NCBI GenBank assembly: GCA_007693855.1
Contig: RECU01000077.1
Span: 62,001-126,000, forward strand
Direction of reading: 5' to 3'
Source: Gammaproteobacteria bacterium
GTDB lineage: Bacteria > Pseudomonadota > Gammaproteobacteria > Steroidobacterales > PWYM01
DNA length: 64,000 nt
The position numbers were made by a program, and so were the translations under genes. The notes beneath the pieces are model-generated. The model did no database searches. It saw only the letters and a list, made by a program, of their open reading frames with translations, and had not been told where the DNA came from. The stretch's first letter is position 1. Every line of letters begins with the position of its first letter. Below are positions 1-64,000 of this stretch, in pieces.

Positions 1-812
1 TCCCCGAGGGCGAGCTCTACGCCTGGGACGAGCAGTCGACCTATGTGAAGAACCCGCCCTACTTCGAAGGCATGCAGGCAGAACCCGCCGGGATCGAGGA
101 CATCGTGGACGCCAGGGTGCTGGCAGTGCTGGGCGACTCGGTGACCACCGACCACATCTCCCCGGCGGGCAGCATCGCCAGCGACAGTCCTGCCGCCCAC
201 TATCTCGTAGACCAGGGCGTCGAGCCGAGGGATTTCAACTCCTACGGCTCGCGCCGGGGTAACCACGAGGTCATGATGCGCGGCACGTTCGCGAACATCC
301 GGTTGCGCAATGCGCTGGTCGATCGCGAAGGCGGCTATACACGACACCTGCCCAGCGGTGACGAGCTTGCCATCTATGATGCGGCCATGCGTTACAAGGA
401 CGAGGGTGTGGCGCTGGTGATCCTCGCAGGCAAGGAATATGGCTCGGGCTCCTCGCGCGACTGGGCTGCCAAGGGGACGGTACTGCTGGGCGTCAAGGCG
501 GTGATCGCCGAGAGCTTCGAGCGGATCCATCGCTCGAACCTGATCGGCATGGGCGTGCTGCCACTGCAGTTCAAGGAAGGCGAGAGTGCCGCCTCGCTGG
601 GATTGACCGGGCACGAGCAGATCAGCATCGAGGGCCTGGCGGCCGCGGACACGCGTACCGTCAAGGTCACGGCCACCCCGGCGCAAGGCGAGCCGATCGT
701 CTTCGAGGCCGTGGTACGCATCGACACCCCCAAAGAACGCGAGTACTACGAGAACGGCGGCATCCTGCACTACGTGCTGCGCCAGCTCGCCGCGGTCGAC
801 AAGGCCGCCTGA
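1..812 (+). CDS. acnA: Aconitate hydratase, C-terminal part (5' end outside window)
   Basis: Frame open to window start; [60 protein letters not shown] are aconitase swivel-domain motifs. Confidence 0.96.
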
Positions 813-820
813 GCACGCGT

Positions 821-860
821 GCTGTCTGGCGCGCCCGCCCTGTGCGGGGCGCCAGACAGC
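821..860. terminator. Candidate bidirectional terminator between convergent acnA and SGNH hydrolase genes
   Basis: Perfect 12-bp arms GCTGTCTGGCGC / GCGCCAGACAGC just after acnA stop; no strong U-tract. Confidence 0.55.
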
Positions 861-960
861 CCTTCGCGCATCATCGAGGTCAATCCTGCCGAGACCCCTT
901 TGACCCCTTTGGCCTGCGCGCGGCTGCCTCAACCGGCGGCGGTGATCCTGCCAGGCCTGG

Positions 961-1758
961 TCACGGCGCTGCGGGGCTCGCGGTAGTCAAGCCGCTGGCC
1001 ATCAGCTGGTCGGCCAGTAGCGAAGCCCAGCGACGATAGCCTTCGGCGCCTGGATGGTAGCCATCCTCGGCGAGCAGCTCGGGCGATGGCGGAAACCGGA
1101 TCGGCAGATAGTGCACGTCGGGGCCGGCGCCGACGCACCACTCCAGCAGCGCCCGGTCGAGCTGGCGGGCACGCCAGCCGAGCAACCAGCGCAGTGGTCG
1201 CGGCAATGCTGTGAACCAGCCGACCGGCGGCACCGACGCGAAGGCGATATGCGCCGCGCCCTGCTGACGGAGACTGCCGCAGAGCGTGTCCAGCGCGGCC
1301 CGCCAGCTGGCGAGCGAGCTCAGTTTGACCGTGTCATTGACCCCCATCGGCACGAGCGCGAGGGCCGGCGGGGGTCCCGGCGGCGCGGCGGCCAACAGGG
1401 CTGCGGCCCGGGCGACGCGAGCGCCGTTCGCGCCAATCACCTGCCAGTGCACCGCCAGGCCACTGCGCTCGGCAATCGCGGCGGAAAGCCGCGCCGCAAG
1501 CGCCTCTTCGAGCTGGCTCACGCCGACGCCGACGGTCGTCGACTCTCCCACCACCAGCAGGCGGAAGTGTTCCGCTGGCGTCGCCACCGGTGCGCGGGCG
1601 GCAGGCTCGACCTGCCCTTCGCGCGGGCCCGCGGCCTCTGGCAGCCGCGGAGTGCGCCAGGCGGTCCACAACGCCTGCACCAGCACCACCGGCAACAGGG
1701 CGAGCAGCACTGTCCAGAAGGCAAGCGCAGCGAGGGGTCCGGTGGTCGGTGGGGTCAT
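961..1758 (-). CDS. SGNH/GDSL-type hydrolase
   Basis: 265 aa; VVGESTTVGVG block I, GANG, GVNDT and DGYHPGAEGY blocks typical of SGNH hydrolases. Confidence 0.75.
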   Translation of the reverse strand: MTPPTTGPLAALAFWTVLLALLPVVLVQALWTAWRTPRLPEAAGPREGQVEPAARAPVATPAEHFRLLVVGESTTVGVGVSQLEEALAARLSAAIAERSGLAVHWQVIGANGARVARAAALLAAAPPGPPPALALVPMGVNDTVKLSSLASWRAALDTLCGSLRQQGAAHIAFASVPPVGWFTALPRPLRWLLGWRARQLDRALLEWCVGAGPDVHYLPIRFPPSPELLAEDGYHPGAEGYRRWASLLADQLMASGLTTASPAAP

Positions 1759-2564
1759 GTCGGTGCAAACACCCAGCCGGGCACCTCGCGCCAGGCGGCG
1801 TTGAGCTGACGGTCAAGGGCGCGGCAGTCCGGCTCATGCCGGGCGACCCGCGCCCAGAACGCCGCCCCGTGGTGCATATGCTCGAGGTGACAGAGTTCAT
1901 GGAGGACCAGGTAGCGGAGCAGGCGCGCATCGAGGAACAGCATGCAGGCATTCAGGCTGACGGTGCGCCTGCTGGAGCAACTGCCCCAGCGGCTGCGCTG
2001 CAGACGGAACTGCAATCGCGCGGGCGCCAGGCCGGTTTCCCTGCTGATGGGGGCCACCAGCGCCGGACCCACTTCTCGCGCGCGCGCGCACAGCCAGGCC
2101 TGCAGGAGCCCAAGCGGTGCCGTGGCCGAGGCGTCAGCCGGCTGAAGTACGAGCTCATCCCCGCGCTGCTGCCAGCGGCGGCCGCGGCCGGCCCGTGGCG
2201 GGGCAACCCGCAGCTGCAGGGTTTCACCGGTGGCGGCCAACCGGACCGTTTGCGGCAGCTCGGGCGGTGTCGCAGGCGCCATTTCGCTGGCCGTGCGGAT
2301 GATCCAGTCGCGGTGAGCGCCGATGAAGCGCGCGACCACGGCCGGCCCAGCGCGCGGCGGGGTGACCACCACGACACGGCCGCCCGGATGGACGCGGATG
2401 GACAGTCTTCGGGCCCGAGGGTGACGACGAATCTCCATCGGTGGCAGGTCGCTGACGGCCGACGTGGCCGTGGCCGGGGCGCTGCTCGCCAGGGGCAGCA
2501 GGAGCTGGGCCTGGGCAGCCTGGTCGGACGCTGAGGCGTTCGGCGCTGAGGACGGGCGGTTCAT
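1755..2564 (-). CDS. YgjP-like/DUF45 zinc metallopeptidase
   Basis: HELCHLEHMHHGAAFW zinc motif, RWGSCSSRRTVSLN; 4-nt overlap with downstream gene. Confidence 0.85.
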   Translation of the reverse strand: MNRPSSAPNASASDQAAQAQLLLPLASSAPATATSAVSDLPPMEIRRHPRARRLSIRVHPGGRVVVVTPPRAGPAVVARFIGAHRDWIIRTASEMAPATPPELPQTVRLAATGETLQLRVAPPRAGRGRRWQQRGDELVLQPADASATAPLGLLQAWLCARAREVGPALVAPISRETGLAPARLQFRLQRSRWGSCSSRRTVSLNACMLFLDARLLRYLVLHELCHLEHMHHGAAFWARVARHEPDCRALDRQLNAAWREVPGWVFAPT

Positions 2565-2654
2565 GGCTTCGCGATGATACGCGCGAACGCCCTGCTGCGG
2601 GATAGTCCTGCGAGACGGCTTGATCGTTCGGCCCGCGCCACTACACTAGCGCGC

Positions 2655-3479
2655 ATGCCAGAACTCATCGATATCGGCGCCAATCTGACCCACGAGAGCT
2701 TCGCGCCTGATCTCGGCGCGGTGCTCGCACGCGCCAGTGACGCCAGCGTGACCCGCATGATCGTGACCGGGAGCACGCTGGCGCATTCAAGCGCGGCCGC
2801 GCGCCTGGCCGCCGGGCATGCTGGCGTGCTGTACGCCACCGCCGGCATCCACCCGCATCATGCGCGCGAGTTTACGCCGGCGGACCTGCCCGGGTTGCGC
2901 GCGTTGGCCGCGGCGCCTGGCGTGGTTGCGATCGGCGAATGCGGACTGGATTACTTTCGCAATTACTCCTCGCCGGCTGAACAGGAACGCGCGTTCACCG
3001 CGCAGCTCGAACTCGCGGTCGAATTGCAGTTGCCGGTGTTCCTGCACCAGCGTGATGCCCACGACCGCTTCATGGGGATTCTCAGGGACTGTCGCGACCA
3101 GCTGGGCCACGCGGTCGCGCATTGTTTTACCGCCGGCCAGCGCGAGCTCTGGGCCTACCTCGATCTGGACCTGCACATCGGCATCACCGGCTGGATCTGC
3201 GACGAGCGCCGTGGCAGCCATCTCGAGCCCTTGGTGCGGGATATTCCGGAAGACCGGCTGATGCTCGAGACCGATGCCCCTTACCTGCTGCCGCGTGACC
3301 TGCGACCGCGGCCGAAGTCCCGGCGCAACGAGCCTGCGTATCTTCCGCATATCCTCGCCAAGGTTGCCGCCTGTCGCGACACGACCGCGGCGGCACTGGC
3401 GGCGAGTACCACAGCGACTGCCGAGCGTTTTTTCGCGCTCGACGCGGTGGCGGTGCGGCGCGAGTCTGCGGCCGGCTGA
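2655..3479 (+). CDS. tatD: TatD family deoxyribonuclease
   Basis: MPELIDIGANLTHESF..., GECGLDYFRNYSS, LMLETDAPYLLPRDLRPRP; start chosen at internal ATG. Confidence 0.9.
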   Translation: MPELIDIGANLTHESFAPDLGAVLARASDASVTRMIVTGSTLAHSSAAARLAAGHAGVLYATAGIHPHHAREFTPADLPGLRALAAAPGVVAIGECGLDYFRNYSSPAEQERAFTAQLELAVELQLPVFLHQRDAHDRFMGILRDCRDQLGHAVAHCFTAGQRELWAYLDLDLHIGITGWICDERRGSHLEPLVRDIPEDRLMLETDAPYLLPRDLRPRPKSRRNEPAYLPHILAKVAACRDTTAAALAASTTATAERFFALDAVAVRRESAAG

Positions 3480-3485
3480 CCCCGC

Positions 3486-4148
3486 TCAGGGTTTCGGGCT
3501 GCGTTCGACCTGCGGCGTGTAGGCGTCGCGCTCGGCGCCGGGGGGCGCCACCTCGGCCTCGTGGTAGCCGGTAATCATGGATTTGAGATAGGCATACCAG
3601 GGGCGGCCGGTGGTTGCCGCCATGTAGACATGGCCGATCAGGAAGACCACCAGGCCGAACGCCGCGGCGACGTGCACGTACGCCACCCAGGCCAGTGGCA
3701 GTGCCGCCCCCAGCGCCGTGGGGCGCCAGGCCGCATAGAACAGCAGCAGCAACCCGGAGATCCAGAGCGCCGGTGCGAGGAGCACCTTGAAGCCGAAGTA
3801 AGCGAGCCGCTGCAGCGGATTGTGCTTGGCTGCCGGAGTGCTGACGAAAGGCTTCGTCTCGCCCGAGAAGATGCCATAGGCGTAGTACATGGCGACGACC
3901 GGCAGGCCACGACTGGTGGGCACGTACTGACGCCATTCGCCGGTCGTGACATGCCAGAAAATCGCCAACACCCAAAGCCCGATCACGTTCCAGGCGAGCA
4001 CGATATGGGCGCGCAGCGCCAGGTCGTAGCCGATCCACTGGTGGGTGCCATGTAGCGCGAAGCCGGTAAACAGCAGGCCGAACACCAGCACGGCCTGCGT
4101 CCAGTGCCAGAAGCGCTCGAAGCGGGTGAAAATGAGTACGCGGCTCAT
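3486..4148 (-). CDS. Cytochrome b/b6-type membrane subunit (thiosulfate reductase/Ni-Fe hydrogenase cytochrome b-like)
   Basis: RFERFWHWTQAVLVFGLLFTGF..., multiple TM segments with spaced His; 4-nt overlap with octaheme cytochrome gene. Confidence 0.8.
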   Translation of the reverse strand: MSRVLIFTRFERFWHWTQAVLVFGLLFTGFALHGTHQWIGYDLALRAHIVLAWNVIGLWVLAIFWHVTTGEWRQYVPTSRGLPVVAMYYAYGIFSGETKPFVSTPAAKHNPLQRLAYFGFKVLLAPALWISGLLLLFYAAWRPTALGAALPLAWVAYVHVAAAFGLVVFLIGHVYMAATTGRPWYAYLKSMITGYHEAEVAPPGAERDAYTPQVERSPKP

Positions 4149-5881
4149 ACCCCGTCTCCTGTATGGGCTGCAGGCTGCGGCCGGCGACGACGGATCACCA
4201 TCACGGCGCGCATCAGCCCGTGTCCGAGGACGCCCAGCAGCGTGAGCAGTACCGCCGCCCAGCCCAAGGTCTCGATCAGCGGATGGCGATCCTGTCCTGG
4301 GATATACAGCCCTGCCAGGCCCGCGAGCCGACCACCAACGCTGTGGCAGGACTCGCAGGACAGGGCCATGTCTGCCGGGGCGACCATGTGTGTCACGGGC
4401 CAGTACATGCGGGTCTCGACAAACCCATGGCTGCCACTGAACCCGGCGTCGGTCTGCCCGGTCCGCAGGGCCTCGGCCATGCCGGCTTCGATCGCCCGGG
4501 TCCAGTCGTAGCCGCGCCAGTAGGCCGTCTCATCCCGGCCGAACAGTCTCGGCACGACGATGTGCTGATGGACATCATCATAGGGCTGGTGCCCCTCCAA
4601 CACCTTGAACGGCCAGATTCGGGCGCCGTTGCCCCGGGCGCCGTTGCGCGGCGGTTCACCCTCGGGCCGGTTGATGTCTACCGGTCGGGACGGATCGATG
4701 CGCTCGCCGGCTTCCGTATATCGCATCGTGCCGTCGAACCAGCGATACACCGGGGGATAGTTTTCGCGCCACTCGAAGTTGCCCTTCATGCCGTCGTAGA
4801 CGATATGGCCGTCCTCGTCACGCTCGACCACGGGGACCCCCGCCTCACTGCGCCGTCCAGCGCTCGACCAGTCCCAGAGGGTCTTGGTGGCCAGCCCCCC
4901 GCGGGCAATCTCGGGCACGTGGCAGGTCTGGCAGGCGATGAACCCCGCATGCTGGTTCAGCTTGTCGTGGATCCCGCGCGCGTGTGGCGTGTCGCCGTGG
5001 CAGGACTGGCAGGCGGGCCGATCGCTCTCGCGCCCGGGGATGGCGATGCCGTGCTGCGGCGCGGCCGTCACCAGATAACGGCTGCCCGCCTGGTCGTGGC
5101 CGGAGAATTCATGACAGGTCGAGCAGTTGAAATCCAGACCTTCGGGCGACATGTGCACATCGACCACCCGCGAGGGCGCGAGCAGGCTGCTGTCGAGATC
5201 GCCGTGTTTCACCGCATCCCCGCCCCCACTGTGAAAGTGACAGCCGCCGCAGGTCTCGCGACTGGTCTGGCCGACGTTCTGGGCTACATGGGCCAGGTTC
5301 ACCGCCTCAAACAGGCGGCCGCGGAACATCGTGTCTTCATAGGCGGGGTGACCTGCGCCGGTGGGGAATTTCTCGTAGGTGCCGGTGCGGTCGTGGCACA
5401 CCAGGCAGTCGACCTTGTTCTGGGCGGTGAAATCGAAATGCTCGTCACGCCAGCCGTAGCCGACGTGACAGCTGGCACAACGCTCGTAGCTGCCGACGAT
5501 GCCGAGGCAGAGGTTGTTCAGGGCGTGGCGCTTGCCCAGCGTCTGGCCGGTGGTCGGATGCTCGTAGCGCCAGTTCCAGTGGACGCTGCCGTGCACCTGG
5601 CTGGCCGCCTCGGTATGGCAGCCCAGGCAGGCTGCCGTCACCTCGGGGCCTGAGCTGAACGGGCCCTGTAACTGTTCGAACTTGCTGTGATCGGCGGTGG
5701 TGGTGCGCCCGGTCGGTGGCCGTATCGGCACGAGCTCCGGGTCGGCTGCATTGGCGCCCGCAGAGTCATTTGCCGACACGAATCCCGCAGAAAACAGCAG
5801 CCCCGTGCCCAGGACCAGCAAGGCCATCCAGGGTTTGGCAGTCACGAGTCTCCTCCCGAAGTCGCCATCCACCGCGGTCAT
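4145..5881 (-). CDS. Octaheme c-type cytochrome, tetrathionate reductase (OTR) family
   Basis: Eight CxxCH motifs read directly (CLGCH, CASCH, CLVCH, CGGCH, CSTCH, CQSCH, CQTCH, CESCH); N-terminal signal and C-terminal TM anchor. Confidence 0.88.
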   Translation of the reverse strand: MTAVDGDFGRRLVTAKPWMALLVLGTGLLFSAGFVSANDSAGANAADPELVPIRPPTGRTTTADHSKFEQLQGPFSSGPEVTAACLGCHTEAASQVHGSVHWNWRYEHPTTGQTLGKRHALNNLCLGIVGSYERCASCHVGYGWRDEHFDFTAQNKVDCLVCHDRTGTYEKFPTGAGHPAYEDTMFRGRLFEAVNLAHVAQNVGQTSRETCGGCHFHSGGGDAVKHGDLDSSLLAPSRVVDVHMSPEGLDFNCSTCHEFSGHDQAGSRYLVTAAPQHGIAIPGRESDRPACQSCHGDTPHARGIHDKLNQHAGFIACQTCHVPEIARGGLATKTLWDWSSAGRRSEAGVPVVERDEDGHIVYDGMKGNFEWRENYPPVYRWFDGTMRYTEAGERIDPSRPVDINRPEGEPPRNGARGNGARIWPFKVLEGHQPYDDVHQHIVVPRLFGRDETAYWRGYDWTRAIEAGMAEALRTGQTDAGFSGSHGFVETRMYWPVTHMVAPADMALSCESCHSVGGRLAGLAGLYIPGQDRHPLIETLGWAAVLLTLLGVLGHGLMRAVMVIRRRRPQPAAHTGDGV

Positions 5882-5951
5882 CCGGGAGTGTCCACACCTG
5901 CGCTGCAGCGCACAATCCGGAGAAATACGGAGGTGGCGCGCGGGCGGCGCG

Positions 5952-6545
5952 TCAGAGGCGCTTGAGTCGGTCCAGATTGGCGTCGATCACCGCATCGCAG
6001 AGCCGTTGCCAGCAGGTCTGAAACGCCTCGATCCGCTTGGCCCCGGCAGCGGTGGCGGTGGCGCCATAGCGCTGGCGGAACTCGGCGGCGGTGGCCACAT
6101 GGCGCGGCGCGCCGCCCTGGAAGTTCGCCCCCTCGGGGAACAGCACCGCACCCTCGACCGGGACCTCGCGCACGATGCGCTTGACCGCCGCCACCCGGTC
6201 GTAGAGGGGTCCCTGGGGATTGGCGAACGTCCGTCGCCGCTCGCCGTCGATCACCGTCCAGTCATCCATGCGATCGCTGCCGAAGACCGTGCCGGCGACC
6301 TGTTTGACATGCACCACGACGACTCCGCGATCGGTGAGCAGGACGTGATCCAGATGGATCTCGCCGCCCTCCCCGTCCGGCACGAGTACGTTGTCCAGTT
6401 GGGCGCTTGCGATCTCCCCGAACAGGCGCGCAAAGCCCCGGTTTCGCCGCGCCCGCGCCCGCAGCCCCCAGAACAACAGCCCGGCCGCCACGGCGCCGAG
6501 GAGCAGAGCGAAAGCGTAGAGCTGGGGGGGCGATGGGAACGACAT
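5952..6545 (-). CDS. NERD domain-containing membrane-anchored protein
   Basis: N-terminal TM then GEIASAQLDNVLVPDGEGGEIHLDHVLLTDRGVVVVHVKQVAGTVFGS. Confidence 0.75.
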   Translation of the reverse strand: MSFPSPPQLYAFALLLGAVAAGLLFWGLRARARRNRGFARLFGEIASAQLDNVLVPDGEGGEIHLDHVLLTDRGVVVVHVKQVAGTVFGSDRMDDWTVIDGERRRTFANPQGPLYDRVAAVKRIVREVPVEGAVLFPEGANFQGGAPRHVATAAEFRQRYGATATAAGAKRIEAFQTCWQRLCDAVIDANLDRLKRL

Positions 6546-6567
6546 GAGCTGTGCGGCGCGGGTCAGC

Positions 6568-7872
6568 TCAGCCGGTTGCGAGCTGGCGCGCCAGCGCGTC
6601 GAGATCCGCGGCCATGCGATGCTCATGCGTCGGGCGACCGAGAAGCTCGGCCAGCGCGGGCGGCACAGGCACCGGTTGACCCACCAGCGGTTCGACGATC
6701 TCGTGGAACTTCGCCGGGTGGGCAGTGGCCACCAGCGTCCACGGGCCTTCGCCCAGCCTGGCACCGAGCTGGTCGTGAACGCGTGCGGCGGTGGCCGTAT
6801 GCGGGCACCACAGTTCGCCGCGCCGGGTGGCGTCAAGCCGGATCTGCTCGCGGATCTCCTCATCACTGACGCTGACCGCGGTGACCTTGCCGCGCAGGCG
6901 CTCGAATACCGGAAACAGGTGACGCAGCCGTTCCATGTTCGAGGGATCGCCGACGTCCATGGCCGAGGCCAGCGTCTGGACGCTGGGTCGGGCCGCGTAG
7001 TCGCCGGAGGCCAGGTAGTCGACGATGGTGCGATTGGCGTTGGTCGCCAGCACCACATGCTCGATCGGCAGGCCGCATTCCCGCGCCATGACGCAGGCCT
7101 GGGCATTGCCGAGGTTGCCCGTCGGGATGATGAACGAGGCGGTCGTGCCATGCTGGCGCTGGTGCCACAGGCTCGCGGCCGCGTAGTACACCGCCTGGGG
7201 CAGCAGCCTGCCGATATTGATGCTGTTGGCCGAGCACAGACGATGGTCCCGCGCGATCTCGGCATGCGAGAACGCCTGCTTGACCAGGCGCTGACAGGCG
7301 TCGAAGGGACCGTCGACCGCCAGCGTGAGCACATTGCCCCCCCAGCAGGCGAGCTGGTGCGCCTGGCGTGGCGACACCTGGCCCTCCGGATACAGCACCA
7401 CCACACGAAATCCCGCTCGACCGTGAAAGGCCGCAGCCACCGCGCCCCCGGTATCGCCCGAGGTCGCGACCAGGATGGTCAACGGCCGTGTGTCCGTCTG
7501 GCCCGCGTCCAGCCTCGCCATGCAGGCGGCCAGAAAGCGGGCGCCGACGTCCTTGAACGCGGCGGTGGGACCATGGAACAGTTCCAGCACACTCAACCGC
7601 GCCTCGGCCGGTGGCAGGGCGCGCAGCGGGATCGGAAAGGAGAACGCATCACTGCAGATCTCGTCGAGCGCCGCTTCGAGACGCGTGCCGGCGACGAACG
7701 GCGAGAGAAAGGTCACGGCGATGTCGACAATGTTTTCGCGCCCGGCGAACGCCTCGGCGGAGAAGTGTGGCAGCGTCGCCGGCACGAACAGTCCGCCGTC
7801 CGGGGCCAGGCCACGCAGCAGGGCTTCCTCCAGGTCGACCGGTCCGGCGCCGCGGGTGCTGAGATACTCCAT
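6568..7872 (-). CDS. thrC: Threonine synthase
   Basis: MEYLSTRG..., FHGPTAAFKDVGARFLA, ATSGDTGGAVAAAF, NSINIGRLLPQ. Confidence 0.95.
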   Translation of the reverse strand: MEYLSTRGAGPVDLEEALLRGLAPDGGLFVPATLPHFSAEAFAGRENIVDIAVTFLSPFVAGTRLEAALDEICSDAFSFPIPLRALPPAEARLSVLELFHGPTAAFKDVGARFLAACMARLDAGQTDTRPLTILVATSGDTGGAVAAAFHGRAGFRVVVLYPEGQVSPRQAHQLACWGGNVLTLAVDGPFDACQRLVKQAFSHAEIARDHRLCSANSINIGRLLPQAVYYAAASLWHQRQHGTTASFIIPTGNLGNAQACVMARECGLPIEHVVLATNANRTIVDYLASGDYAARPSVQTLASAMDVGDPSNMERLRHLFPVFERLRGKVTAVSVSDEEIREQIRLDATRRGELWCPHTATAARVHDQLGARLGEGPWTLVATAHPAKFHEIVEPLVGQPVPVPPALAELLGRPTHEHRMAADLDALARQLATG

Positions 7873-7883
7873 CGGCCCTACCC

Positions 7884-10367
7884 CTACAACGGCCCGGCCA
7901 GCACGCTGGTCAGGCGCAGAAGATCGGCGAACACGCCCCCGGCAGTGACCTCCGGGCCGGCCCCCGGGCCCTGGATGATCAGCGGGTTCTGACTGTAGCG
8001 ACGCGTCTGGAACTGCACGATGTTGTCGGTCAGGTTGATCCGGGCGAAGGGGTGGTCGCGGTTGAAGCGGGCAAGTTCGACGGAGGCCCTGCCATGGGTG
8101 ATGTCCAGGGTGCCCACATACCGCAGCACCTGGCCCGCCGCATCGGCCTCGCGCACCAGCGCACTCATCTCCTCGTCGTGCGCCTCGAGGCGATCGAGGA
8201 AACTCTCCACCGAACCCGTGTCGAGGCCTTCCGGGACGAGACTGCGCACCGCCAGCTCGGAGAGCTCCAGGCTGAGCCCCGCCTCACGGGCCAGGATGAT
8301 GGTTTTCCGCGCCACGTCCATGCCCGAGAGATCCTCGCGCGGATCAGGTTCGGTAAAGCCGCGGGCGCGGGCATCACGCACGATTTCGGAGAACCGCTGG
8401 CGCCCGTCATACTGGTTGAACAGGTAGGCCAGCGTGCCCGAGAAGATACCCTGGATGCTGTGGATCTCATCGCCGGTATCGCGCAGGTCCCGCAGTGTCT
8501 GGATGACGGGCAGCCCGGCGCCGACCGTGGTCTCGTAGAGATAATGACTGCCATGCTCGCGACACTGGCGGCGCAGTTCACCGTAGTCGCTCCAGGGGCC
8601 GCTGTTGGCCCGCTTGTTCGGGGTGATGACATGGATGCCGCGTCCCAGCCAGCCGGCATAGCGGGCGGCCACCGCGGCGCTGGCGGTGCAGTCGATGATC
8701 ACCGCGTGTGGCAGATGGTCGGCCTGGACGTGATCGACGAAGCGTTCCAGATCGGTGGTCTCGCCGTCGGTGTCGAGCAGCTCGCGCCAGCGCTCCAGCT
8801 CGGCATCCCTGGACGCCAGCAGCATCTGTCTTGAAGTGGCGATGCCGCGAACCCGCAGGTCGAGATTGAAATCCCGCCGCAGCCGCGGGCGTTCTGCCGC
8901 CAGCTGCTCGAGAAATGCCGCGCCGACCGTGCCGGGGCCGATCAGTCCGATCGACAGGGTCTTGGCCGAGAGATAGAAACTGGAGTGGACGGCACGCACC
9001 GCGCGTGCCGCATCCGCCCGGTCGACCACGGCCGAGATGTTGCGCTCGGAGGCCCCCTGCGCGATCGCGCGCACGTTGATGCCGGCACGGCCCAGGGTGC
9101 CGAAGAAGCGCCCGGCGACGCCGGGCAGCCCGGCCATGCCGTCTCCGACCACGGCGAGGATGCTGCAGTCGCGGCTCACGCCCACGCGATTCACGAGGCC
9201 CTGCTCGAGCTCGCTCCTGAACGCCTTCTCCACCACCTTGCGAACCTGGTCGGCGGCAGCTTCGGGCACCGCGAAACAGATCGAATGCTCCGAACTGCCC
9301 TGTGAAATCAGGATCACGGACACGCCGGCCGTGCGCAGCGCGCTGAACAGCCGGTCCGCCGTCCCCGGCACGCCGATCATGCCCGAGCCTTCGAGGTTGA
9401 TCAGGGCGACGCCGTCGATCGCGCTGACCCCCTTGACCTGCGCGCCGGGCGGTGGATCTGCAGCCACCCGGGTCCCGGGACCCTCCGGGTCGAAGGTGCT
9501 GCGGATCCGGATGGGAATGCCGTCGCGTACCGCCGGGGCCATGGTCTGGGGATGCAGCACCCGCGCACCGAAATAGGCGAGTTCCATGGCCTCGCTGTAG
9601 GAGAGGTCGTTGATGACGGCCGCCTCGGGCACCCGGCGTGGATCGCCGCTCATGACGCCGTTGACGTCGGTCCAGATATTGATTTCCTCGGCGCCCAGCA
9701 GCGCGCCGAAGATCGAGGCGGAGTAATCGCTGCCGTCCCGGCCGAGCGTGGTCTGCAGGCCATCGACGTCGCTGGCGATAAAGCCGGTGATCACCGCCAC
9801 GCCTTCGAAGCGGCGAAGGCCTCGGGCCTCGAGGCGCTGCGTGGTCTCTTCCCAGCACACGGCGGGTCCCATTTCGCCGGGTTCCACCACCAGGACCTGT
9901 CGGGCGTCCAGCCACTCGACGGGGTGGGGTTGATCACTGCGTTCGGCCAGGTATGCCGCCATCAAGCGCGCCGACCACAGCTCGCCATAGCCCGAGACCA
10001 GATCACGGCTGCGTGGGGAGGCGGCACGCACCAGCACCAGTGCCTGCAGCACGTGGCGAATGTCCTCGCAATCACGCTCGAAGGCCGCGAGCAGTGGCGC
10101 CCGTGCCGTGTCAGGCAGCAGCGCCTCGGCCACTTCCCGATAGCGTCCGGCCAGCGGGCCCAGCCCTTCGTCCGGATGCTCGCTGCCTCGCGAGGCCGCC
10201 GCCACCAGCGACAGCAGCGCATCGGTAAAGCCACCGAGCGCGGAAACCACGACGGCCAACCGCGGCCGCCCCTGCGCGACCACGATATCGCCGACGCGGC
10301 GGAAACGCTCGGCGGTGGCCAGGCTGCTGCCGCCAAACTTGTGAACAATCCAGGGGTGTGCGCTCAT
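7884..10367 (-). CDS. thrA: Bifunctional aspartate kinase/homoserine dehydrogenase
   Basis: VHKFGGSSLATAERF kinase N-terminus; ACT region; GPGTVGAAFLEQL, TPNKRANSGPW, GTLAYLFNQYD in the HSD half. Confidence 0.96.
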   Translation of the reverse strand: MSAHPWIVHKFGGSSLATAERFRRVGDIVVAQGRPRLAVVVSALGGFTDALLSLVAAASRGSEHPDEGLGPLAGRYREVAEALLPDTARAPLLAAFERDCEDIRHVLQALVLVRAASPRSRDLVSGYGELWSARLMAAYLAERSDQPHPVEWLDARQVLVVEPGEMGPAVCWEETTQRLEARGLRRFEGVAVITGFIASDVDGLQTTLGRDGSDYSASIFGALLGAEEINIWTDVNGVMSGDPRRVPEAAVINDLSYSEAMELAYFGARVLHPQTMAPAVRDGIPIRIRSTFDPEGPGTRVAADPPPGAQVKGVSAIDGVALINLEGSGMIGVPGTADRLFSALRTAGVSVILISQGSSEHSICFAVPEAAADQVRKVVEKAFRSELEQGLVNRVGVSRDCSILAVVGDGMAGLPGVAGRFFGTLGRAGINVRAIAQGASERNISAVVDRADAARAVRAVHSSFYLSAKTLSIGLIGPGTVGAAFLEQLAAERPRLRRDFNLDLRVRGIATSRQMLLASRDAELERWRELLDTDGETTDLERFVDHVQADHLPHAVIIDCTASAAVAARYAGWLGRGIHVITPNKRANSGPWSDYGELRRQCREHGSHYLYETTVGAGLPVIQTLRDLRDTGDEIHSIQGIFSGTLAYLFNQYDGRQRFSEIVRDARARGFTEPDPREDLSGMDVARKTIILAREAGLSLELSELAVRSLVPEGLDTGSVESFLDRLEAHDEEMSALVREADAAGQVLRYVGTLDITHGRASVELARFNRDHPFARINLTDNIVQFQTRRYSQNPLIIQGPGAGPEVTAGGVFADLLRLTSVLAGPL

Positions 10368-10401
10368 GCCAGGGTCCGTCGCGGGTCAAAACTTCGAAAG
10401 C

Positions 10402-11073
10402 CTACCGTGGGCATAACACCGCCCGCAATTGTGCTACGTCGGCAGCGTGTGCTGCCGCGAGCGCCCGCGCCTCGGGGTCATCACTGCCGTAGCCATAGGC
10501 CATCAGCACCGCCGGCACGCCGGCAGCCTGTGCCGCGCGCATGTCGGCGATCGAATCGCCGACCAGCCAGGTGTCGGTCGGCGCCAGCTGCAGTCTGTTC
10601 AGTAGCGTCGTGACCGGCAGCGGATCCGGTTTGCTGCGCGCCAGATCATCGCCACAGACCATGGCGCGGAATCGCGTGTCCAGGCCCAGGCGCTGCAGCA
10701 GGGGCTCGGCGAACTCGCGGGGCTTGTTGGTGACGATCGCCAACACGCTCCCCGCCTCGTCGAGGTGCTCGAGCAATTCAGGCATGTCCGGGTACGGTGC
10801 TGCGCCCTCTCCCAGGCACGCCCGGTAGTGCACTCGGAAGGCGGCAACGAACTCGCCGAGCGCGCCGCGATCGGCAGCGTCCATGCCGAGGGCCCGGAGG
10901 CTGCGCTGCAGCAGCGTCTCCATGCCACCGCCGATCCAACCCCGCACCACAGCCTCGGGCTGCACCGGCAGACGGCGCTCCATGAGCACGCGATTGACCG
11001 CCTGCGCAATCGAGGGCGCGGTATCGACCAGCGTGCCGTCCAGATCGAACAGCACGCCTCGCGGCGCGATCAC
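10402..11073 (-). CDS. gph: Phosphoglycolate phosphatase (HAD superfamily)
   Basis: [44 protein letters not shown]; overlaps rpe by 4 nt. Confidence 0.92.
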
Positions 11074-11744
11074 CGGCCGCGGGCCGCGGCCAGTTCGGCG
11101 CGCATGTGGCCTATGGCGTCGGCGTAGTCGGCGGCCCCGAAAATGGCCGAGCCCGCGACAAAGGTATCGGCCCCGGCCTCGGCGATGCGCCGGATGTTGT
11201 CGGCCTTGACGCCGCCGTCCACTTCCAGGCGGATCGGCAGACCGGCCGCATCGATGCGCCGGCGCACGGCCGCCAGCTTGTCCAGCGTGGCGTCGATGAA
11301 GCGCTGGCCGCCGAACCCCGGGTTCACCGACATCAGCAGGATCAGGTCGAGGCGATCGAGCACGTGGTCCAGCCAGGCCAGTGGCGTGGCGGGATTGAAC
11401 ACCAGCCCGGCCTTGCAGCCACAGTCGCGGATCAGCTGCAGCGTGCGGTCCAGGTGCTCGGTGCTCTCGGGATGCACACTGATCCAGCTCGCACCTGCTT
11501 CAGCGAACTCCGGGATCAGCCGATCCACCGGTTTGACCATCAGGTGCACGTCGATCGGCGCGGTGATGCCGTGCTTGCGCAGCGCGGCGCACACCAGGGG
11601 CCCCACCGTGAGATTGGGGACGTAGTGATTGTCCATGACGTCGAAGTGGACGATGTCGGCACCCGCGGCAAGCACGGCCTCGACGTCCTCTCCCAGACGG
11701 GCGAAATCGGCGGACAGTATCGATGGGGCGATCAGGTCATCCAT
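11070..11744 (-). CDS. rpe: Ribulose-phosphate 3-epimerase
   Basis: [59 protein letters not shown]. Confidence 0.97.
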
Positions 11745-11772
11745 GCGGGTACGGCAACAGCTGGTGGGGGCG

Positions 11773-12981
11773 CTATTGTGCCTGCCCGGCGTCGGCCTGC
11801 CCAGCAGTGGCGGGACGGATCAGGCCCAGATAGGCCGCGGCTGCGCCGAGTGAGGCGCCGGCCATCACCAGGGCCACACCAAGCTCCGTGTGATCCTGCA
11901 ATACGCCGGTCAGCTGGGCCGCGCCGGCCGCGAACAGGAATTGCAGGAAGCCGAGCAGGCCGGCCGCCGCGCCCGCCTGGTCGGGCCGCTCGCCTACCGC
12001 ACTGGAGGTGGCACTCGGGGCCATCAGCGCATTGGCGAACGTATGCCCCATGGCCGGCAGGATGAACGCCAGCGGTGTCGGGACGCCAACACTCGCCTGC
12101 ACGGCGACCAGCAGCAGCGTGGCGGTGACCGAGATCACGAGGCCCACCTGCAACATGCGCGCGATGCCGGCCCGGCGCGACAGTCGCCCGGCGAGGGCGA
12201 AGCCGGTCAGCGAGGCGCCGGCCGTCAGCATGTACCAGACGCCGTATTCGCTTGGACTCAAGCCGACGCTGCCGATCAGCAGCAGCGGCGCACCGGCAAT
12301 GAACGCCTGCAGCGCGGCCATCGAAAACGCATAGTTCAGGGCATAGCCCAGAAAGAGCCGCCGGCGCAGCAGCGAGAACATCACGCCGCCCGCGGTGTCG
12401 GTCGGTCCGGCCACAGGGTTGCGTGTCTCCGGCAGCCGCAGCCAGACGAACACCGCCACGGTGACCCCGACGGCGACCGCCACCAGGAAATTGCTCCGCC
12501 AGCCCAGGTGCTCGACCACAAGCCCGCCGAGCAAGGGCACCAGCAGTGGCACCAGCAGCACGAATGCCGCCATGTAGCCGAAGATCGAGGCGGCGGTGTC
12601 GCGGTCGTAGACGTCGCGGATGACCGCGCGGATCACGGTGATCACCGCACCGCCCCCGACGGCCTGCACGATTCTGCCGGCCAGCACGCCCACGAAGGGC
12701 TCCGCCGACCACGCCATCAGGCTGCCAAGCACATACAGGCCGAGGCCGGCGAGGGCTACCGGCCGTCGTCCGAAGCGGTCGGACAGTGGCCCGTTGAGCA
12801 ACGCGCCCGCCGCCAGCGCCAGCAGCGACAGGCTGACCACCAGTTGCACCTGGCCACTGGTGACCCCGAACTCATCGCGGATCGCCGGCAGGGCCGGGAG
12901 CAGCAGGTGGGTGCCGAAGGCCCCGACGCTGGAAATCAGCGCCAGCGCCGGCACCGGGATCCGGACCTGTGCTGGCGTCAC
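11773..12981 (-). CDS. MFS transporter, Bcr/CflA-like drug efflux
   Basis: 12-TM pattern; [46 protein letters not shown]. Confidence 0.85.
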
Positions 12982-13003
12982 CCGCCTGATCGCACCCCGG
13001 CGG

Positions 13004-14269
13004 TCAGCACCACTCGTCGGGCGCCTCGATGCGCTGGCGCAGCGCCTGCAGCCAGCGTGCGCCCAGGGCCCCGTCGATGGCCCGGTGGTCGCAGGAGAGC
13101 GTGGCGCTCATGACGCGGCCGATGGCAGGCTGGCCATCGCGGACGACCACCCGCTCTGAGGCCTGCCCGACGGCGAGGATGGCCGCCTGCGGAGGGTTGA
13201 TCACGGCCGAGAAGGCATCGATGCCGTACATGCCGAGATTCGAAAGCGTCAGTGTGCCGCCCTGGAACTCCTCGGCGGCCAGCCTGCCTGCGCGTCCGCG
13301 CTCGGCGAGATCGCGCACCTCGGCGGCGAGCTCGGCGAGACGCTTGTGCTCGGCGCCCCGGACCACCGGGGTGATGAGCCCACCCTCGGTGGCGACCGCG
13401 AAGGCCACGTCCGACGCCCGGAAGCGGTGCAGGACGTCGCCATGGAACTGCACGTTCGCCTCCGGCACATCCTGCAGGGCCAGCGCGCAGGCCTTGAGCA
13501 GGCAGTCGTTCACCGAGAGCTCCGCGCCCTCGCTGCGCAGTCTGGCACGCGCCCCGAGCAGCGCGTCCATGCCAAGCTCCACAGTCAGGTAGAAATGCGG
13601 CACCTGCTGTTTCGAGGCGACCAGCCGCCGCGCGATGGTTTTGCGCGTGGTGGTGAGCTTGATGACCTCGTACTCACCCGCTGTCGCCGGCGCTGCGTCT
13701 GTGTCGGCCGCGGCTGCATCAGCCTGGGCGTCACCTGCGTCGGCGGCGAACGCCTTGACATCCTCGGCGGAGATCCGGCCCCCGCGACCGCTGCCACGAA
13801 CCCTGGAGAGGTCGACACCGAGACGGCTGGCCAGACGACGGGCGGTGGGCGAGGCATGCACCTCCGCACCCGTCGCCGGGGTCGCCGACGCCGGCGCTGG
13901 CTTGTCTGGCACCGATTCGGGCGCGGGTTGGGGCTCTGCCGGCGGTTGTTCAGGCTCGTCGTCGGCGGTAAACGTCACCGGCCGATAGCTCTGCACGAAG
14001 GCCTCGATGTCCTCCTCCGTCGTCTGTGTATCGGCAATGACCCCGAGCAGCGTACCGATATCGACGGTGTCGCCCGCCTCGACCACGATTTTCCGCAGCA
14101 CGCCCTCGGCTTCGCTCTCGACCTCGTTGGCGATCTTCTCGCTCTCGACATCCATGATGACCTGACCGGAGGCCACCGGGTCACCGACCTTCACGTGCCA
14201 GGCACTGAGCGTGCCCTCGGTCATCTCCAGGCCCCAGCGCGGCATGATGATGGGCTTGATGGTGCTCAT
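13004..14269 (-). CDS. Dihydrolipoamide acyltransferase E2 (acetoin/pyruvate dehydrogenase type)
   Basis: Lipoyl domain (VESEKIANEVE), PSBD (SPTARRLASRLGVDLSRVRGSGRGGRI), catalytic DHRAIDGALG. Confidence 0.92.
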   Translation of the reverse strand: MSTIKPIIMPRWGLEMTEGTLSAWHVKVGDPVASGQVIMDVESEKIANEVESEAEGVLRKIVVEAGDTVDIGTLLGVIADTQTTEEDIEAFVQSYRPVTFTADDEPEQPPAEPQPAPESVPDKPAPASATPATGAEVHASPTARRLASRLGVDLSRVRGSGRGGRISAEDVKAFAADAGDAQADAAAADTDAAPATAGEYEVIKLTTTRKTIARRLVASKQQVPHFYLTVELGMDALLGARARLRSEGAELSVNDCLLKACALALQDVPEANVQFHGDVLHRFRASDVAFAVATEGGLITPVVRGAEHKRLAELAAEVRDLAERGRAGRLAAEEFQGGTLTLSNLGMYGIDAFSAVINPPQAAILAVGQASERVVVRDGQPAIGRVMSATLSCDHRAIDGALGARWLQALRQRIEAPDEWC

Positions 14270-14274
14270 GGCGC

Positions 14275-15279
14275 TCAGCCCTTCAGGGTGCGGCGCACGG
14301 CCGCCTCGATGTCCTTCGGCCCGGGCAGATAGGCCCGCTCGAGATTGGGCGCGAAGGGGGGTGGCGTGTGCGGGGCCGTCACCATCTCGATCGGTGCCTT
14401 GAGTGATGAGAAGCCCTTGGAGGCGACCAGCGCGGCAATGTCGGTGGCGGCCGAGCAGCGCGGGTTGGACTCGTCGACCACGACCAGGCGCCCGGTGTGT
14501 TCGACGCTCTCGAGGATGGTTTCCTCGTCCAGCGGTGACAGGGTACGCGGATTGACGATGTCCACGCTGATCCCGTCCTTGGCCAGCGCATCGGCAGCCT
14601 TCTGGGAGAACTTCACCATCCGGGAGATGGCGACGATGGTGCAGTCATCGCCTTCGCGCACGAGCTCGGCCTCACCGAAGGGCAGATAGAACTCGCCCTC
14701 GGGCACCTCGCCCTTGTCGGTGAACAGGGACTTGTGGTCGAAGATGATCACCGGGTCCGGGTCTTCGATGGCGGTCATGACCAGGCCTTTGACGTCCGCC
14801 GGGCTGGCCGGCACCACGACTTTCAGCCCCGGGATGTTGGTCATCATGCCGTAGCCGGTCTGGGAGTGCTGGGAACCGGCCGACATGCCGGCGCCAGTAT
14901 TGACCCGGATGACCACCGGGCAGCTGGTCTGCCCGCCGAACATGTAGCGGAACTTGGCGGCCTGGTTCCAGATCTGGTCGAGGCACAGTCCGAGGAAGTC
15001 GGAGAACATGATCTCGGCCACGGGGCGCAGGCCGCAGAGGGCTGCGCCGACCGCGGTACCGACGATGGCCGATTCGGAGATCGGCGTGTCGATCATCCGC
15101 TGCTCGCCGAACTCCGGCAGGAAATCCGGCCAGGGGCCGAAAATACCGCCGATGTTGCGCTGGCCGGAGGCGCCGGCACCGCCGGCGACGTCTTCGCCGA
15201 GGATGCAGACCCGCGGATCCTTGCGCATCGACAGGCGGTAGGCGTCCGTGAGCGCTTCGCGATAGCTCATTACAGGCAT
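14275..15279 (-). CDS. 2-oxoacid dehydrogenase E1 beta subunit
   Basis: SYREALTDAYRLSMRKDPRVCILGEDVAGGAG..., DTPISESAIVGTAVGAAL, NPRTLSPLDEETI. Confidence 0.93.
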   Translation of the reverse strand: MPVMSYREALTDAYRLSMRKDPRVCILGEDVAGGAGASGQRNIGGIFGPWPDFLPEFGEQRMIDTPISESAIVGTAVGAALCGLRPVAEIMFSDFLGLCLDQIWNQAAKFRYMFGGQTSCPVVIRVNTGAGMSAGSQHSQTGYGMMTNIPGLKVVVPASPADVKGLVMTAIEDPDPVIIFDHKSLFTDKGEVPEGEFYLPFGEAELVREGDDCTIVAISRMVKFSQKAADALAKDGISVDIVNPRTLSPLDEETILESVEHTGRLVVVDESNPRCSAATDIAALVASKGFSSLKAPIEMVTAPHTPPPFAPNLERAYLPGPKDIEAAVRRTLKG

Positions 15280-15291
15280 GACCGCGCTCTC

Positions 15292-16266
15292 CTAGTAAGT
15301 CGTGTAGACATCAGTGGTCAGGGTGGCGAGATCCGGCAGCGGTGCCGCCATCGCCTCCTCCACCGCTTCGTCGATCAGTGCCAGGACCTCGTCGTGCACC
15401 TGCTGGAGTGCCGCCTCCTCGAGCCAGCCCTCGCCGGTGACCCGGTCACGGAACTTGCTCAGGCAGTCCATCGTCTGGCGGAAGGTGTCGACTTCGTCGG
15501 CGGCGCGGTATTTCTGCGGATCGCCCTCGAAGTGGCCGAAGAACCGCGTGCAGGTGAACACCAGCGACGAGGGCCCTTCGCCGTTGCGGGCGCGTTCCAC
15601 GGCCCGCTGGGTGCGCTCGTAGACATCGAAGAAGTCCGTGCCGTCGCCCGTCTCGGCCGGCATGCCAAAGGCCGCGCAGCGCTCGGCGAGGTCGCGGGCG
15701 CCGATGGCGTAATCGGCGGCGGTGTTCTCCGAATAGCCGTTGTTCTCGAACACGAACAGCGTTGGCACCTTGAGGACGACGGCCATGTTCATCGCTTCGA
15801 AGACGGTGCCCTGGTTGGCACTGCCATCCCCACCGAACCCGACCGAGACCCGCCGGTTGCCGAGGTTGCGAAACGCCAGTGCCGCGCCGGTGGCCAGGGG
15901 CGGCCCGCCGCCCACGATGCCATTGGCGCCCAGCATGCCCTTGGAGAAGTCGGCGATGTGCATCGAGCCGCCCTTGCCCCCGCACAGCCCGCCGGCGCGG
16001 CCGTAGATCTCCTGCATCATCGGCTTGACCTCGCAGCCCTTGGCCAGGCAATGGCCATGACCGCGATGGGTGCTGACGATGACATCCTCACGGTCGAGGG
16101 TGTCACAGACGCCGACGGCAATGGCCTCCTGCCCCGAGTACAGGTGCGTGAACCCCGGAATCATGCCCTTGGGCATCTCGCGGTGCAGGCGTTCTTCGAA
16201 TTCCCGGATCGTGACCATCCGGCGCCAGGCGCCGAGCAGTTGCTCGGCAGACAAGGGCTGACTCAT
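15292..16266 (-). CDS. 2-oxoacid dehydrogenase (TPP-dependent) E1 alpha subunit
   Basis: YSGQEAIAVGVCDTL, STHRGHGHCLAKG, GFGGDGSANQGTVFEAMNMA..PTLFVFENNGYS TPP motif. Confidence 0.93.
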   Translation of the reverse strand: MSQPLSAEQLLGAWRRMVTIREFEERLHREMPKGMIPGFTHLYSGQEAIAVGVCDTLDREDVIVSTHRGHGHCLAKGCEVKPMMQEIYGRAGGLCGGKGGSMHIADFSKGMLGANGIVGGGPPLATGAALAFRNLGNRRVSVGFGGDGSANQGTVFEAMNMAVVLKVPTLFVFENNGYSENTAADYAIGARDLAERCAAFGMPAETGDGTDFFDVYERTQRAVERARNGEGPSSLVFTCTRFFGHFEGDPQKYRAADEVDTFRQTMDCLSKFRDRVTGEGWLEEAALQQVHDEVLALIDEAVEEAMAAPLPDLATLTTDVYTTY

Positions 16267-16356
16267 AAGGCTCCCCCAACTGCGTTCAGGCTTCGCTGCC
16301 AGTCGCGCAAGCATACCATCGGCGATCTTCAAATAAACAAGCGTGACGGTTTTTTT

Positions 16357-17202
16357 CTAGCTGACCTCGTCGAGCGCCTCGCCGATCAGTGCGAGAAAAT
16401 CAGCCTCACTCGAGACCTCGCCAATGCGGGCGGCCTCGATGGTATAGCCCCAACGCGCGGCCATGGCTTCATAACGCGGCCGACGGTGGTCGAGCAGGGC
16501 CGGAAAGACCCAGCGGACGAAGGCATCGGGCTCGATCTCTTCCGGACCGGACAACCCGGTCTCCTCCAGGTAGCGGGCGATGCTGTCGTCCAGAAAACCC
16601 TCCTGGTAGTACATCGGCTTGGGCGTCCGGATGGCGCGCTTGACCAGCTCGCGCTCGAGGGCAGGATCCGGGCGCAGATACACGATCAGGGTATGCGCCG
16701 CGAGGGCTTCCTCGACCTCAGGCTCGTCGAGCTCACAGAGGCTGCCACCGGCATCGTTGATGAAGTGATCGTAGCCGTAAATCTCCCGCGACTTGGCGAT
16801 GAACCCCGGAACGTCCTTCATCGCGGCGATCTCGGCCTCGCGGTGCAGGCGTTGCCGGCGCTTGAATTCCTCGAGCGCCAGGCCGCCGAGGTCTTCCCGC
16901 CCGAGTTTGCCGAGAAAGCTCGAGATGGGCGCCAGGTTATGCACGCTCACATTGCTCGCGATGTAGATCGAGTCGCTGCGCAGCAGGTCCCGCAGGAAAT
17001 CCACCTGCATGGCCTTGCGCTTGATGTTGTCGAGAATGGGTTCGTCGAGATAGCGGGTGCCGATCCGGTAATCCCCCGAGAAATGAAACCAGTCATTCTT
17101 GGGCAGGCTGTTCGCGAGCGTGGTTTTGCCCACCCCGGACATGCCCAGCAGCGTGATCGCCTTGTTCGGCCACCGCAGGAATTCCTGTCTGCTCATGCGC
17201 AT
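16357..17202 (-). CDS. P-loop NTPase/kinase-like protein of unknown function
   Basis: Walker A GMSGVGKTTL near N-terminus; rest not recognised. Confidence 0.65.
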   Translation of the reverse strand: MRMSRQEFLRWPNKAITLLGMSGVGKTTLANSLPKNDWFHFSGDYRIGTRYLDEPILDNIKRKAMQVDFLRDLLRSDSIYIASNVSVHNLAPISSFLGKLGREDLGGLALEEFKRRQRLHREAEIAAMKDVPGFIAKSREIYGYDHFINDAGGSLCELDEPEVEEALAAHTLIVYLRPDPALERELVKRAIRTPKPMYYQEGFLDDSIARYLEETGLSGPEEIEPDAFVRWVFPALLDHRRPRYEAMAARWGYTIEAARIGEVSSEADFLALIGEALDEVS

Positions 17203-17316
17203 CGCCGCTGCTACTCCCCTGTCTGGCTGATTGGCGGCGCCTACGTTACCGCATGCATCGCGGGCCTACCATGTGCCCGGCTGCATTGCCCGGTCTCTGA
17301 CGGTAAGCTCTCGCCT

Positions 17317-19119
17317 ATGGCCACTCCCCAAACACCCGAGGTGCAGGTCGTGGACTGTGACCTGGTCATCGTCGGGGGTGGCGGTGCCGGGCTGCGCGCG
17401 GCGCTGGCCGCCACGCTGGCCGATCCCGGGCTCGACATCGTGCTGGTCTCCAAAGTGGTGCCGATGCGCAGCCATACGGTCGCCGCCGAGGGGGGGGCCG
17501 CGGCCGTGCTGCGCGATGACGACAGCTTCGCGCAGCACTTCGATGACACGGTCAGCGGCGGCGAGTGGCTGTGCGACCAGAGGGCGGTCGAGGCTTTCGT
17601 GGCGGCCTGCCCGCAGGAGCTGATTCAGCTCGAGCGGTGGGGCTGTCCCTGGAGCCGTCAGGACGATGGGCGGGTGCAGACGCGGTTTTTCGGCGGCATG
17701 CGGGTGCAGCGCACCTGGTTTGCCGCGGACCGCACCGGTTTCCACATGCTGCACACGCTGTTTCAGACGTCGCTGCGCCATCCCTCGATCCGACGTCACG
17801 ACGAGTTCTTCTGTACGGATCTGCTGGTCGATGAGCACGGGCTGGCGGGTGTCCTCGGCGTGGATATCGCCCGGGGGACGCCGGTGCTGTACCGCGCCCG
17901 CGCGGCGGTGCTGGCGACCGGTGGCGCGGGCCGGGTCTATGCCCACAACACCAATGCCGGCATCGTCACCGGCGAGGGCATGGCGCTGGCTGCGGTGCAC
18001 GGGGTGGCACTGCGCGACCTGGAGTTTGTCCAGTGGCATCCGACGGCACTGCCGGGCAGCGGCATCCTGATCACCGAGGGCTGCCGGGGCGAGGGCGGAC
18101 TGTTGCTGAACGCCGAAGGCCGCCGTTACCTGCAGGACTATGACCTCGGCCCCCCCGACCCCTGGCCTCGCCCGCGCGCCATGGAGCTGGGCCCGCGGGA
18201 CCGGCTTTCGCAGGCGTTCTGGCACGAAGATCGCGCCCGACGCACCGTCACCACACCCCAGGGGAGCGCCGTACTGCTGGATCTCCGCCACCTCGGTGCC
18301 GAGCGCCTGGCCGAGCGCCTGCCGATGATCTCGGAGGTGGCGCGGCGCTTTCTCGGCATCGATCCGGTCACCACGCCGATCCCGGTGCGCCCGGCTGTGC
18401 ACTACACCATGGGGGGTGTCGCCACCGGACTGGACGGGGCGACTGCCCTGCCCGGCCTGTTTGCCGCCGGGGAATGTGCCAGCACCGGCATCCACGGGGC
18501 CAATCGCCTGGGGTCCAATTCGCTGGCGGAACTGCTGGTGTTCGGCCGCGCCGCCGGCGAGGCTGCCGCGGCCTGGTCCCGCAACGCGCCCTCCGCGGCC
18601 GGCGGCTCGCTGCTGCGCGAGGCCCAGGCGCGTGCCGGGCAGGCGTATGCCTTGCTCGCCGAGGGGCACCAGGCCGGGCGACCCCGCGTGGCGGAACTGC
18701 GCACGGCGATGCATGCGGCCATGGAAGACGGGGTCGGCATTTTCCGGGATGCCGAAGGCATGCAGCGGGCCTGCCAGGCCCTTGCAGAACTGCGGGCCCG
18801 CTACCGCGCCGGGGTGGCGCTCGATGATCGCAGCCGCAGTTTCAATACCGAATGGCTGGCGGCCATCGAACTCGGACACGCCCTGCAGGTGGCCGAGACC
18901 ATCGCGCACGCCGCGCTGGCCCGCCGCGAATCGCGCGGGGCGCACCGGCGCCGCGATGCGTGGTCTGCCCGTGACGACGCGAATTTCCTGGTCCACAGCC
19001 TCGCCTACTGCGACCCGCAGGCCGCGCCGCGGATCGAGCATGTGCCCGTCACGTTGACGCGCAGCGCACCGGGTGAGCGCAGCTATGGCGGTGCCGGTGC
19101 GCGCGTCGCGCTCGACTGA
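17317..19119 (+). CDS. frdA: Fumarate reductase flavoprotein subunit
   Basis: VVGGGGAGLRAALAA-type FAD site, RSHTVAAEGGAAA, HPTALPGSGILITEGCRGEGG, MELGPRDRLSQAFWHE; start at internal ATG. Confidence 0.94.
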   Translation: MATPQTPEVQVVDCDLVIVGGGGAGLRAALAATLADPGLDIVLVSKVVPMRSHTVAAEGGAAAVLRDDDSFAQHFDDTVSGGEWLCDQRAVEAFVAACPQELIQLERWGCPWSRQDDGRVQTRFFGGMRVQRTWFAADRTGFHMLHTLFQTSLRHPSIRRHDEFFCTDLLVDEHGLAGVLGVDIARGTPVLYRARAAVLATGGAGRVYAHNTNAGIVTGEGMALAAVHGVALRDLEFVQWHPTALPGSGILITEGCRGEGGLLLNAEGRRYLQDYDLGPPDPWPRPRAMELGPRDRLSQAFWHEDRARRTVTTPQGSAVLLDLRHLGAERLAERLPMISEVARRFLGIDPVTTPIPVRPAVHYTMGGVATGLDGATALPGLFAAGECASTGIHGANRLGSNSLAELLVFGRAAGEAAAAWSRNAPSAAGGSLLREAQARAGQAYALLAEGHQAGRPRVAELRTAMHAAMEDGVGIFRDAEGMQRACQALAELRARYRAGVALDDRSRSFNTEWLAAIELGHALQVAETIAHAALARRESRGAHRRRDAWSARDDANFLVHSLAYCDPQAAPRIEHVPVTLTRSAPGERSYGGAGARVALD

Positions 19120-19136
19120 GTCGTGGGGGTGAACAC

Positions 19137-19898
19137 ATGACAGACCCTGAAACCATCCTGATCGAGGTGCTGCGCTGGCACCCCGACACGCCCGAAGCGC
19201 CCTGGTGGCAGAGCTATGAGGTGCCCTACCGCGCCGACGCCACGCTGCTCGAAGCGCTGCAGACCATCAAGGATGACCTGGACGGCACCCTGACCTTCCG
19301 CTGGTCGTGCCGGATGGCGATCTGCGGCAGCTGCGGCTGTATGGTCAACGGTCGACCGGAGCTCAGCTGCCACCTGCTCTTGCGCGACCTCGCGCCAGGA
19401 CCGGTGCGCCTCGAGCCGCTGGCGCACTTCCCGGTGATCCGCGACCTGGTGATCGATCAGCAGGACTTCCTGGACAAGCTGCCCGCGGTGGGTGCCTATC
19501 TGGTGCCGGCCGAGGAGACTGAGGCCGCCGCGGCGGCCCCGGCTGCGCCGTCCCGCCAGACGCCGGCCCAGATGGCGGACTATTATCAGTACGCGCAGTG
19601 CATCAACTGCCTGCTGTGTTACTCGGCGTGCCCCCAATACGGACTCAAGCCGGACTTTCTGGGGCCTGCGGCATTGGCCCTGATGGCGCGCCACGACGCC
19701 GATTCCCGCGATCACGGCCAGGCCGGGCGCAGGGCCGCGCGTGATGCCGACACCGGGGTCTGGGACTGCACCCTGGTCGGGCATTGCACCGAGGTCTGTC
19801 CGCAGGGGGTGGATCCGGCGCGCGCGATCAATCGAAACAAGACGGCCAGCGCCCGGGACTATGTGTTCGACCTCCTGTTGCCGGGACGGCGCCGATGA
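19137..19898 (+). CDS. frdB: Fumarate reductase iron-sulfur subunit
   Basis: CRMAICGSCGCMVNG [2Fe-2S]; CINCLLCYSACP and CTEVCPQGVDP clusters. Confidence 0.95.
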   Translation: MTDPETILIEVLRWHPDTPEAPWWQSYEVPYRADATLLEALQTIKDDLDGTLTFRWSCRMAICGSCGCMVNGRPELSCHLLLRDLAPGPVRLEPLAHFPVIRDLVIDQQDFLDKLPAVGAYLVPAEETEAAAAAPAAPSRQTPAQMADYYQYAQCINCLLCYSACPQYGLKPDFLGPAALALMARHDADSRDHGQAGRRAARDADTGVWDCTLVGHCTEVCPQGVDPARAINRNKTASARDYVFDLLLPGRRR

Positions 19899-20290
19899 CG
19901 CCGCTCCCGACCTGGCAGCGCGGCATGCGGGGCTGGTGGCGGCGCGATCCCGCCTTCCGACGTTACCTCCTCCGGGAGGCCACCAGCGTGGCCATCGGCG
20001 CCTACGCGCTGATGCTGCTGGCCGGACTGGGCTGTCTGGTGGCCGGTCCCGCGGCCTGGCAGCGCTGGGAGGGACTGATCCTGTCGCCTGTCGGCCTGCT
20101 GCTGCAGGCGGTGGTGTTTGCGGCCGCGGTGATCCATGCGGTGAGCTGGTTTCGGCTGATGCCGTTGACGATCCCGCCGCTGGGTCGACCGGGCAGACGA
20201 CTGGCGGACGGCGCCATTCATGCCGGTGCCTGGGCGGCCAGTGCGCTGTGCTCGCTTGGGCTGCTGGGCTGGCTGGTGTACGGGGCATGA
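19895..20290 (+). CDS. frdC: Fumarate reductase membrane subunit C
   Basis: 131 aa, three TMs; WWRRDPAFRRYLLREATSV; position after frdB with 4-nt overlap. Confidence 0.88.
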   Translation: MTPLPTWQRGMRGWWRRDPAFRRYLLREATSVAIGAYALMLLAGLGCLVAGPAAWQRWEGLILSPVGLLLQAVVFAAAVIHAVSWFRLMPLTIPPLGRPGRRLADGAIHAGAWAASALCSLGLLGWLVYGA

Positions 20291-20661
20291 ATGCTCGTTT
20301 TCGGCGTTCCCACGAACCGCTGTTCTGGCTGCTGTTCGGCGCCGGCGGGCTGCTTGCCGCCCTGGTCCTGCCCGCCCTCGTGCTGTTCACCGGGGTGATT
20401 GTCCCGGTCGCACGTGGGCCGGGGGGTGAGGGGCTGCTCGACTACACACGGGTCCTGGGTCTGCTGGCCTGGCCGGGTGCGCGGGTGGCGCTTGCGGGGT
20501 CGATCGCGCTGCTGGCCTGGCATGCCGCACACCGGATCCTGCATCTCTGTCATGATCTGGGTGTGCATGCAGGCCGCGGGCTCAAGTGGAGCTGTTATGG
20601 CAGCGCCGCGCTGGTCTCGCTGCTGGCCTGCGGGCTGGTCATCCTGCTGCCGTCGCCCTGA
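20287..20661 (+). CDS. frdD: Fumarate reductase membrane subunit D
   Basis: ~124 aa, three TMs; RRSHEPLFWLLFGAGG; 4-nt overlap with frdC. Confidence 0.88.
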   Translation: MNARFRRSHEPLFWLLFGAGGLLAALVLPALVLFTGVIVPVARGPGGEGLLDYTRVLGLLAWPGARVALAGSIALLAWHAAHRILHLCHDLGVHAGRGLKWSCYGSAALVSLLACGLVILLPSP

Positions 20662-20683
20662 CAGCTACTGGAGAGACCTGACG

Positions 20684-21826
20684 ATGTCAGCTGCCGTGAT
20701 CCGCGCCACTGGACTCTGGACGCCCCCCGAGTCCATCGACAACGAGGCGCTGGTCGCCAGTTTCAACACCTGGGTGGACCGCGACAATGCCCAACATGCC
20801 GCGGCCATCGCCGCGGGAGAGCGTGAGCCGCTGGCGCACTCCTCGGTGGAATTCATCGAAAAAGCCTCGGGCATCCGCTCGCGTTACGTCATCGATCGCG
20901 AGGGCATTCTCGATCCGGAGCGGATGACGCCGAACATCCCGGCCCGGCCCGATGACGCCCTCAGCGTGCAGGCGGAGATCGCCCTGAAGGCCTGTCAGGA
21001 CGCCCTGCGACTCGCGGCACGTGAGCCCGGCCAGGTCGACGGTGTGATCGTGGCCGCGTCCAACCTGCAGCGCGCCTATCCTGCCGTGGCCATCGAGCTG
21101 CAGGCCGCGCTCGGCATCGAGGGCTTCGCCTTCGACATGAACGTGGCCTGTTCGTCGGCGACATTCGCGATCCAGGTGGCTGCCGACATGATCGCCATGG
21201 GGCATGCCCGGGCGATCCTGGTGGCCAACCCGGAGATCTGCTCGGCCCATCTCAACTGGCGCGATCGGGACAGTCACTTCATTTTCGGTGACGTCGCCAC
21301 GGCCATTCTGCTGGAACGCGAGGACCTGGGTGACGAGGGCTGGCGGATCCTCGGCAGCCGTCTGCAGACGCGTTTCTCGAACAACATCCGCAACAATTTC
21401 GGTTTCCTCAACCGTGCGCACGACCCGGTGGATGGCCGCCGGGATGCGCTGGCCGGACGCCCGGGAGATGATCGCCTGTTTGTCCAGCAGGGCCGGAAAG
21501 TCTTCCGCGAAGTGGTGCCGATGGTCTCCGAGCTGATCGTCTCGCATCTGAGCGACCTCGGACTCAGGCCGGAGACCCTCAGGCGCATCTGGCTGCACCA
21601 GGCCAATGCACACATGAACCTGCTGATCGCCCGCAAGGTGTTCGGCAGAGAGGCCGGTGGCGAAGATGCGCCGAGCATTCTCGACCGCTATGCCAATACC
21701 TCCTCGGCGGGGTCGATCATCGCTTTTCACCTGCACAGCGCTGATCTGGCCCCTGGCGATCGCGGGGTGCTCTGTTCGTTCGGTGCCGGATACTCCGCCG
21801 GGACCGTGTTCATCGAGAAGCGCTGA
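20684..21826 (+). CDS. Beta-ketoacyl-ACP synthase III family protein (FabH-like)
   Basis: NVACSSATFAIQ, IWLHQANAHMN, RYANTSSAGS give an intact Cys-His-Asn triad. Confidence 0.9.
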   Translation: MSAAVIRATGLWTPPESIDNEALVASFNTWVDRDNAQHAAAIAAGEREPLAHSSVEFIEKASGIRSRYVIDREGILDPERMTPNIPARPDDALSVQAEIALKACQDALRLAAREPGQVDGVIVAASNLQRAYPAVAIELQAALGIEGFAFDMNVACSSATFAIQVAADMIAMGHARAILVANPEICSAHLNWRDRDSHFIFGDVATAILLEREDLGDEGWRILGSRLQTRFSNNIRNNFGFLNRAHDPVDGRRDALAGRPGDDRLFVQQGRKVFREVVPMVSELIVSHLSDLGLRPETLRRIWLHQANAHMNLLIARKVFGREAGGEDAPSILDRYANTSSAGSIIAFHLHSADLAPGDRGVLCSFGAGYSAGTVFIEKR

Positions 21827-21827
21827 G

Positions 21828-21862
21828 CCCTGGCGCCGGCGTAGCTGCCGCCGGCGCCAGGG
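21828..21862. terminator. Bidirectional intrinsic terminator-like hairpin between convergent FabH-like gene and ilvC
   Basis: Perfect 14-bp arms CCCTGGCGCCGGCG / CGCCGGCGCCAGGG, 7-nt loop. Confidence 0.7.
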
Positions 21863-21868
21863 TGGCGA

Positions 21869-23914
<2,046 letters not shown>

Positions 23915-23922
23915 GGGCCGGT

Positions 23923-25533
23923 TCAGTTGGCCAGGATCAGTGCTGCGGCCTTCTCGGCGATCATGAGGGTTGGCGCGTTGGTGTTGCCCCGGATGAGGTT
24001 GGGCATGATGGAGGCGTCGGCGACACGCAGCCCGGCAAGCCCATGCACCTTGAGCTGCGCGTCCACCACGGCGTCTGCCCCTGAACCCATGCGACACGTG
24101 CCCACCGGGTGATAAAGCGTATCCGCCCTGCGACGCAGTTCCGCTGCGATGGCCTCGTCTGTGTCGAGGTTGTCCAGCCCGTGCAGACTTTCGCGGGCAG
24201 TCGCTGCCAGGGGGGGCGTGGCGCCGATGCGTCGGGCGAGCCGGAAGCCTGCGACCAGCATGGCGAGGTCCCGCTCGTCGTCGAGAAACCGGGGATCGAT
24301 CACAGGCGCGGCGCGCGGGTCCGGTGAGGCGAGTCTTACCTCGCCCCGGCTCGCCGGCTGGAGCACGCAGACGTGAATGGAAAATCCCTGACCGAAGACC
24401 GGGCGGCGGTTGTGATCCACGATGAGTGCCGGGGCGAAATGCAATTGAAGATCGGGCGGCCCGGCGCCCGCCGAGCAACGGAGGAAAGCGCCCGCCTCTG
24501 CAAAGTTGCTCGCCAACAGGCCGTCACCGTGCCGCAAATAGCGCCAGAGCTCCCCCGGCATCCGCAGCACGGTGCCGACCGCGAGACCATGCAGCCCGGC
24601 GGCCCGGCGCCGCCAGTTGAGGGTGTAGTCGATGTGGTCCTGCAGATGTTGACCGACCCCCGGGAGGTCCGCTGTCACCTCTATTCCCAGGGCCTGCAGC
24701 TGTGGCCCGGGACCGATGCCGGAGAGCAGCAGGAGCTGAGGGGACCCGAAGGCCCCGGCGCACAGGATCACCTCGCGTCGGGCCGTCAAACGATGTCGGG
24801 TGTTGTCCTTGAACACTTCGACGCCGTACACCCGGCGCCCGTGGCTCAGGAGTCGTGAGGCGTGCGCATCGGTGAGCACGGTCAGCGACGGCCTGTGGCG
24901 CACCGGTCTCAGGTAGGCCGTGGCAGCACTGCAGCGACGACCAGCCGCCTGGGTGACCTGGTACAACCCGGCGCCGAGTTGCTGGGAGCCGTTGAAGTCG
25001 GCGTTTGCCGGAATCCCGCAGTTGCGCGCAGCTTCTACGAAGCGATGACTCCATGGGCTCGGCGAACGGAGACTGGCCACCGACAGTGGTCCGCCGCGGG
25101 CGTGCCATGGTCCCGCGAACTCCAGGTTGTCCTCTGCCCGGAGAAAATAGGGCAACACGTCAGACCATGCCCAACCCGGATTCCCCGCGCCGGCCCAGCG
25201 ATCGTAATCGTTCGGATGACCACGGATGTAGATCATGGCGTTGATGGCACTGCAGCCGCCCAACGTGCGTCCGCGTGGCTGGAAGCCGCAGCGTCCGTCG
25301 AGTCCCGGCTGGGGAACGGTCTGGAACTGCCAGTTGTAGCGTGTACCGCGCACCAGCACGGCCAGTGCGGCGGGGATCCTGAGCAGTGGACTGTCGTCTG
25401 GGGGGCCGGCCTCGACCAGGCAGACCCGATGCTCGCCCGAAGCGCTCAGCCGATTGGCCAGCACACAGCCTGCCGATCCACCACCGACGATGACGTAGTC
25501 GAATTCAGCATCTGAGGGTGATGTGGCGCTCAA
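23923..25533 (-). CDS. GMC family oxidoreductase (choline dehydrogenase-like)
   Basis: FDYVIVGGGSAGCVLANRLS, GRTLGGCSAINAMIYIRG, C-terminal YHPVGTCRMG. Confidence 0.93.
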   Translation of the reverse strand: MSATSPSDAEFDYVIVGGGSAGCVLANRLSASGEHRVCLVEAGPPDDSPLLRIPAALAVLVRGTRYNWQFQTVPQPGLDGRCGFQPRGRTLGGCSAINAMIYIRGHPNDYDRWAGAGNPGWAWSDVLPYFLRAEDNLEFAGPWHARGGPLSVASLRSPSPWSHRFVEAARNCGIPANADFNGSQQLGAGLYQVTQAAGRRCSAATAYLRPVRHRPSLTVLTDAHASRLLSHGRRVYGVEVFKDNTRHRLTARREVILCAGAFGSPQLLLLSGIGPGPQLQALGIEVTADLPGVGQHLQDHIDYTLNWRRRAAGLHGLAVGTVLRMPGELWRYLRHGDGLLASNFAEAGAFLRCSAGAGPPDLQLHFAPALIVDHNRRPVFGQGFSIHVCVLQPASRGEVRLASPDPRAAPVIDPRFLDDERDLAMLVAGFRLARRIGATPPLAATARESLHGLDNLDTDEAIAAELRRRADTLYHPVGTCRMGSGADAVVDAQLKVHGLAGLRVADASIMPNLIRGNTNAPTLMIAEKAAALILAN

Positions 25534-25799
25534 GGCGTCGCCACGGTCCCGCGCCGGCTGTACCAGTCCTCATCCAGCTGCCAGCGGACATAGCGTATTG
25601 CGGGATCAGCTTCCACGAGGGCGGCCGCGTGTGCCTGCACGGCCTTGAGTTCGGCGAACGCGGCACGCATGCGCGGGTCGCGGCGCAGCACCCGGTTCAA
25701 TCGGCTGACCTGCCGATCACGCGTAGCCAGATACCCACCGCCGCCAACGGCCAGGACCAGACCAAGTGTCATCAGGTAGCGTCTCGTGAAGCGATCCAT
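25530..25799 (-). CDS. Small hypothetical protein with N-terminal TM
   Basis: 89 aa ORF, 4-nt overlap with GMC oxidoreductase gene. Confidence 0.55.
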   Translation of the reverse strand: MDRFTRRYLMTLGLVLAVGGGGYLATRDRQVSRLNRVLRRDPRMRAAFAELKAVQAHAAALVEADPAIRYVRWQLDEDWYSRRGTVATP

Positions 25800-25839
25800 T
25801 TCCTGCCTCCGGGCCGATCGGCACTCAACGCAGGGAAAA

Positions 25840-25915
25840 TGGTGGGCCGTGTAGGGCTCGAACCTACGACCAATGGATTAAAAGTCCAGTGCTCTACCAA
25901 CTGAGCTAACGGCCC
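25840..25915 (-). tRNA. tRNA-Lys (anticodon TTT)
   Basis: Reverse complement GGGCCGTTAGCTCAGTTGGTAGAGCACTGGACTTTTAATCCATTGGTCGTAGGTTCGAGCCCTACACGGCCCACCA folds as cloverleaf, CCA encoded. Confidence 0.97.
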
Positions 25916-25965
25916 GCTGTCGCCGGCGTGCATGATACCGCAGGCGCAGGCACCCGCAAAACACG

Positions 25966-26649
25966 TCAGAAGTAACGGGTGGGATCCGGCACGCCGGCTG
26001 CAGCGAACCCTTCGCGGCGCAGGCGGCAGGAATCGCAGCGCCCGCAGGCGCGACCGGTCTCGTCGGCCTGGTAGCACGAGACTGTCAGCGCATAGTCCAC
26101 GCCCAGACCGATCCCGAGGCGGATGATGTCCGCCTTGGTCAGGTCGATCAGAGGGCTTTCGAGCTGCAGTGCGCCACCCTCCACGGTCCGGCGGGTGGCG
26201 ACATCGACAACCCCCTGGAAGGCCTGGATGAACTCTGGCCGACAGTCCGGATAGCCGGAATAATCGACCGCATTGACACCGAGGAAGATGGCCTCGGCGT
26301 CGAGCACCTCCGCCCAGCCGAGCGCGAGTGCGAGAAAGACGGTGTTGCGTGCGGGCACGTAAGTCACCGGAATCCCCGCGGCCGGCGACTCGGGCACGTC
26401 GATCGTAAGGTCGGTCAGGGCCGACCCGGTCATCCCCGAGCTGTCGATGGTCATGATCCGGTGCTCGACGGCACCCAGGGCCTTGGCCACGCGCGCCGCG
26501 GCGGCGAGTTCGGCGCGATGGCGCTGTCCGTAATCGAAACTGACCGCGTGACAGGCAAACCCCTGCGCCCGGGCGACGGCCAGCACCGTGGTGGAGTCCA
26601 GGCCGCCCGAGAGCAACACCACCGCAGGCTTGTCCGGCACGCTGTTCAC
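25966..26649 (-). CDS. queC: 7-cyano-7-deazaguanine synthase
   Basis: [31 protein letters not shown]-terminal [14 protein letters not shown]. Confidence 0.97.
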
Positions 26650-26652
26650 GTC

Positions 26653-27336
26653 TCAGCGCCCCGGCACATCGCCCCACAGCACCTTGTGCAGCTGCAGCTG
26701 GAATCGCACGGGCAGCTGATCGGCGAGCAGCCAGTCGGCGAGTTGCCCGGGCTCGAGCTCACCCCACGATGGGGAGACCAGCACGTCGCAGCGTCGCTGG
26801 GGCGCATGCTCGGCGAGCATGGCTTTCATCCAGTCAAAATCGTCGCGATTGCAGATGACGAACTTCAGCTGGTCGCGCGCACAGAGCAACGCGAGATTCT
26901 CGAGCCGGTTGCGATGCATCTCGCCGGAGGCCGGGGTCTTGAGATCCACCACCCGTCGGACGCGTGAATCGACCACACTGATGTCGTAGGCGCCGCTGGT
27001 TTCCAGCGAGACATCATACCCGGCGTCGCACAGCGCGGTGAGCAGCCCGGTGCAGTTGCGCTGGGCCAGCGGCTCACCGCCGGTGACGCAGACATGGCGC
27101 GCACCATGGCTGGCGGTTTCCTCGAGCAACTGGTCGACATCGCGCCACTGCCCGCCGCTGAACGCGTAGGCCGTGTCGCAGTAGCGACACCGCAAGGGGC
27201 AGCCGGTCAGCCGAATGAATACCGTGGGCCAGCCCACGGTGGCCGCCTCGCCCTGGATGGAGTGGAACACCTCCGCGATGAGCAGCCGGCGGTCCGCCGG
27301 CAGCGAGTCGCGCAGCGCCACCTGGGTCGCGCTCAC
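26653..27336 (-). CDS. queE: 7-carboxy-7-deazaguanine synthase
   Basis: EVFHSIQGEAATVGWPTVFIRLTGCPLRCRYCDTAYAF radical SAM motif. Confidence 0.96.
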   Translation of the reverse strand: MSATQVALRDSLPADRRLLIAEVFHSIQGEAATVGWPTVFIRLTGCPLRCRYCDTAYAFSGGQWRDVDQLLEETASHGARHVCVTGGEPLAQRNCTGLLTALCDAGYDVSLETSGAYDISVVDSRVRRVVDLKTPASGEMHRNRLENLALLCARDQLKFVICNRDDFDWMKAMLAEHAPQRRCDVLVSPSWGELEPGQLADWLLADQLPVRFQLQLHKVLWGDVPGR

Positions 27337-27340
27337 TGGC

Positions 27341-28144
27341 TTAACGTCCCGCAGCGCGCATCCGATCGAGCCGCTGCTGCGCCAGACGCGCCGCGGTGGT
27401 ATCCCCGAACTCCTCGACGACGCGTTGCAAGGACTGTCGGGCGGCGCCCCAGTTCTGGAGCTCGTAGTTGGTGTAGCCGATCTTCAGCAGGGCGTCAGGG
27501 TATTTTCGGGAATTCGGGAAGTCGTCGAGCACACGCTGGAACTGCGGTAACGCCTCACGGAATCGCCGATTGACATAGTGCGTTTCCGCCAGCCAGTACT
27601 GGGCATTATCGGCCAGTGGGCTGTCCGGAAACGACACCAGGAACTGCCGGAACGCATTGCCGGACTCATCGTATCGCCCTTCTTTCAGGAGCTCGAAAGC
27701 CGCCTGGTAGTTGGTGCGATCGTCAGCGCCTGGCATCGGCAGTTGCCCCGGTGCCAGGCTCCCTGCATCTCCGCCGGTGGAGTCACCGATCGGGCTGGGC
27801 AGACCGAGCTGGCCGCTGCGGGTTTCCATCTGCTGCACCCGGTCATCCAGGTCAACGTATTGCTGCCGCTGCCTGGCCTGGGCCTGCTCAAACTCGAACT
27901 GCAGACTCTCGATCTCGCCGCGCAGCTGCTGGGCGTCGCGCTGCAGCTGGTCGACTTCGCTGGCGAGCATGGCGATCGACTGACTGTCGAGCATGCGTTC
28001 GACACGGATCAGCCGTGCTTCCATATCGGTCAGTCGCAGCTGCACCGGGTCTTCGTCGGTCGGCAAGGCCGCGCATCCCGCTGCCAGCAGTGCGCCCACC
28101 AGCACGGGAGTCGTCAGCCTTGCCCTGCGCATCATACTGTTCAT
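27341..28144 (-). CDS. cpoB: Tol-Pal system protein CpoB (YbgF)
   Basis: Coiled coil then TPR: YQAAFELLKEGRYDESGNAFRQFLVSFPDSPLADNAQYWLAETHY. Confidence 0.93.
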   Translation of the reverse strand: MNSMMRRARLTTPVLVGALLAAGCAALPTDEDPVQLRLTDMEARLIRVERMLDSQSIAMLASEVDQLQRDAQQLRGEIESLQFEFEQAQARQRQQYVDLDDRVQQMETRSGQLGLPSPIGDSTGGDAGSLAPGQLPMPGADDRTNYQAAFELLKEGRYDESGNAFRQFLVSFPDSPLADNAQYWLAETHYVNRRFREALPQFQRVLDDFPNSRKYPDALLKIGYTNYELQNWGAARQSLQRVVEEFGDTTAARLAQQRLDRMRAAGR

Positions 28145-28148
28145 GCGG

Positions 28149-28694
28149 TCACGGACGGTAAACGAGCTCGACGCGGCGGTTCTGTGACCACGCCTGCTCG
28201 TTGCTGCCGAGGACCGCCGGGCGTTCTTCTCCGTAGCTCACCGTCGAGAGCTGGTCGGCCGAAACGCCCTGCAGCAGCAGGTATCGCCGCACCGAGAGTG
28301 CACGGCGCTCGCCAAGCCCGATATTGTACTCACGGGAACCGCGCTCGTCGGTGTGTCCTTCGAGCCGCACCCGCCGCCGTGGGTTTTCCATCAGGAAGGC
28401 CGCGTGGGCATCCAGTGTCGGAATGAACTCCTGGCGGATGTTGTCGCGATCGAAGTCGAAGAAAATCGTCATGTTGGAGAGTACGGGATCGGCCGGATCC
28501 GGCTCCAGCGCCTCCATGTCACCGATTCGCGCCCCGCGGCCGTCGCCGCGGGTTGCACTGGTGGCCGAGCCGTTCATGTCCCGGCTGCCGACCCGATTGG
28601 TGTCCGCATCCTCAGGGGTGGCGGTGCCCCGACCGGCGCAGGCAGCGAGTACGCAGGCGAGCGCGACGACGCTTGCTGTCTTCCAGATATTCAT
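28149..28694 (-). CDS. pal: Peptidoglycan-associated lipoprotein
   Basis: Lipobox LAAC; OmpA-like RRRVRLEGHTDERGSREYNIGLGERRALSVRRYL. Confidence 0.96.
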   Translation of the reverse strand: MNIWKTASVVALACVLAACAGRGTATPEDADTNRVGSRDMNGSATSATRGDGRGARIGDMEALEPDPADPVLSNMTIFFDFDRDNIRQEFIPTLDAHAAFLMENPRRRVRLEGHTDERGSREYNIGLGERRALSVRRYLLLQGVSADQLSTVSYGEERPAVLGSNEQAWSQNRRVELVYRP

Positions 28695-28747
28695 GATGAC
28701 GCGATGTCCTCAGTTGTAGGGTTGCAGAAAAAAGTCCTGTCAGTTGT

Positions 28748-30076
28748 TCACGGACCCAGCAGCGGCGACCATGCCGGCTCCTGGACCTGTCCCTCGCGTA
28801 CCCGCAGCCGTTGGCGGATGCGGCCATCGGCCGACACCGTGGCCAGCACGCCGCGCCCTGCCTCACGGGTGGCGTAGATCAACATTGCGCCATTGGGCGC
28901 GAAACTGGGTGATTCGTCCAGACTGCCGTCGGTCAGCACCAGCGTGGTGTTGCGCTCGAGATCGACCACTGCGATCCGGAAGTTACCGCCATCATTGTGC
29001 ACCACGGCCAGCTGCCGTCCATCCGCAGACAACCTGGGACGGGCATTGTAGCGCCCTTCGAAGGTCACCCGCTGCGCCCGCCCTGGGGCGTCGGCCGTGA
29101 CCCGATAGATCTGCGGACCGCCGCCGCGGTCGGAAGTGAAATAAATGAACCGCCCGTCGGGCGACCATTCCGGTTCGGTATCGATGGATGGGCTGTCTGT
29201 CAGGCGCGTGAGCATCTGGCTGTTCAGGTCGAGTGTGTAGATGTCCGGTCGCCCGGCCTCGCGCGAGAGGACCAGGGCCAGCCGCCGGCCGTCTGGCGAG
29301 AACACGGGTGCACCGTTGATGCCTGCGCGGGCCGACACACGCTGGCGATCGCCGGTGCGAAGTGTCTGCACGTAGATCGCCGACTGGCCACCTTCAAAGG
29401 AGACGTAGGCGAGCCGGCGTGCATCCGGTGACCAGGCAGGCGACATGATCGGCTGCGTCGACTCCGCCACCACCGCCTCGTTCTCCCCGTCGCTGTCCGC
29501 GATGATCAGCCGGTGGGTGCGATTTGGCGGCGTGCCGTCGACGGTGACATAGGCGATACGCGTGTTGAACGCCCCGGGGACGCCGGTCAGGCGCTCGTAG
29601 ATCATGTCGCTGATGCGATGCGCCGCGCTGCGCAGGCCACGGCGGTTCGCGCTCGTGCGATACCCCATGAGCTGCTGACCCCGGATGATGTCGAAGACCT
29701 GGAACTGGATCTCGTAATCGTCGCCAGTGCGCTCCACCAGCCGGCCGATGACCAGCACGTCCGTGCCGAGCAGCCGCCAGTCCCGATACTCGACGCCCGC
29801 TGTGGTGCTCGGCCGTGACACCATATCCCGTCGCGCCATCGGGGTGAACAGTCCTGTGCGCTGCAGATTGGCCTCGACCACCTCCGCCAGATCGAACGGC
29901 AGCGCGCCCTCGCCCTCCCAGGCGAACGGCACCACCGCGATCGGGACCGCCTGCACATCGCCCCGCGTGATCTCGACGACCAGCTGCGCGCGTGCCGGCG
30001 ACGCCAGGAGGGCGAGCAGCAGCAGGCACAGTGCCGCGCGGGTCGTCAGGGAGAGAACAGTCTGGGTACTCATCAT
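28748..30076 (-). CDS. tolB: Tol-Pal system beta-propeller protein TolB
   Basis: Repeated WSPDARRLAYVS / FSPDGRRLAL / WSPDGRFIYFTSDR propeller motifs. Confidence 0.96.
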   Translation of the reverse strand: MMSTQTVLSLTTRAALCLLLLALLASPARAQLVVEITRGDVQAVPIAVVPFAWEGEGALPFDLAEVVEANLQRTGLFTPMARRDMVSRPSTTAGVEYRDWRLLGTDVLVIGRLVERTGDDYEIQFQVFDIIRGQQLMGYRTSANRRGLRSAAHRISDMIYERLTGVPGAFNTRIAYVTVDGTPPNRTHRLIIADSDGENEAVVAESTQPIMSPAWSPDARRLAYVSFEGGQSAIYVQTLRTGDRQRVSARAGINGAPVFSPDGRRLALVLSREAGRPDIYTLDLNSQMLTRLTDSPSIDTEPEWSPDGRFIYFTSDRGGGPQIYRVTADAPGRAQRVTFEGRYNARPRLSADGRQLAVVHNDGGNFRIAVVDLERNTTLVLTDGSLDESPSFAPNGAMLIYATREAGRGVLATVSADGRIRQRLRVREGQVQEPAWSPLLGP

Positions 30077-30993
30077 AGTTCCGGTCTGAAAATGATCGTC
30101 AGATTGCGTTCGAACAGCGTTGGATCAGGAGGTTCCGGCAATGGCGAGGCCCGATACACCGCCGCCTCGATGGAGCGTCGTACCGCCTCGTCGCCGTTGC
30201 AGGCACCGATGCTGACGTCCAGCACGGTGCCTCCAGGCGCCTGGCGGACGTTGACCGTACAGTTCAACCCGGCCTGCGCCGACGGGGGCCTCGCCCAGTT
30301 TCGCACGATACGCTGCTCGATCATCCGGCGATACTGGTCGAGCAGGCCGGCCTGCTCGGCACGCCGGCGCCGCTCCTCGCCCTCCATCATGCGTCGCAAT
30401 TCGGATTCCCGCTCGGCCTGACGTCGCGCCTCCTGTTCGCGGGCCCGCCGCTCGGCTTCCTCGCGCGCCCGCCGCTCGGCCTCTTCCCGGGCGCGCTGCT
30501 CGGCTTCTTCACGGGCCCGGCGTTCGGCCTCTTCGCGCGCGCGGCGTTCAGCCTCTTCGCGCGCCCGCCGCTCGGTCTCCTCGCGGGCCTGCCGCTCAGC
30601 CTCTTCCCGTGCCCGTTGTGCCTCCTCGGCCTGACGGCGACTTGCCTCGGCCTGGGCCTGTTCCCGCGCGAGCTGTTCGAGGCGCTCGCGCTCAGCCTGT
30701 TCGCGGCGTGCGGCTTCCTGTCGAGCGACCTCGGCCTGCCGGCGCTCGGCTGCCTGGGCCTGCCGCTGGACCTCGGCCTGGCGGGCCGCTTCTGCCTCCT
30801 GGCTCCGGCGCTCCCTGGCATCGAGGACAGCCTGCTCGATCACCACGGCCTCCATCACCTCCACATCCCCAACGACAGGCACCAGTGTCTGGCGCGGCAC
30901 GCCGATGCCTACCAGCAGCAGCGCGAACAGCAGCGCATGCGCCACGGCGGCGATGACCGCAGAAATTCCATACTCCCGAACGAACTCGCCCAT
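30073..30993 (-). CDS. tolA: Cell envelope integrity protein TolA
   Basis: N-terminal TM, long charged Ala/Glu/Arg helix, TolA C-terminal domain. Confidence 0.93.
   Translation of the reverse strand: MGEFVREYGISAVIAAVAHALLFALLLVGIGVPRQTLVPVVGDVEVMEAVVIEQAVLDARERRSQEAEAARQAEVQRQAQAAERRQAEVARQEAARREQAERERLEQLAREQAQAEASRRQAEEAQRAREEAERQAREETERRAREEAERRAREEAERRAREEAEQRAREEAERRAREEAERRAREQEARRQAERESELRRMMEGEERRRRAEQAGLLDQYRRMIEQRIVRNWARPPSAQAGLNCTVNVRQAPGGTVLDVSIGACNGDEAVRRSIEAAVYRASPLPEPPDPTLFERNLTIIFRPEL
30439..30630 (-). repeat. ~8 copies of a 24-bp tandem repeat inside tolA (AREEAERR octapeptide)
   Basis: Periodic gcgcgcccgccgctcggcctcttc-like units with synonymous variation. Confidence 0.9.
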
Positions 30994-31004
30994 GCGGGCT
31001 TCCC

Positions 31005-31448
<444 letters not shown>

Positions 31449-31451
31449 CGC

Positions 31452-32150
31452 TCAGCTCCCGGCCGACGGCGCGTCCGGCCGGCGCAGATTGCGCTGCAGG
31501 ATACTGGAGAACTCATCCATGAACGTGTCGTAGCGCAACTCCAGGCGGGCCACCTGCTCGGAATACCGGTTGTAGGCGATGACGGCCGGGATCGCGGCGA
31601 ACAGACCCATGGCGGTGGCAATCAGGGCTTCGGCGATGCCGGGCGCGACCATCGCCAGGGTGGCCGTCTGCACGCTCCCCAACGCACGAAACGAGTTCAT
31701 GATCCCCCAGACGGTGCCGAACAGGCCCACATAAGGACTGGTCGAGCCCACCGTCGCGAGCAGCCCCAGGCTCTGCTCGAGCCGGTCGATCTCGCGCAGC
31801 TGGGCAACCCGCATGGCCCGTCGGGCGCCCTCGAGCACCTGGCCGGCGCCGAGCCCCTGCTGCGTGTTCAGGCGGCCGAACTCGCGAAAGCCGGACTCGA
31901 AAATGCCCGCCATGCCGAGGGCAGGTTCGCCACCCCGATTGATCCCCTGGTACATCGAAGACAGGTCCCCGCCCGACCAGAAGCGCTTCTCGAAGCTGTC
32001 GGCGGCACGCCGGGCCTCCCCCAGCAGGCGTCGCTTACGCAGGATGACCGCCCAGGACGCCACCGAGGCGAGGACCAGCGCCAACATCACCAGCTGCACC
32101 AGTACGCTGGCATCGAGGATCAGGCGCATGATGGACATGTCGTGGGTCAT
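31452..32150 (-). CDS. tolQ: TolQ
   Basis: TVGSTSPYVGLFGTVWGIMNSFRALG...ATAMGLFAAIPAVIAYNRY. Confidence 0.96.
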   Translation of the reverse strand: MTHDMSIMRLILDASVLVQLVMLALVLASVASWAVILRKRRLLGEARRAADSFEKRFWSGGDLSSMYQGINRGGEPALGMAGIFESGFREFGRLNTQQGLGAGQVLEGARRAMRVAQLREIDRLEQSLGLLATVGSTSPYVGLFGTVWGIMNSFRALGSVQTATLAMVAPGIAEALIATAMGLFAAIPAVIAYNRYSEQVARLELRYDTFMDEFSSILQRNLRRPDAPSAGS

Positions 32151-32551
32151 TCAGGGTCTCCGAACAGGTCGCGCGGCAGCCGCCGCGGTTTGAAGGTCGT
32201 GGCATCGATGCAGGCGGCGTCGCAGTGCCCGGTACACAGCAGCTCACCTTCCGGCCCGCCACGGCGGATCTCCTGCACAAATCGGAACCGGGCCCCGCGG
32301 AGTTCGGTGAGCTCGGCGCTGATGTCCAGCAGGTCGTCGTGTCGTGCCGGACGGTGAAATCTCAGGCCGGTGTCGACCACCGAGAACACCAGGCCCTGTT
32401 CTGCGGCGAGCTCGGCCTGACCGACGCCTCGGGCGCGCAGCCACTCGCTGCGGGCGCGTTCCATGAAGCGGAAATAATTCGCGTAATAGACCACGCCCTG
32501 GGCGTCGGTATCTTCCCAGTACACCCGTACCGCTATACTGAATCTACTCAA
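32147..32551 (-). CDS. ybgC: Tol-Pal associated acyl-CoA thioesterase
   Basis: VRVYWEDTDAQGVVYYANYFRFMERARSEWLR; start proposed at TTG (LSRFSIAVRVYWEDTD). Confidence 0.9.
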   Translation of the reverse strand: MSRFSIAVRVYWEDTDAQGVVYYANYFRFMERARSEWLRARGVGQAELAAEQGLVFSVVDTGLRFHRPARHDDLLDISAELTELRGARFRFVQEIRRGGPEGELLCTGHCDAACIDATTFKPRRLPRDLFGDPE

Positions 32552-32561
32552 GCGAGCGTCC

Positions 32562-33596
32562 TCAGCGCCCGTCAAACAGATCGCCCTCGCGACCTGTGGG
32601 CGGTGACAGGCCGAAGTGCGCGAAGGCCGCCGGTGTCGCCACCCGGCCACGCGCGGTTCTCATCAGGAAGCCTTCCTGGATCAGGTAAGGCTCGAGCACG
32701 TCCTCGATGGTTCCCCGCTCCTCGCCGATGGCTGCCGCGAGACTGTCCACGCCGACCGGGCCACCGGCGAACTTGTCGATGATCGTACGCAGCAGCTTGC
32801 GATCGAGCATGTCGAACCCCGCCGGATCGACCTCCAGCAGGTCCATGGCGGCGCGTGCCACCTCCGCGGTCACCCGGCCATCGGCCTCCACCTGCGCGAA
32901 ATCCCGTACCCGGCGCAACAGCCGATTGGCGATGCGCGGCGTCCCACGCGAGCGCGCGGCGATTTCCCGGGTCCCGTCGGGCTCGATCGCCAGCGACAGG
33001 ATACCGGCTGAACGCCCGACGATCCTCGCGAGGTCATCGACGTTGTAGAACTCCAGCCGCTGCACGATCCCGAAGCGATCGCGCAGCGGCGACGTCAGCA
33101 GGCCGGCCCGGGTCGTGGCGCCGACGAGGGTGAACGGCGGCAGATCGAGCTTGATGGAGCGCGCGGACGGGCCTTCGCCAATCATGATGTCGAGCTGGAA
33201 ATCCTCCATCGCCGGGTACAGCACCTCTTCCACCACGGGGCTGAGGCGATGGATCTCGTCCACGAACAACACATCGTTCGGCTGCAGGTTGGTCAACAGC
33301 GCCGCCAGGTCCCCTGCCCGTTCCAGTACCGGCCCGGAGGTCTGGCGCAGATTGACCTCGAGTTCGTTGGCGATGATGTGAGCCAGTGTGGTCTTGCCAA
33401 GCCCGGGCGGCCCGAAAATCAGGGTGTGATCGAGCGCCTCGCCGCGCTGGCGGGCGGCGCTGACGAAGATGCGCATCTGGCGCAGGACGGCGGGCTGGCC
33501 GACGTAGTCGTCGAGCCGGCGGGGTCTGATGGCGCGGTCGAACGCCTCGTCATCGGTCGAGGCGCCTGAGGCGATGAGTCTGGAGTCGGTGCTCAT
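32562..33596 (-). CDS. ruvB: Holliday junction branch migration helicase RuvB
   Basis: [40 protein letters not shown]. Confidence 0.98.
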
Positions 33597-33600
33597 GTTC

Positions 33601-34200
33601 CTAGGCGAGGCTCTGCAGGACCTGGCGGATCAGCTCTTCGGTGGATCTACCCTTGGTCTCCAGCTTGCCGAGCATACGGGACACATCGGCGGGCTTGTAG
33701 CCCAGGGCCACCAGAGCACTCCAGGCCTCGCCCTCCGCGGAGGGCGAGGCGTTCGACGGCGCGCCGGCAGCCGTGACCCCGGTGACGCCGGCTGGGCCGC
33801 TGGCCACCCGGTCACGCATCTCCACCAGCAGTCGCTCGGCGGTTTTCTTGCCGACGCCGGGAATCTTGGTCAGCAAGGCGACATCCTGCTCATGGACGCA
33901 GCGCGAAAACGCCTCGACGGTGATGCCCGAGAGGATGGCGAGCGCCGTCCGTGAACCCACCCCGCTGACCTTCAGGAGGCTGCGGAACAACGTACGCTCC
34001 GCCTCACTGGCGAAGCCGTAAAGAATGTGCGCGTCCTCGCGAATCAGCAGGTGCGTCAGCAGTGTCACCTCGGCACCTGTTTCCGGGAGTTCGTAGAGGG
34101 TCGACATGGGCGCCTCGACCTCGTAGCCGACGCCCTGCACGTCCAGCAGCAGCCGTGGAGGCTGCTTGGCCACCAGCCGTCCGCGCAGGAAGCCGATCAC
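33601..34200 (-). CDS. ruvA: Holliday junction protein RuvA
   Basis: [12 protein letters not shown] (GTG start), [19 protein letters not shown]. Confidence 0.95.
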
Positions 34201-34712
34201 CGGCGCCGCCCGCGGCTCGCGGCGAGCCGCTGCGGTGCTGCACGCATATGGGCATGGCACAACGCCACGGCAAGCGCGTCTGCCGCGTCCGCACGCGGCG
34301 TCTCCGGCAAGCCGAGGAGGATCTTCATCATCTGCGCCACCTGGTGTTTATCCGCCGCGCCAGTGCCGACGACCGCTTGCTTGATCTGTCTGGGCGCATA
34401 CTCGAAGACCGGCGCACCGCCGGCAAACACCGCGCACAGCGCTGCCCCCCGGGCCTGTCCCAGCTTCAGTGCGCTGTCGACGCTCTTGTGCACGAACACC
34501 CTTTCGACCGCGATCTCTTCGGGCGCATGCTCCCGCACCACATCACTCAACTGTTCGAAGATGCTGCGCAGTCTCGCCGGCATTTCCTCACCTTCGCTGC
34601 GGATGTCTCCCCAGGCGAGGGCACGGCTGCCGGCGGGCCCGTGCTCGATGATCCCGTAGCCCGTGACCCGGGAGCCTGGATCGACGCCCAGAATGCGCAG
34701 CAGGGTGGACAC
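34197..34712 (-). CDS. ruvC: Crossover junction endodeoxyribonuclease RuvC
   Basis: RILGVDPGSRVTGYGII, AVERVFVHKSVDSALKLGQARGA, DAADALAVALCH; GTG start proposed. Confidence 0.95.
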   Translation of the reverse strand: MSTLLRILGVDPGSRVTGYGIIEHGPAGSRALAWGDIRSEGEEMPARLRSIFEQLSDVVREHAPEEIAVERVFVHKSVDSALKLGQARGAALCAVFAGGAPVFEYAPRQIKQAVVGTGAADKHQVAQMMKILLGLPETPRADAADALAVALCHAHMRAAPQRLAASRGRRR

Positions 34713-34731
34713 GGCGCCCCTGGCGCTGGCC

Positions 34732-35481
34732 TCAAGAGGCCAGGCGCTCGAGGATCTCCTCCGGAATATCGGCGTTGGAATAGACCTGCTGGACGTCGTC
34801 GAGATCCTCCAGAGCCTCCAGCAGCCGCAGCATCGCGGCGGCATCGTCCTCGCCCAGAGACACCTGGGTCGACGCCCGCATGGTGATTTCGGCAGACTCC
34901 GGTGCCAGAGCCACCTCGCGCATCGCCGTGACCACCGCGTCGAAGTCCTCGGGATCGGTGAGCACGTCGAACGAGCCATCCGCATTGCTCACCACGTCCT
35001 CTGCACCCGCCTCCAGCGCCCGCTCCATGAGTACATCCTCATCGCTGCCGCTGGCATAGCTCAGTTGCCCGACCCGGTTGAACAGGTAACCCACCGAGCC
35101 GTCGGCGCCAAGGTTACCCCCGTGCTTCGAAAACGCGTGTCGGATATCCGCTACCGTGCGGTTACGGTTGTCGGTCAAGGCATCGACCATCACGGCGACC
35201 CCCCCGCTGCCATAGCCTTCGTAGCGGACTTCTTCGTAGTCATCTCCCTCGATTTCACCGCTGCCGCGCTTGATGGCGCGCTCGATCCGGTCCTTTGGCA
35301 GACTCTGCGCGCGCGCCTTGTCGATCGCCAGGCGCAAGCGGGGGTTGGCGTCGGCATCCCCACCACCCATCCGGGCCGCGACAGTGACCTCGCGGATGAG
35401 CTTGGTGAACAGCTTGCCGCGTTTCTTGTCCTGGGCACCCTTGCGGTGCTGGATGTTGGCCCATTTACTGTGGCCGGCCAT
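34732..35481 (-). CDS. yebC: YebC/PmpR family regulator/translation factor
   Basis: MAGHSKWANIQHRKGAQDKKRGKLFTKLIREV. Confidence 0.97.
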   Translation of the reverse strand: MAGHSKWANIQHRKGAQDKKRGKLFTKLIREVTVAARMGGGDADANPRLRLAIDKARAQSLPKDRIERAIKRGSGEIEGDDYEEVRYEGYGSGGVAVMVDALTDNRNRTVADIRHAFSKHGGNLGADGSVGYLFNRVGQLSYASGSDEDVLMERALEAGAEDVVSNADGSFDVLTDPEDFDAVVTAMREVALAPESAEITMRASTQVSLGEDDAAAMLRLLEALEDLDDVQQVYSNADIPEEILERLAS

Positions 35482-35538
35482 GGTCTTTACTACTCCCCGG
35501 CGCCCCCGTGGCGCCAGTCTTGGCGGGTGGCGATGGCG

Positions 35539-36102
35539 TCAGAACCGGATGCGCAGTCCGAGGTGCAGTCCGGAGTCGATATTCGTATCCGAGGTGCGTT
35601 TGAAGTTGGCGTTCACCTGGCGCAGTCCGAGGTAGACCGAGGCGTCGCGCAGCACTTCGTAGCCGACGTAAGCGCCGATCTCACGGTAACGGGTGGCGCT
35701 GCCGAACGACAGGACCTCCGGTGAGAACCACAGATAGGCGCCGAACTGGATACGATCGGCTTCGGGCAGGTTCACACGCACATCCCCACCGAGGGCCAGC
35801 GCCGAGCCGCTGCGGTTGCGGACATCGGAATCGAAATACACGATGCGCCCGCCGAGGCCGGCGCGAATCGGTGGCTGCCCGCCGGTCGCCAGCCCGACCA
35901 AACGGATCCCGACGTGCCCGGCGTCGCCGCGGTCCTTGTTATGCAGCCAGCCCACGTCAGCTTCCAGGTTACCGGTCAGGCCCCAGCTGCCGCTGAGCCG
36001 CGCCGCCTCATTGCTGAAGTTGAGATCCAGTTCCGCCGCCGGCGCAGCTGCCGCGAACGCCAGCAATCCGGCTGCCAGAAGCCCCTTGAACCTGGTTTGC
36101 AT
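35539..36102 (-). CDS. YfaZ-family outer membrane protein
   Basis: Signal peptide MQTRFKGLLAAGLLAFAAAAPAAELDLNFSNEAARL, beta-rich, C-terminal Phe. Confidence 0.75.
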   Translation of the reverse strand: MQTRFKGLLAAGLLAFAAAAPAAELDLNFSNEAARLSGSWGLTGNLEADVGWLHNKDRGDAGHVGIRLVGLATGGQPPIRAGLGGRIVYFDSDVRNRSGSALALGGDVRVNLPEADRIQFGAYLWFSPEVLSFGSATRYREIGAYVGYEVLRDASVYLGLRQVNANFKRTSDTNIDSGLHLGLRIRF

Positions 36103-36193
36103 ACGACACTCCCTGAGCAATCGGGCGGCACGGTTGGCCACCCCGGGAAAGCGCGTATGATAACGGGAATCCCGCGTCACTGACACTTTGCCC

Positions 36194-38350
36194 ATGGTCT
36201 TCGACGGTGATGCCGTCAGTTCTCCACCCGCGCCGGCGCAGGCCCTGACCGAGGCGCTGGCCTGCGGTGATGCCGCGGCCGTGCGCGCCGCGCTGGCGGG
36301 AGCGTCGGAGACGCGCGCGCTCGCCGAGCGGGTCGAGGGCATCTGCCAGACCCTGCGGGCACTTGGCCTCGAACAGGGCCTCGACGAGGCCGTCACCCTG
36401 TACGTGTGCATGGATGCCGGGCTGTGCCAGGCCGACCGCCTGCGGGGCCGCGCAGACCCCACCGCGCTGCAACTGGCCGAGGATCTGACCCGTCTGGGGG
36501 ATCTTGGCTTCCGCGAGGACTGGTCGAGCGAAGACGGCCTGCTGCCACAGCAGGCCGAGGCCCTCCGGCGCATGCTGCTGGCCCTGGTGGCCGATGTCAG
36601 GCTGGTGCTGGTGAAGCTGGCCGACCAACTGTGGCGCCTGTACGCTGCGCGCGAAGAAAGCCCGGCACTCCAGCGACGGCTCGGCGCCGAGACTCGGGAA
36701 ATCTTCGCGCCGCTGGCCAACCGGCTCGGGGTCTGGCAGCTGAAATGGCAACTCGAGGATATGGCGTTCCGCTTTCTCGAGCCCGAGCGCTATCGCGACA
36801 TCGCGACCCGTCTGCAGGAACGCCGCGCCGACCGCGAACGCTACATCGACGAGTTCTGCACCGCGCTGGACAGGGCGCTGCAAGAGGCCGGCATCGACGG
36901 TGAAGTGAGCGGCCGACCGAAGCATATCTTCAGTATCTGGAAGAAAATGCAGCGCAAGCGTCTGCGCTTCGAGGAACTGTTCGACATTCGCGCCGTGCGC
37001 GTGCTGGTGGACAGCGTCGGGGCCTGCTACGGCGCACTGGGCACGGTACACAGTCTCTGGACGCCGATTCCGGGCGAGTTCGACGACTACATCGCCTCAC
37101 CCAAGGACAATGGCTACCGATCGCTGCACACCGCGGTCATCGGCCCCGGTCGCCGCGCCATCGAAGTGCAGATCCGCACCCGCGAAATGCACGCCCGTGC
37201 TGAACTGGGGATCGCAGCGCACTGGCGCTACAAGGAGGGCGTGGCCCATAACGTCGCCTTCGATGAAAAGATCGCCCGCCTGCGCCGCTTGCTCGAGCCC
37301 GACGCCAGCGACGAACACGGCAGTGACTTCATCGACCGGTTCAAGTCCGAGCTGTTCGATGACCGGATTTTCGTCTTCAGTCCCAAGGGAGATGTCATCG
37401 AACTCCCCGCGGGCGCCACACCCCTGGATTTCGCCTACGCGGTGCATACCGATGTCGGTCACCGGTGTCGTGGTGCCAAGGTGCAGGGGCGGATGGTCCC
37501 GTTGACTCACGCGTTGGCCAGTGGCGATCGCGTGGAGATCATCACCGCAAAAAATGGTCAGCCGAGCCGCGACTGGCTGATTCCGCAGCTGGGCTATCTG
37601 GCCTCGCCGCGCAGCCGCGCCAAAGTACGTGCGTGGTTCCGGCTGCAGGACAAGGCGCTCAACCGGCGTGAGGGCCGTGCGGCAATCGACCGCGAGCTCT
37701 CGCGTCTGGACCTGCGCGACTTTCCGGTGCAAAAGCTCGCCGATGTCATGGGTTTTGCCGATATCGACGCGCTCTCGCTGGCGCTAGGTGCCGGCGATGT
37801 CACACAGGCGGCGGTGGCGGGCGCGCTGCAACGCGAGTCGGGCAAGCTGCGATCGCCGGGGACCTCGCCGAGACGACGGCCGCGGCCCCAGCGCAGCGGC
37901 GGGGGCGTGGTGCTGCGTGGCGTTGGTGACCTGATGAGTCATCTCGCACAGTGCTGCAGACCGGTGCCGCCGGAGCCGGTTCGGGGCTACATCACCGTTG
38001 GACGAGGGCTGTCGGTGCATCGCGCAGACTGCCGTAATCTGGAGTCACTTGCCGCCCAGCACCCCGAGCGCGTGGTCGAGGTGTCATGGGATGTCGACGC
38101 GAATGACGGCGGCAGCTACACCGTCGAGATCGAGGTCCTGGCCGAGGACCGGCAGGGGCTGCTACGCGATATCACCTCGATGATGGCCGACGAAAAAGTC
38201 AGCATCCTGGGTGCCCGGACCCGTTCGGACACCCGTCATCAGCGGGCCACCCTCCGCCTGGAAGTCACTGTCGACAGCGTCGCCCAGACCGAGCGACTGC
38301 TGCGTCGTCTCGAGCAGATCCCAAGCGTCATCAGCGCCCGACGCGACTGA
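36194..38350 (+). CDS. relA: RelA/SpoT family (p)ppGpp synthetase, RelA-like with degenerate HD domain
   Basis: KHIFSIWKKMQRKRLRFEELFDIRAVRV synthetase, TGS (DVIELPAGATPLDFAYAVH), ACT; HD-domain metal motif not evident. Confidence 0.93.
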   Translation: MVFDGDAVSSPPAPAQALTEALACGDAAAVRAALAGASETRALAERVEGICQTLRALGLEQGLDEAVTLYVCMDAGLCQADRLRGRADPTALQLAEDLTRLGDLGFREDWSSEDGLLPQQAEALRRMLLALVADVRLVLVKLADQLWRLYAAREESPALQRRLGAETREIFAPLANRLGVWQLKWQLEDMAFRFLEPERYRDIATRLQERRADRERYIDEFCTALDRALQEAGIDGEVSGRPKHIFSIWKKMQRKRLRFEELFDIRAVRVLVDSVGACYGALGTVHSLWTPIPGEFDDYIASPKDNGYRSLHTAVIGPGRRAIEVQIRTREMHARAELGIAAHWRYKEGVAHNVAFDEKIARLRRLLEPDASDEHGSDFIDRFKSELFDDRIFVFSPKGDVIELPAGATPLDFAYAVHTDVGHRCRGAKVQGRMVPLTHALASGDRVEIITAKNGQPSRDWLIPQLGYLASPRSRAKVRAWFRLQDKALNRREGRAAIDRELSRLDLRDFPVQKLADVMGFADIDALSLALGAGDVTQAAVAGALQRESGKLRSPGTSPRRRPRPQRSGGGVVLRGVGDLMSHLAQCCRPVPPEPVRGYITVGRGLSVHRADCRNLESLAAQHPERVVEVSWDVDANDGGSYTVEIEVLAEDRQGLLRDITSMMADEKVSILGARTRSDTRHQRATLRLEVTVDSVAQTERLLRRLEQIPSVISARRD

Positions 38351-38364
38351 TCTGCCGGTCACCG

Positions 38365-38520
38365 GCGGGCGCGATACCGCCCGCGCAACGCCACTCATCA
38401 CCGATACGCGGTGATTTCAGGCCTGCCAGAGACAGTCTCTGGGGACCGGCGTAACGCCCTGTGCAGCGGTTGATTTTCGGGAGTCCGAGCCCGTCGGCCG
38501 TGCGTTTGCCTGCACGCACG
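38365..38520. promoter_or_regulatory. Dyad-rich intergenic region between relA and TonB-dependent receptor
   Basis: Four perfect inverted repeats: 38365-38384, 38397-38415, 38426-38442, 38499-38520. Confidence 0.45.
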
Positions 38521-38617
38521 TAACCCGTTTGGGGTTCACATCCGGGCTCAGGTCGCTAGACTGCTCCGCTTTCGCCATTGGCCCACGAGAAGGAAACACG
38601 CTATCGGGAGATAGAGC

Positions 38618-41119
38618 ATGCCTCGAATAAAAAGGCTGAATGCCGCCGTCATGACTGCATTCGCCGCATCGGCTGCGGCCCCCGCCGCCTACGCCGCCAC
38701 AGAAGAAATCATCGTCACGGCAACCAAGCGCGAAGCCTCCGCGCAGGATATCCCGGTTGCAGTCCAGGCTCTCGACCAGGCCGCCATCACCGATCTCAAC
38801 CTCGGTAACTTCGACGACGTCATCCGGTTCCTGCCGAACGTCTCCTCCGGCGGCCGCGGACCCGGGCAGTCCACCGTCTACATCCGGGGCATGGCCGTGG
38901 AACCGATCACCGTGCTGCTGTCCGGTGCCCAGGGGAGCGTACCCAACGTCGCGCTGTACCTCGATGAACAGCCGGTTACCGCGCCGGGCCGCAATCTCGA
39001 CGTGTATGCCGCCGACATGCAGCGTATCGAGGTGCTGCCCGGGCCGCAGGGCACGCTGTTCGGGGCCAGTTCCCAGGCGGGCACGGTCCGCATGATCACC
39101 AACAAGCCGAATTTCGAAGGGTTTTCAGCGGGTGTCGATGCGTCGATCGCCGACACCCGCAAGGGCGACCTGAGCTCCGGTCTCGAGGCCTATGTGAACC
39201 TGCCGGTGACCGAGACGTTTGCATTGCGCGGTGCGTTCTACAATGTCCGTCGAGGCGGTTACATCGATAATGTGTTCGGTACGTTCACCACCGATCCGTC
39301 GATCAACCCGGATTCGAATGCAACGCCTGCTGCTGTGAGCTATGACGAGGCGAGCAATCTTGCCCTGGCTGAAGACAACTTCAACGGCGGCTTCTACCAG
39401 GGCTTTCGCCTGGGCGGGCTCTACCTGATCAACGACGACTGGGACCTGCTGGTGCAGCATACCCGCCAGGAGCTCGGGGCCGATGGCGTGTTCGACTACG
39501 ACCCGGAGGTGGGGGATCTGCAGGCGACGCGCTTTTTCCCGGACCGCCTGCGCGACGAGTTCAATCTCACCAGCTGGACGCTCAACGGCCGCCTCGGCAT
39601 GCTTGATGTCATCTACACCGGTGGCTATCTCGACCGCGAGATCAACCAGTCGGTGGACTACACCGGCTACAACAACTCCGGCGCATTCATCAGCTATTAC
39701 ACCTGCACCTACGACAACCCCGCCTACATCGTGAACTACGGCATCGATCCGAGGTTCATCACGCCCGGCGGTCGCGAGTGCCGCACGCCGGTGAAGGGCG
39801 TGCAGATCTACCAGGAGCAGGAGCGCTTCACGCATGAGTTGCGCATCAACACACCGGTGGAGAATCGCTGGCGGCTCACGGCAGGCGTGTTCTATGACGA
39901 TTTCGAAATCCGTACCCAGGATGACTATCTTTACCTCGCCGTGACCGAGCTTGGCTTTGCACCCAATACGCCGATTGCCGGTGCGGCGGCCAACAACCCG
40001 AACACACGTGCCCCTGGCGTCGCGTTTTTCAATGATGTGATCCGCACCGAAGAACAGCTTGCCGTGTTCGGTGAGCTCACCTTGGACGTGATCCCGCAAC
40101 TCCTCGAGGTGACCCTGGGCCTGCGGTATTACGACCTCAAGCAGGAGTTCCGTGGCCAGTCGAGTTTCGCCAGCGGGATTTTTGCGGGCTCCATCGACCA
40201 GGGCTCCGGCCGTAACTACGACAACGCCGGCAGTGTCAACGCGCCGGGTTTCGATCCGGACGCGCCGCCCGCGCCCGGGGCGGTTGACCCGGCCGTGCCC
40301 GGCCACAGCACCGACCCCTTGAAGCTGACAGGCTGGATACCGAAACTGACGGTCAACGTCACGCCAACCGATGACGCGCTGCTGTATTTCACCTATTCGG
40401 AGGGCTTCCGGCCGGGTGGCTTCAACCGCGGCGGCGGGGTGTATTCGCTGAACCTCGACTTCCCGACGGTACCCACCACGTACGACACCGATGATGTGAA
40501 GAACTACGAGTTCGGCTGGAAGAGCCGGTGGCTGGATGGGCGCCTGCGCTTCAATGGCAGCCTGTACTACATTGACTGGACCGACATGCAGGTCAGCCGC
40601 TTCGATCCGGAAAACGTCTCCATCCTGACGTTCATCGAGAACTCCGCGGACTCGGAAATCTGGGGCCTCGAGGGCGATGTCGCCTGGGCGGCCACCGAGA
40701 ACCTCACCCTGTTCGGTGCGTTCTCCTACAACGACACCGAACTCAAGGCAGTTTCGGCGCAGATCGTGGAACTGCCCGAGGAAGGTGCGCGTCTGCCGCT
40801 CACGCCGGAATTCCAGGGCAATGTACGCGCCCGTTACGACTGGGGTGCGGTGGGCTACGAGTGGCACGTGCAGAGCGCGGTGCAGTACGCTAGTTCCAGC
40901 TTCAGCTCGCTGATCGTGCAGGAGCGGGAGAAACAGGACTCGTATACGACGCTTGATCTCTCGGCGGGCGTGGCGCGGGACAACTGGAGCGCCGGGCTGT
41001 ACATCGAGAACGTGACCGACAAGCGCGCCGAAGTGTTCATCAATTCGCAGGACGACATCCGGCGGATCGCGACCAACCGACCACGTACCGCAAGCCTGCG
41101 GTTCTCGGTGGACTTCTAG
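38618..41119 (+). CDS. TonB-dependent receptor
   Basis: Signal peptide; TonB box-like EEIIVTATKREAS; plug domain VYIRGM...RIEVLPGPQGTLFGASSQAGTVRMITNKP; C-terminal aromatic SVDF. Confidence 0.95.
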   Translation: MPRIKRLNAAVMTAFAASAAAPAAYAATEEIIVTATKREASAQDIPVAVQALDQAAITDLNLGNFDDVIRFLPNVSSGGRGPGQSTVYIRGMAVEPITVLLSGAQGSVPNVALYLDEQPVTAPGRNLDVYAADMQRIEVLPGPQGTLFGASSQAGTVRMITNKPNFEGFSAGVDASIADTRKGDLSSGLEAYVNLPVTETFALRGAFYNVRRGGYIDNVFGTFTTDPSINPDSNATPAAVSYDEASNLALAEDNFNGGFYQGFRLGGLYLINDDWDLLVQHTRQELGADGVFDYDPEVGDLQATRFFPDRLRDEFNLTSWTLNGRLGMLDVIYTGGYLDREINQSVDYTGYNNSGAFISYYTCTYDNPAYIVNYGIDPRFITPGGRECRTPVKGVQIYQEQERFTHELRINTPVENRWRLTAGVFYDDFEIRTQDDYLYLAVTELGFAPNTPIAGAAANNPNTRAPGVAFFNDVIRTEEQLAVFGELTLDVIPQLLEVTLGLRYYDLKQEFRGQSSFASGIFAGSIDQGSGRNYDNAGSVNAPGFDPDAPPAPGAVDPAVPGHSTDPLKLTGWIPKLTVNVTPTDDALLYFTYSEGFRPGGFNRGGGVYSLNLDFPTVPTTYDTDDVKNYEFGWKSRWLDGRLRFNGSLYYIDWTDMQVSRFDPENVSILTFIENSADSEIWGLEGDVAWAATENLTLFGAFSYNDTELKAVSAQIVELPEEGARLPLTPEFQGNVRARYDWGAVGYEWHVQSAVQYASSSFSSLIVQEREKQDSYTTLDLSAGVARDNWSAGLYIENVTDKRAEVFINSQDDIRRIATNRPRTASLRFSVDF

Positions 41120-41126
41120 GTGTGGC

Positions 41127-43118
41127 GTGAACACTCTGGAGGCTGAAGAAGAGCCCGCGCGTCGCGCGCGGGAACTGCTTCAGCTGGGCCAGGCGGGGGC
41201 CGCTGCGCTGACGGCGGAGCGTGCCCTCGCCGACGCCCCGCGGGATCGTGACCTGCTGTACATCCTGGCGGTCGCGCAGCGCTACGGGCGCCAGTACGAG
41301 GCTGCAGACCAGACCCTGCAGCGTCTCCTGGAAGTGACACCGGGGTATGGCCGGGCGTTTCAGGAGCTCGGGCACCTGCGCCGCCGCCAGGCACGTGACG
41401 CCGAGGCGATGCAGGCCTACCAGCAGGCCGTGGTCGCCAATCCGGGGCTGCCGGCGAGCTGGAAAGCGTTGGCCGATCTGCAGACCCGCCATGGCCTGGT
41501 CCGCGAGGCCGCCAACTCCAGAGCACAGCACGAACGACTGCTGGGGCTGCCGCCTGAGCTGGTCTCGGTCACGAGTTTCATGCATGAGGGCAAGCTCTAC
41601 AAGGCCGAGCAGCTGTGCCGGGCCTTCCTGCAGCGCGAGCCGCATCATCCTGAGGCCATGCGCCTGCTCGCGGCTCTCGGGGTCCGGCTGCATGTGCTCG
41701 ACGACGCCGAGTTTCTGCTGGAGAGCGTGCTGGAGTTCAAGCCCGATTTCCTGCTGGCGCGTATCGATTACGTGGACGTGCTGCAGCGGCGGCAGAAGTA
41801 CGCCAGAGCCCTCGAGGAGGCCCGGACGATCCTGACGACCGATCCGGCAAACCCGGCGTTTCGCAGCCTGTTCGCCAATCAATGCATGACGGTGGGCGAT
41901 TACCCACAGGCCCTGCAGCTCTACGACGAACTGCTGGCTGAAACCCCGGACAACCCGCAACTGAATCTGGTGCGTGGCCATGCGCTCAAGACCATCGGCC
42001 GCCAAGCCGAGGCGATCGATGCTTACCGCCGGGCCGCCGCAGGCCGACCCGGTTTCGGCGATGCGTACTGGAGCCTGGCCAACCTCAAGACCTATCGCTT
42101 CGAGGACCGTGAAGTGGCTGCGATGCGCGAGCAGGAGGCCCTGCCGGGCCTGGTCAGCGAAGACCGCTATCACCTCTGCTTCGCGCTCGGCAAGGCTCTC
42201 GAAGACCGCGCCTGCTACGAAGAGGCGTTCGGCTACTACACCCGTGGCAACACGCTGAAACGCGAGACGCTGCGCTACAGCACCGAACGCACCGAGCTCG
42301 AGTTCCAACGCCAGGCCGAGGTCTGCACCGTGGAGATGCTCGCCGCACGCGCAGGCCAGGGGCATCCCGGGGAGGATCCGATTTTCATCGTCGGTCTCCC
42401 GCGGGCGGGCTCCACGCTGATCGAGCAGATCCTCGCGTCCCATTCCCAGGTGGACGGGACCCTCGAGCTGCCGAACATTCTGGCCATCGCGCATCGCCTG
42501 CGTGGCCGGCGGCGGGTCGATGAGCAGCCACTCTACCCGGGCGTGCTGAGCGAGCTGTCCCCGGAACAACTGCACGAACTCGGCGAGGAATACCTGCGGG
42601 ACACGGCGGTCCATCGTCAGGGCGCACCACGGTTCACGGACAAGATGCCGAACAACTTTCGGCATATCGGCCTGATCAGTCTGATCCTGCCGAATGCCAG
42701 GATCATCGATGCCCGTCGCCACCCGATGGCCTGCTGTTTCAGCGGCTACAAGCAGCTGTTTGCCGAAGGCCAGGAATTCACCTATGACCTCGATGATCTC
42801 GGTCGTTACTACCGCGGCTATGTCGAGCTGATGGACCACTGGGACCGGGTGTTGCCAGGTCGGATTCTGCGGGTCCAGCACGAGCAGCTGGTGGATAACT
42901 TCGAGCACGAGGTCAGGCGGTTGCTGGAGTTCTGTGGTCTGCCCTTCGAGCAGGACTGCCTGGAATTCCACCGCACCCGCAGAGTCGTGCGCACGGCCAG
43001 TTCCGAGCAGGTACGCCGCCCCCTGAACCGCGAAGGCCTCGAGCAATGGCGGCATTTCTCACCGTGGCTCGGGCCGCTGGAGCGCGCCCTGGGTCCGGCG
43101 CTGGTCGAGGCGCCGTGA
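41127..43118 (+). CDS. TPR-repeat sulfotransferase family protein
   Basis: N-terminal TPR-like repeats; C-terminal PAPS-binding FIVGLPRAGSTLIEQILASHSQVDGTLEL and RHPMACCFSGYKQLF. Confidence 0.9.
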   Translation: MNTLEAEEEPARRARELLQLGQAGAAALTAERALADAPRDRDLLYILAVAQRYGRQYEAADQTLQRLLEVTPGYGRAFQELGHLRRRQARDAEAMQAYQQAVVANPGLPASWKALADLQTRHGLVREAANSRAQHERLLGLPPELVSVTSFMHEGKLYKAEQLCRAFLQREPHHPEAMRLLAALGVRLHVLDDAEFLLESVLEFKPDFLLARIDYVDVLQRRQKYARALEEARTILTTDPANPAFRSLFANQCMTVGDYPQALQLYDELLAETPDNPQLNLVRGHALKTIGRQAEAIDAYRRAAAGRPGFGDAYWSLANLKTYRFEDREVAAMREQEALPGLVSEDRYHLCFALGKALEDRACYEEAFGYYTRGNTLKRETLRYSTERTELEFQRQAEVCTVEMLAARAGQGHPGEDPIFIVGLPRAGSTLIEQILASHSQVDGTLELPNILAIAHRLRGRRRVDEQPLYPGVLSELSPEQLHELGEEYLRDTAVHRQGAPRFTDKMPNNFRHIGLISLILPNARIIDARRHPMACCFSGYKQLFAEGQEFTYDLDDLGRYYRGYVELMDHWDRVLPGRILRVQHEQLVDNFEHEVRRLLEFCGLPFEQDCLEFHRTRRVVRTASSEQVRRPLNREGLEQWRHFSPWLGPLERALGPALVEAP

Positions 43119-43139
43119 ACCCCATGCAGTCCTGAGCTG

Positions 43140-44048
43140 ATGTCCGCGGCGCCTGCGCCTCTGCTGGCGAGTCTCGAAGCCGAGAGCATCCATATCCTGC
43201 GTGAGGCGCTGGCCGAAGCGGCGCAGCCGGTGCTGCTGTTCTCGCTTGGCAAGGACAGCTGCGTGCTCCTGGAACTGGCCCGGCGGGCGTTCTACCCGGC
43301 TGCCCTGCCCTTCCCGCTTTTGCACATCGACACCAGCTGGAAATTCCGCGAGATGTACACGTTTCGGGAGCGCGTAGCCGGGCAGCCCGGCCTGGAGCTG
43401 CGGGTCCATCGCAATGAGGAGGCGATCGCCCGCGGGGTGACACCGTTCACCCATGGGCCGAGCGACTACACCGCCCTGTTGAAAACCACCGCTTTGCGTG
43501 CCGCCCTCGATCACTTCGGATTTGATCTGGCGATTGGCGGCGCCCGTCGCGATGAGGATCCGGTGCGTGCCAAGGAGCGGATTTTTTCGCTGCGCAGCGC
43601 GCAGCATGGCTGGGAACCCCGGGCACAGCGGGCGGAGCCCTGGTCGTTGTATAACGGCGCCCACCTTCCCGGCGAGAGCGTGCGCGTGTTCCCATTGTCG
43701 AACTGGACCGAGCTCGACGTCTGGCGCTACATCCGCTGGCGCGCAATCGATGTGGTGCCGTTGTATTTCGCCGCTGAGCGCAGCTGTATCGAGCGCCAGG
43801 GCCAGCTGCTGGTGGTGGATGACGCGCGCATGCCGCTCGCAGCGGGTGAACGGCCTGCGCCGCGCCAGGTACGGTTCAGGACACTCGGCTGTTATCCGCT
43901 CACCGCGGCCATGCCCTCCGCTGCCCGCACAGTCGATGACATCATCGCCGAGCTCGAGAGCGACGGTCATGGCGAGCGGCGAGGCCGACTGATCGATCAT
44001 GACGCCCCGGGCGCCATGGAGCGCAAGAAACTGGAGGGATACTTCTGA
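43140..44048 (+). CDS. cysD: Sulfate adenylyltransferase subunit 2
   Basis: [22 protein letters not shown] (PP-loop), [21 protein letters not shown]-like block, [14 protein letters not shown]. Confidence 0.95.
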
Positions 44049-44077
44049 GCGCCGGGCCTCGGGACCTGCTGCGACTG

Positions 44078-45880
44078 GTGATCTGCGGCAGTGTGGACGA
44101 CGGCAAGAGCACCTTGCTGGGGCGCCTTCTGGACGACGCCGGGCTGCTCCATGTTGAGGAACGTGAGCGCCTGCTCACGGCTGATCCGAACTCGCCAGAC
44201 CCGCAATATGCCCGGGTGCTGGATGGACTGCTGGCCGAGCACGCCCAAGGGATCACCATCGATGTCGCCTACCGCAGCATGGAACTCGCGGGGCGTCGTT
44301 ACCTCGTCGCCGACGCGCCCGGCCACCAGCAGTACACCCGTAACATGATCACTGCGGCGACCAGCGCCGATGCGGCGCTGGTGCTCTGCGACGTCACGCA
44401 GGGGCTGACCGCACAGACCCGACGTCATCTCGCACTGCTGGCGGTGCTCGAGGTTCGCCATGTGGCCCTGCTCGTCAACAAGCTGGATCTGGTCGGCTAC
44501 GCACCGGAGGCGTTCCATGCGCTCGCCGACGGCTTCGGCGAGCTCGCCCGGCGCCTTGGCCTGGCCGATGCGCAGAGTCTGCCGGTATCGGCCCTGCACG
44601 GCGAGAACCTGCTCGAGCGAGGGGGCCGCCTCGCATGGTTTGACGGGCCCAGTGTGGCGGCCTACCTGGCCAGCCTGCCGGTACGCGAGCAAATCGTCGG
44701 GCCGCTGCGGCTGCCGGTGCAATGGGTGCACCGCCTCGAGGATGGCAGCCGCGCGCTCGCCGGACGGCTGAGCGGGGCGGGCCTCCGCCCAGGTCAGGCG
44801 GTACGCATCCACCCCGGCAATGCTGAGGCGCGCGTGGTCCGTCTCCTGGCACCCGAGGCTGACCTGCCCGAGGCGGCCCCCGGCAGTTCGGTGCTCGTCA
44901 CGCTCGATCAGCCTGTCGATGCTTCGCGGGGCAGCGTGCTGGCAGGCAGCGAGGAGCCGCCCACCGTCACCGACCAGTTCCAGGCGACACTGATCTGGCT
45001 TGGTCGGCAGCCCTTGTACGCCGGGCGTCGCTACACCCTGAAACTCGGCACCACGCGTGTCGGCGCCTCGGTGACCGATATCCGGCACCGCCTCGATCCC
45101 ACCGATCTCTCAGCGACACCCGCACGCGAGCTCGGCGTGCACGAGATTGGCGTCTGCAACCTCGCCCTGGATCGTCCCGTGCCGCTGGATGCGTTCAGGG
45201 ACAGCCGGGAGACCGGGTCATTCATTCTGATCGACCCGTTCGACCACGATACCGTGGCTGCCGGGATGGTGAGGCATGCCTTGCGGCGTGCCGCCACCCT
45301 GCACTGGCAGCAGGCAGTCGTGGATCGACATGCGCGGGCCGCCATGAAGGGACAGCAGCCTTTCGTACTCTGGTTTACCGGCCTGTCCGGCGCCGGCAAA
45401 TCCACCATCGCCAACCTGGTCGAGCAGCGCCTGCACGCCAAGGGGCGACATACGTTCCTGATGGACGGTGACAATCTCCGGCAGGGACTGAACCGGGATC
45501 TCGGCTTTACCCCGGGCGACCGGGTCGAAAACATTCGCCGCAGCGCGGAGGTCGCGCGGCTCATGACCGAGGCTGGACTGATCGTACTCACGGCCTTCAT
45601 CTCGCCCTACCGCGCCGAGCGCGAGATGGCGCGCGAACTGTTCCCGGCTGACGCCTTTCTGGAGGTGTTCGTGGACGCGCCGCTGTCCCTGGTCGAGGCC
45701 CGTGATCCCAAAGGGCTCTACGCGCGGGCGCGCCGGGGTGAGCTGGTGAACTTTACCGGGCTGGATGCGCCCTATGAGCGCCCGACGCATCCGGACATCC
45801 ACCTCGACACGGCGCGTGACAGCGCAGATGTCGCGGCGGACGCGGTACTCGAGGAGCTGCGCCGCCGCGACCTGATCTGA
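44078..45880 (+). CDS. cysNC: Bifunctional sulfate adenylyltransferase subunit 1/adenylylsulfate kinase (start codon uncertain)
   Basis: CGSVDDGKSTLLGRLLDD GTPase, DAPGHQQYTRNM; C-terminal APS kinase FTGLSGAGKSTIANLVEQRL. Confidence 0.94.
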   Translation: MICGSVDDGKSTLLGRLLDDAGLLHVEERERLLTADPNSPDPQYARVLDGLLAEHAQGITIDVAYRSMELAGRRYLVADAPGHQQYTRNMITAATSADAALVLCDVTQGLTAQTRRHLALLAVLEVRHVALLVNKLDLVGYAPEAFHALADGFGELARRLGLADAQSLPVSALHGENLLERGGRLAWFDGPSVAAYLASLPVREQIVGPLRLPVQWVHRLEDGSRALAGRLSGAGLRPGQAVRIHPGNAEARVVRLLAPEADLPEAAPGSSVLVTLDQPVDASRGSVLAGSEEPPTVTDQFQATLIWLGRQPLYAGRRYTLKLGTTRVGASVTDIRHRLDPTDLSATPARELGVHEIGVCNLALDRPVPLDAFRDSRETGSFILIDPFDHDTVAAGMVRHALRRAATLHWQQAVVDRHARAAMKGQQPFVLWFTGLSGAGKSTIANLVEQRLHAKGRHTFLMDGDNLRQGLNRDLGFTPGDRVENIRRSAEVARLMTEAGLIVLTAFISPYRAEREMARELFPADAFLEVFVDAPLSLVEARDPKGLYARARRGELVNFTGLDAPYERPTHPDIHLDTARDSADVAADAVLEELRRRDLI

Positions 45881-45889
45881 GGGTGGTGA

Positions 45890-47317
45890 CTACTTGTTGA
45901 GTGCGTGTATCGCCTTGCCGTCCGCGGCCAGCGCGGCTTCGTGCAGCACTTCGGCGAGCGTTGGATGGGCGTGCACCGTGCGCTGCAGGTCTTCGGCACT
46001 GGCCTGGTATTCCATCGCCAGCACCGCCTCGGCGATCAGTTCCCCGGCCATCGGGCCGATGATGTGGACGCCGAGGATCTCGTCACTGGTCTTGTCGGCG
46101 AGAATCCTGACGAAGCCGGCCGACTGTTCCATCGCCTTGGCACGGCCATTGGGCCCGAACGGCACCTGGCCGATCTTGAAGTCGACCCCTTCGTCGGCGA
46201 GCTGCTGTTCCGTGCGCCCAACCCAGGCAATCTCCGGGGCGGTGTAGATGACCGAGGGAATGACGTTGTAGTTGACCTCGGCGACTTCGCCGGCGATGAG
46301 GTCGGCGACCATCACACCCTCTTCTGTGGCCTTGTGGGCAAGCATCGGCCCGCGCACGCAGTCACCGACGGCCCACACTCTCTCAAGCGCCGTACGACAA
46401 TGCTCGTCCACCTCGATGAACCCGCGCTTGTCCATCGCCAGCGCTACACCTTCGCCGCACAGCCCTTCGGTGTAGGGGCGTCGGCCGACGCAGACGATGA
46501 CGCGATCGACCTCGAGCGACTGCTCGCCCTTGGCGTCGGTATAGCTCAGGGTCACGCCCTTGTCGCTGACTTCAGCGGCCGATACCTTGGCACCCAGGCG
46601 GATGTCCAGGCCCTGTCGCTTGAAGTGTTTCTGTGCTTCCTTGGCGACGGCCTTGTCGGCCATCGGCAGGAAACTGTCGAGGGCTTCCAGCACGGTCACC
46701 TCGGCACCCAGGCGGCGCCAGACGCTGCCGAGTTCCAGTCCGATCACCCCGGCGCCGATGACGCCCAGGCGCCCCGGTACCTCGGTGAACTCCAGCGAGC
46801 CCCAGGAGTCGACCACCCGTTCGCCATCAAACGGCACCGACGACAGCTCGATGGGCGTCGAGCCGGTGGCGATGATCACGTCGCGGGCTTCGAGGGTGTG
46901 CGCCTTGCCGTCAGGATCGGTGTACTCGACCCGATTGTCAGGCAACAGGCGACCGTGGCCCTGCAGGCCATCGACCTTGTTGGCCTTGAGCAGCATCTCG
47001 ATGCCGCCGGTGAGCTGGCGCACGATGCCCGCCTTGCGCTTCTGCATCCTGGCGAGATCGACTTCGACCTTGCCTACCTTGATGCCATGCGCGGCGAACT
47101 CGTCGTGCGCGCGATGCACGAGTTCGGAGGACTCCAGCATTGCCTTGGAAGGAATACAGCCGGCATTGAGACAGGTGCCGCCGAAGCTGCGGCTGCCGTC
47201 GTAGTTCTGCCAGTCGTCAATGCAGGCGGCGCTCAGGCCATGCTGGGCGGCGCGGATGGCGGCGGGATAGCCTGCGGGGCCACCGCCGATGACGATGACG
47301 TCGTATGCTTTCTTCAT
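45890..47317 (-). CDS. lpdA: Dihydrolipoyl dehydrogenase (E3)
   Basis: YDVIVIGGGPAGYPAAIRAAQ, GGTCLNAGCIPSKAMLESS, HAHPTLAEVLHEAAL. Confidence 0.97.
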   Translation of the reverse strand: MKKAYDVIVIGGGPAGYPAAIRAAQHGLSAACIDDWQNYDGSRSFGGTCLNAGCIPSKAMLESSELVHRAHDEFAAHGIKVGKVEVDLARMQKRKAGIVRQLTGGIEMLLKANKVDGLQGHGRLLPDNRVEYTDPDGKAHTLEARDVIIATGSTPIELSSVPFDGERVVDSWGSLEFTEVPGRLGVIGAGVIGLELGSVWRRLGAEVTVLEALDSFLPMADKAVAKEAQKHFKRQGLDIRLGAKVSAAEVSDKGVTLSYTDAKGEQSLEVDRVIVCVGRRPYTEGLCGEGVALAMDKRGFIEVDEHCRTALERVWAVGDCVRGPMLAHKATEEGVMVADLIAGEVAEVNYNVIPSVIYTAPEIAWVGRTEQQLADEGVDFKIGQVPFGPNGRAKAMEQSAGFVRILADKTSDEILGVHIIGPMAGELIAEAVLAMEYQASAEDLQRTVHAHPTLAEVLHEAALAADGKAIHALNK

Positions 47318-47329
47318 AATGGTTTCCGT

Positions 47330-48598
47330 CTAGAGACCGAGCAGCAGCCTGGCCGGATCTTCCAGAGAGTCCTTGATGCTGACCAGGAACTGCACCGCTT
47401 CACGGCCATCGATGATGCGGTGATCGTAGGTCAGCGCGATATACATCATCGGCCGAACCGCGACCTCGCCGTTCACCACCATCGGGCGCTCCTGGATCTT
47501 GTGCATCCCGAGAATGCCACTCTGCGGCGGATTGAGGATCGGCGTGGACATCAACGAGCCGAACACCCCACCGTTGGTGATGGTGAAGGTACCGCCGGTC
47601 AGTTCCTCCATGGTGATCTGGCCTTCACGCGCGCGCTGCCCGAAATCCACCACGGCCTTTTCGATGTCGCCGAACGGCAACTCGCCCGCGTCGCGCAGCA
47701 CCGGCACGAGCAGGCCGCGCTCGGTGGAGACCGCAATACCGATGTCGTGATAGTCGTGGTAGATGATGTCACTGCCCTCGATCGAGGCATTGACCGCGGG
47801 GAACTTCTGCAGCGCCTCCACGGCGGCACGCACGAAGAACGACATGAAGCCAAGCTTCACCCCGTGGACCTTCTCGAAGGTCTCCTTGTGACGGCTGCGC
47901 AGCGCCATGACTGCCGTGAGATCGACCTCGTTGAAGGTCGTCAGCATGGCCGCCGTCTGCTGGGCCTCGACCAGGCGCTCGGCAATGCGCGCACGCAGTC
48001 GGGTCATCGGTACGCGCCGGTCGCTCCGACGGCTGGCCGCCTGCGCGGGCGCAGCGGCGCCGACGTCGCCGGCCGCCTCGGCATCGCCCTCATCGTGGCG
48101 TTCCAGGTGGTCGAGCACATCTGTCTTGGTGATGCGCCCATCCTTGCCCGTCCCCTGGATATCCCGCGGGTCGAGATCGTTCTCTTCGACCAGGCGTCGA
48201 ACGGCCGGGCTGAGCTTGGCAGCCCCGCTGCGGTCGCTGTCGTCGCTGGTCTCGGCCGACTTGCGGTCGCTGGCCTGCTGGCCACCGGAATTTGCGTCTG
48301 CGTCGTCGGCCGGCGCGTCGCTCTGCGCTTTTGCGGCACCCTTGCCGGCGCCCGGACCTTCACCCTCCTCGATGATCGCGAGCACATCGCCGGTGGTGAC
48401 CGTCGCGCCATCCTTGGCCACGATCTTGACGAGCGTGCCGGCCCGCGGGGCGGGGACTTCGAGGACGACCTTGTCGGTCTCGAGATCGACAAGGTTCTCG
48501 TCGCGATCAACCGTGTCGCCTTCGCCTTTGTGCCAGGCCACCAGCGTCGCGTCGGAGACCGATTCCGGCAGCTGGGGGACTTTGACTTCGATGCTCAT
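47330..48598 (-). CDS. sucB: 2-oxoglutarate dehydrogenase E2 (dihydrolipoyl succinyltransferase)
   Basis: [54 protein letters not shown]. Confidence 0.97.
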
Positions 48599-51483
48599 GC
48601 TTTCTTCCTGACTGTGTCACTCTTGTTGTCGAGGGATACGTCCTGATCCCCTGTTCCCAGCGCCGCAGCAACCAGTGCTTCCTGCTGCGCGACGTGGAGC
48701 ATATAAATGCCGGACGCGGGAGCCGCGGCGCCCGGACGCCCGGCGTAATGCAGGCGGTGCCGGGCAGCCAGCGCTTCCTGCAGGCGATGACGGATCTGGT
48801 ACCACGCGCCCTGGTTCTGCGGCTCTTCCTGGCACCACACGATGTCGCTGGCATTCGGATAGGTGGCCAGGGTTGCGGCGTATTCCTCGGCAGGAAACGG
48901 ATAGAGCTGCTCGATACGCACCAGCGCAACGTCGGCGACATCCGCGCCGCGGCGCGCCTCCAGCAGGTCGTAATACACCTTGCCACTGCAAAACACGATC
49001 CGGCGGACTTTCTCGGCATCCAGCGTATCGACCTCATCGATCAGCTCGTCGAAACGCCCCTTGGTGAGCGATTGCAGCGGCGACACCGACAGGCGATGAC
49101 GCAACAGGCTCTTCGGTGTCATCACGATCAGCGGCTTGCGCGTGCGCCGGATCATCTGACGCCGCAGCATGTGGAACATCTGCGCGGGGGTCGAGGGCAC
49201 ACAGACCTGCATGTTGTGTTCCGCACAGAGCTGCAGGAAGCGCTCAAGACGGGCCGAGGAATGCTCCGGACCCTGGCCTTCATAGCCATGCGGCAAAAAC
49301 AGCACCAGCCCGCAGAGCCGGCCCCACTTGGCCTCACCTGAGCTGATGAACTGGTCGATCACCACCTGCGCGCCATTGCAGAAGTCACCGAACTGACCTT
49401 CCCAGATCACCAGCGTATCCGGCGCCGTCGTGCTGTAGCCGTACTCGAAGCCCATCACCGCTTCTTCCGACAGCAGTGAGTCGGTAACGATAAACGCACC
49501 CTGGCGCTTGCGCACGTGCGCCAGCGGCACATGGGTGCTGGCCTCGGCCTGGTCATGGAGCACGGCGTGGCGGTGGAAGAAGGTGCCGCGACCGCTGTCC
49601 TGGCCGGTCAGGCGGACGTCGAAGTTATCCTTGAGCAGCGAGGCGTAGGCCATCGTCTCGGCAAAGCCCCAATCCATGTCCAGCTCGCCGGCGGCCATGC
49701 GGCGGCGGTCCTGGACGATGCGTTCGACCCGGGGATGCAGCTTGAAGTCCTCGGGCAGCTTGGTGATCAGGCGCCCGAGCTCGCGCACGGTCTTGCTGGC
49801 GATGGCGGTGTCGACTCTGTCGGTCAGGTCGGCCTCCATGTAGCGCGACCAGTCCACCGTATACTTGTTACCGATCAGGCCCAGGGCATTGGGGTTCTGC
49901 GCCCGGCCCGCATCCATCCCGTCCCGGAATTCATCGGCCATGGCGCTGACGTCGTTTTCCGTGAGCACCCCGGCCTCGACCAGGCGAGCCGCATAAATCG
50001 TGCGCGTCGAGGGGTGCTTGCGGATGACCTGGTACATCGCAGGCTGGGTCGCCGCCGGTTCGTCGGCCTCGTTATGGCCATGGCGTCGATAGCAGACGAG
50101 ATCGATGACCACATCCTTGCGAAAGGCCTGGCGATACTCAAGCGCCAGACGTGTGGCGAAGACCGCCGCCTCGGGATCATCACCATTGACGTGGAAGACC
50201 GGCGCCTCGACCATCTTTGCCACGTCGGAACAATAGGGGGTCGAGCGGGCATCCAGCGGATCGCTGGTCGTGAAGCCGACCTGGTTGTTGATGACGATAT
50301 GGACCGTGCCACCGTTGGCGAAGCCACGCGCCTGCGACATCTGCAGCGTTTCCATGACCACGCCCTGCCCCGCGAAGGCAGCATCGCCGTGGATCAGCAG
50401 CGGCAGCGCCGTGCTGCCCTCACTGTCGCCGCGGCGGGCCTGTCGGGCCCGGATCGACCCCTCGACCACCGGGTTGACGATTTCCAGGTGCGACGGGTTG
50501 AACGCCAGCGCCAGATGCACATTGCCGCCCGGCGTGCGGATGTCGGCGGAAAACCCCATGTGATACTTGACGTCACCCGAGCCCCTGAGGTTTTCGAGGT
50601 CATACGCCCCTTCGAACTCGGAGAACAGGGCTTCGGGTGACTTGCCCAGGCAGTTCACCAGCACGTTGATGCGCCCGCGATGGGCCATCCCGATGACGAT
50701 TTCCTGGAAGCCTGCCGCGCCGGCCTGCTGTACCAGGTCATCGAGCATCGGAATCAGCGTCTCGCCACCTTCCAGCGAGAAGCGCTTCTGGCCCACGTAC
50801 TTGGTATGCAGGTAACGCTCGATCCCCTCCGCGGCGGTCAGGCGTTGGAAAATGAAGCGTTTTTCTTCGTCGTTGAGGCCCCCGGAGACCATCATGCCCT
50901 TCTCGAAGCGCTCGCGGATCCAGAGGCGTTCGCGCGCCCGGGAAATGTGCGCGAAGTCGGCCCCGATCTTGCCACAGTAGATTTTCTTCAGCAGATCCAG
51001 AATGTCACTGAGCTTCATGCGCCGGCTGCCGGTCCCCGCCAGCCCACCGGTGAAAAATTCGGTGTCCATGTCGCGGTCGTCGAGCCCGAGGAAATCGAGC
51101 TTGAGCACCGCCGGGACATGACGCTCCCACAAACGCAGGGGGTCAAGATCGGCAATCTGGTGTCCGCGGAGACTGTAGACCTGGATCAGCCGGGAGACCG
51201 CCGCCTGCTTCTGATCGGAGGGTGCCGTGCCACCCACGCCAGCGGTCCCGTCCGCGCGCCTGGCGCCATTTGCGCCCCGTGCGCGCATCTGGGCGACGAT
51301 CGGACCGTGGGGAATGTCATGACCATGACCCGCGCCCTGCCCGAGGCTGCGGAAATACTCCCGCCAACGCTTGGGTACACTTTTGGGATCTTCGAGATAA
51401 GCTTCGTACAGTGTTTCAATGTACGTGGCGTTTCCGCCATAGAGGGCTGAGGTCTCGTAACGGTCCTTCAGAGATGCGCTCAT
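48595..51483 (-). CDS. sucA: 2-oxoglutarate dehydrogenase E1
   Basis: [72 protein letters not shown]. Confidence 0.97.
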
Positions 51484-51681
51484 GTTCAACCTGCCGTCGC
51501 CTGGCGGGATCTGCGGAAATGTTGCGTGTCTCTACACGAGAGCCGCAGCGTCTTTGCAAACCCGTAATGTTAACTTAAGCCAGCCAGTATTAGAACGCAG
51601 TGGCTCGCTGCAAAGAGTGCCTGTGGTCACACAATGGTGGGTCATCGCCACCTGCGGCGAGCGTCGTGGCCGACGGGGGAC

Positions 51682-52539
51682 TCATGGTTCCTGTGTCACG
51701 CGGTTCACCAGCCTGCCGACCTGCTCGACCTCGACGCTGACCACATCCCCGGGTTGCAGCCACAACGGTGGCTGGCGCGCCCAGCCGACACCCTCGGGCG
51801 TACCCGTCGCGATCACATCACCCGGCTGCAGGCAGGTCATGTCGGAGAGATAGGCCACCAGTGCGGCCACATCGTGAATCATCTGCCTGGTGCTCCCGGA
51901 CTGGACCTCACGCCCGTTCAGGTGCGTGCGGACCTCCAGGGCATTCGGGTGACTCACCCGGCTGGCTGGCACCAGGGCCGGCCCCAATGCGCCGCTGGCC
52001 TCGAAATTCTTTCCGGCGGTGATCGATTGGCGTTGCCAGTCGCGGATGCTGCCATCATTGAAACAGCTGTAGGCGCCAACATAGTGCAGCGCCTGTTCGC
52101 GCGTCACATGCCGTGCGGGGCGCCCGATCACCACAGCCAGCTCGCCCTCGTAATCGTGGCACTCGGAGACCCGGGGGCGCAGCAACGTGGCGTTGGCGGC
52201 GACCAGGCTCTGGCGCGCGCGCAGAAAAATTGCCGGCTGGGCCGGCGCCTCGCCACCCAGCTCCTGGGCATGGGCCTGGTAGTTGCGCTGGATACAGAAC
52301 ACCCGGGCACCCGGGACCAGCGGCAACGCGAGCGTCAGGGTCTCCAGAGGGCGTGCGGCCCGCGCTGCCCGCGCATCGTCCGGGGGGGTGGCGAGTGCCA
52401 GCGCAGCGGCAAGCTCGAGTGCGACCGGCCGAACAGATCCCGCCTCGAGCCAGCCAACACGCTGGGCGCCAGCGTCCATGAAACACACCCAGCCCGCCTC
52501 GGCTGAGGATTCTGTCGTCATCTCAAGCCCGTTACTCAT
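51682..52539 (-). CDS. Fumarylacetoacetate hydrolase family protein
   Basis: CIQRNYQAHAQELGG, HDYEGELAVVIGRPARHV, GDVIATGTPEGVGWAR. Confidence 0.92.
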   Translation of the reverse strand: MSNGLEMTTESSAEAGWVCFMDAGAQRVGWLEAGSVRPVALELAAALALATPPDDARAARAARPLETLTLALPLVPGARVFCIQRNYQAHAQELGGEAPAQPAIFLRARQSLVAANATLLRPRVSECHDYEGELAVVIGRPARHVTREQALHYVGAYSCFNDGSIRDWQRQSITAGKNFEASGALGPALVPASRVSHPNALEVRTHLNGREVQSGSTRQMIHDVAALVAYLSDMTCLQPGDVIATGTPEGVGWARQPPLWLQPGDVVSVEVEQVGRLVNRVTQEP

Positions 52540-52567
52540 GCATCCCCTCTCCTCACGAACTGATGCC

Positions 52568-54274
52568 TCACCGGTGCTGCGCTGCGGGGGGCAGCATCGC
52601 CTCGCAGGCGGCCGACGCCGCGGCCAGCGGCGACACCCCGACCTGCGGCTGCACGAGACGTCCGCCGGCCGCCGGACGATCGGCGAGACCAGGGTCGACC
52701 CGGCCAAGTGTCGCCTCCGGACGGGACACCAGCACGAGGGGGATGGCCAGCACATCCACCCGCCAGGCCAGATCCTCGCCGAGCAGCGCGCCCCAACCGG
52801 GCGCATGGGCCTCCGGTCGCAGCAACAGCGGCAGGACACGCCGCTGCAAGGCCGCCGGTGTGATGGACGGCCCGGCAAGCCGGATGGCCTCCTGCCGTCC
52901 GGCGCTGGCCGGGCGCCAGAGTGCCAGATCGCGGACCTGGTGCCAGGCCCGCAGCAGATGCGCTCCCTCCGCGCTTGGCGCCAGCTCGACCGCGAGGCGC
53001 GCGCGCCAGAGCCTGCGTGCCTCCGCAGTCAGCACCGGCAGGTCATCCAGTGCGAGCACTGGCGGGCGCACGCGCTTGCGCAGCGCGAGCTCCAGCGCCA
53101 CCGCCCCGCCTGTGCCGGAACCGTAAAGCAGGGGTTCGCGCAGGTCGAGTTCACGGCAGACCCACTCGATGGCCTCGGCATACGTGGCCAGCGCATGCTG
53201 CTCGGGGTCAATCGCAGCGGAGTGGCCGTGCCCGGGCAGATCGACCGACAGCCATGGGCTGGCAGGCCGCCACCGGTCAAGGCCGACATCAAGCAGCGCC
53301 GTCGCCCCCGGGGCGGGTGGCAGCAGCAGCCACGGGCGACCCTCGGCCGCCCCCCCGAGCTCTACGGCCAGTTCGCCATACGGGCCGTGCAGATACCCTG
53401 CCCCCCCTGCTGTGATCGGCGGGGCCGGCGCCGGGAGCAGACCGGTGGCAAAGCGCTCCAGCGCCTCACACTCGACCGCGGAGGCCGCCGCGGGGTCGCG
53501 GGGCACTGCGACCACTTGCATGTAAGGCGGCAGCGGCGGCAGGGCCTGCACGGCACGATACAGCGAGTCCCCCGGCCGGGCGGCAAACAGTACCGGACAG
53601 CTGACCTGGGCAAGCGCGCCAAGCGAGTCGAACCGAAAGGCCGCAGCATACGCCGTGGTGTAACAGGGCTCGGCGGTGAGCATGTCCAGCGTCCCGCGGT
53701 GCAGTTCCTCGAGCGTCGGCAGGTCGGCGTCTGCCCGCGTCTCCGGCCCCTGCACCTGCCACGGCCAGTGAATGAACTGTTCGCGGTACCGGTACCAGTG
53801 CCAGGTCAGGTGCGAGCCGTCCCAGGTCGGCGCGACCGTCTGCAGGTAGTCCCCCAGGTAGCGGGCCCGCGCCTGGTCGTCGAGCACGGGGTAGCCGTCG
53901 CACCAGATCGCGGCCACCCGGTCCGGCGCGCGGCCGGCCAGGGCGACGGCAATGCAGGCTCCGGTGTGGCGCCCGTAGAGCATGACCCGCTGCAGGCCCA
54001 GGGCCTGCAGCGTCTGCTCGAGCGCGCCGGCGTAATCGGTGATCTCGGGCTGCGGCTGGGGCAAGGGCGCCGAGCGGCCATAACCGGGCGTGTCGAGTGC
54101 GATCACCGTCCAGCGCCCGGCCAGCGGGCGCATGCGCTGCTCGAGGGACTGACTGGAAACCGGCGACGCATGCAGCATCACCAGCGGCGGACCGGTGCCG
54201 ATCCGCCGGTAATGCACCTGGCGACCGGCAACCTCGACGAAGTGCCTGCGGATTGGGATGGTGTCAGTGGACAC
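52568..54274 (-). CDS. Tandem alpha/beta-fold hydrolase-like protein (two domains)
   Basis: Domain 1 HYRRIGTGPPLVMLHASPVSS...LYGRHTGACIAVALA; domain 2 LSVDLPGHGHSAA...LYGSGTGGAVALELAL; GTG start proposed. Confidence 0.8.
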   Translation of the reverse strand: MSTDTIPIRRHFVEVAGRQVHYRRIGTGPPLVMLHASPVSSQSLEQRMRPLAGRWTVIALDTPGYGRSAPLPQPQPEITDYAGALEQTLQALGLQRVMLYGRHTGACIAVALAGRAPDRVAAIWCDGYPVLDDQARARYLGDYLQTVAPTWDGSHLTWHWYRYREQFIHWPWQVQGPETRADADLPTLEELHRGTLDMLTAEPCYTTAYAAAFRFDSLGALAQVSCPVLFAARPGDSLYRAVQALPPLPPYMQVVAVPRDPAAASAVECEALERFATGLLPAPAPPITAGGAGYLHGPYGELAVELGGAAEGRPWLLLPPAPGATALLDVGLDRWRPASPWLSVDLPGHGHSAAIDPEQHALATYAEAIEWVCRELDLREPLLYGSGTGGAVALELALRKRVRPPVLALDDLPVLTAEARRLWRARLAVELAPSAEGAHLLRAWHQVRDLALWRPASAGRQEAIRLAGPSITPAALQRRVLPLLLRPEAHAPGWGALLGEDLAWRVDVLAIPLVLVSRPEATLGRVDPGLADRPAAGGRLVQPQVGVSPLAAASAACEAMLPPAAQHR

Positions 54275-54791
54275 GCGGAATGGCGTCCACCGGCGGAAAG
54301 GCGATATAGCGGGCCTCCTCGAGGCGCCCCCGCATGAACGCCGGTGCCTCGAGCTTGCGATAGACCCGCACCAGCACGTCTGCCGCACCCTCGCGCAGCG
54401 GGATGATGGCCTGGTACGCCTCCGAGTACCAGAAGGCGCGGGCGTGCTCGAGGCAGGGAAACTGCGCGATGACCGTGAACGCGCCTTGGGGATAGTCCCC
54501 CTCGAAGATATCAATGGGTTGGCCAATGTGGAGGTAATAGCCGCTGGTGGCCGGGTAGATCTCGGCGGCCTGAATCGCCTGTCCGTAGCTGCGCATGCGG
54601 GCGGGGTCTGAAATGGTCCCGGTCACCACCATCAGCACCGCCTCGTCACAGGCTGTCTCCGGTATCCCCGTGTCAACGGCGGCGGCGGAGGTCAGGTCGG
54701 CACCCTCCGGTGGGGCCGCGCAGGCCGGCCCTGCCGCGACCGCGACCAGGAGGCTTGTGAGCAGGCAGGCAACGACTCGGCGGTAGGTCAT
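54264..54791 (-). CDS. DUF1330-like exported protein
   Basis: Signal peptide; VVTGTISDPARMRSYGQAIQ...FTVIAQFPCLEHARAFWYSEAYQAIIPLREGAADV. Confidence 0.75.
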   Translation of the reverse strand: MTYRRVVACLLTSLLVAVAAGPACAAPPEGADLTSAAAVDTGIPETACDEAVLMVVTGTISDPARMRSYGQAIQAAEIYPATSGYYLHIGQPIDIFEGDYPQGAFTVIAQFPCLEHARAFWYSEAYQAIIPLREGAADVLVRVYRKLEAPAFMRGRLEEARYIAFPPVDAIPRVH

Positions 54792-54959
54792 CAGGGCACT
54801 CCAGGCAGAACGGACCCGCGGCGGCGCACTGAGGTGGGCGGCGCCGCGCAGGCGTAACACCGCGCTATGGTAGCCCGGTGCCCGGGGTACGCAAGCACCC
54901 GTGCGACACATCGGGCGCGGCGTTATCATCTGCCGACGCCCCCAGCCTGGAGCCTCCAA

Positions 54960-55835
54960 ATGAGCCAATCGCAGCGTGACGTCCTGGCGATAGACGCCGT
55001 CGTCAACCTCTGGACTGACGAGGCACTCGCGGTGCGGCCGTCAGCGTTGAAGGGGTTTTACGTCGACAAGATCGGCCGTGAGGAAACCGCCTACCAGGGG
55101 ATTCCGCTCGAGCAGATGCTCGAGCGTATGGATGCAGCAGGCATAGAACGCGCGTTTCTGATCGCCGTGAAGTGCGGCCGGGAAGGCCTCCGCTCCCATT
55201 TCCGTGTGCCCTACGAGGTCGTCCATCAGGCCTGCCAGCGCTACCCGGACCGCTTCTACGGCCTGGCTGGCATCGACCCCTTCGAGGGCATGGCGGGCGT
55301 CCGCGAGCTCGAGCGCGCGGTCAGCGAGTATGGCTTCGTCGGCGCACACTACTACCCGCACTGGTTCGAGATTCCACCGGACCATCGCAAGATGTACCCG
55401 TTCTACGTCAAGTGCATCGAGCTGGGCATTCCTATCCAGATGCAGGTGGGACAGTCGCTGATCTACACGCCGGACAATCCGATGCGAAGCGTGGGACAGC
55501 CCATCCTGCTGGATACGGTGGCCTGCGACCTGCCGGAGCTCAAGCTGATCGGGATCCATGTCGGGGTGCCCTGGACCGACGAAATGATCGCCATGGCCTG
55601 GAAGCACCCCAACGTGTTCATTGGCACGGATGCGCACAGCCCGAAGTACTGGCCCCAGTCCTTCGTCCACTACATCAACACGTATGGACAGGACAAGGTG
55701 ATCTTTGGCACGGATTTCCCGGTGCTGGACTTCGACCGGACGCTGCGCGAGATCGACGGGCACGGGTTCCGTCCCGGGCCACTGCGCAAACTGCTGCGCG
55801 ATAACGTGATGCGGATCTACGGCCTCGGTGACTGA
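54960..55835 (+). CDS. Amidohydrolase family protein (TIM-barrel, decarboxylase-like)
   Basis: DRFYGLAGIDPFEGMAGVRELERAV, IGIHVGVPWTDEMIAMAWKHPNVFIGTDAHSPKYWP, VIFGTDFPV; start at internal ATG. Confidence 0.88.
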   Translation: MSQSQRDVLAIDAVVNLWTDEALAVRPSALKGFYVDKIGREETAYQGIPLEQMLERMDAAGIERAFLIAVKCGREGLRSHFRVPYEVVHQACQRYPDRFYGLAGIDPFEGMAGVRELERAVSEYGFVGAHYYPHWFEIPPDHRKMYPFYVKCIELGIPIQMQVGQSLIYTPDNPMRSVGQPILLDTVACDLPELKLIGIHVGVPWTDEMIAMAWKHPNVFIGTDAHSPKYWPQSFVHYINTYGQDKVIFGTDFPVLDFDRTLREIDGHGFRPGPLRKLLRDNVMRIYGLGD

Positions 55836-55880
55836 TCGGGTCTCTCGCTGCGGCGCGACGGCTCAGCGCCTTCGCAGCGC

Positions 55881-57077
55881 TCAGTCCGCCAAGCGCGTCA
55901 CGCCGGCAGCGGCCAGCGCCGCGATCTGGGCATCGTCGTAGCCTGCTTCGCGCAGAAGCTCCGTGCCGTGCTCGCCCAGGCGGGGGGGCAGCCGTCGGAC
56001 CTCTGCTGGCGTGGCCGAGAAATTGATCGGCAGGCGCGTCATGCGCAGGCGCCCCTCGCTGGGGTGATCGACCTCCTGCCAGAACCCCACCGCCTTCAGA
56101 TGCGGGTCATCGACCAGGTCCTCCAGTGAATTGACCACGATGGTGGGCACACTGGTCTTCTCGAACACCGCCAGCCATTCGCCGGTGGTCCGCGTGGCCA
56201 TGATCCTGCCGGTTTCCTCGTAGGTGTCATCGATGTTGCGAACGCGATCGGCCAGGGTGGTAAAGCGCGGATCTTCCAGCAGGTCGGGCCGCTCGGTGAG
56301 TCTGCAGAAGGTCTCCCAGTGGCTGTCCATGTAGGGCAGGATGGCGATGTAGCCGTCTTTTGTCCGATAGGGCTTGCGGTGATGGCTCATCAGCCGGGCA
56401 TAGCCGGCGGTGCCGATCGGCGGTTCGAAGGTCATGCCCCAGAGATGCTCGGCCATCACGTAATAGACCATGGTCTCGAACATGGGTACTTCCAGCTCCT
56501 GCCCTTCACCGGTCTTCTCGCGGTGATACAGCGCGGCCAGCACGGCCTGGACGACGGCCATGGCGGTGGTCTTGTCGGCCACCACGGTCGGCAGATAGCG
56601 CGGCTCACCCAGCACCATTTCGTTGAGCATGGCGATGCCGCTGACCGCCTGGATTGAATCATCGAGCGCGCCCTTGCTGCCGTAAGGCCCTGCGCGCCCG
56701 TAGCCGTAGCTGCCGCAATAGATGATGTCCGGTTTCACCTGGCTGAGGGCGGCGTAGTCGAGACCGAGCTTGGTCATCACCTGCGGGCGGTTGTTATGGA
56801 TCAGCACATCCGCGGTTTTCGCCAGCGCCAGCACCGCCTCGACCGCCTCGGGTCGCTTCAGATCCAGCACCAGGCTGCGCTTGTTGCGGTTGCAGGTCAG
56901 ATAGAGGGCCGCCATGCCCGGGTTACGGGCCGCCCCCAACCCGCGATTGCTGTCCCCGCGCGGCGGTTCGATCTTGACGACATCCGCCCCCATGTCAGCC
57001 AGGATCTGGCAGGCCCACGGTCCGAGGACCACACTGGTGAGTTCGAGGATACGCACACCCTCCAGGGGACCGGCCAC
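55881..57077 (-). CDS. CaiB/BaiF family CoA-transferase
   Basis: MAGPLEGVRILELTSVVLGPWACQILADMGADVVKIEPPRGD. Confidence 0.95.
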   Translation of the reverse strand: MAGPLEGVRILELTSVVLGPWACQILADMGADVVKIEPPRGDSNRGLGAARNPGMAALYLTCNRNKRSLVLDLKRPEAVEAVLALAKTADVLIHNNRPQVMTKLGLDYAALSQVKPDIIYCGSYGYGRAGPYGSKGALDDSIQAVSGIAMLNEMVLGEPRYLPTVVADKTTAMAVVQAVLAALYHREKTGEGQELEVPMFETMVYYVMAEHLWGMTFEPPIGTAGYARLMSHHRKPYRTKDGYIAILPYMDSHWETFCRLTERPDLLEDPRFTTLADRVRNIDDTYEETGRIMATRTTGEWLAVFEKTSVPTIVVNSLEDLVDDPHLKAVGFWQEVDHPSEGRLRMTRLPINFSATPAEVRRLPPRLGEHGTELLREAGYDDAQIAALAAAGVTRLAD

Positions 57078-57250
57078 AGGCGACTCCTTCTCTCAGTTGC
57101 GTGCACTGACGTTGCTGCAGTGCAATGCGTGGAAATTGCGGATAGACGTGAGCATTAGGCCTCGGAGATGCTCGGGAATGACATAGCGGAAACCCGCAGT
57201 GTACCGCCAGCAGACAAGCCGTCAGGCGTTAGCCCGAGGAGTGACAGCGG

Positions 57251-57508
57251 ATGGTGAAGGTCATCGAGCACAAGGTCAGCAGGGAAGTGAAGGCCTGGCT
57301 GAAGAAAGAGGCCGCGGAGCAGAAGGAACGCTACAAGAAAATCGTCGCCGAGCAGGAGGCGCTCTCGCCGAAGCGTGACAAGTGGGTCGCGGATTTCCTC
57401 GAGCGCATCCAGTCGCGCGGCTTCAACGTGCACGCCGATATGCTGAGGAAGATTCCGGCGGCCGAGATCCCGAAGAAACCGCGGCGCAGATTCAAGGTGG
57501 TGTTCTGA
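57251..57508 (+). CDS. Small basic hypothetical protein
   Basis: 85 aa, Lys/Arg-rich ORF just upstream of the co-directional cupin-like gene; no recognised family. Confidence 0.55.
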   Translation: MVKVIEHKVSREVKAWLKKEAAEQKERYKKIVAEQEALSPKRDKWVADFLERIQSRGFNVHADMLRKIPAAEIPKKPRRRFKVVF

Positions 57509-57570
57509 AGCCCGGTTCCGCCGGCAGTCCCCGCGCCCGATGGCGCGCCGATATCCCGCAGGAGTGACGC

Positions 57571-58569
57571 ATGGCCCGTCCACACATCGAACCCTTCGTT
57601 GATCGCGACGTCTCCTTCAAAAAAATGACGCTGCCCGGCTTCCCCAAGGGCATGCACTACAAGATGTTGAGCCTGGATACCGACACCGGCGCCTGTTCGA
57701 TGACGGTGATGTATGAAAACGGCTACGTCCAGCCGCCGGGCATGAGTTATGCCGACATGGAACTGTTCATCATGTCGGGCTATCTGGAGAGCGATGAGAA
57801 GCGCTACACGCCAGGCAGCTACTTCTGGGTGCCGCCAGGCGTGCATATGCCCGCACTTCGGGCGCCGCGGGGCTGCGTGGCCCTGATGTTCTACAACTAC
57901 GCGGAGCCGAGTTTCGTCGAATCCGATTCAGACCATCAGCTGGCCGAGCGCGACAACCTCACGATCGTCAATGCCTACGAGGACATGCACTGGACCTCGA
58001 CCAACTTCTTCCCGGCGACCGCGTCCGGCTGTCTGGTCAAGGTGCTGCGCTTCGACCAGCGCACCCAGGCCTTCACTTTCCTCTACTGCATGACGCCGAA
58101 CTTCTGGCAGGACAACATCTCCTACCACGACTGCGCCGAGGAGGCCTATCACATCTGGGGCACGTCCTGGATGATGCAGTTCGGCAACTTGCCGACGGGC
58201 GGGTATTTCTGGCGCCCGCCCTACATCAACCACGGGGCGTTTGCCTGCAAGCTCGGCACCCTGGCGCTGGGCCGAACCGACAGCCAGCTCTACAACCACT
58301 TCCATTTCAATCCGTGGACGACGCCGGAAGAAAACCGCGAACGCGCCGCGTCACGCATGCTCGCCTGGAAGCCGGAACTCTATCGCTGGATCGAGCAGCA
58401 TGGTGGCCACAACCACCCGCACGTGCCCAATGACTTCGAGTACGACGGCCAGGGTGACCCGCACGCCATTGCCCATGCGCATGGTGTCCCGCACGACCAT
58501 GGCGATGGCCACCACCACCACGAGCACGAAGAAAAGCCCAAGCGGCGTCGCCGCAGGCGCAGCAACTGA
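57571..58569 (+). CDS. Cupin-like protein with His-rich C-terminal tail
   Basis: Beta-barrel-like DMELFIMSGYLESDEKRYTPGSYFWVPPGVHMPALRAPRGCVALMF; tail HGGHNHPHVPND...HAHGVPHDHGDGHHHHEHEE. Confidence 0.65.
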   Translation: MARPHIEPFVDRDVSFKKMTLPGFPKGMHYKMLSLDTDTGACSMTVMYENGYVQPPGMSYADMELFIMSGYLESDEKRYTPGSYFWVPPGVHMPALRAPRGCVALMFYNYAEPSFVESDSDHQLAERDNLTIVNAYEDMHWTSTNFFPATASGCLVKVLRFDQRTQAFTFLYCMTPNFWQDNISYHDCAEEAYHIWGTSWMMQFGNLPTGGYFWRPPYINHGAFACKLGTLALGRTDSQLYNHFHFNPWTTPEENRERAASRMLAWKPELYRWIEQHGGHNHPHVPNDFEYDGQGDPHAIAHAHGVPHDHGDGHHHHEHEEKPKRRRRRRSN

Positions 58570-58574
58570 CTGAG

Positions 58575-58611
58575 GCTGCCGGCGCCGCGCGTGAGCGCGC
58601 GCGCCGGCAGC
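58575..58611. terminator. Candidate bidirectional terminator hairpin between convergent cupin-like and cytochrome c genes
   Basis: Perfect 11-bp arms GCTGCCGGCGC / GCGCCGGCAGC. Confidence 0.6.
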
Positions 58612-58615
58612 GGTT

Positions 58616-59143
58616 TCAGTCCGCGGTCGCCGGGGTGGTTTCCTGGATCAGGTAGGCGATGAGGTTGGTGCGGTCGTCTTCGCGGCGGATGCCGGCGAAG
58701 GCCATGCGGTTACCGGGCACAAAGCTGCTCGGTCGCACCAGCCACTCTTCCATGGTGGCCGGAGTCCAGACGACGCCCGAGTTGCGCAGGGCGTCGGAGT
58801 AACTGAAGCCCTCGCGCTGTGCGGCCTCACTGCCGAACATGCCCCAAAGATTTGGTCCGGCCGGCCGATGTGGCTCGCCCTCGCCCAGGGTATGGCAGGC
58901 ACGGCACTGCAGAAACACCCGTTCCCCCCGCTGCAGATCGGCGCTCGCGAATCGCGGCAAGGCCAGGTACTCGGCGCCACTCAGCACCTCGGCTTCGCGC
59001 GGATCAGCGGCGATCTCCGCCTCCTGGGCTGCAGGCGCCTCAACCGTGGCCGGCGGCGGCGCATCCTCGCGGCTGCAGCCGGTGACCAGCGTCATGCTGG
59101 CAAGGGCGGCGGCCAGCGCAAGTGGGGTGATCTTCTGAGACAC
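58616..59143 (-). CDS. Membrane-attached c-type cytochrome (cytochrome c2/c550-like)
   Basis: Lipobox VTGC; GERVFLQCRACHTLGEGEPHRPAGPNLWGMFG; PGNRMAFAGI Met ligand; GTG start proposed. Confidence 0.85.
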   Translation of the reverse strand: MSQKITPLALAAALASMTLVTGCSREDAPPPATVEAPAAQEAEIAADPREAEVLSGAEYLALPRFASADLQRGERVFLQCRACHTLGEGEPHRPAGPNLWGMFGSEAAQREGFSYSDALRNSGVVWTPATMEEWLVRPSSFVPGNRMAFAGIRREDDRTNLIAYLIQETTPATAD

Positions 59144-59244
59144 GGCGGTTCCTCCATACGGGTCAGTCGCAGCCTTGCGGCTCCAGGCACCCGCCTGGCG
59201 ACGACGAATGCTGGCGCGCATGATAGGCGCCGCGGGCGCTCGGC

Positions 59245-59874
59245 TCAACGCTGCGCGTGCTCAGCCAGTTGTCGCTCCATGTCGGCCGCGGTGACCACCT
59301 CGCAATACCGCCGGGAAATATCCCGCAGGTTGTCCTGATGGGGCCGCTCATCGACATCGCCCACACAGTCCTCGGGCACGAACACCCGATAGCCATGGGA
59401 AAAGGCATCCACGACCGAGGCGCGAACACAGCCGCTGGTCGTACAGCCGGTGATGATGACGGTATCCACGCCGTGCTTGTGCAGGAAGGTCGTGAGCGGC
59501 GTCAGAAAAAAGATCGACGGGGCATTCTTGCAGAACACGAAGTCATGTCGCTCGTCGAGCACCCGAGGGTCGATGGCCGTGCAGGGATGACCGTAGTAGA
59601 ACTGGTCATGTACCGCCTGTACTTTCCAGTACGGCATGTCCTGCTCGCTGCCATACGCGGTATAGCAGCTGGCTACCGGAACCCCATGCTCCCGCGCGAC
59701 GCGCAGCAGTTCCCCGGTACGGTCCGTGGCCTGCTGCACCATTGGCAGGTTGCCGAGCGGATATTGCGGGTCGGTGAAGGCCAGCTGCAGATCGACCACC
59801 AGGACTGCCGGACGACGCCCGAACTCGATCTTCTGACTGGCGTAGCCCACATCACTGTAGCGGTCCTGTGCCAT
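59245..59874 (-). CDS. Isochorismatase-like cysteine hydrolase
   Basis: AVLVVDLQLAFTDPQYPLG, VDTVIITGCTTSGCVRASVVDAFSHGYRVFVPEDCVGD. Confidence 0.93.
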   Translation of the reverse strand: MAQDRYSDVGYASQKIEFGRRPAVLVVDLQLAFTDPQYPLGNLPMVQQATDRTGELLRVAREHGVPVASCYTAYGSEQDMPYWKVQAVHDQFYYGHPCTAIDPRVLDERHDFVFCKNAPSIFFLTPLTTFLHKHGVDTVIITGCTTSGCVRASVVDAFSHGYRVFVPEDCVGDVDERPHQDNLRDISRRYCEVVTAADMERQLAEHAQR

Positions 59875-59878
59875 CGCC

Positions 59879-60355
59879 CTACTCCTCGTCGCCCTGCGGC
59901 AGTTCGATTTCCGTTTCATCAGCCGCCGGTTCCCCCGGGGCCTCACCCTCGAAGCGTACCAGCAATTCGGTCAGCTCGGTCTCGGTCAGCCGGCGCACGC
60001 TGCTGACGGGGCAGCGCTGGGGCATCAGTCCAGGCTGGATGATCACAGCATCCCCGGCAAAGCCGCCAAGGCGCTCCATGCGACCCCGCAGTGCGATGGT
60101 GTCGCTGAAGCGCAGTCCTCGACAGGGCGGCAGCAGCTCGACGTGATAGGCCTGGCGGCGGGTCGGTGCGTAGAGGATGAGGTTGCTGTCGTCGAGCACA
60201 CGGAAATCCCGGACCTGGTCGATTCGAACCCAGTCGGTGCTGATCGGCCGGCTCTCGACCCCCTCGTCATCACGCACTTCGGCGGACTCCGGCACGGTGG
60301 CACAGCCTGCGGCAAGCACGAACATCGGCAGCAGTAGGGGTATCCATCTGGTCAT
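59879..60355 (-). CDS. DUF6491-like lipoprotein
   Basis: Lipobox LAAGC; DFRVLDDSNLILYAPTRRQAYHVELLPPCRGLRFSDTIALRGR. Confidence 0.65.
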   Translation of the reverse strand: MTRWIPLLLPMFVLAAGCATVPESAEVRDDEGVESRPISTDWVRIDQVRDFRVLDDSNLILYAPTRRQAYHVELLPPCRGLRFSDTIALRGRMERLGGFAGDAVIIQPGLMPQRCPVSSVRRLTETELTELLVRFEGEAPGEPAADETEIELPQGDEE

Positions 60356-60402
60356 GTCATCACCTCCTGTCCCAGAGTTGGACTGGTCTGGGGCCCGGGC
60401 GT

Positions 60403-60639
60403 TCAGCGCGCAAGGTACGCCAGGGCGCCCGCCAGGGTGGTCAGTTTCGGGTAGTCGCGCTCCGGGATGTCGATCCCGGTGGCCTTGTGCACCGCCACGA
60501 TAAAATTGAAGAAGTCCATGGAGTCGAGCTCCAGCGCGTCGCGCAGGTCCTCGTCCTCACGCAGCGTGTCGAAGTCGGCTTCGGGGGCGACCGATGCCAG
60601 CGCCTCGGCCAGCATGGCCCGGGTATCCTGTTGGCTCAT
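60403..60639 (-). CDS. Acyl carrier protein (stand-alone)
   Basis: 78 aa; DALELDSMDFFNFIVAVHKATGIDIPERDYPKLTTLAGALAYL with phosphopantetheine Ser. Confidence 0.9.
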   Translation of the reverse strand: MSQQDTRAMLAEALASVAPEADFDTLREDEDLRDALELDSMDFFNFIVAVHKATGIDIPERDYPKLTTLAGALAYLAR

Positions 60640-61862
60640 AAGCGTTCGGGCTCCTGCAGCAGGTCATCGATGATATCGAGCAGGCGGCCACCGGTCTGTC
60701 CGTCGCTCGCGCGGTGATCGCCCATGAGGCTGACGGTCGCCTGCGGGCGCGGGACGACCGCATCGCCGACCACCCGGGGTCGGGGCGCGATCCGGCCGAT
60801 GCCGATCAGCGCAACCTGCGGCGGGTAGATCACGCCGACCACGCCATCGGCACCGCGGTCGCCCAGGCTGGTGACCGTACATGTCGCCTCGGACAACTCC
60901 GAGCTGCGCAGTCCGCCGCGCCGGGCGCGCCCGACCAGGTCGGCGAGCCTGTGCATCAACTCTGGCAGGGGCAGACGATCGGCATCGTGCAGGGCTGGGG
61001 CCACCAGTCCGCCGCCACGCAGCGAAATGGCCCAGCCGAGGTGAACGGACTCGACCGGCTGCAGGTCCCCCTCGATCCAGTAGGCGTTCAACGTGGGCAC
61101 GCGGCGGAGCCCGAGTGCACAGGCCTTGGCCAGCAGCGCAGCTGGCAGCAGGCGCTGGTCGGGGGGCAGGCCTTCGTTGTGTGCCGTCAGCCAGTCGAGT
61201 GCGCGGCTGAGGTCGACGTCGCGGAACAGCGCATAGTGGGGAATGTCGCGGTTGGCCCGGGTCATGGCCGCAGCGATCGCCCGCCGCATCGCCGCGGCCG
61301 GGGTGTCGCGGGTGTCGGTTGCCGGCTCCGCCGGGAGTTGGACCACGGTGTCACCGTTGGCGAACCCGGCCAGGACTTCGACATCGGCGAGGGTGACGCG
61401 GCCGTCCAGACCGGTTCCGGTGAGCTGCATCACGTCGATCCCGAGCTCCGTGGCCCGGCGCCTGGCCCCGACGGTGGCATGCGTATCCGCACCCAGCGCG
61501 TCCGTGGCCGTGGGTGTATCGGCATCCGGGTGCTGATGCACGACCGCTGGGGCAGCCCCATCACGCTTCGCCGGCCGCGCGGGCTCCGGCGGCGGCGTGC
61601 CCTCTGCCTCTGCCTCTGCCTCTGCCCCGGCGCCGGACAGCTGGGCCAGCACGGTCCCGACCGGCAGGGTCTCGCCGGGTTGGACGCACAGGCTCTCGAT
61701 CACGCCCTCGGTGAAGATCTCAACGTCGATGATCCCCTTGTCGGTCTCGACCAGCGCCACCACCTCGCCGCGCTGGACGCGGTCGCCGACGGCGACTTTC
61801 CACTCGACCAGCGTACCCGCCTCCATGTCGGCGCCCAGCGAGGGCATGCGGAACTCGTTCAC
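60636..61862 (-). CDS. 2-oxoacid dehydrogenase E2 (dihydrolipoamide acyltransferase)
   Basis: [80 protein letters not shown] start overlaps E1b stop. Confidence 0.92.
61601..61624 (-). repeat. In-frame hexanucleotide repeat (CCTCTG)x4 in E2 linker
   Basis: cctctgcctctgcctctgcctctg; encodes AE dipeptides. Confidence 0.9.
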
Positions 61863-62854
61863 GTTGCCTCCAGCAGGCCCCGGGCCGCCTCGACAATGCC
61901 TGCCACCGACGGCAGCGCGGCCTGCTCGAGGTGCGCGGCATAGGGAATGGGCACCTCGCGCGTGCACACGCGCGCGACCGGGGCCTTGAGACTGTCGAAA
62001 CACTGCTCCATCAGCCGCATGCCGATCTCGGCGGCGAGGGAGCCGCTGCGCCAGCCTTCATCCACGATCACCGCCCGTCCCGTATGCCGCACGGTCGCGA
62101 GGATGGCGGCCTCGTCGAGCGGCCTGAGCACGCGCAGGTCCAGCACCGCCGCCTCGATCCCCTCCTCGGCCAGCCGCGCTGCCGCCTCCAGGGTCTTCGG
62201 CAGGCTGCCACCATAGGTGATCAGCGAGAGGTCGCCGCCCTCGCGGCGCAGCCGGGCGTCGGTGATGTCGACCTTGGTGACGTCCGGCGGAATCTCACCT
62301 TCGGCGTTGTAGAGCATGATGTGTTCGAACAGGAGCACCGGATTGGGATCGGCCAGTGCTGGGGCGAGCATGTACCGGGCGTCCTCCACGGTCCCGGGCG
62401 CCAGTACGCGAAGTCCGGGAATGTGGGCATACCAGCCCTCGAGGCTGTGCGAGTGCTGGGCCGCCAGCTGGCGACCAGCGCCGGTGGCCATGCGGATGAC
62501 CACCGGCACGGCGAACTGTCCGCCGGACATGTGCGGGATCGTGGCGGCGGAGTTCATGATCTGGTCCAGCGCCAGCAGGCTGAAGTTGCAGGTCATGATC
62601 TCGACGATGGGCCGCAGGCCGGCGATCGCCGCGCCGATGCCCGCGCCCACGAAAGCACTCTCCGAGAGCGGCGTGTCGCGGATCCGGCGGTCGCCGAACT
62701 CCTCCAGCAGGCCCTTGCTCACGGCGTAGCACCCGCCGTACAGGCCGACGTCCTCACCCATGAGAAAACTGCGCGGCTCGGCATTCAGTGCATCGCGCAA
62801 CGCCTGTCGGCAGGCCTCGCGATAGGTCATGCGCGTGGGCTGCGCCGCGCTCAT
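61859..62854 (-). CDS. 2-oxoacid dehydrogenase E1 beta subunit
   Basis: [68 protein letters not shown]. Confidence 0.95.
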
Positions 62855-63837
62855 GCGGGAACCTCGTCAAGGGTCACGAAGCGCTCGAGGGCGTCGATGG
62901 GCTCCAGACTGCCGCGTTCGGCAAAGGCCACGGCCGCGTCCATCTCGGCCACGATGGCCGTCTCGATCGCCTCCAGTTCCCCGGCCTTGCCCAGCGCGTT
63001 GTCGAGCAACCAGTTCGCCAGCCGGGGGATCGGATCGCGACGGCGCCACAACGCCACCTCCTCGCGCGTGCGATAGCCCTGGGCATCGAACATCGAATGG
63101 GCCCGGAAGCGGTACGTCCGGCATTCCAGGAAGTACGGGCCGCCGGTGGCGCGGATGTGCTCCACCGCACGCGTGGCGGCGGACAGCACCGCCAGCGGAC
63201 TCATGCCATCGACGGACTCACTGGGCAAACGATAACAGGCGGCCTTGCGATGGATGTCGGTTTCGGCTTCGGCCATCTCCAGCGGCGTACCCATGGAGTA
63301 GAGGTTGTTTTCGCAGACGAACAGCACGGGGAGCTGCCAGAGCACAGCGAGGTTGACGCTTTCGTGAAACTCGCCCTCGTCGACCGCGCCCTCGCCGAAA
63401 AAACAGGCGGTGACCGCGTCACGTTCCAGTTCCCGATCCGCGAGCGCGATGCCGATGGCCAACGGCAGTCCCCCACCGACGATGGCGTTGCCCCCGTAGA
63501 AGCGGGTCGCGCGGTCGAAGATGTGCATCGAGCCACCGCGTCCGCGACAGCAGCCCTCGAGGCGACCGAACATCTCGGCCATCAGCACGTCGGTGCCGAT
63601 GCCACGGGCGATCGCCTGGCCATGCTCGCGGTAGGTGGCCACCACGGCATCGCGTGCCGCGAGCGCCTGCATGATGCCCACGGCCACCGCCTCCTGACCG
63701 TCATAGAGATGCAGGAAGCCACGGATCTTTTCCGCCTGGTAGAGCTCGACACAGCGTTCCTCGAACACCCGGATGCGACGCATCTCCCGGTAGAGGTGCA
63801 GCAGCATTGCACGATCGACATGCGCCTTGGTGGTCAT
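62851..63837 (-). CDS. pdhA: 2-oxoacid (pyruvate) dehydrogenase E1 alpha subunit
   Basis: [75 protein letters not shown]. Confidence 0.94.
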
Positions 63838-64000
63838 CGGCTGTCGGTCTCCAGGGTGGAGAGATCACCTTCGGGCAGGCCGAGCTCACGTGCGCGGAGC
63901 AATCGCCGCAGCACCTTGCCGCTGCGGGTCTTGGGCAGCTGTTCCCGGAACTCGATGAACTTTGGCGCCACCGCCGGACCCAGCCGCTTGCGGGCATGCC
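63834..64000 (-). CDS. Acyl/acetyl-CoA synthetase (AMP-dependent ligase), C-terminal end only (truncated by window edge)
   Basis: [54 protein letters not shown]-terminal ligase motif; stop overlaps E1a start. Confidence 0.85.

Follow-up and report, generated by a model that had tools for sequence, protein, structure and literature searches.

Four co-directional genes in a 64,000-nucleotide stretch of gammaproteobacterial DNA (the window) encode a TonB-dependent receptor (TBDR), a TPR-sulfotransferase (ST) and two enzymes of PAPS synthesis. We consider it an even call whether this locus is a self-contained protein-sulfation module, in which the ST acts before export on tyrosines in a loop (L4) of the co-encoded receptor. 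The analysis suggests sulfation of a bacterium's surface receptors by one of its own enzymes.

Organization of the locus

The TBDR gene (38618-41119, + strand) encodes a protein of 833 aa with a signal peptide, a PF07715 plug and a PF00593 barrel. It is followed by the ST gene (41127-43118, + strand; 663 aa), which has a GTG start and matches PF13469 together with TPR families. Next come cysD (43140-44048, + strand), encoding the small subunit of ATP sulfurylase, and cysNC (44078-45880, + strand), encoding the GTPase subunit of ATP sulfurylase fused to APS kinase. The gaps are 7 nt between TBDR and ST, 21 nt between ST and cysD, and 29 nt between cysD and the GTG of cysNC. The cysNC reading frame stays open upstream of that GTG, and in a relative (G001) the start of cysNC overlaps the stop of cysD. 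The tight run at 38618-45880 described in the first-pass annotation is thus borne out in its coordinates, strands and gaps.

No terminator-like site was found on the coding strand at the gene junctions of 38618-45880, and the promoter-like match 5′ of TBDR is no better than chance. The 267 nt upstream of TBDR contain short, unremarkable open reading frames and nothing more. The locus is flanked by relA/spoT-like and lipoamide dehydrogenase genes.

PAPS supply in the host genome

The assignment of the last two genes to ATP sulfurylase and APS kinase holds, with CysD scoring above the NCBIfam cut-offs of NF009214 and TIGR02039, and CysNC above that of NF004035. Neither cysH nor cysI is adjacent, as had been noted, and both are also missing genome-wide. 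In profile searches of the host genome (rated 100% complete) no cysH was found, the sole PF01507 protein being CysD, and there was no PF01077 match that would indicate a sulfite reductase. The one match to APS kinase (PF01583) is CysNC itself. Since the host genome has neither cysH nor sulfite reductase, its PAPS is not for assimilation and is very probably dedicated to sulfation, as the first-pass annotation had proposed.

As classical genes of assimilation, cysD and cysNC might be ordinary copies sitting by chance next to a receptor. This is highly improbable, because PAPS reductase and sulfite reductase are missing from the host genome, the two same-genus genomes with the identical four-gene order also have no PF01077 match, and the TBDR-ST pair is kept where cysDNC is absent. 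Several pair-bearing genomes (G016, G023, G029, G033 and G051) have no recognizable APS kinase, CysD or Sat, and G055 and a group of 1.4-Mb genomes likewise have the pair but no recognizable PAPS genes; this weighs against receptor sulfation. An assimilatory role for the locus, which the first reading had itself raised, is rejected on the absence of cysH and PF01077 from the host genome.

The TPR-sulfotransferase

The ST has TPRs at residues ~10-310 and a PF13469 domain at 418-608 (E = 7e-53), confirming the proposed arrangement of N-terminal TPRs (Pfam TPR families) and C-terminal sulfotransferase domain. Residues 424-440 are LPRAGSTLIEQILASHS. No signal peptide was seen, and the protein appears to be cytosolic. 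Its AF2 model has a pLDDT of 91.5.

The best PDB sequence matches of the catalytic domain are TPST1 and TPST2 (E = 2.5e-9), with weaker matches to CurM (1.7e-4) and SULT1A (0.2); when the TPRs were included in the query, TPR proteins swamped the result. The top Foldseek rows for the whole ST were likewise all TPR proteins, so that the assignment of the domain rests on sequence. The suggested relation to tyrosine sulfotransferases in fold and sequence is judged to be real. Among the top Foldseek matches the nearest folds to the TPR part are OGT and SPINDLY, both of which modify proteins.

Across 50 ST homologues R426, T430, E447, K506, R531 and S625 are invariant, and S539 is kept in at least 90%. 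On alignment R426/T430, R531/S539, E447 (read ungapped), K506 and S625 line up with the TPST motifs. We take the TPST roles (i.e. the 5′-phosphosulfate loop, the Arg/Ser contacting the 3′-phosphate, and the catalytic Glu and Lys) to apply to the aligned residues. By its motifs the ST is predicted to be a PAPS-dependent sulfotransferase of the TPST type; the candidate catalytic and PAPS-site residues are conserved, and the earlier concern that PAPS-binding residues might be missing falls away.

Conservation of the receptor-enzyme pair

A TBDR directly adjoins the ST in 78 of 80 independently fetched loci, which were found via the ST alone and span Alpha- and Gammaproteobacteria. A genome like that of the host has ~44 TBDR barrel matches among ~3000 genes (the gene number being estimated), so the arrangement is not due to chance. 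Gene order and orientation differ among the relatives, while the association of TBDR and ST persists. The two proteins co-diversify (r = 0.85, 111 pairs), and for 31 pairs in multi-pair genomes r = 0.88 compared with 0.25 ± 0.11 when partners were shuffled within genomes (0/5000). Such co-diversification can arise from linkage alone. TBDR and ST are almost certainly functional partners. Close homologues of the ST occur in 30 of 399 sampled Pseudomonadota genomes (~7%, using a strict threshold). Culturable bacteria with such an ST locus include Erythrobacter sp. NAP1, Sphingobium xenophagum and Idiomarina ramblicola.

Only close relatives have cysD-cysNC directly beside the pair; in one other family the genes lie near it more loosely, and the linkage of cysDNC to the pair is a local add-on. 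Thus of the dedicated four-gene module that had been put forward it is the TBDR-ST pair that forms the conserved unit. We found nothing relevant in the open-access literature on TPR-sulfotransferases beside TonB receptors, BCCT genes or autotransporters.

More distant TPR-STs adjoin genes for surface proteins, including autotransporters and, alongside genes for type-I secretion, a giant protein with cadherin domains. Another TPR-ST in the host genome lies between flgL and flagellin. The autotransporter partners are not rich in DY or Tyr; acceptors may thus differ among TPR-STs, and extension of the tyrosine-loop idea to these partners was dropped. An Enterobacter TPR-ST has no DNA-level relative in E. 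coli genomes, and a single short, fragmentary TPR-ST match was found in phages.

No third gene is constant beside the pair. The most frequent is BCCT, near 59 of 136 ST loci, and other pairs have MttB, dimethylglycine-dehydrogenase-like, aldehyde dehydrogenase or GMC genes as neighbours. These genes have the look of quaternary-amine catabolism, and are a basis for the main rival explanation, in which the ST sulfates a small molecule, either an imported ligand or a secreted product recaptured by the TBDR, and the two proteins are partners by pathway. TBDRs normally take up small molecules, and non-protein sulfotransferases such as CurM also match the ST, if less strongly. However, the TBDR is the sole constant neighbour, the catabolic genes being variable or absent (as at the host locus), and the ST joins a protein-binding TPR arm to a domain that is closest to protein-tyrosine sulfotransferases. 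Nor would small-molecule sulfation account for the tyrosine-rich L4 of the paired receptors, or for the partnering of other TPR-STs with flagellin and autotransporters. We therefore regard it as rather unlikely, though a serious competitor.

The receptor and its tyrosine-rich loop

The TBDR is a true TonB-dependent receptor, with plug and β barrel. Its AF2 model (pLDDT 86.6) is best matched in Foldseek by FyuA, Fiu and FptA, with FhuA also matched. The extracellular loop L4 (residues 347-392; codons at 39656-39793, + strand) lies between model strands 329-347 and 393-411, and is kept in paired receptors (i.e. those beside an ST) and missing from unpaired ones. Its landmarks are D347-Y348-T-G-Y351, Y360-Y361-T-C363 and C388-R-T-P391, corresponding to the motif DYxxY...YYxC...CxxP of the paired receptors; C363 and C388 are candidates for a disulfide bond. 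DYxxY is present in 106 of 123 paired TBDRs compared with 1 of 27 unpaired (p = 1e-16). Tyrosine makes up ~17-18% of L4 in paired receptors, against 0.2-4.6% across the other ten loops, and 5% of L4 in the nearest unpaired receptors. Human TPST prefers an acidic residue at −1 and an unfolded acceptor (PMC5562738). The sequence of L4 favours the receptor as substrate; that the TBDR is the substrate of the ST seems to us evenly balanced, and that the L4 tyrosines are the sites falls a little short of that.

The paired TBDRs group essentially as a single clade (116 leaves, support 0.999), so that the L4 motif and the linkage to ST may share one origin and not be independent. In the most divergent pairs L4 is altered, and one genome (G057) has two DYxxY receptors without an adjoining ST, other STs being present in the genome. 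The richness of L4 in tyrosine could simply reflect a ligand site. Taken to its limit, L4 would be an aromatic ligand cage only, with an ST unrelated to it and a linkage that is historical; the single-clade origin would fit this, yet the association holds across two classes despite changed gene order and strand, and the catalytic residues of the ST are invariant, so we give this very little credence.

Conservation outside L4 bears on a further alternative. Plug residue Y114, in the context YLDE, is conserved in 94% of paired but 26% of unpaired receptors. The ST might act on TBDR residues other than those of L4 (such as Y114 or conserved Ser/Thr), on another protein or on a surface glycan, and GT8 glycosyltransferases do adjoin some distant TPR-STs. 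Against this, the pair has no consistent neighbour encoding a glycosyltransferase or another protein that could be the target, and a structural role fits conserved plug residues. We consider such targets improbable.

Proposed mechanism of receptor sulfation

For sulfation of the receptor by its own enzyme, we infer the substrate identity, modified residues, timing and ligand as follows. CysD and CysNC would convert sulfate to PAPS. The cytosolic ST would bind the co-encoded TBDR while this is still unfolded, using the TPR superhelix as a peptide-binding arm in the manner of O-GlcNAc transferase, and would sulfate Y348 (in D347-Y348) as the prime site, then Y351 and Y360/361, before the receptor is exported by Sec and its barrel assembled. 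Once sulfated, L4, probably stapled by the disulfide, would present an anionic aromatic surface at the receptor's mouth and thereby tune the binding of ligands. The BCCT, MttB, dimethylglycine-dehydrogenase-like and aldehyde dehydrogenase neighbours in relatives suggest that the ligands are cationic quaternary amines.

More tentatively, tyrosine sulfation of outer-membrane receptors may be widespread, with a dedicated TPR-ST for each TonB receptor of a large clade sulfating L4 in the cytosol, and related TPR-STs modifying flagellin and autotransporters. Protein sulfation would then be a common bacterial surface modification, PAPS synthesis in genomes unable to assimilate sulfate would be explained, and nutrient receptors, to which phages and bacteriocins also bind, would be chemically tuned. 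Sulfation of the receptor predicts the exact residues modified.

Comparison with known systems

RaxX was described in 2019 as the only documented case of bacterial tyrosine sulfation (PMC6637879). RaxST-RaxX of Xanthomonas oryzae, which comes with PAPS synthesis genes, resembles the present locus in that the gene for a PAPS-dependent bacterial sulfotransferase lies beside that of its partner and a PAPS supply is needed. The RaxX acceptor is of D-Y type, as in L4. However, RaxST modifies a small peptide that has a double-glycine leader and leaves the cell via RaxAB, whereas our enzyme bears a TPR arm of ~310 residues and is partnered with an outer-membrane receptor. The gaps between the four genes are too small to hold a gene for a RaxX-like peptide, no small double-glycine-leader open reading frame was found in them or upstream, and no RaxAB-type exporter lies beside the locus; a RaxX-like peptide in the operon was thus rejected for want of a candidate. 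The comparison with RaxST made at first pass survives as analogy, but RaxST is no demonstrated relative of the ST.

TPST1 and TPST2 are the best solved matches of the ST domain and share its PAPS-site residues and candidate catalytic Glu, and their targets include extracellular parts of receptors (CCR5 and CXCR4). Unlike the apparently cytosolic ST, they are Golgi membrane enzymes without TPRs. In O-GlcNAc transferase and SPINDLY a TPR superhelix is likewise fused to a protein-modifying transferase, but these transfer sugar and have an unrelated catalytic fold. In the autotransporter heptosyltransferase systems Aah/AIDA-I and TibC/TibA the gene for the enzyme lies beside that of its outer-membrane substrate, which is modified before export; there autotransporters are glycosylated, whereas here we propose sulfation of a TonB receptor.

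The four-gene run and its sulfotransferase

The first-pass annotation had proposed a co-directional four-gene run, and all four genes are found there on the + strand, encoding a TonB-dependent receptor (TBDR; 38618-41119), a TPR-sulfotransferase (ST; 41127-43118, gap 7 nt), CysD (43140-44048, gap 21 nt) and CysNC (44078-45880, gap 29 nt or less). The last two pass curated NCBIfam cut-offs. No terminator-like site was found on the coding strand at the junctions of the run, which is flanked upstream by a relA/spoT-like gene and, about 10 nt downstream, by a convergent lipoamide dehydrogenase gene. A GMC oxidoreductase of the choline-dehydrogenase-like family (23923-25533, - strand) lies about 13 kb from the operon.

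The ST comprises TPR repeats (residues ~10-320) and a PF13469 domain (418-608); its AlphaFold2 model has a pLDDT of 91.5. No signal peptide is apparent on direct reading of the N-terminal sequence, so the ST should be cytosolic; PAPS is found in the cytosol. Among solved proteins, those nearest to the catalytic domain are protein-tyrosine sulfotransferases, human ones included (2.5e-9 to 1e-6); CurM (1.7e-4) and SULT1A (0.2) match more weakly. The aligned motifs are R426/T430, E447, K506, R531/S539 and S625, which match the known PAPS-site and catalytic residues of TPST, with R426/T430 in the 5'-phosphosulfate loop and E447 (on an ungapped reading) taking the place of the catalytic Glu. The PAPS-binding residues sought are thus present: across 50 homologues R426, T430, E447, K506, R531 and S625 are invariant, and S539 is kept in at least 90%. 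Foldseek with the whole model places O-GlcNAc transferase and SPINDLY first, via the TPR superhelix. In those enzymes a TPR arm feeds polypeptide to the transferase; the ST likewise carries a TPR superhelix on a transferase, an architecture that by analogy favours a protein substrate.

A conserved receptor-sulfotransferase unit

Homologues were fetched by the ST alone. A TBDR adjoins the ST in 78 of 80 named loci (including Parvularcula, Woeseia, Hyphomonas, Erythrobacter, Novosphingobium, Sphingobium, Dyella, Rhodanobacter and Idiomarina), in almost every case immediately upstream and co-directional, which bears out the expected co-occurrence. It also adjoins most full-length homologues in relatives within the window organism's order. 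Among 123 pairs the TBDR is upstream on the same strand in 103, downstream on the same strand in 15 and on the opposite strand in 5; the association has thus survived rearrangement of the locus. Distances among STs track those among TBDRs (r=0.85, 111 pairs). In multi-pair genomes true partners give r=0.88 vs 0.25 +/- 0.11 on shuffling partners within genomes, a value of 0.88 never being reached in 5000 shuffles. The shuffle takes account of species history but not of the joint inheritance of linked genes. Close full-length homologues (E<=1e-100) occur in 30 of 399 evenly drawn Pseudomonadota genomes and 22 of 213 genera.

PAPS supply

The host genome (3.28 Mb, 114 contigs, rated 100% complete; the window is on contig C75) has a single match to PF01507, a family shared by CysD and the PAPS reductase CysH, and this is the window cysD; the only PF01583 match is the window cysNC, and PF01077 (sulfite/nitrite reductase) has none. 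A recognisable PAPS-to-sulfide route is absent, and PAPS must therefore serve sulfation. This contradicts the reading of cysD and cysNC as plain assimilatory genes and agrees with the earlier suggestion that they supply PAPS for sulfation.

The four-gene order recurs in two same-genus genomes (G001 and G004), where PF01077 is also absent. In another family (G015, G028, G039 and G050), again lacking PF01077, APS-kinase genes lie ~3-23 kb from the ST; where flanks were read (G015 and G050), the kinase has a CysD-like gene as its neighbour. Outside these groups cysDNC is mostly unlinked to the ST, so the core is just the two genes, receptor and sulfotransferase, to which cysDNC has been added locally. 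At three loci (L046:11357-12825, L047 and L186) a CysD-like gene below the TIGR02039 cut-off accompanies a stand-alone APS kinase, with no CysN nearby.

Some pair carriers do not fit. No APS kinase, CysD or Sat is recognisable in G016, G023, G029, G033 and G051, and G055 has Sat and no clear APS kinase. Some are draft MAGs, but G023 has a completeness rating of 99%, and three small genomes give the same picture. Either the PAPS route has diverged there or the reaction is different.

A tyrosine-rich receptor loop

Comparison of 123 paired receptors (with an adjacent ST) with 27 unpaired ones revealed one stand-out segment, residues 347-391 of the window receptor (D-Y-T-G-Y ... Y-Y-T-C ... C-x-x-P), which is mostly a gap in the unpaired set. 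D347, Y348, Y351, Y361, C363, C388 and P391 are kept in 87-95% of paired receptors, and all except D347 in 0-15% of unpaired ones. In the AF2 model (pLDDT 86.6) the segment is the loop that connects strand 329-347 to strand 393-411; since the turns at the far ends of these strands (327-328 and 412-417) are short, it is placed outside the cell, as the predicted loop L4.

In paired receptors L4 is 18% tyrosine (mean 6.6 per loop) and the other ten outer loops 0.2-4.6%. DYxxY occurs in 106/123 paired vs 1/27 unpaired receptors (Fisher p=1e-16). Only two receptors with DYxxY and intact flanks lack a neighbouring ST, both in G057, a genome carrying several STs. The nearest unpaired receptors have 0-4 tyrosines in L4 (n=27, the two from G057 aside), with a mean content of 5.0% (n=29, those two included) vs 17.4% in paired ones. 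Paired receptors and the G057 two form one clade (116, support 0.999), so that the motif and ST linkage are not independent origins.

Human TPST1 binds strongly only when position -1 is acidic, and its acceptor site is expected to lie in an unfolded or flexible stretch (PMC5562738). D347-Y348 in a receptor chain not yet folded would suit both. That the ST sulfates L4 tyrosines of its own receptor, before the chain folds, is the most likely reading, to which we give an even chance.

Gene context and the ligand

A BCCT-family transporter lies near 59 of 136 ST loci (beside the pair at L144:3393-5015, for example), and when beside the pair is often accompanied by MttB, dimethylglycine-dehydrogenase-like or aldehyde dehydrogenase genes. 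Near fewer ST loci are MttB-like methyltransferases, dimethylglycine-dehydrogenase-like oxidoreductases, aldehyde and GMC dehydrogenases and M19 dipeptidases. This setting of quaternary-amine uptake and breakdown suggests such a ligand for many paired receptors. BCCT genes of the host genome are not adjacent to the pair, so we do not extend this to the window with confidence. The main rival to receptor sulfation, that the ST modifies a small molecule tied to the receptor's transport pathway, seems to us rather unlikely.

Other TPR-sulfotransferases and surface proteins

Partners of TPR-STs are repeatedly exported surface proteins. Distant members (~31% identity) adjoin autotransporter genes in Enterobacter sp. 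638 (L264), Kluyvera (L269), Thalassospira (L268) and Pacificitalea (L266) plasmids; in the enterobacterial cases a GT8 glycosyltransferase gene is next in line. On a Comamonas endophytica plasmid (L274:1-6504) a TPR-ST lies between a 12.9-kb cadherin-domain gene and TolC/ABC/HlyD type-I secretion genes. TPR-STs of Hirschia, Novosphingobium EMRT-2 and Roseibium do not follow the pattern. Tyrosine-richness was not found in the autotransporter partners, so we claim tyrosine for the TBDR clade only.

The host has a second Sulfotransfer_3 protein (L074:8480-10072, on contig C8; 530 aa, P-loop GPPRAGKSLLE), encoded between flgL (7213-8454) and flagellin (10265-11470), which suggests flagellin sulfation. 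An Asticcacaulis sp. DW145 plasmid (L262:2753-8827) carries a single run of genes for a TBDR, a family 2 sulfotransferase, an Asp/Asn beta-hydroxylase and a TPR-ST, which may be another set of receptor-modifying enzymes.

Relation to known systems

No paper on TBDR-linked TPR-sulfotransferases was found in full-text searches of mostly open-access journal papers. As of 2019 RaxX was called the only documented bacterial tyrosine-sulfated protein (PMC6637879). The parts of the module are of known kinds; as far as we have checked, neither their fixed pairing nor the receptor loop has been described.
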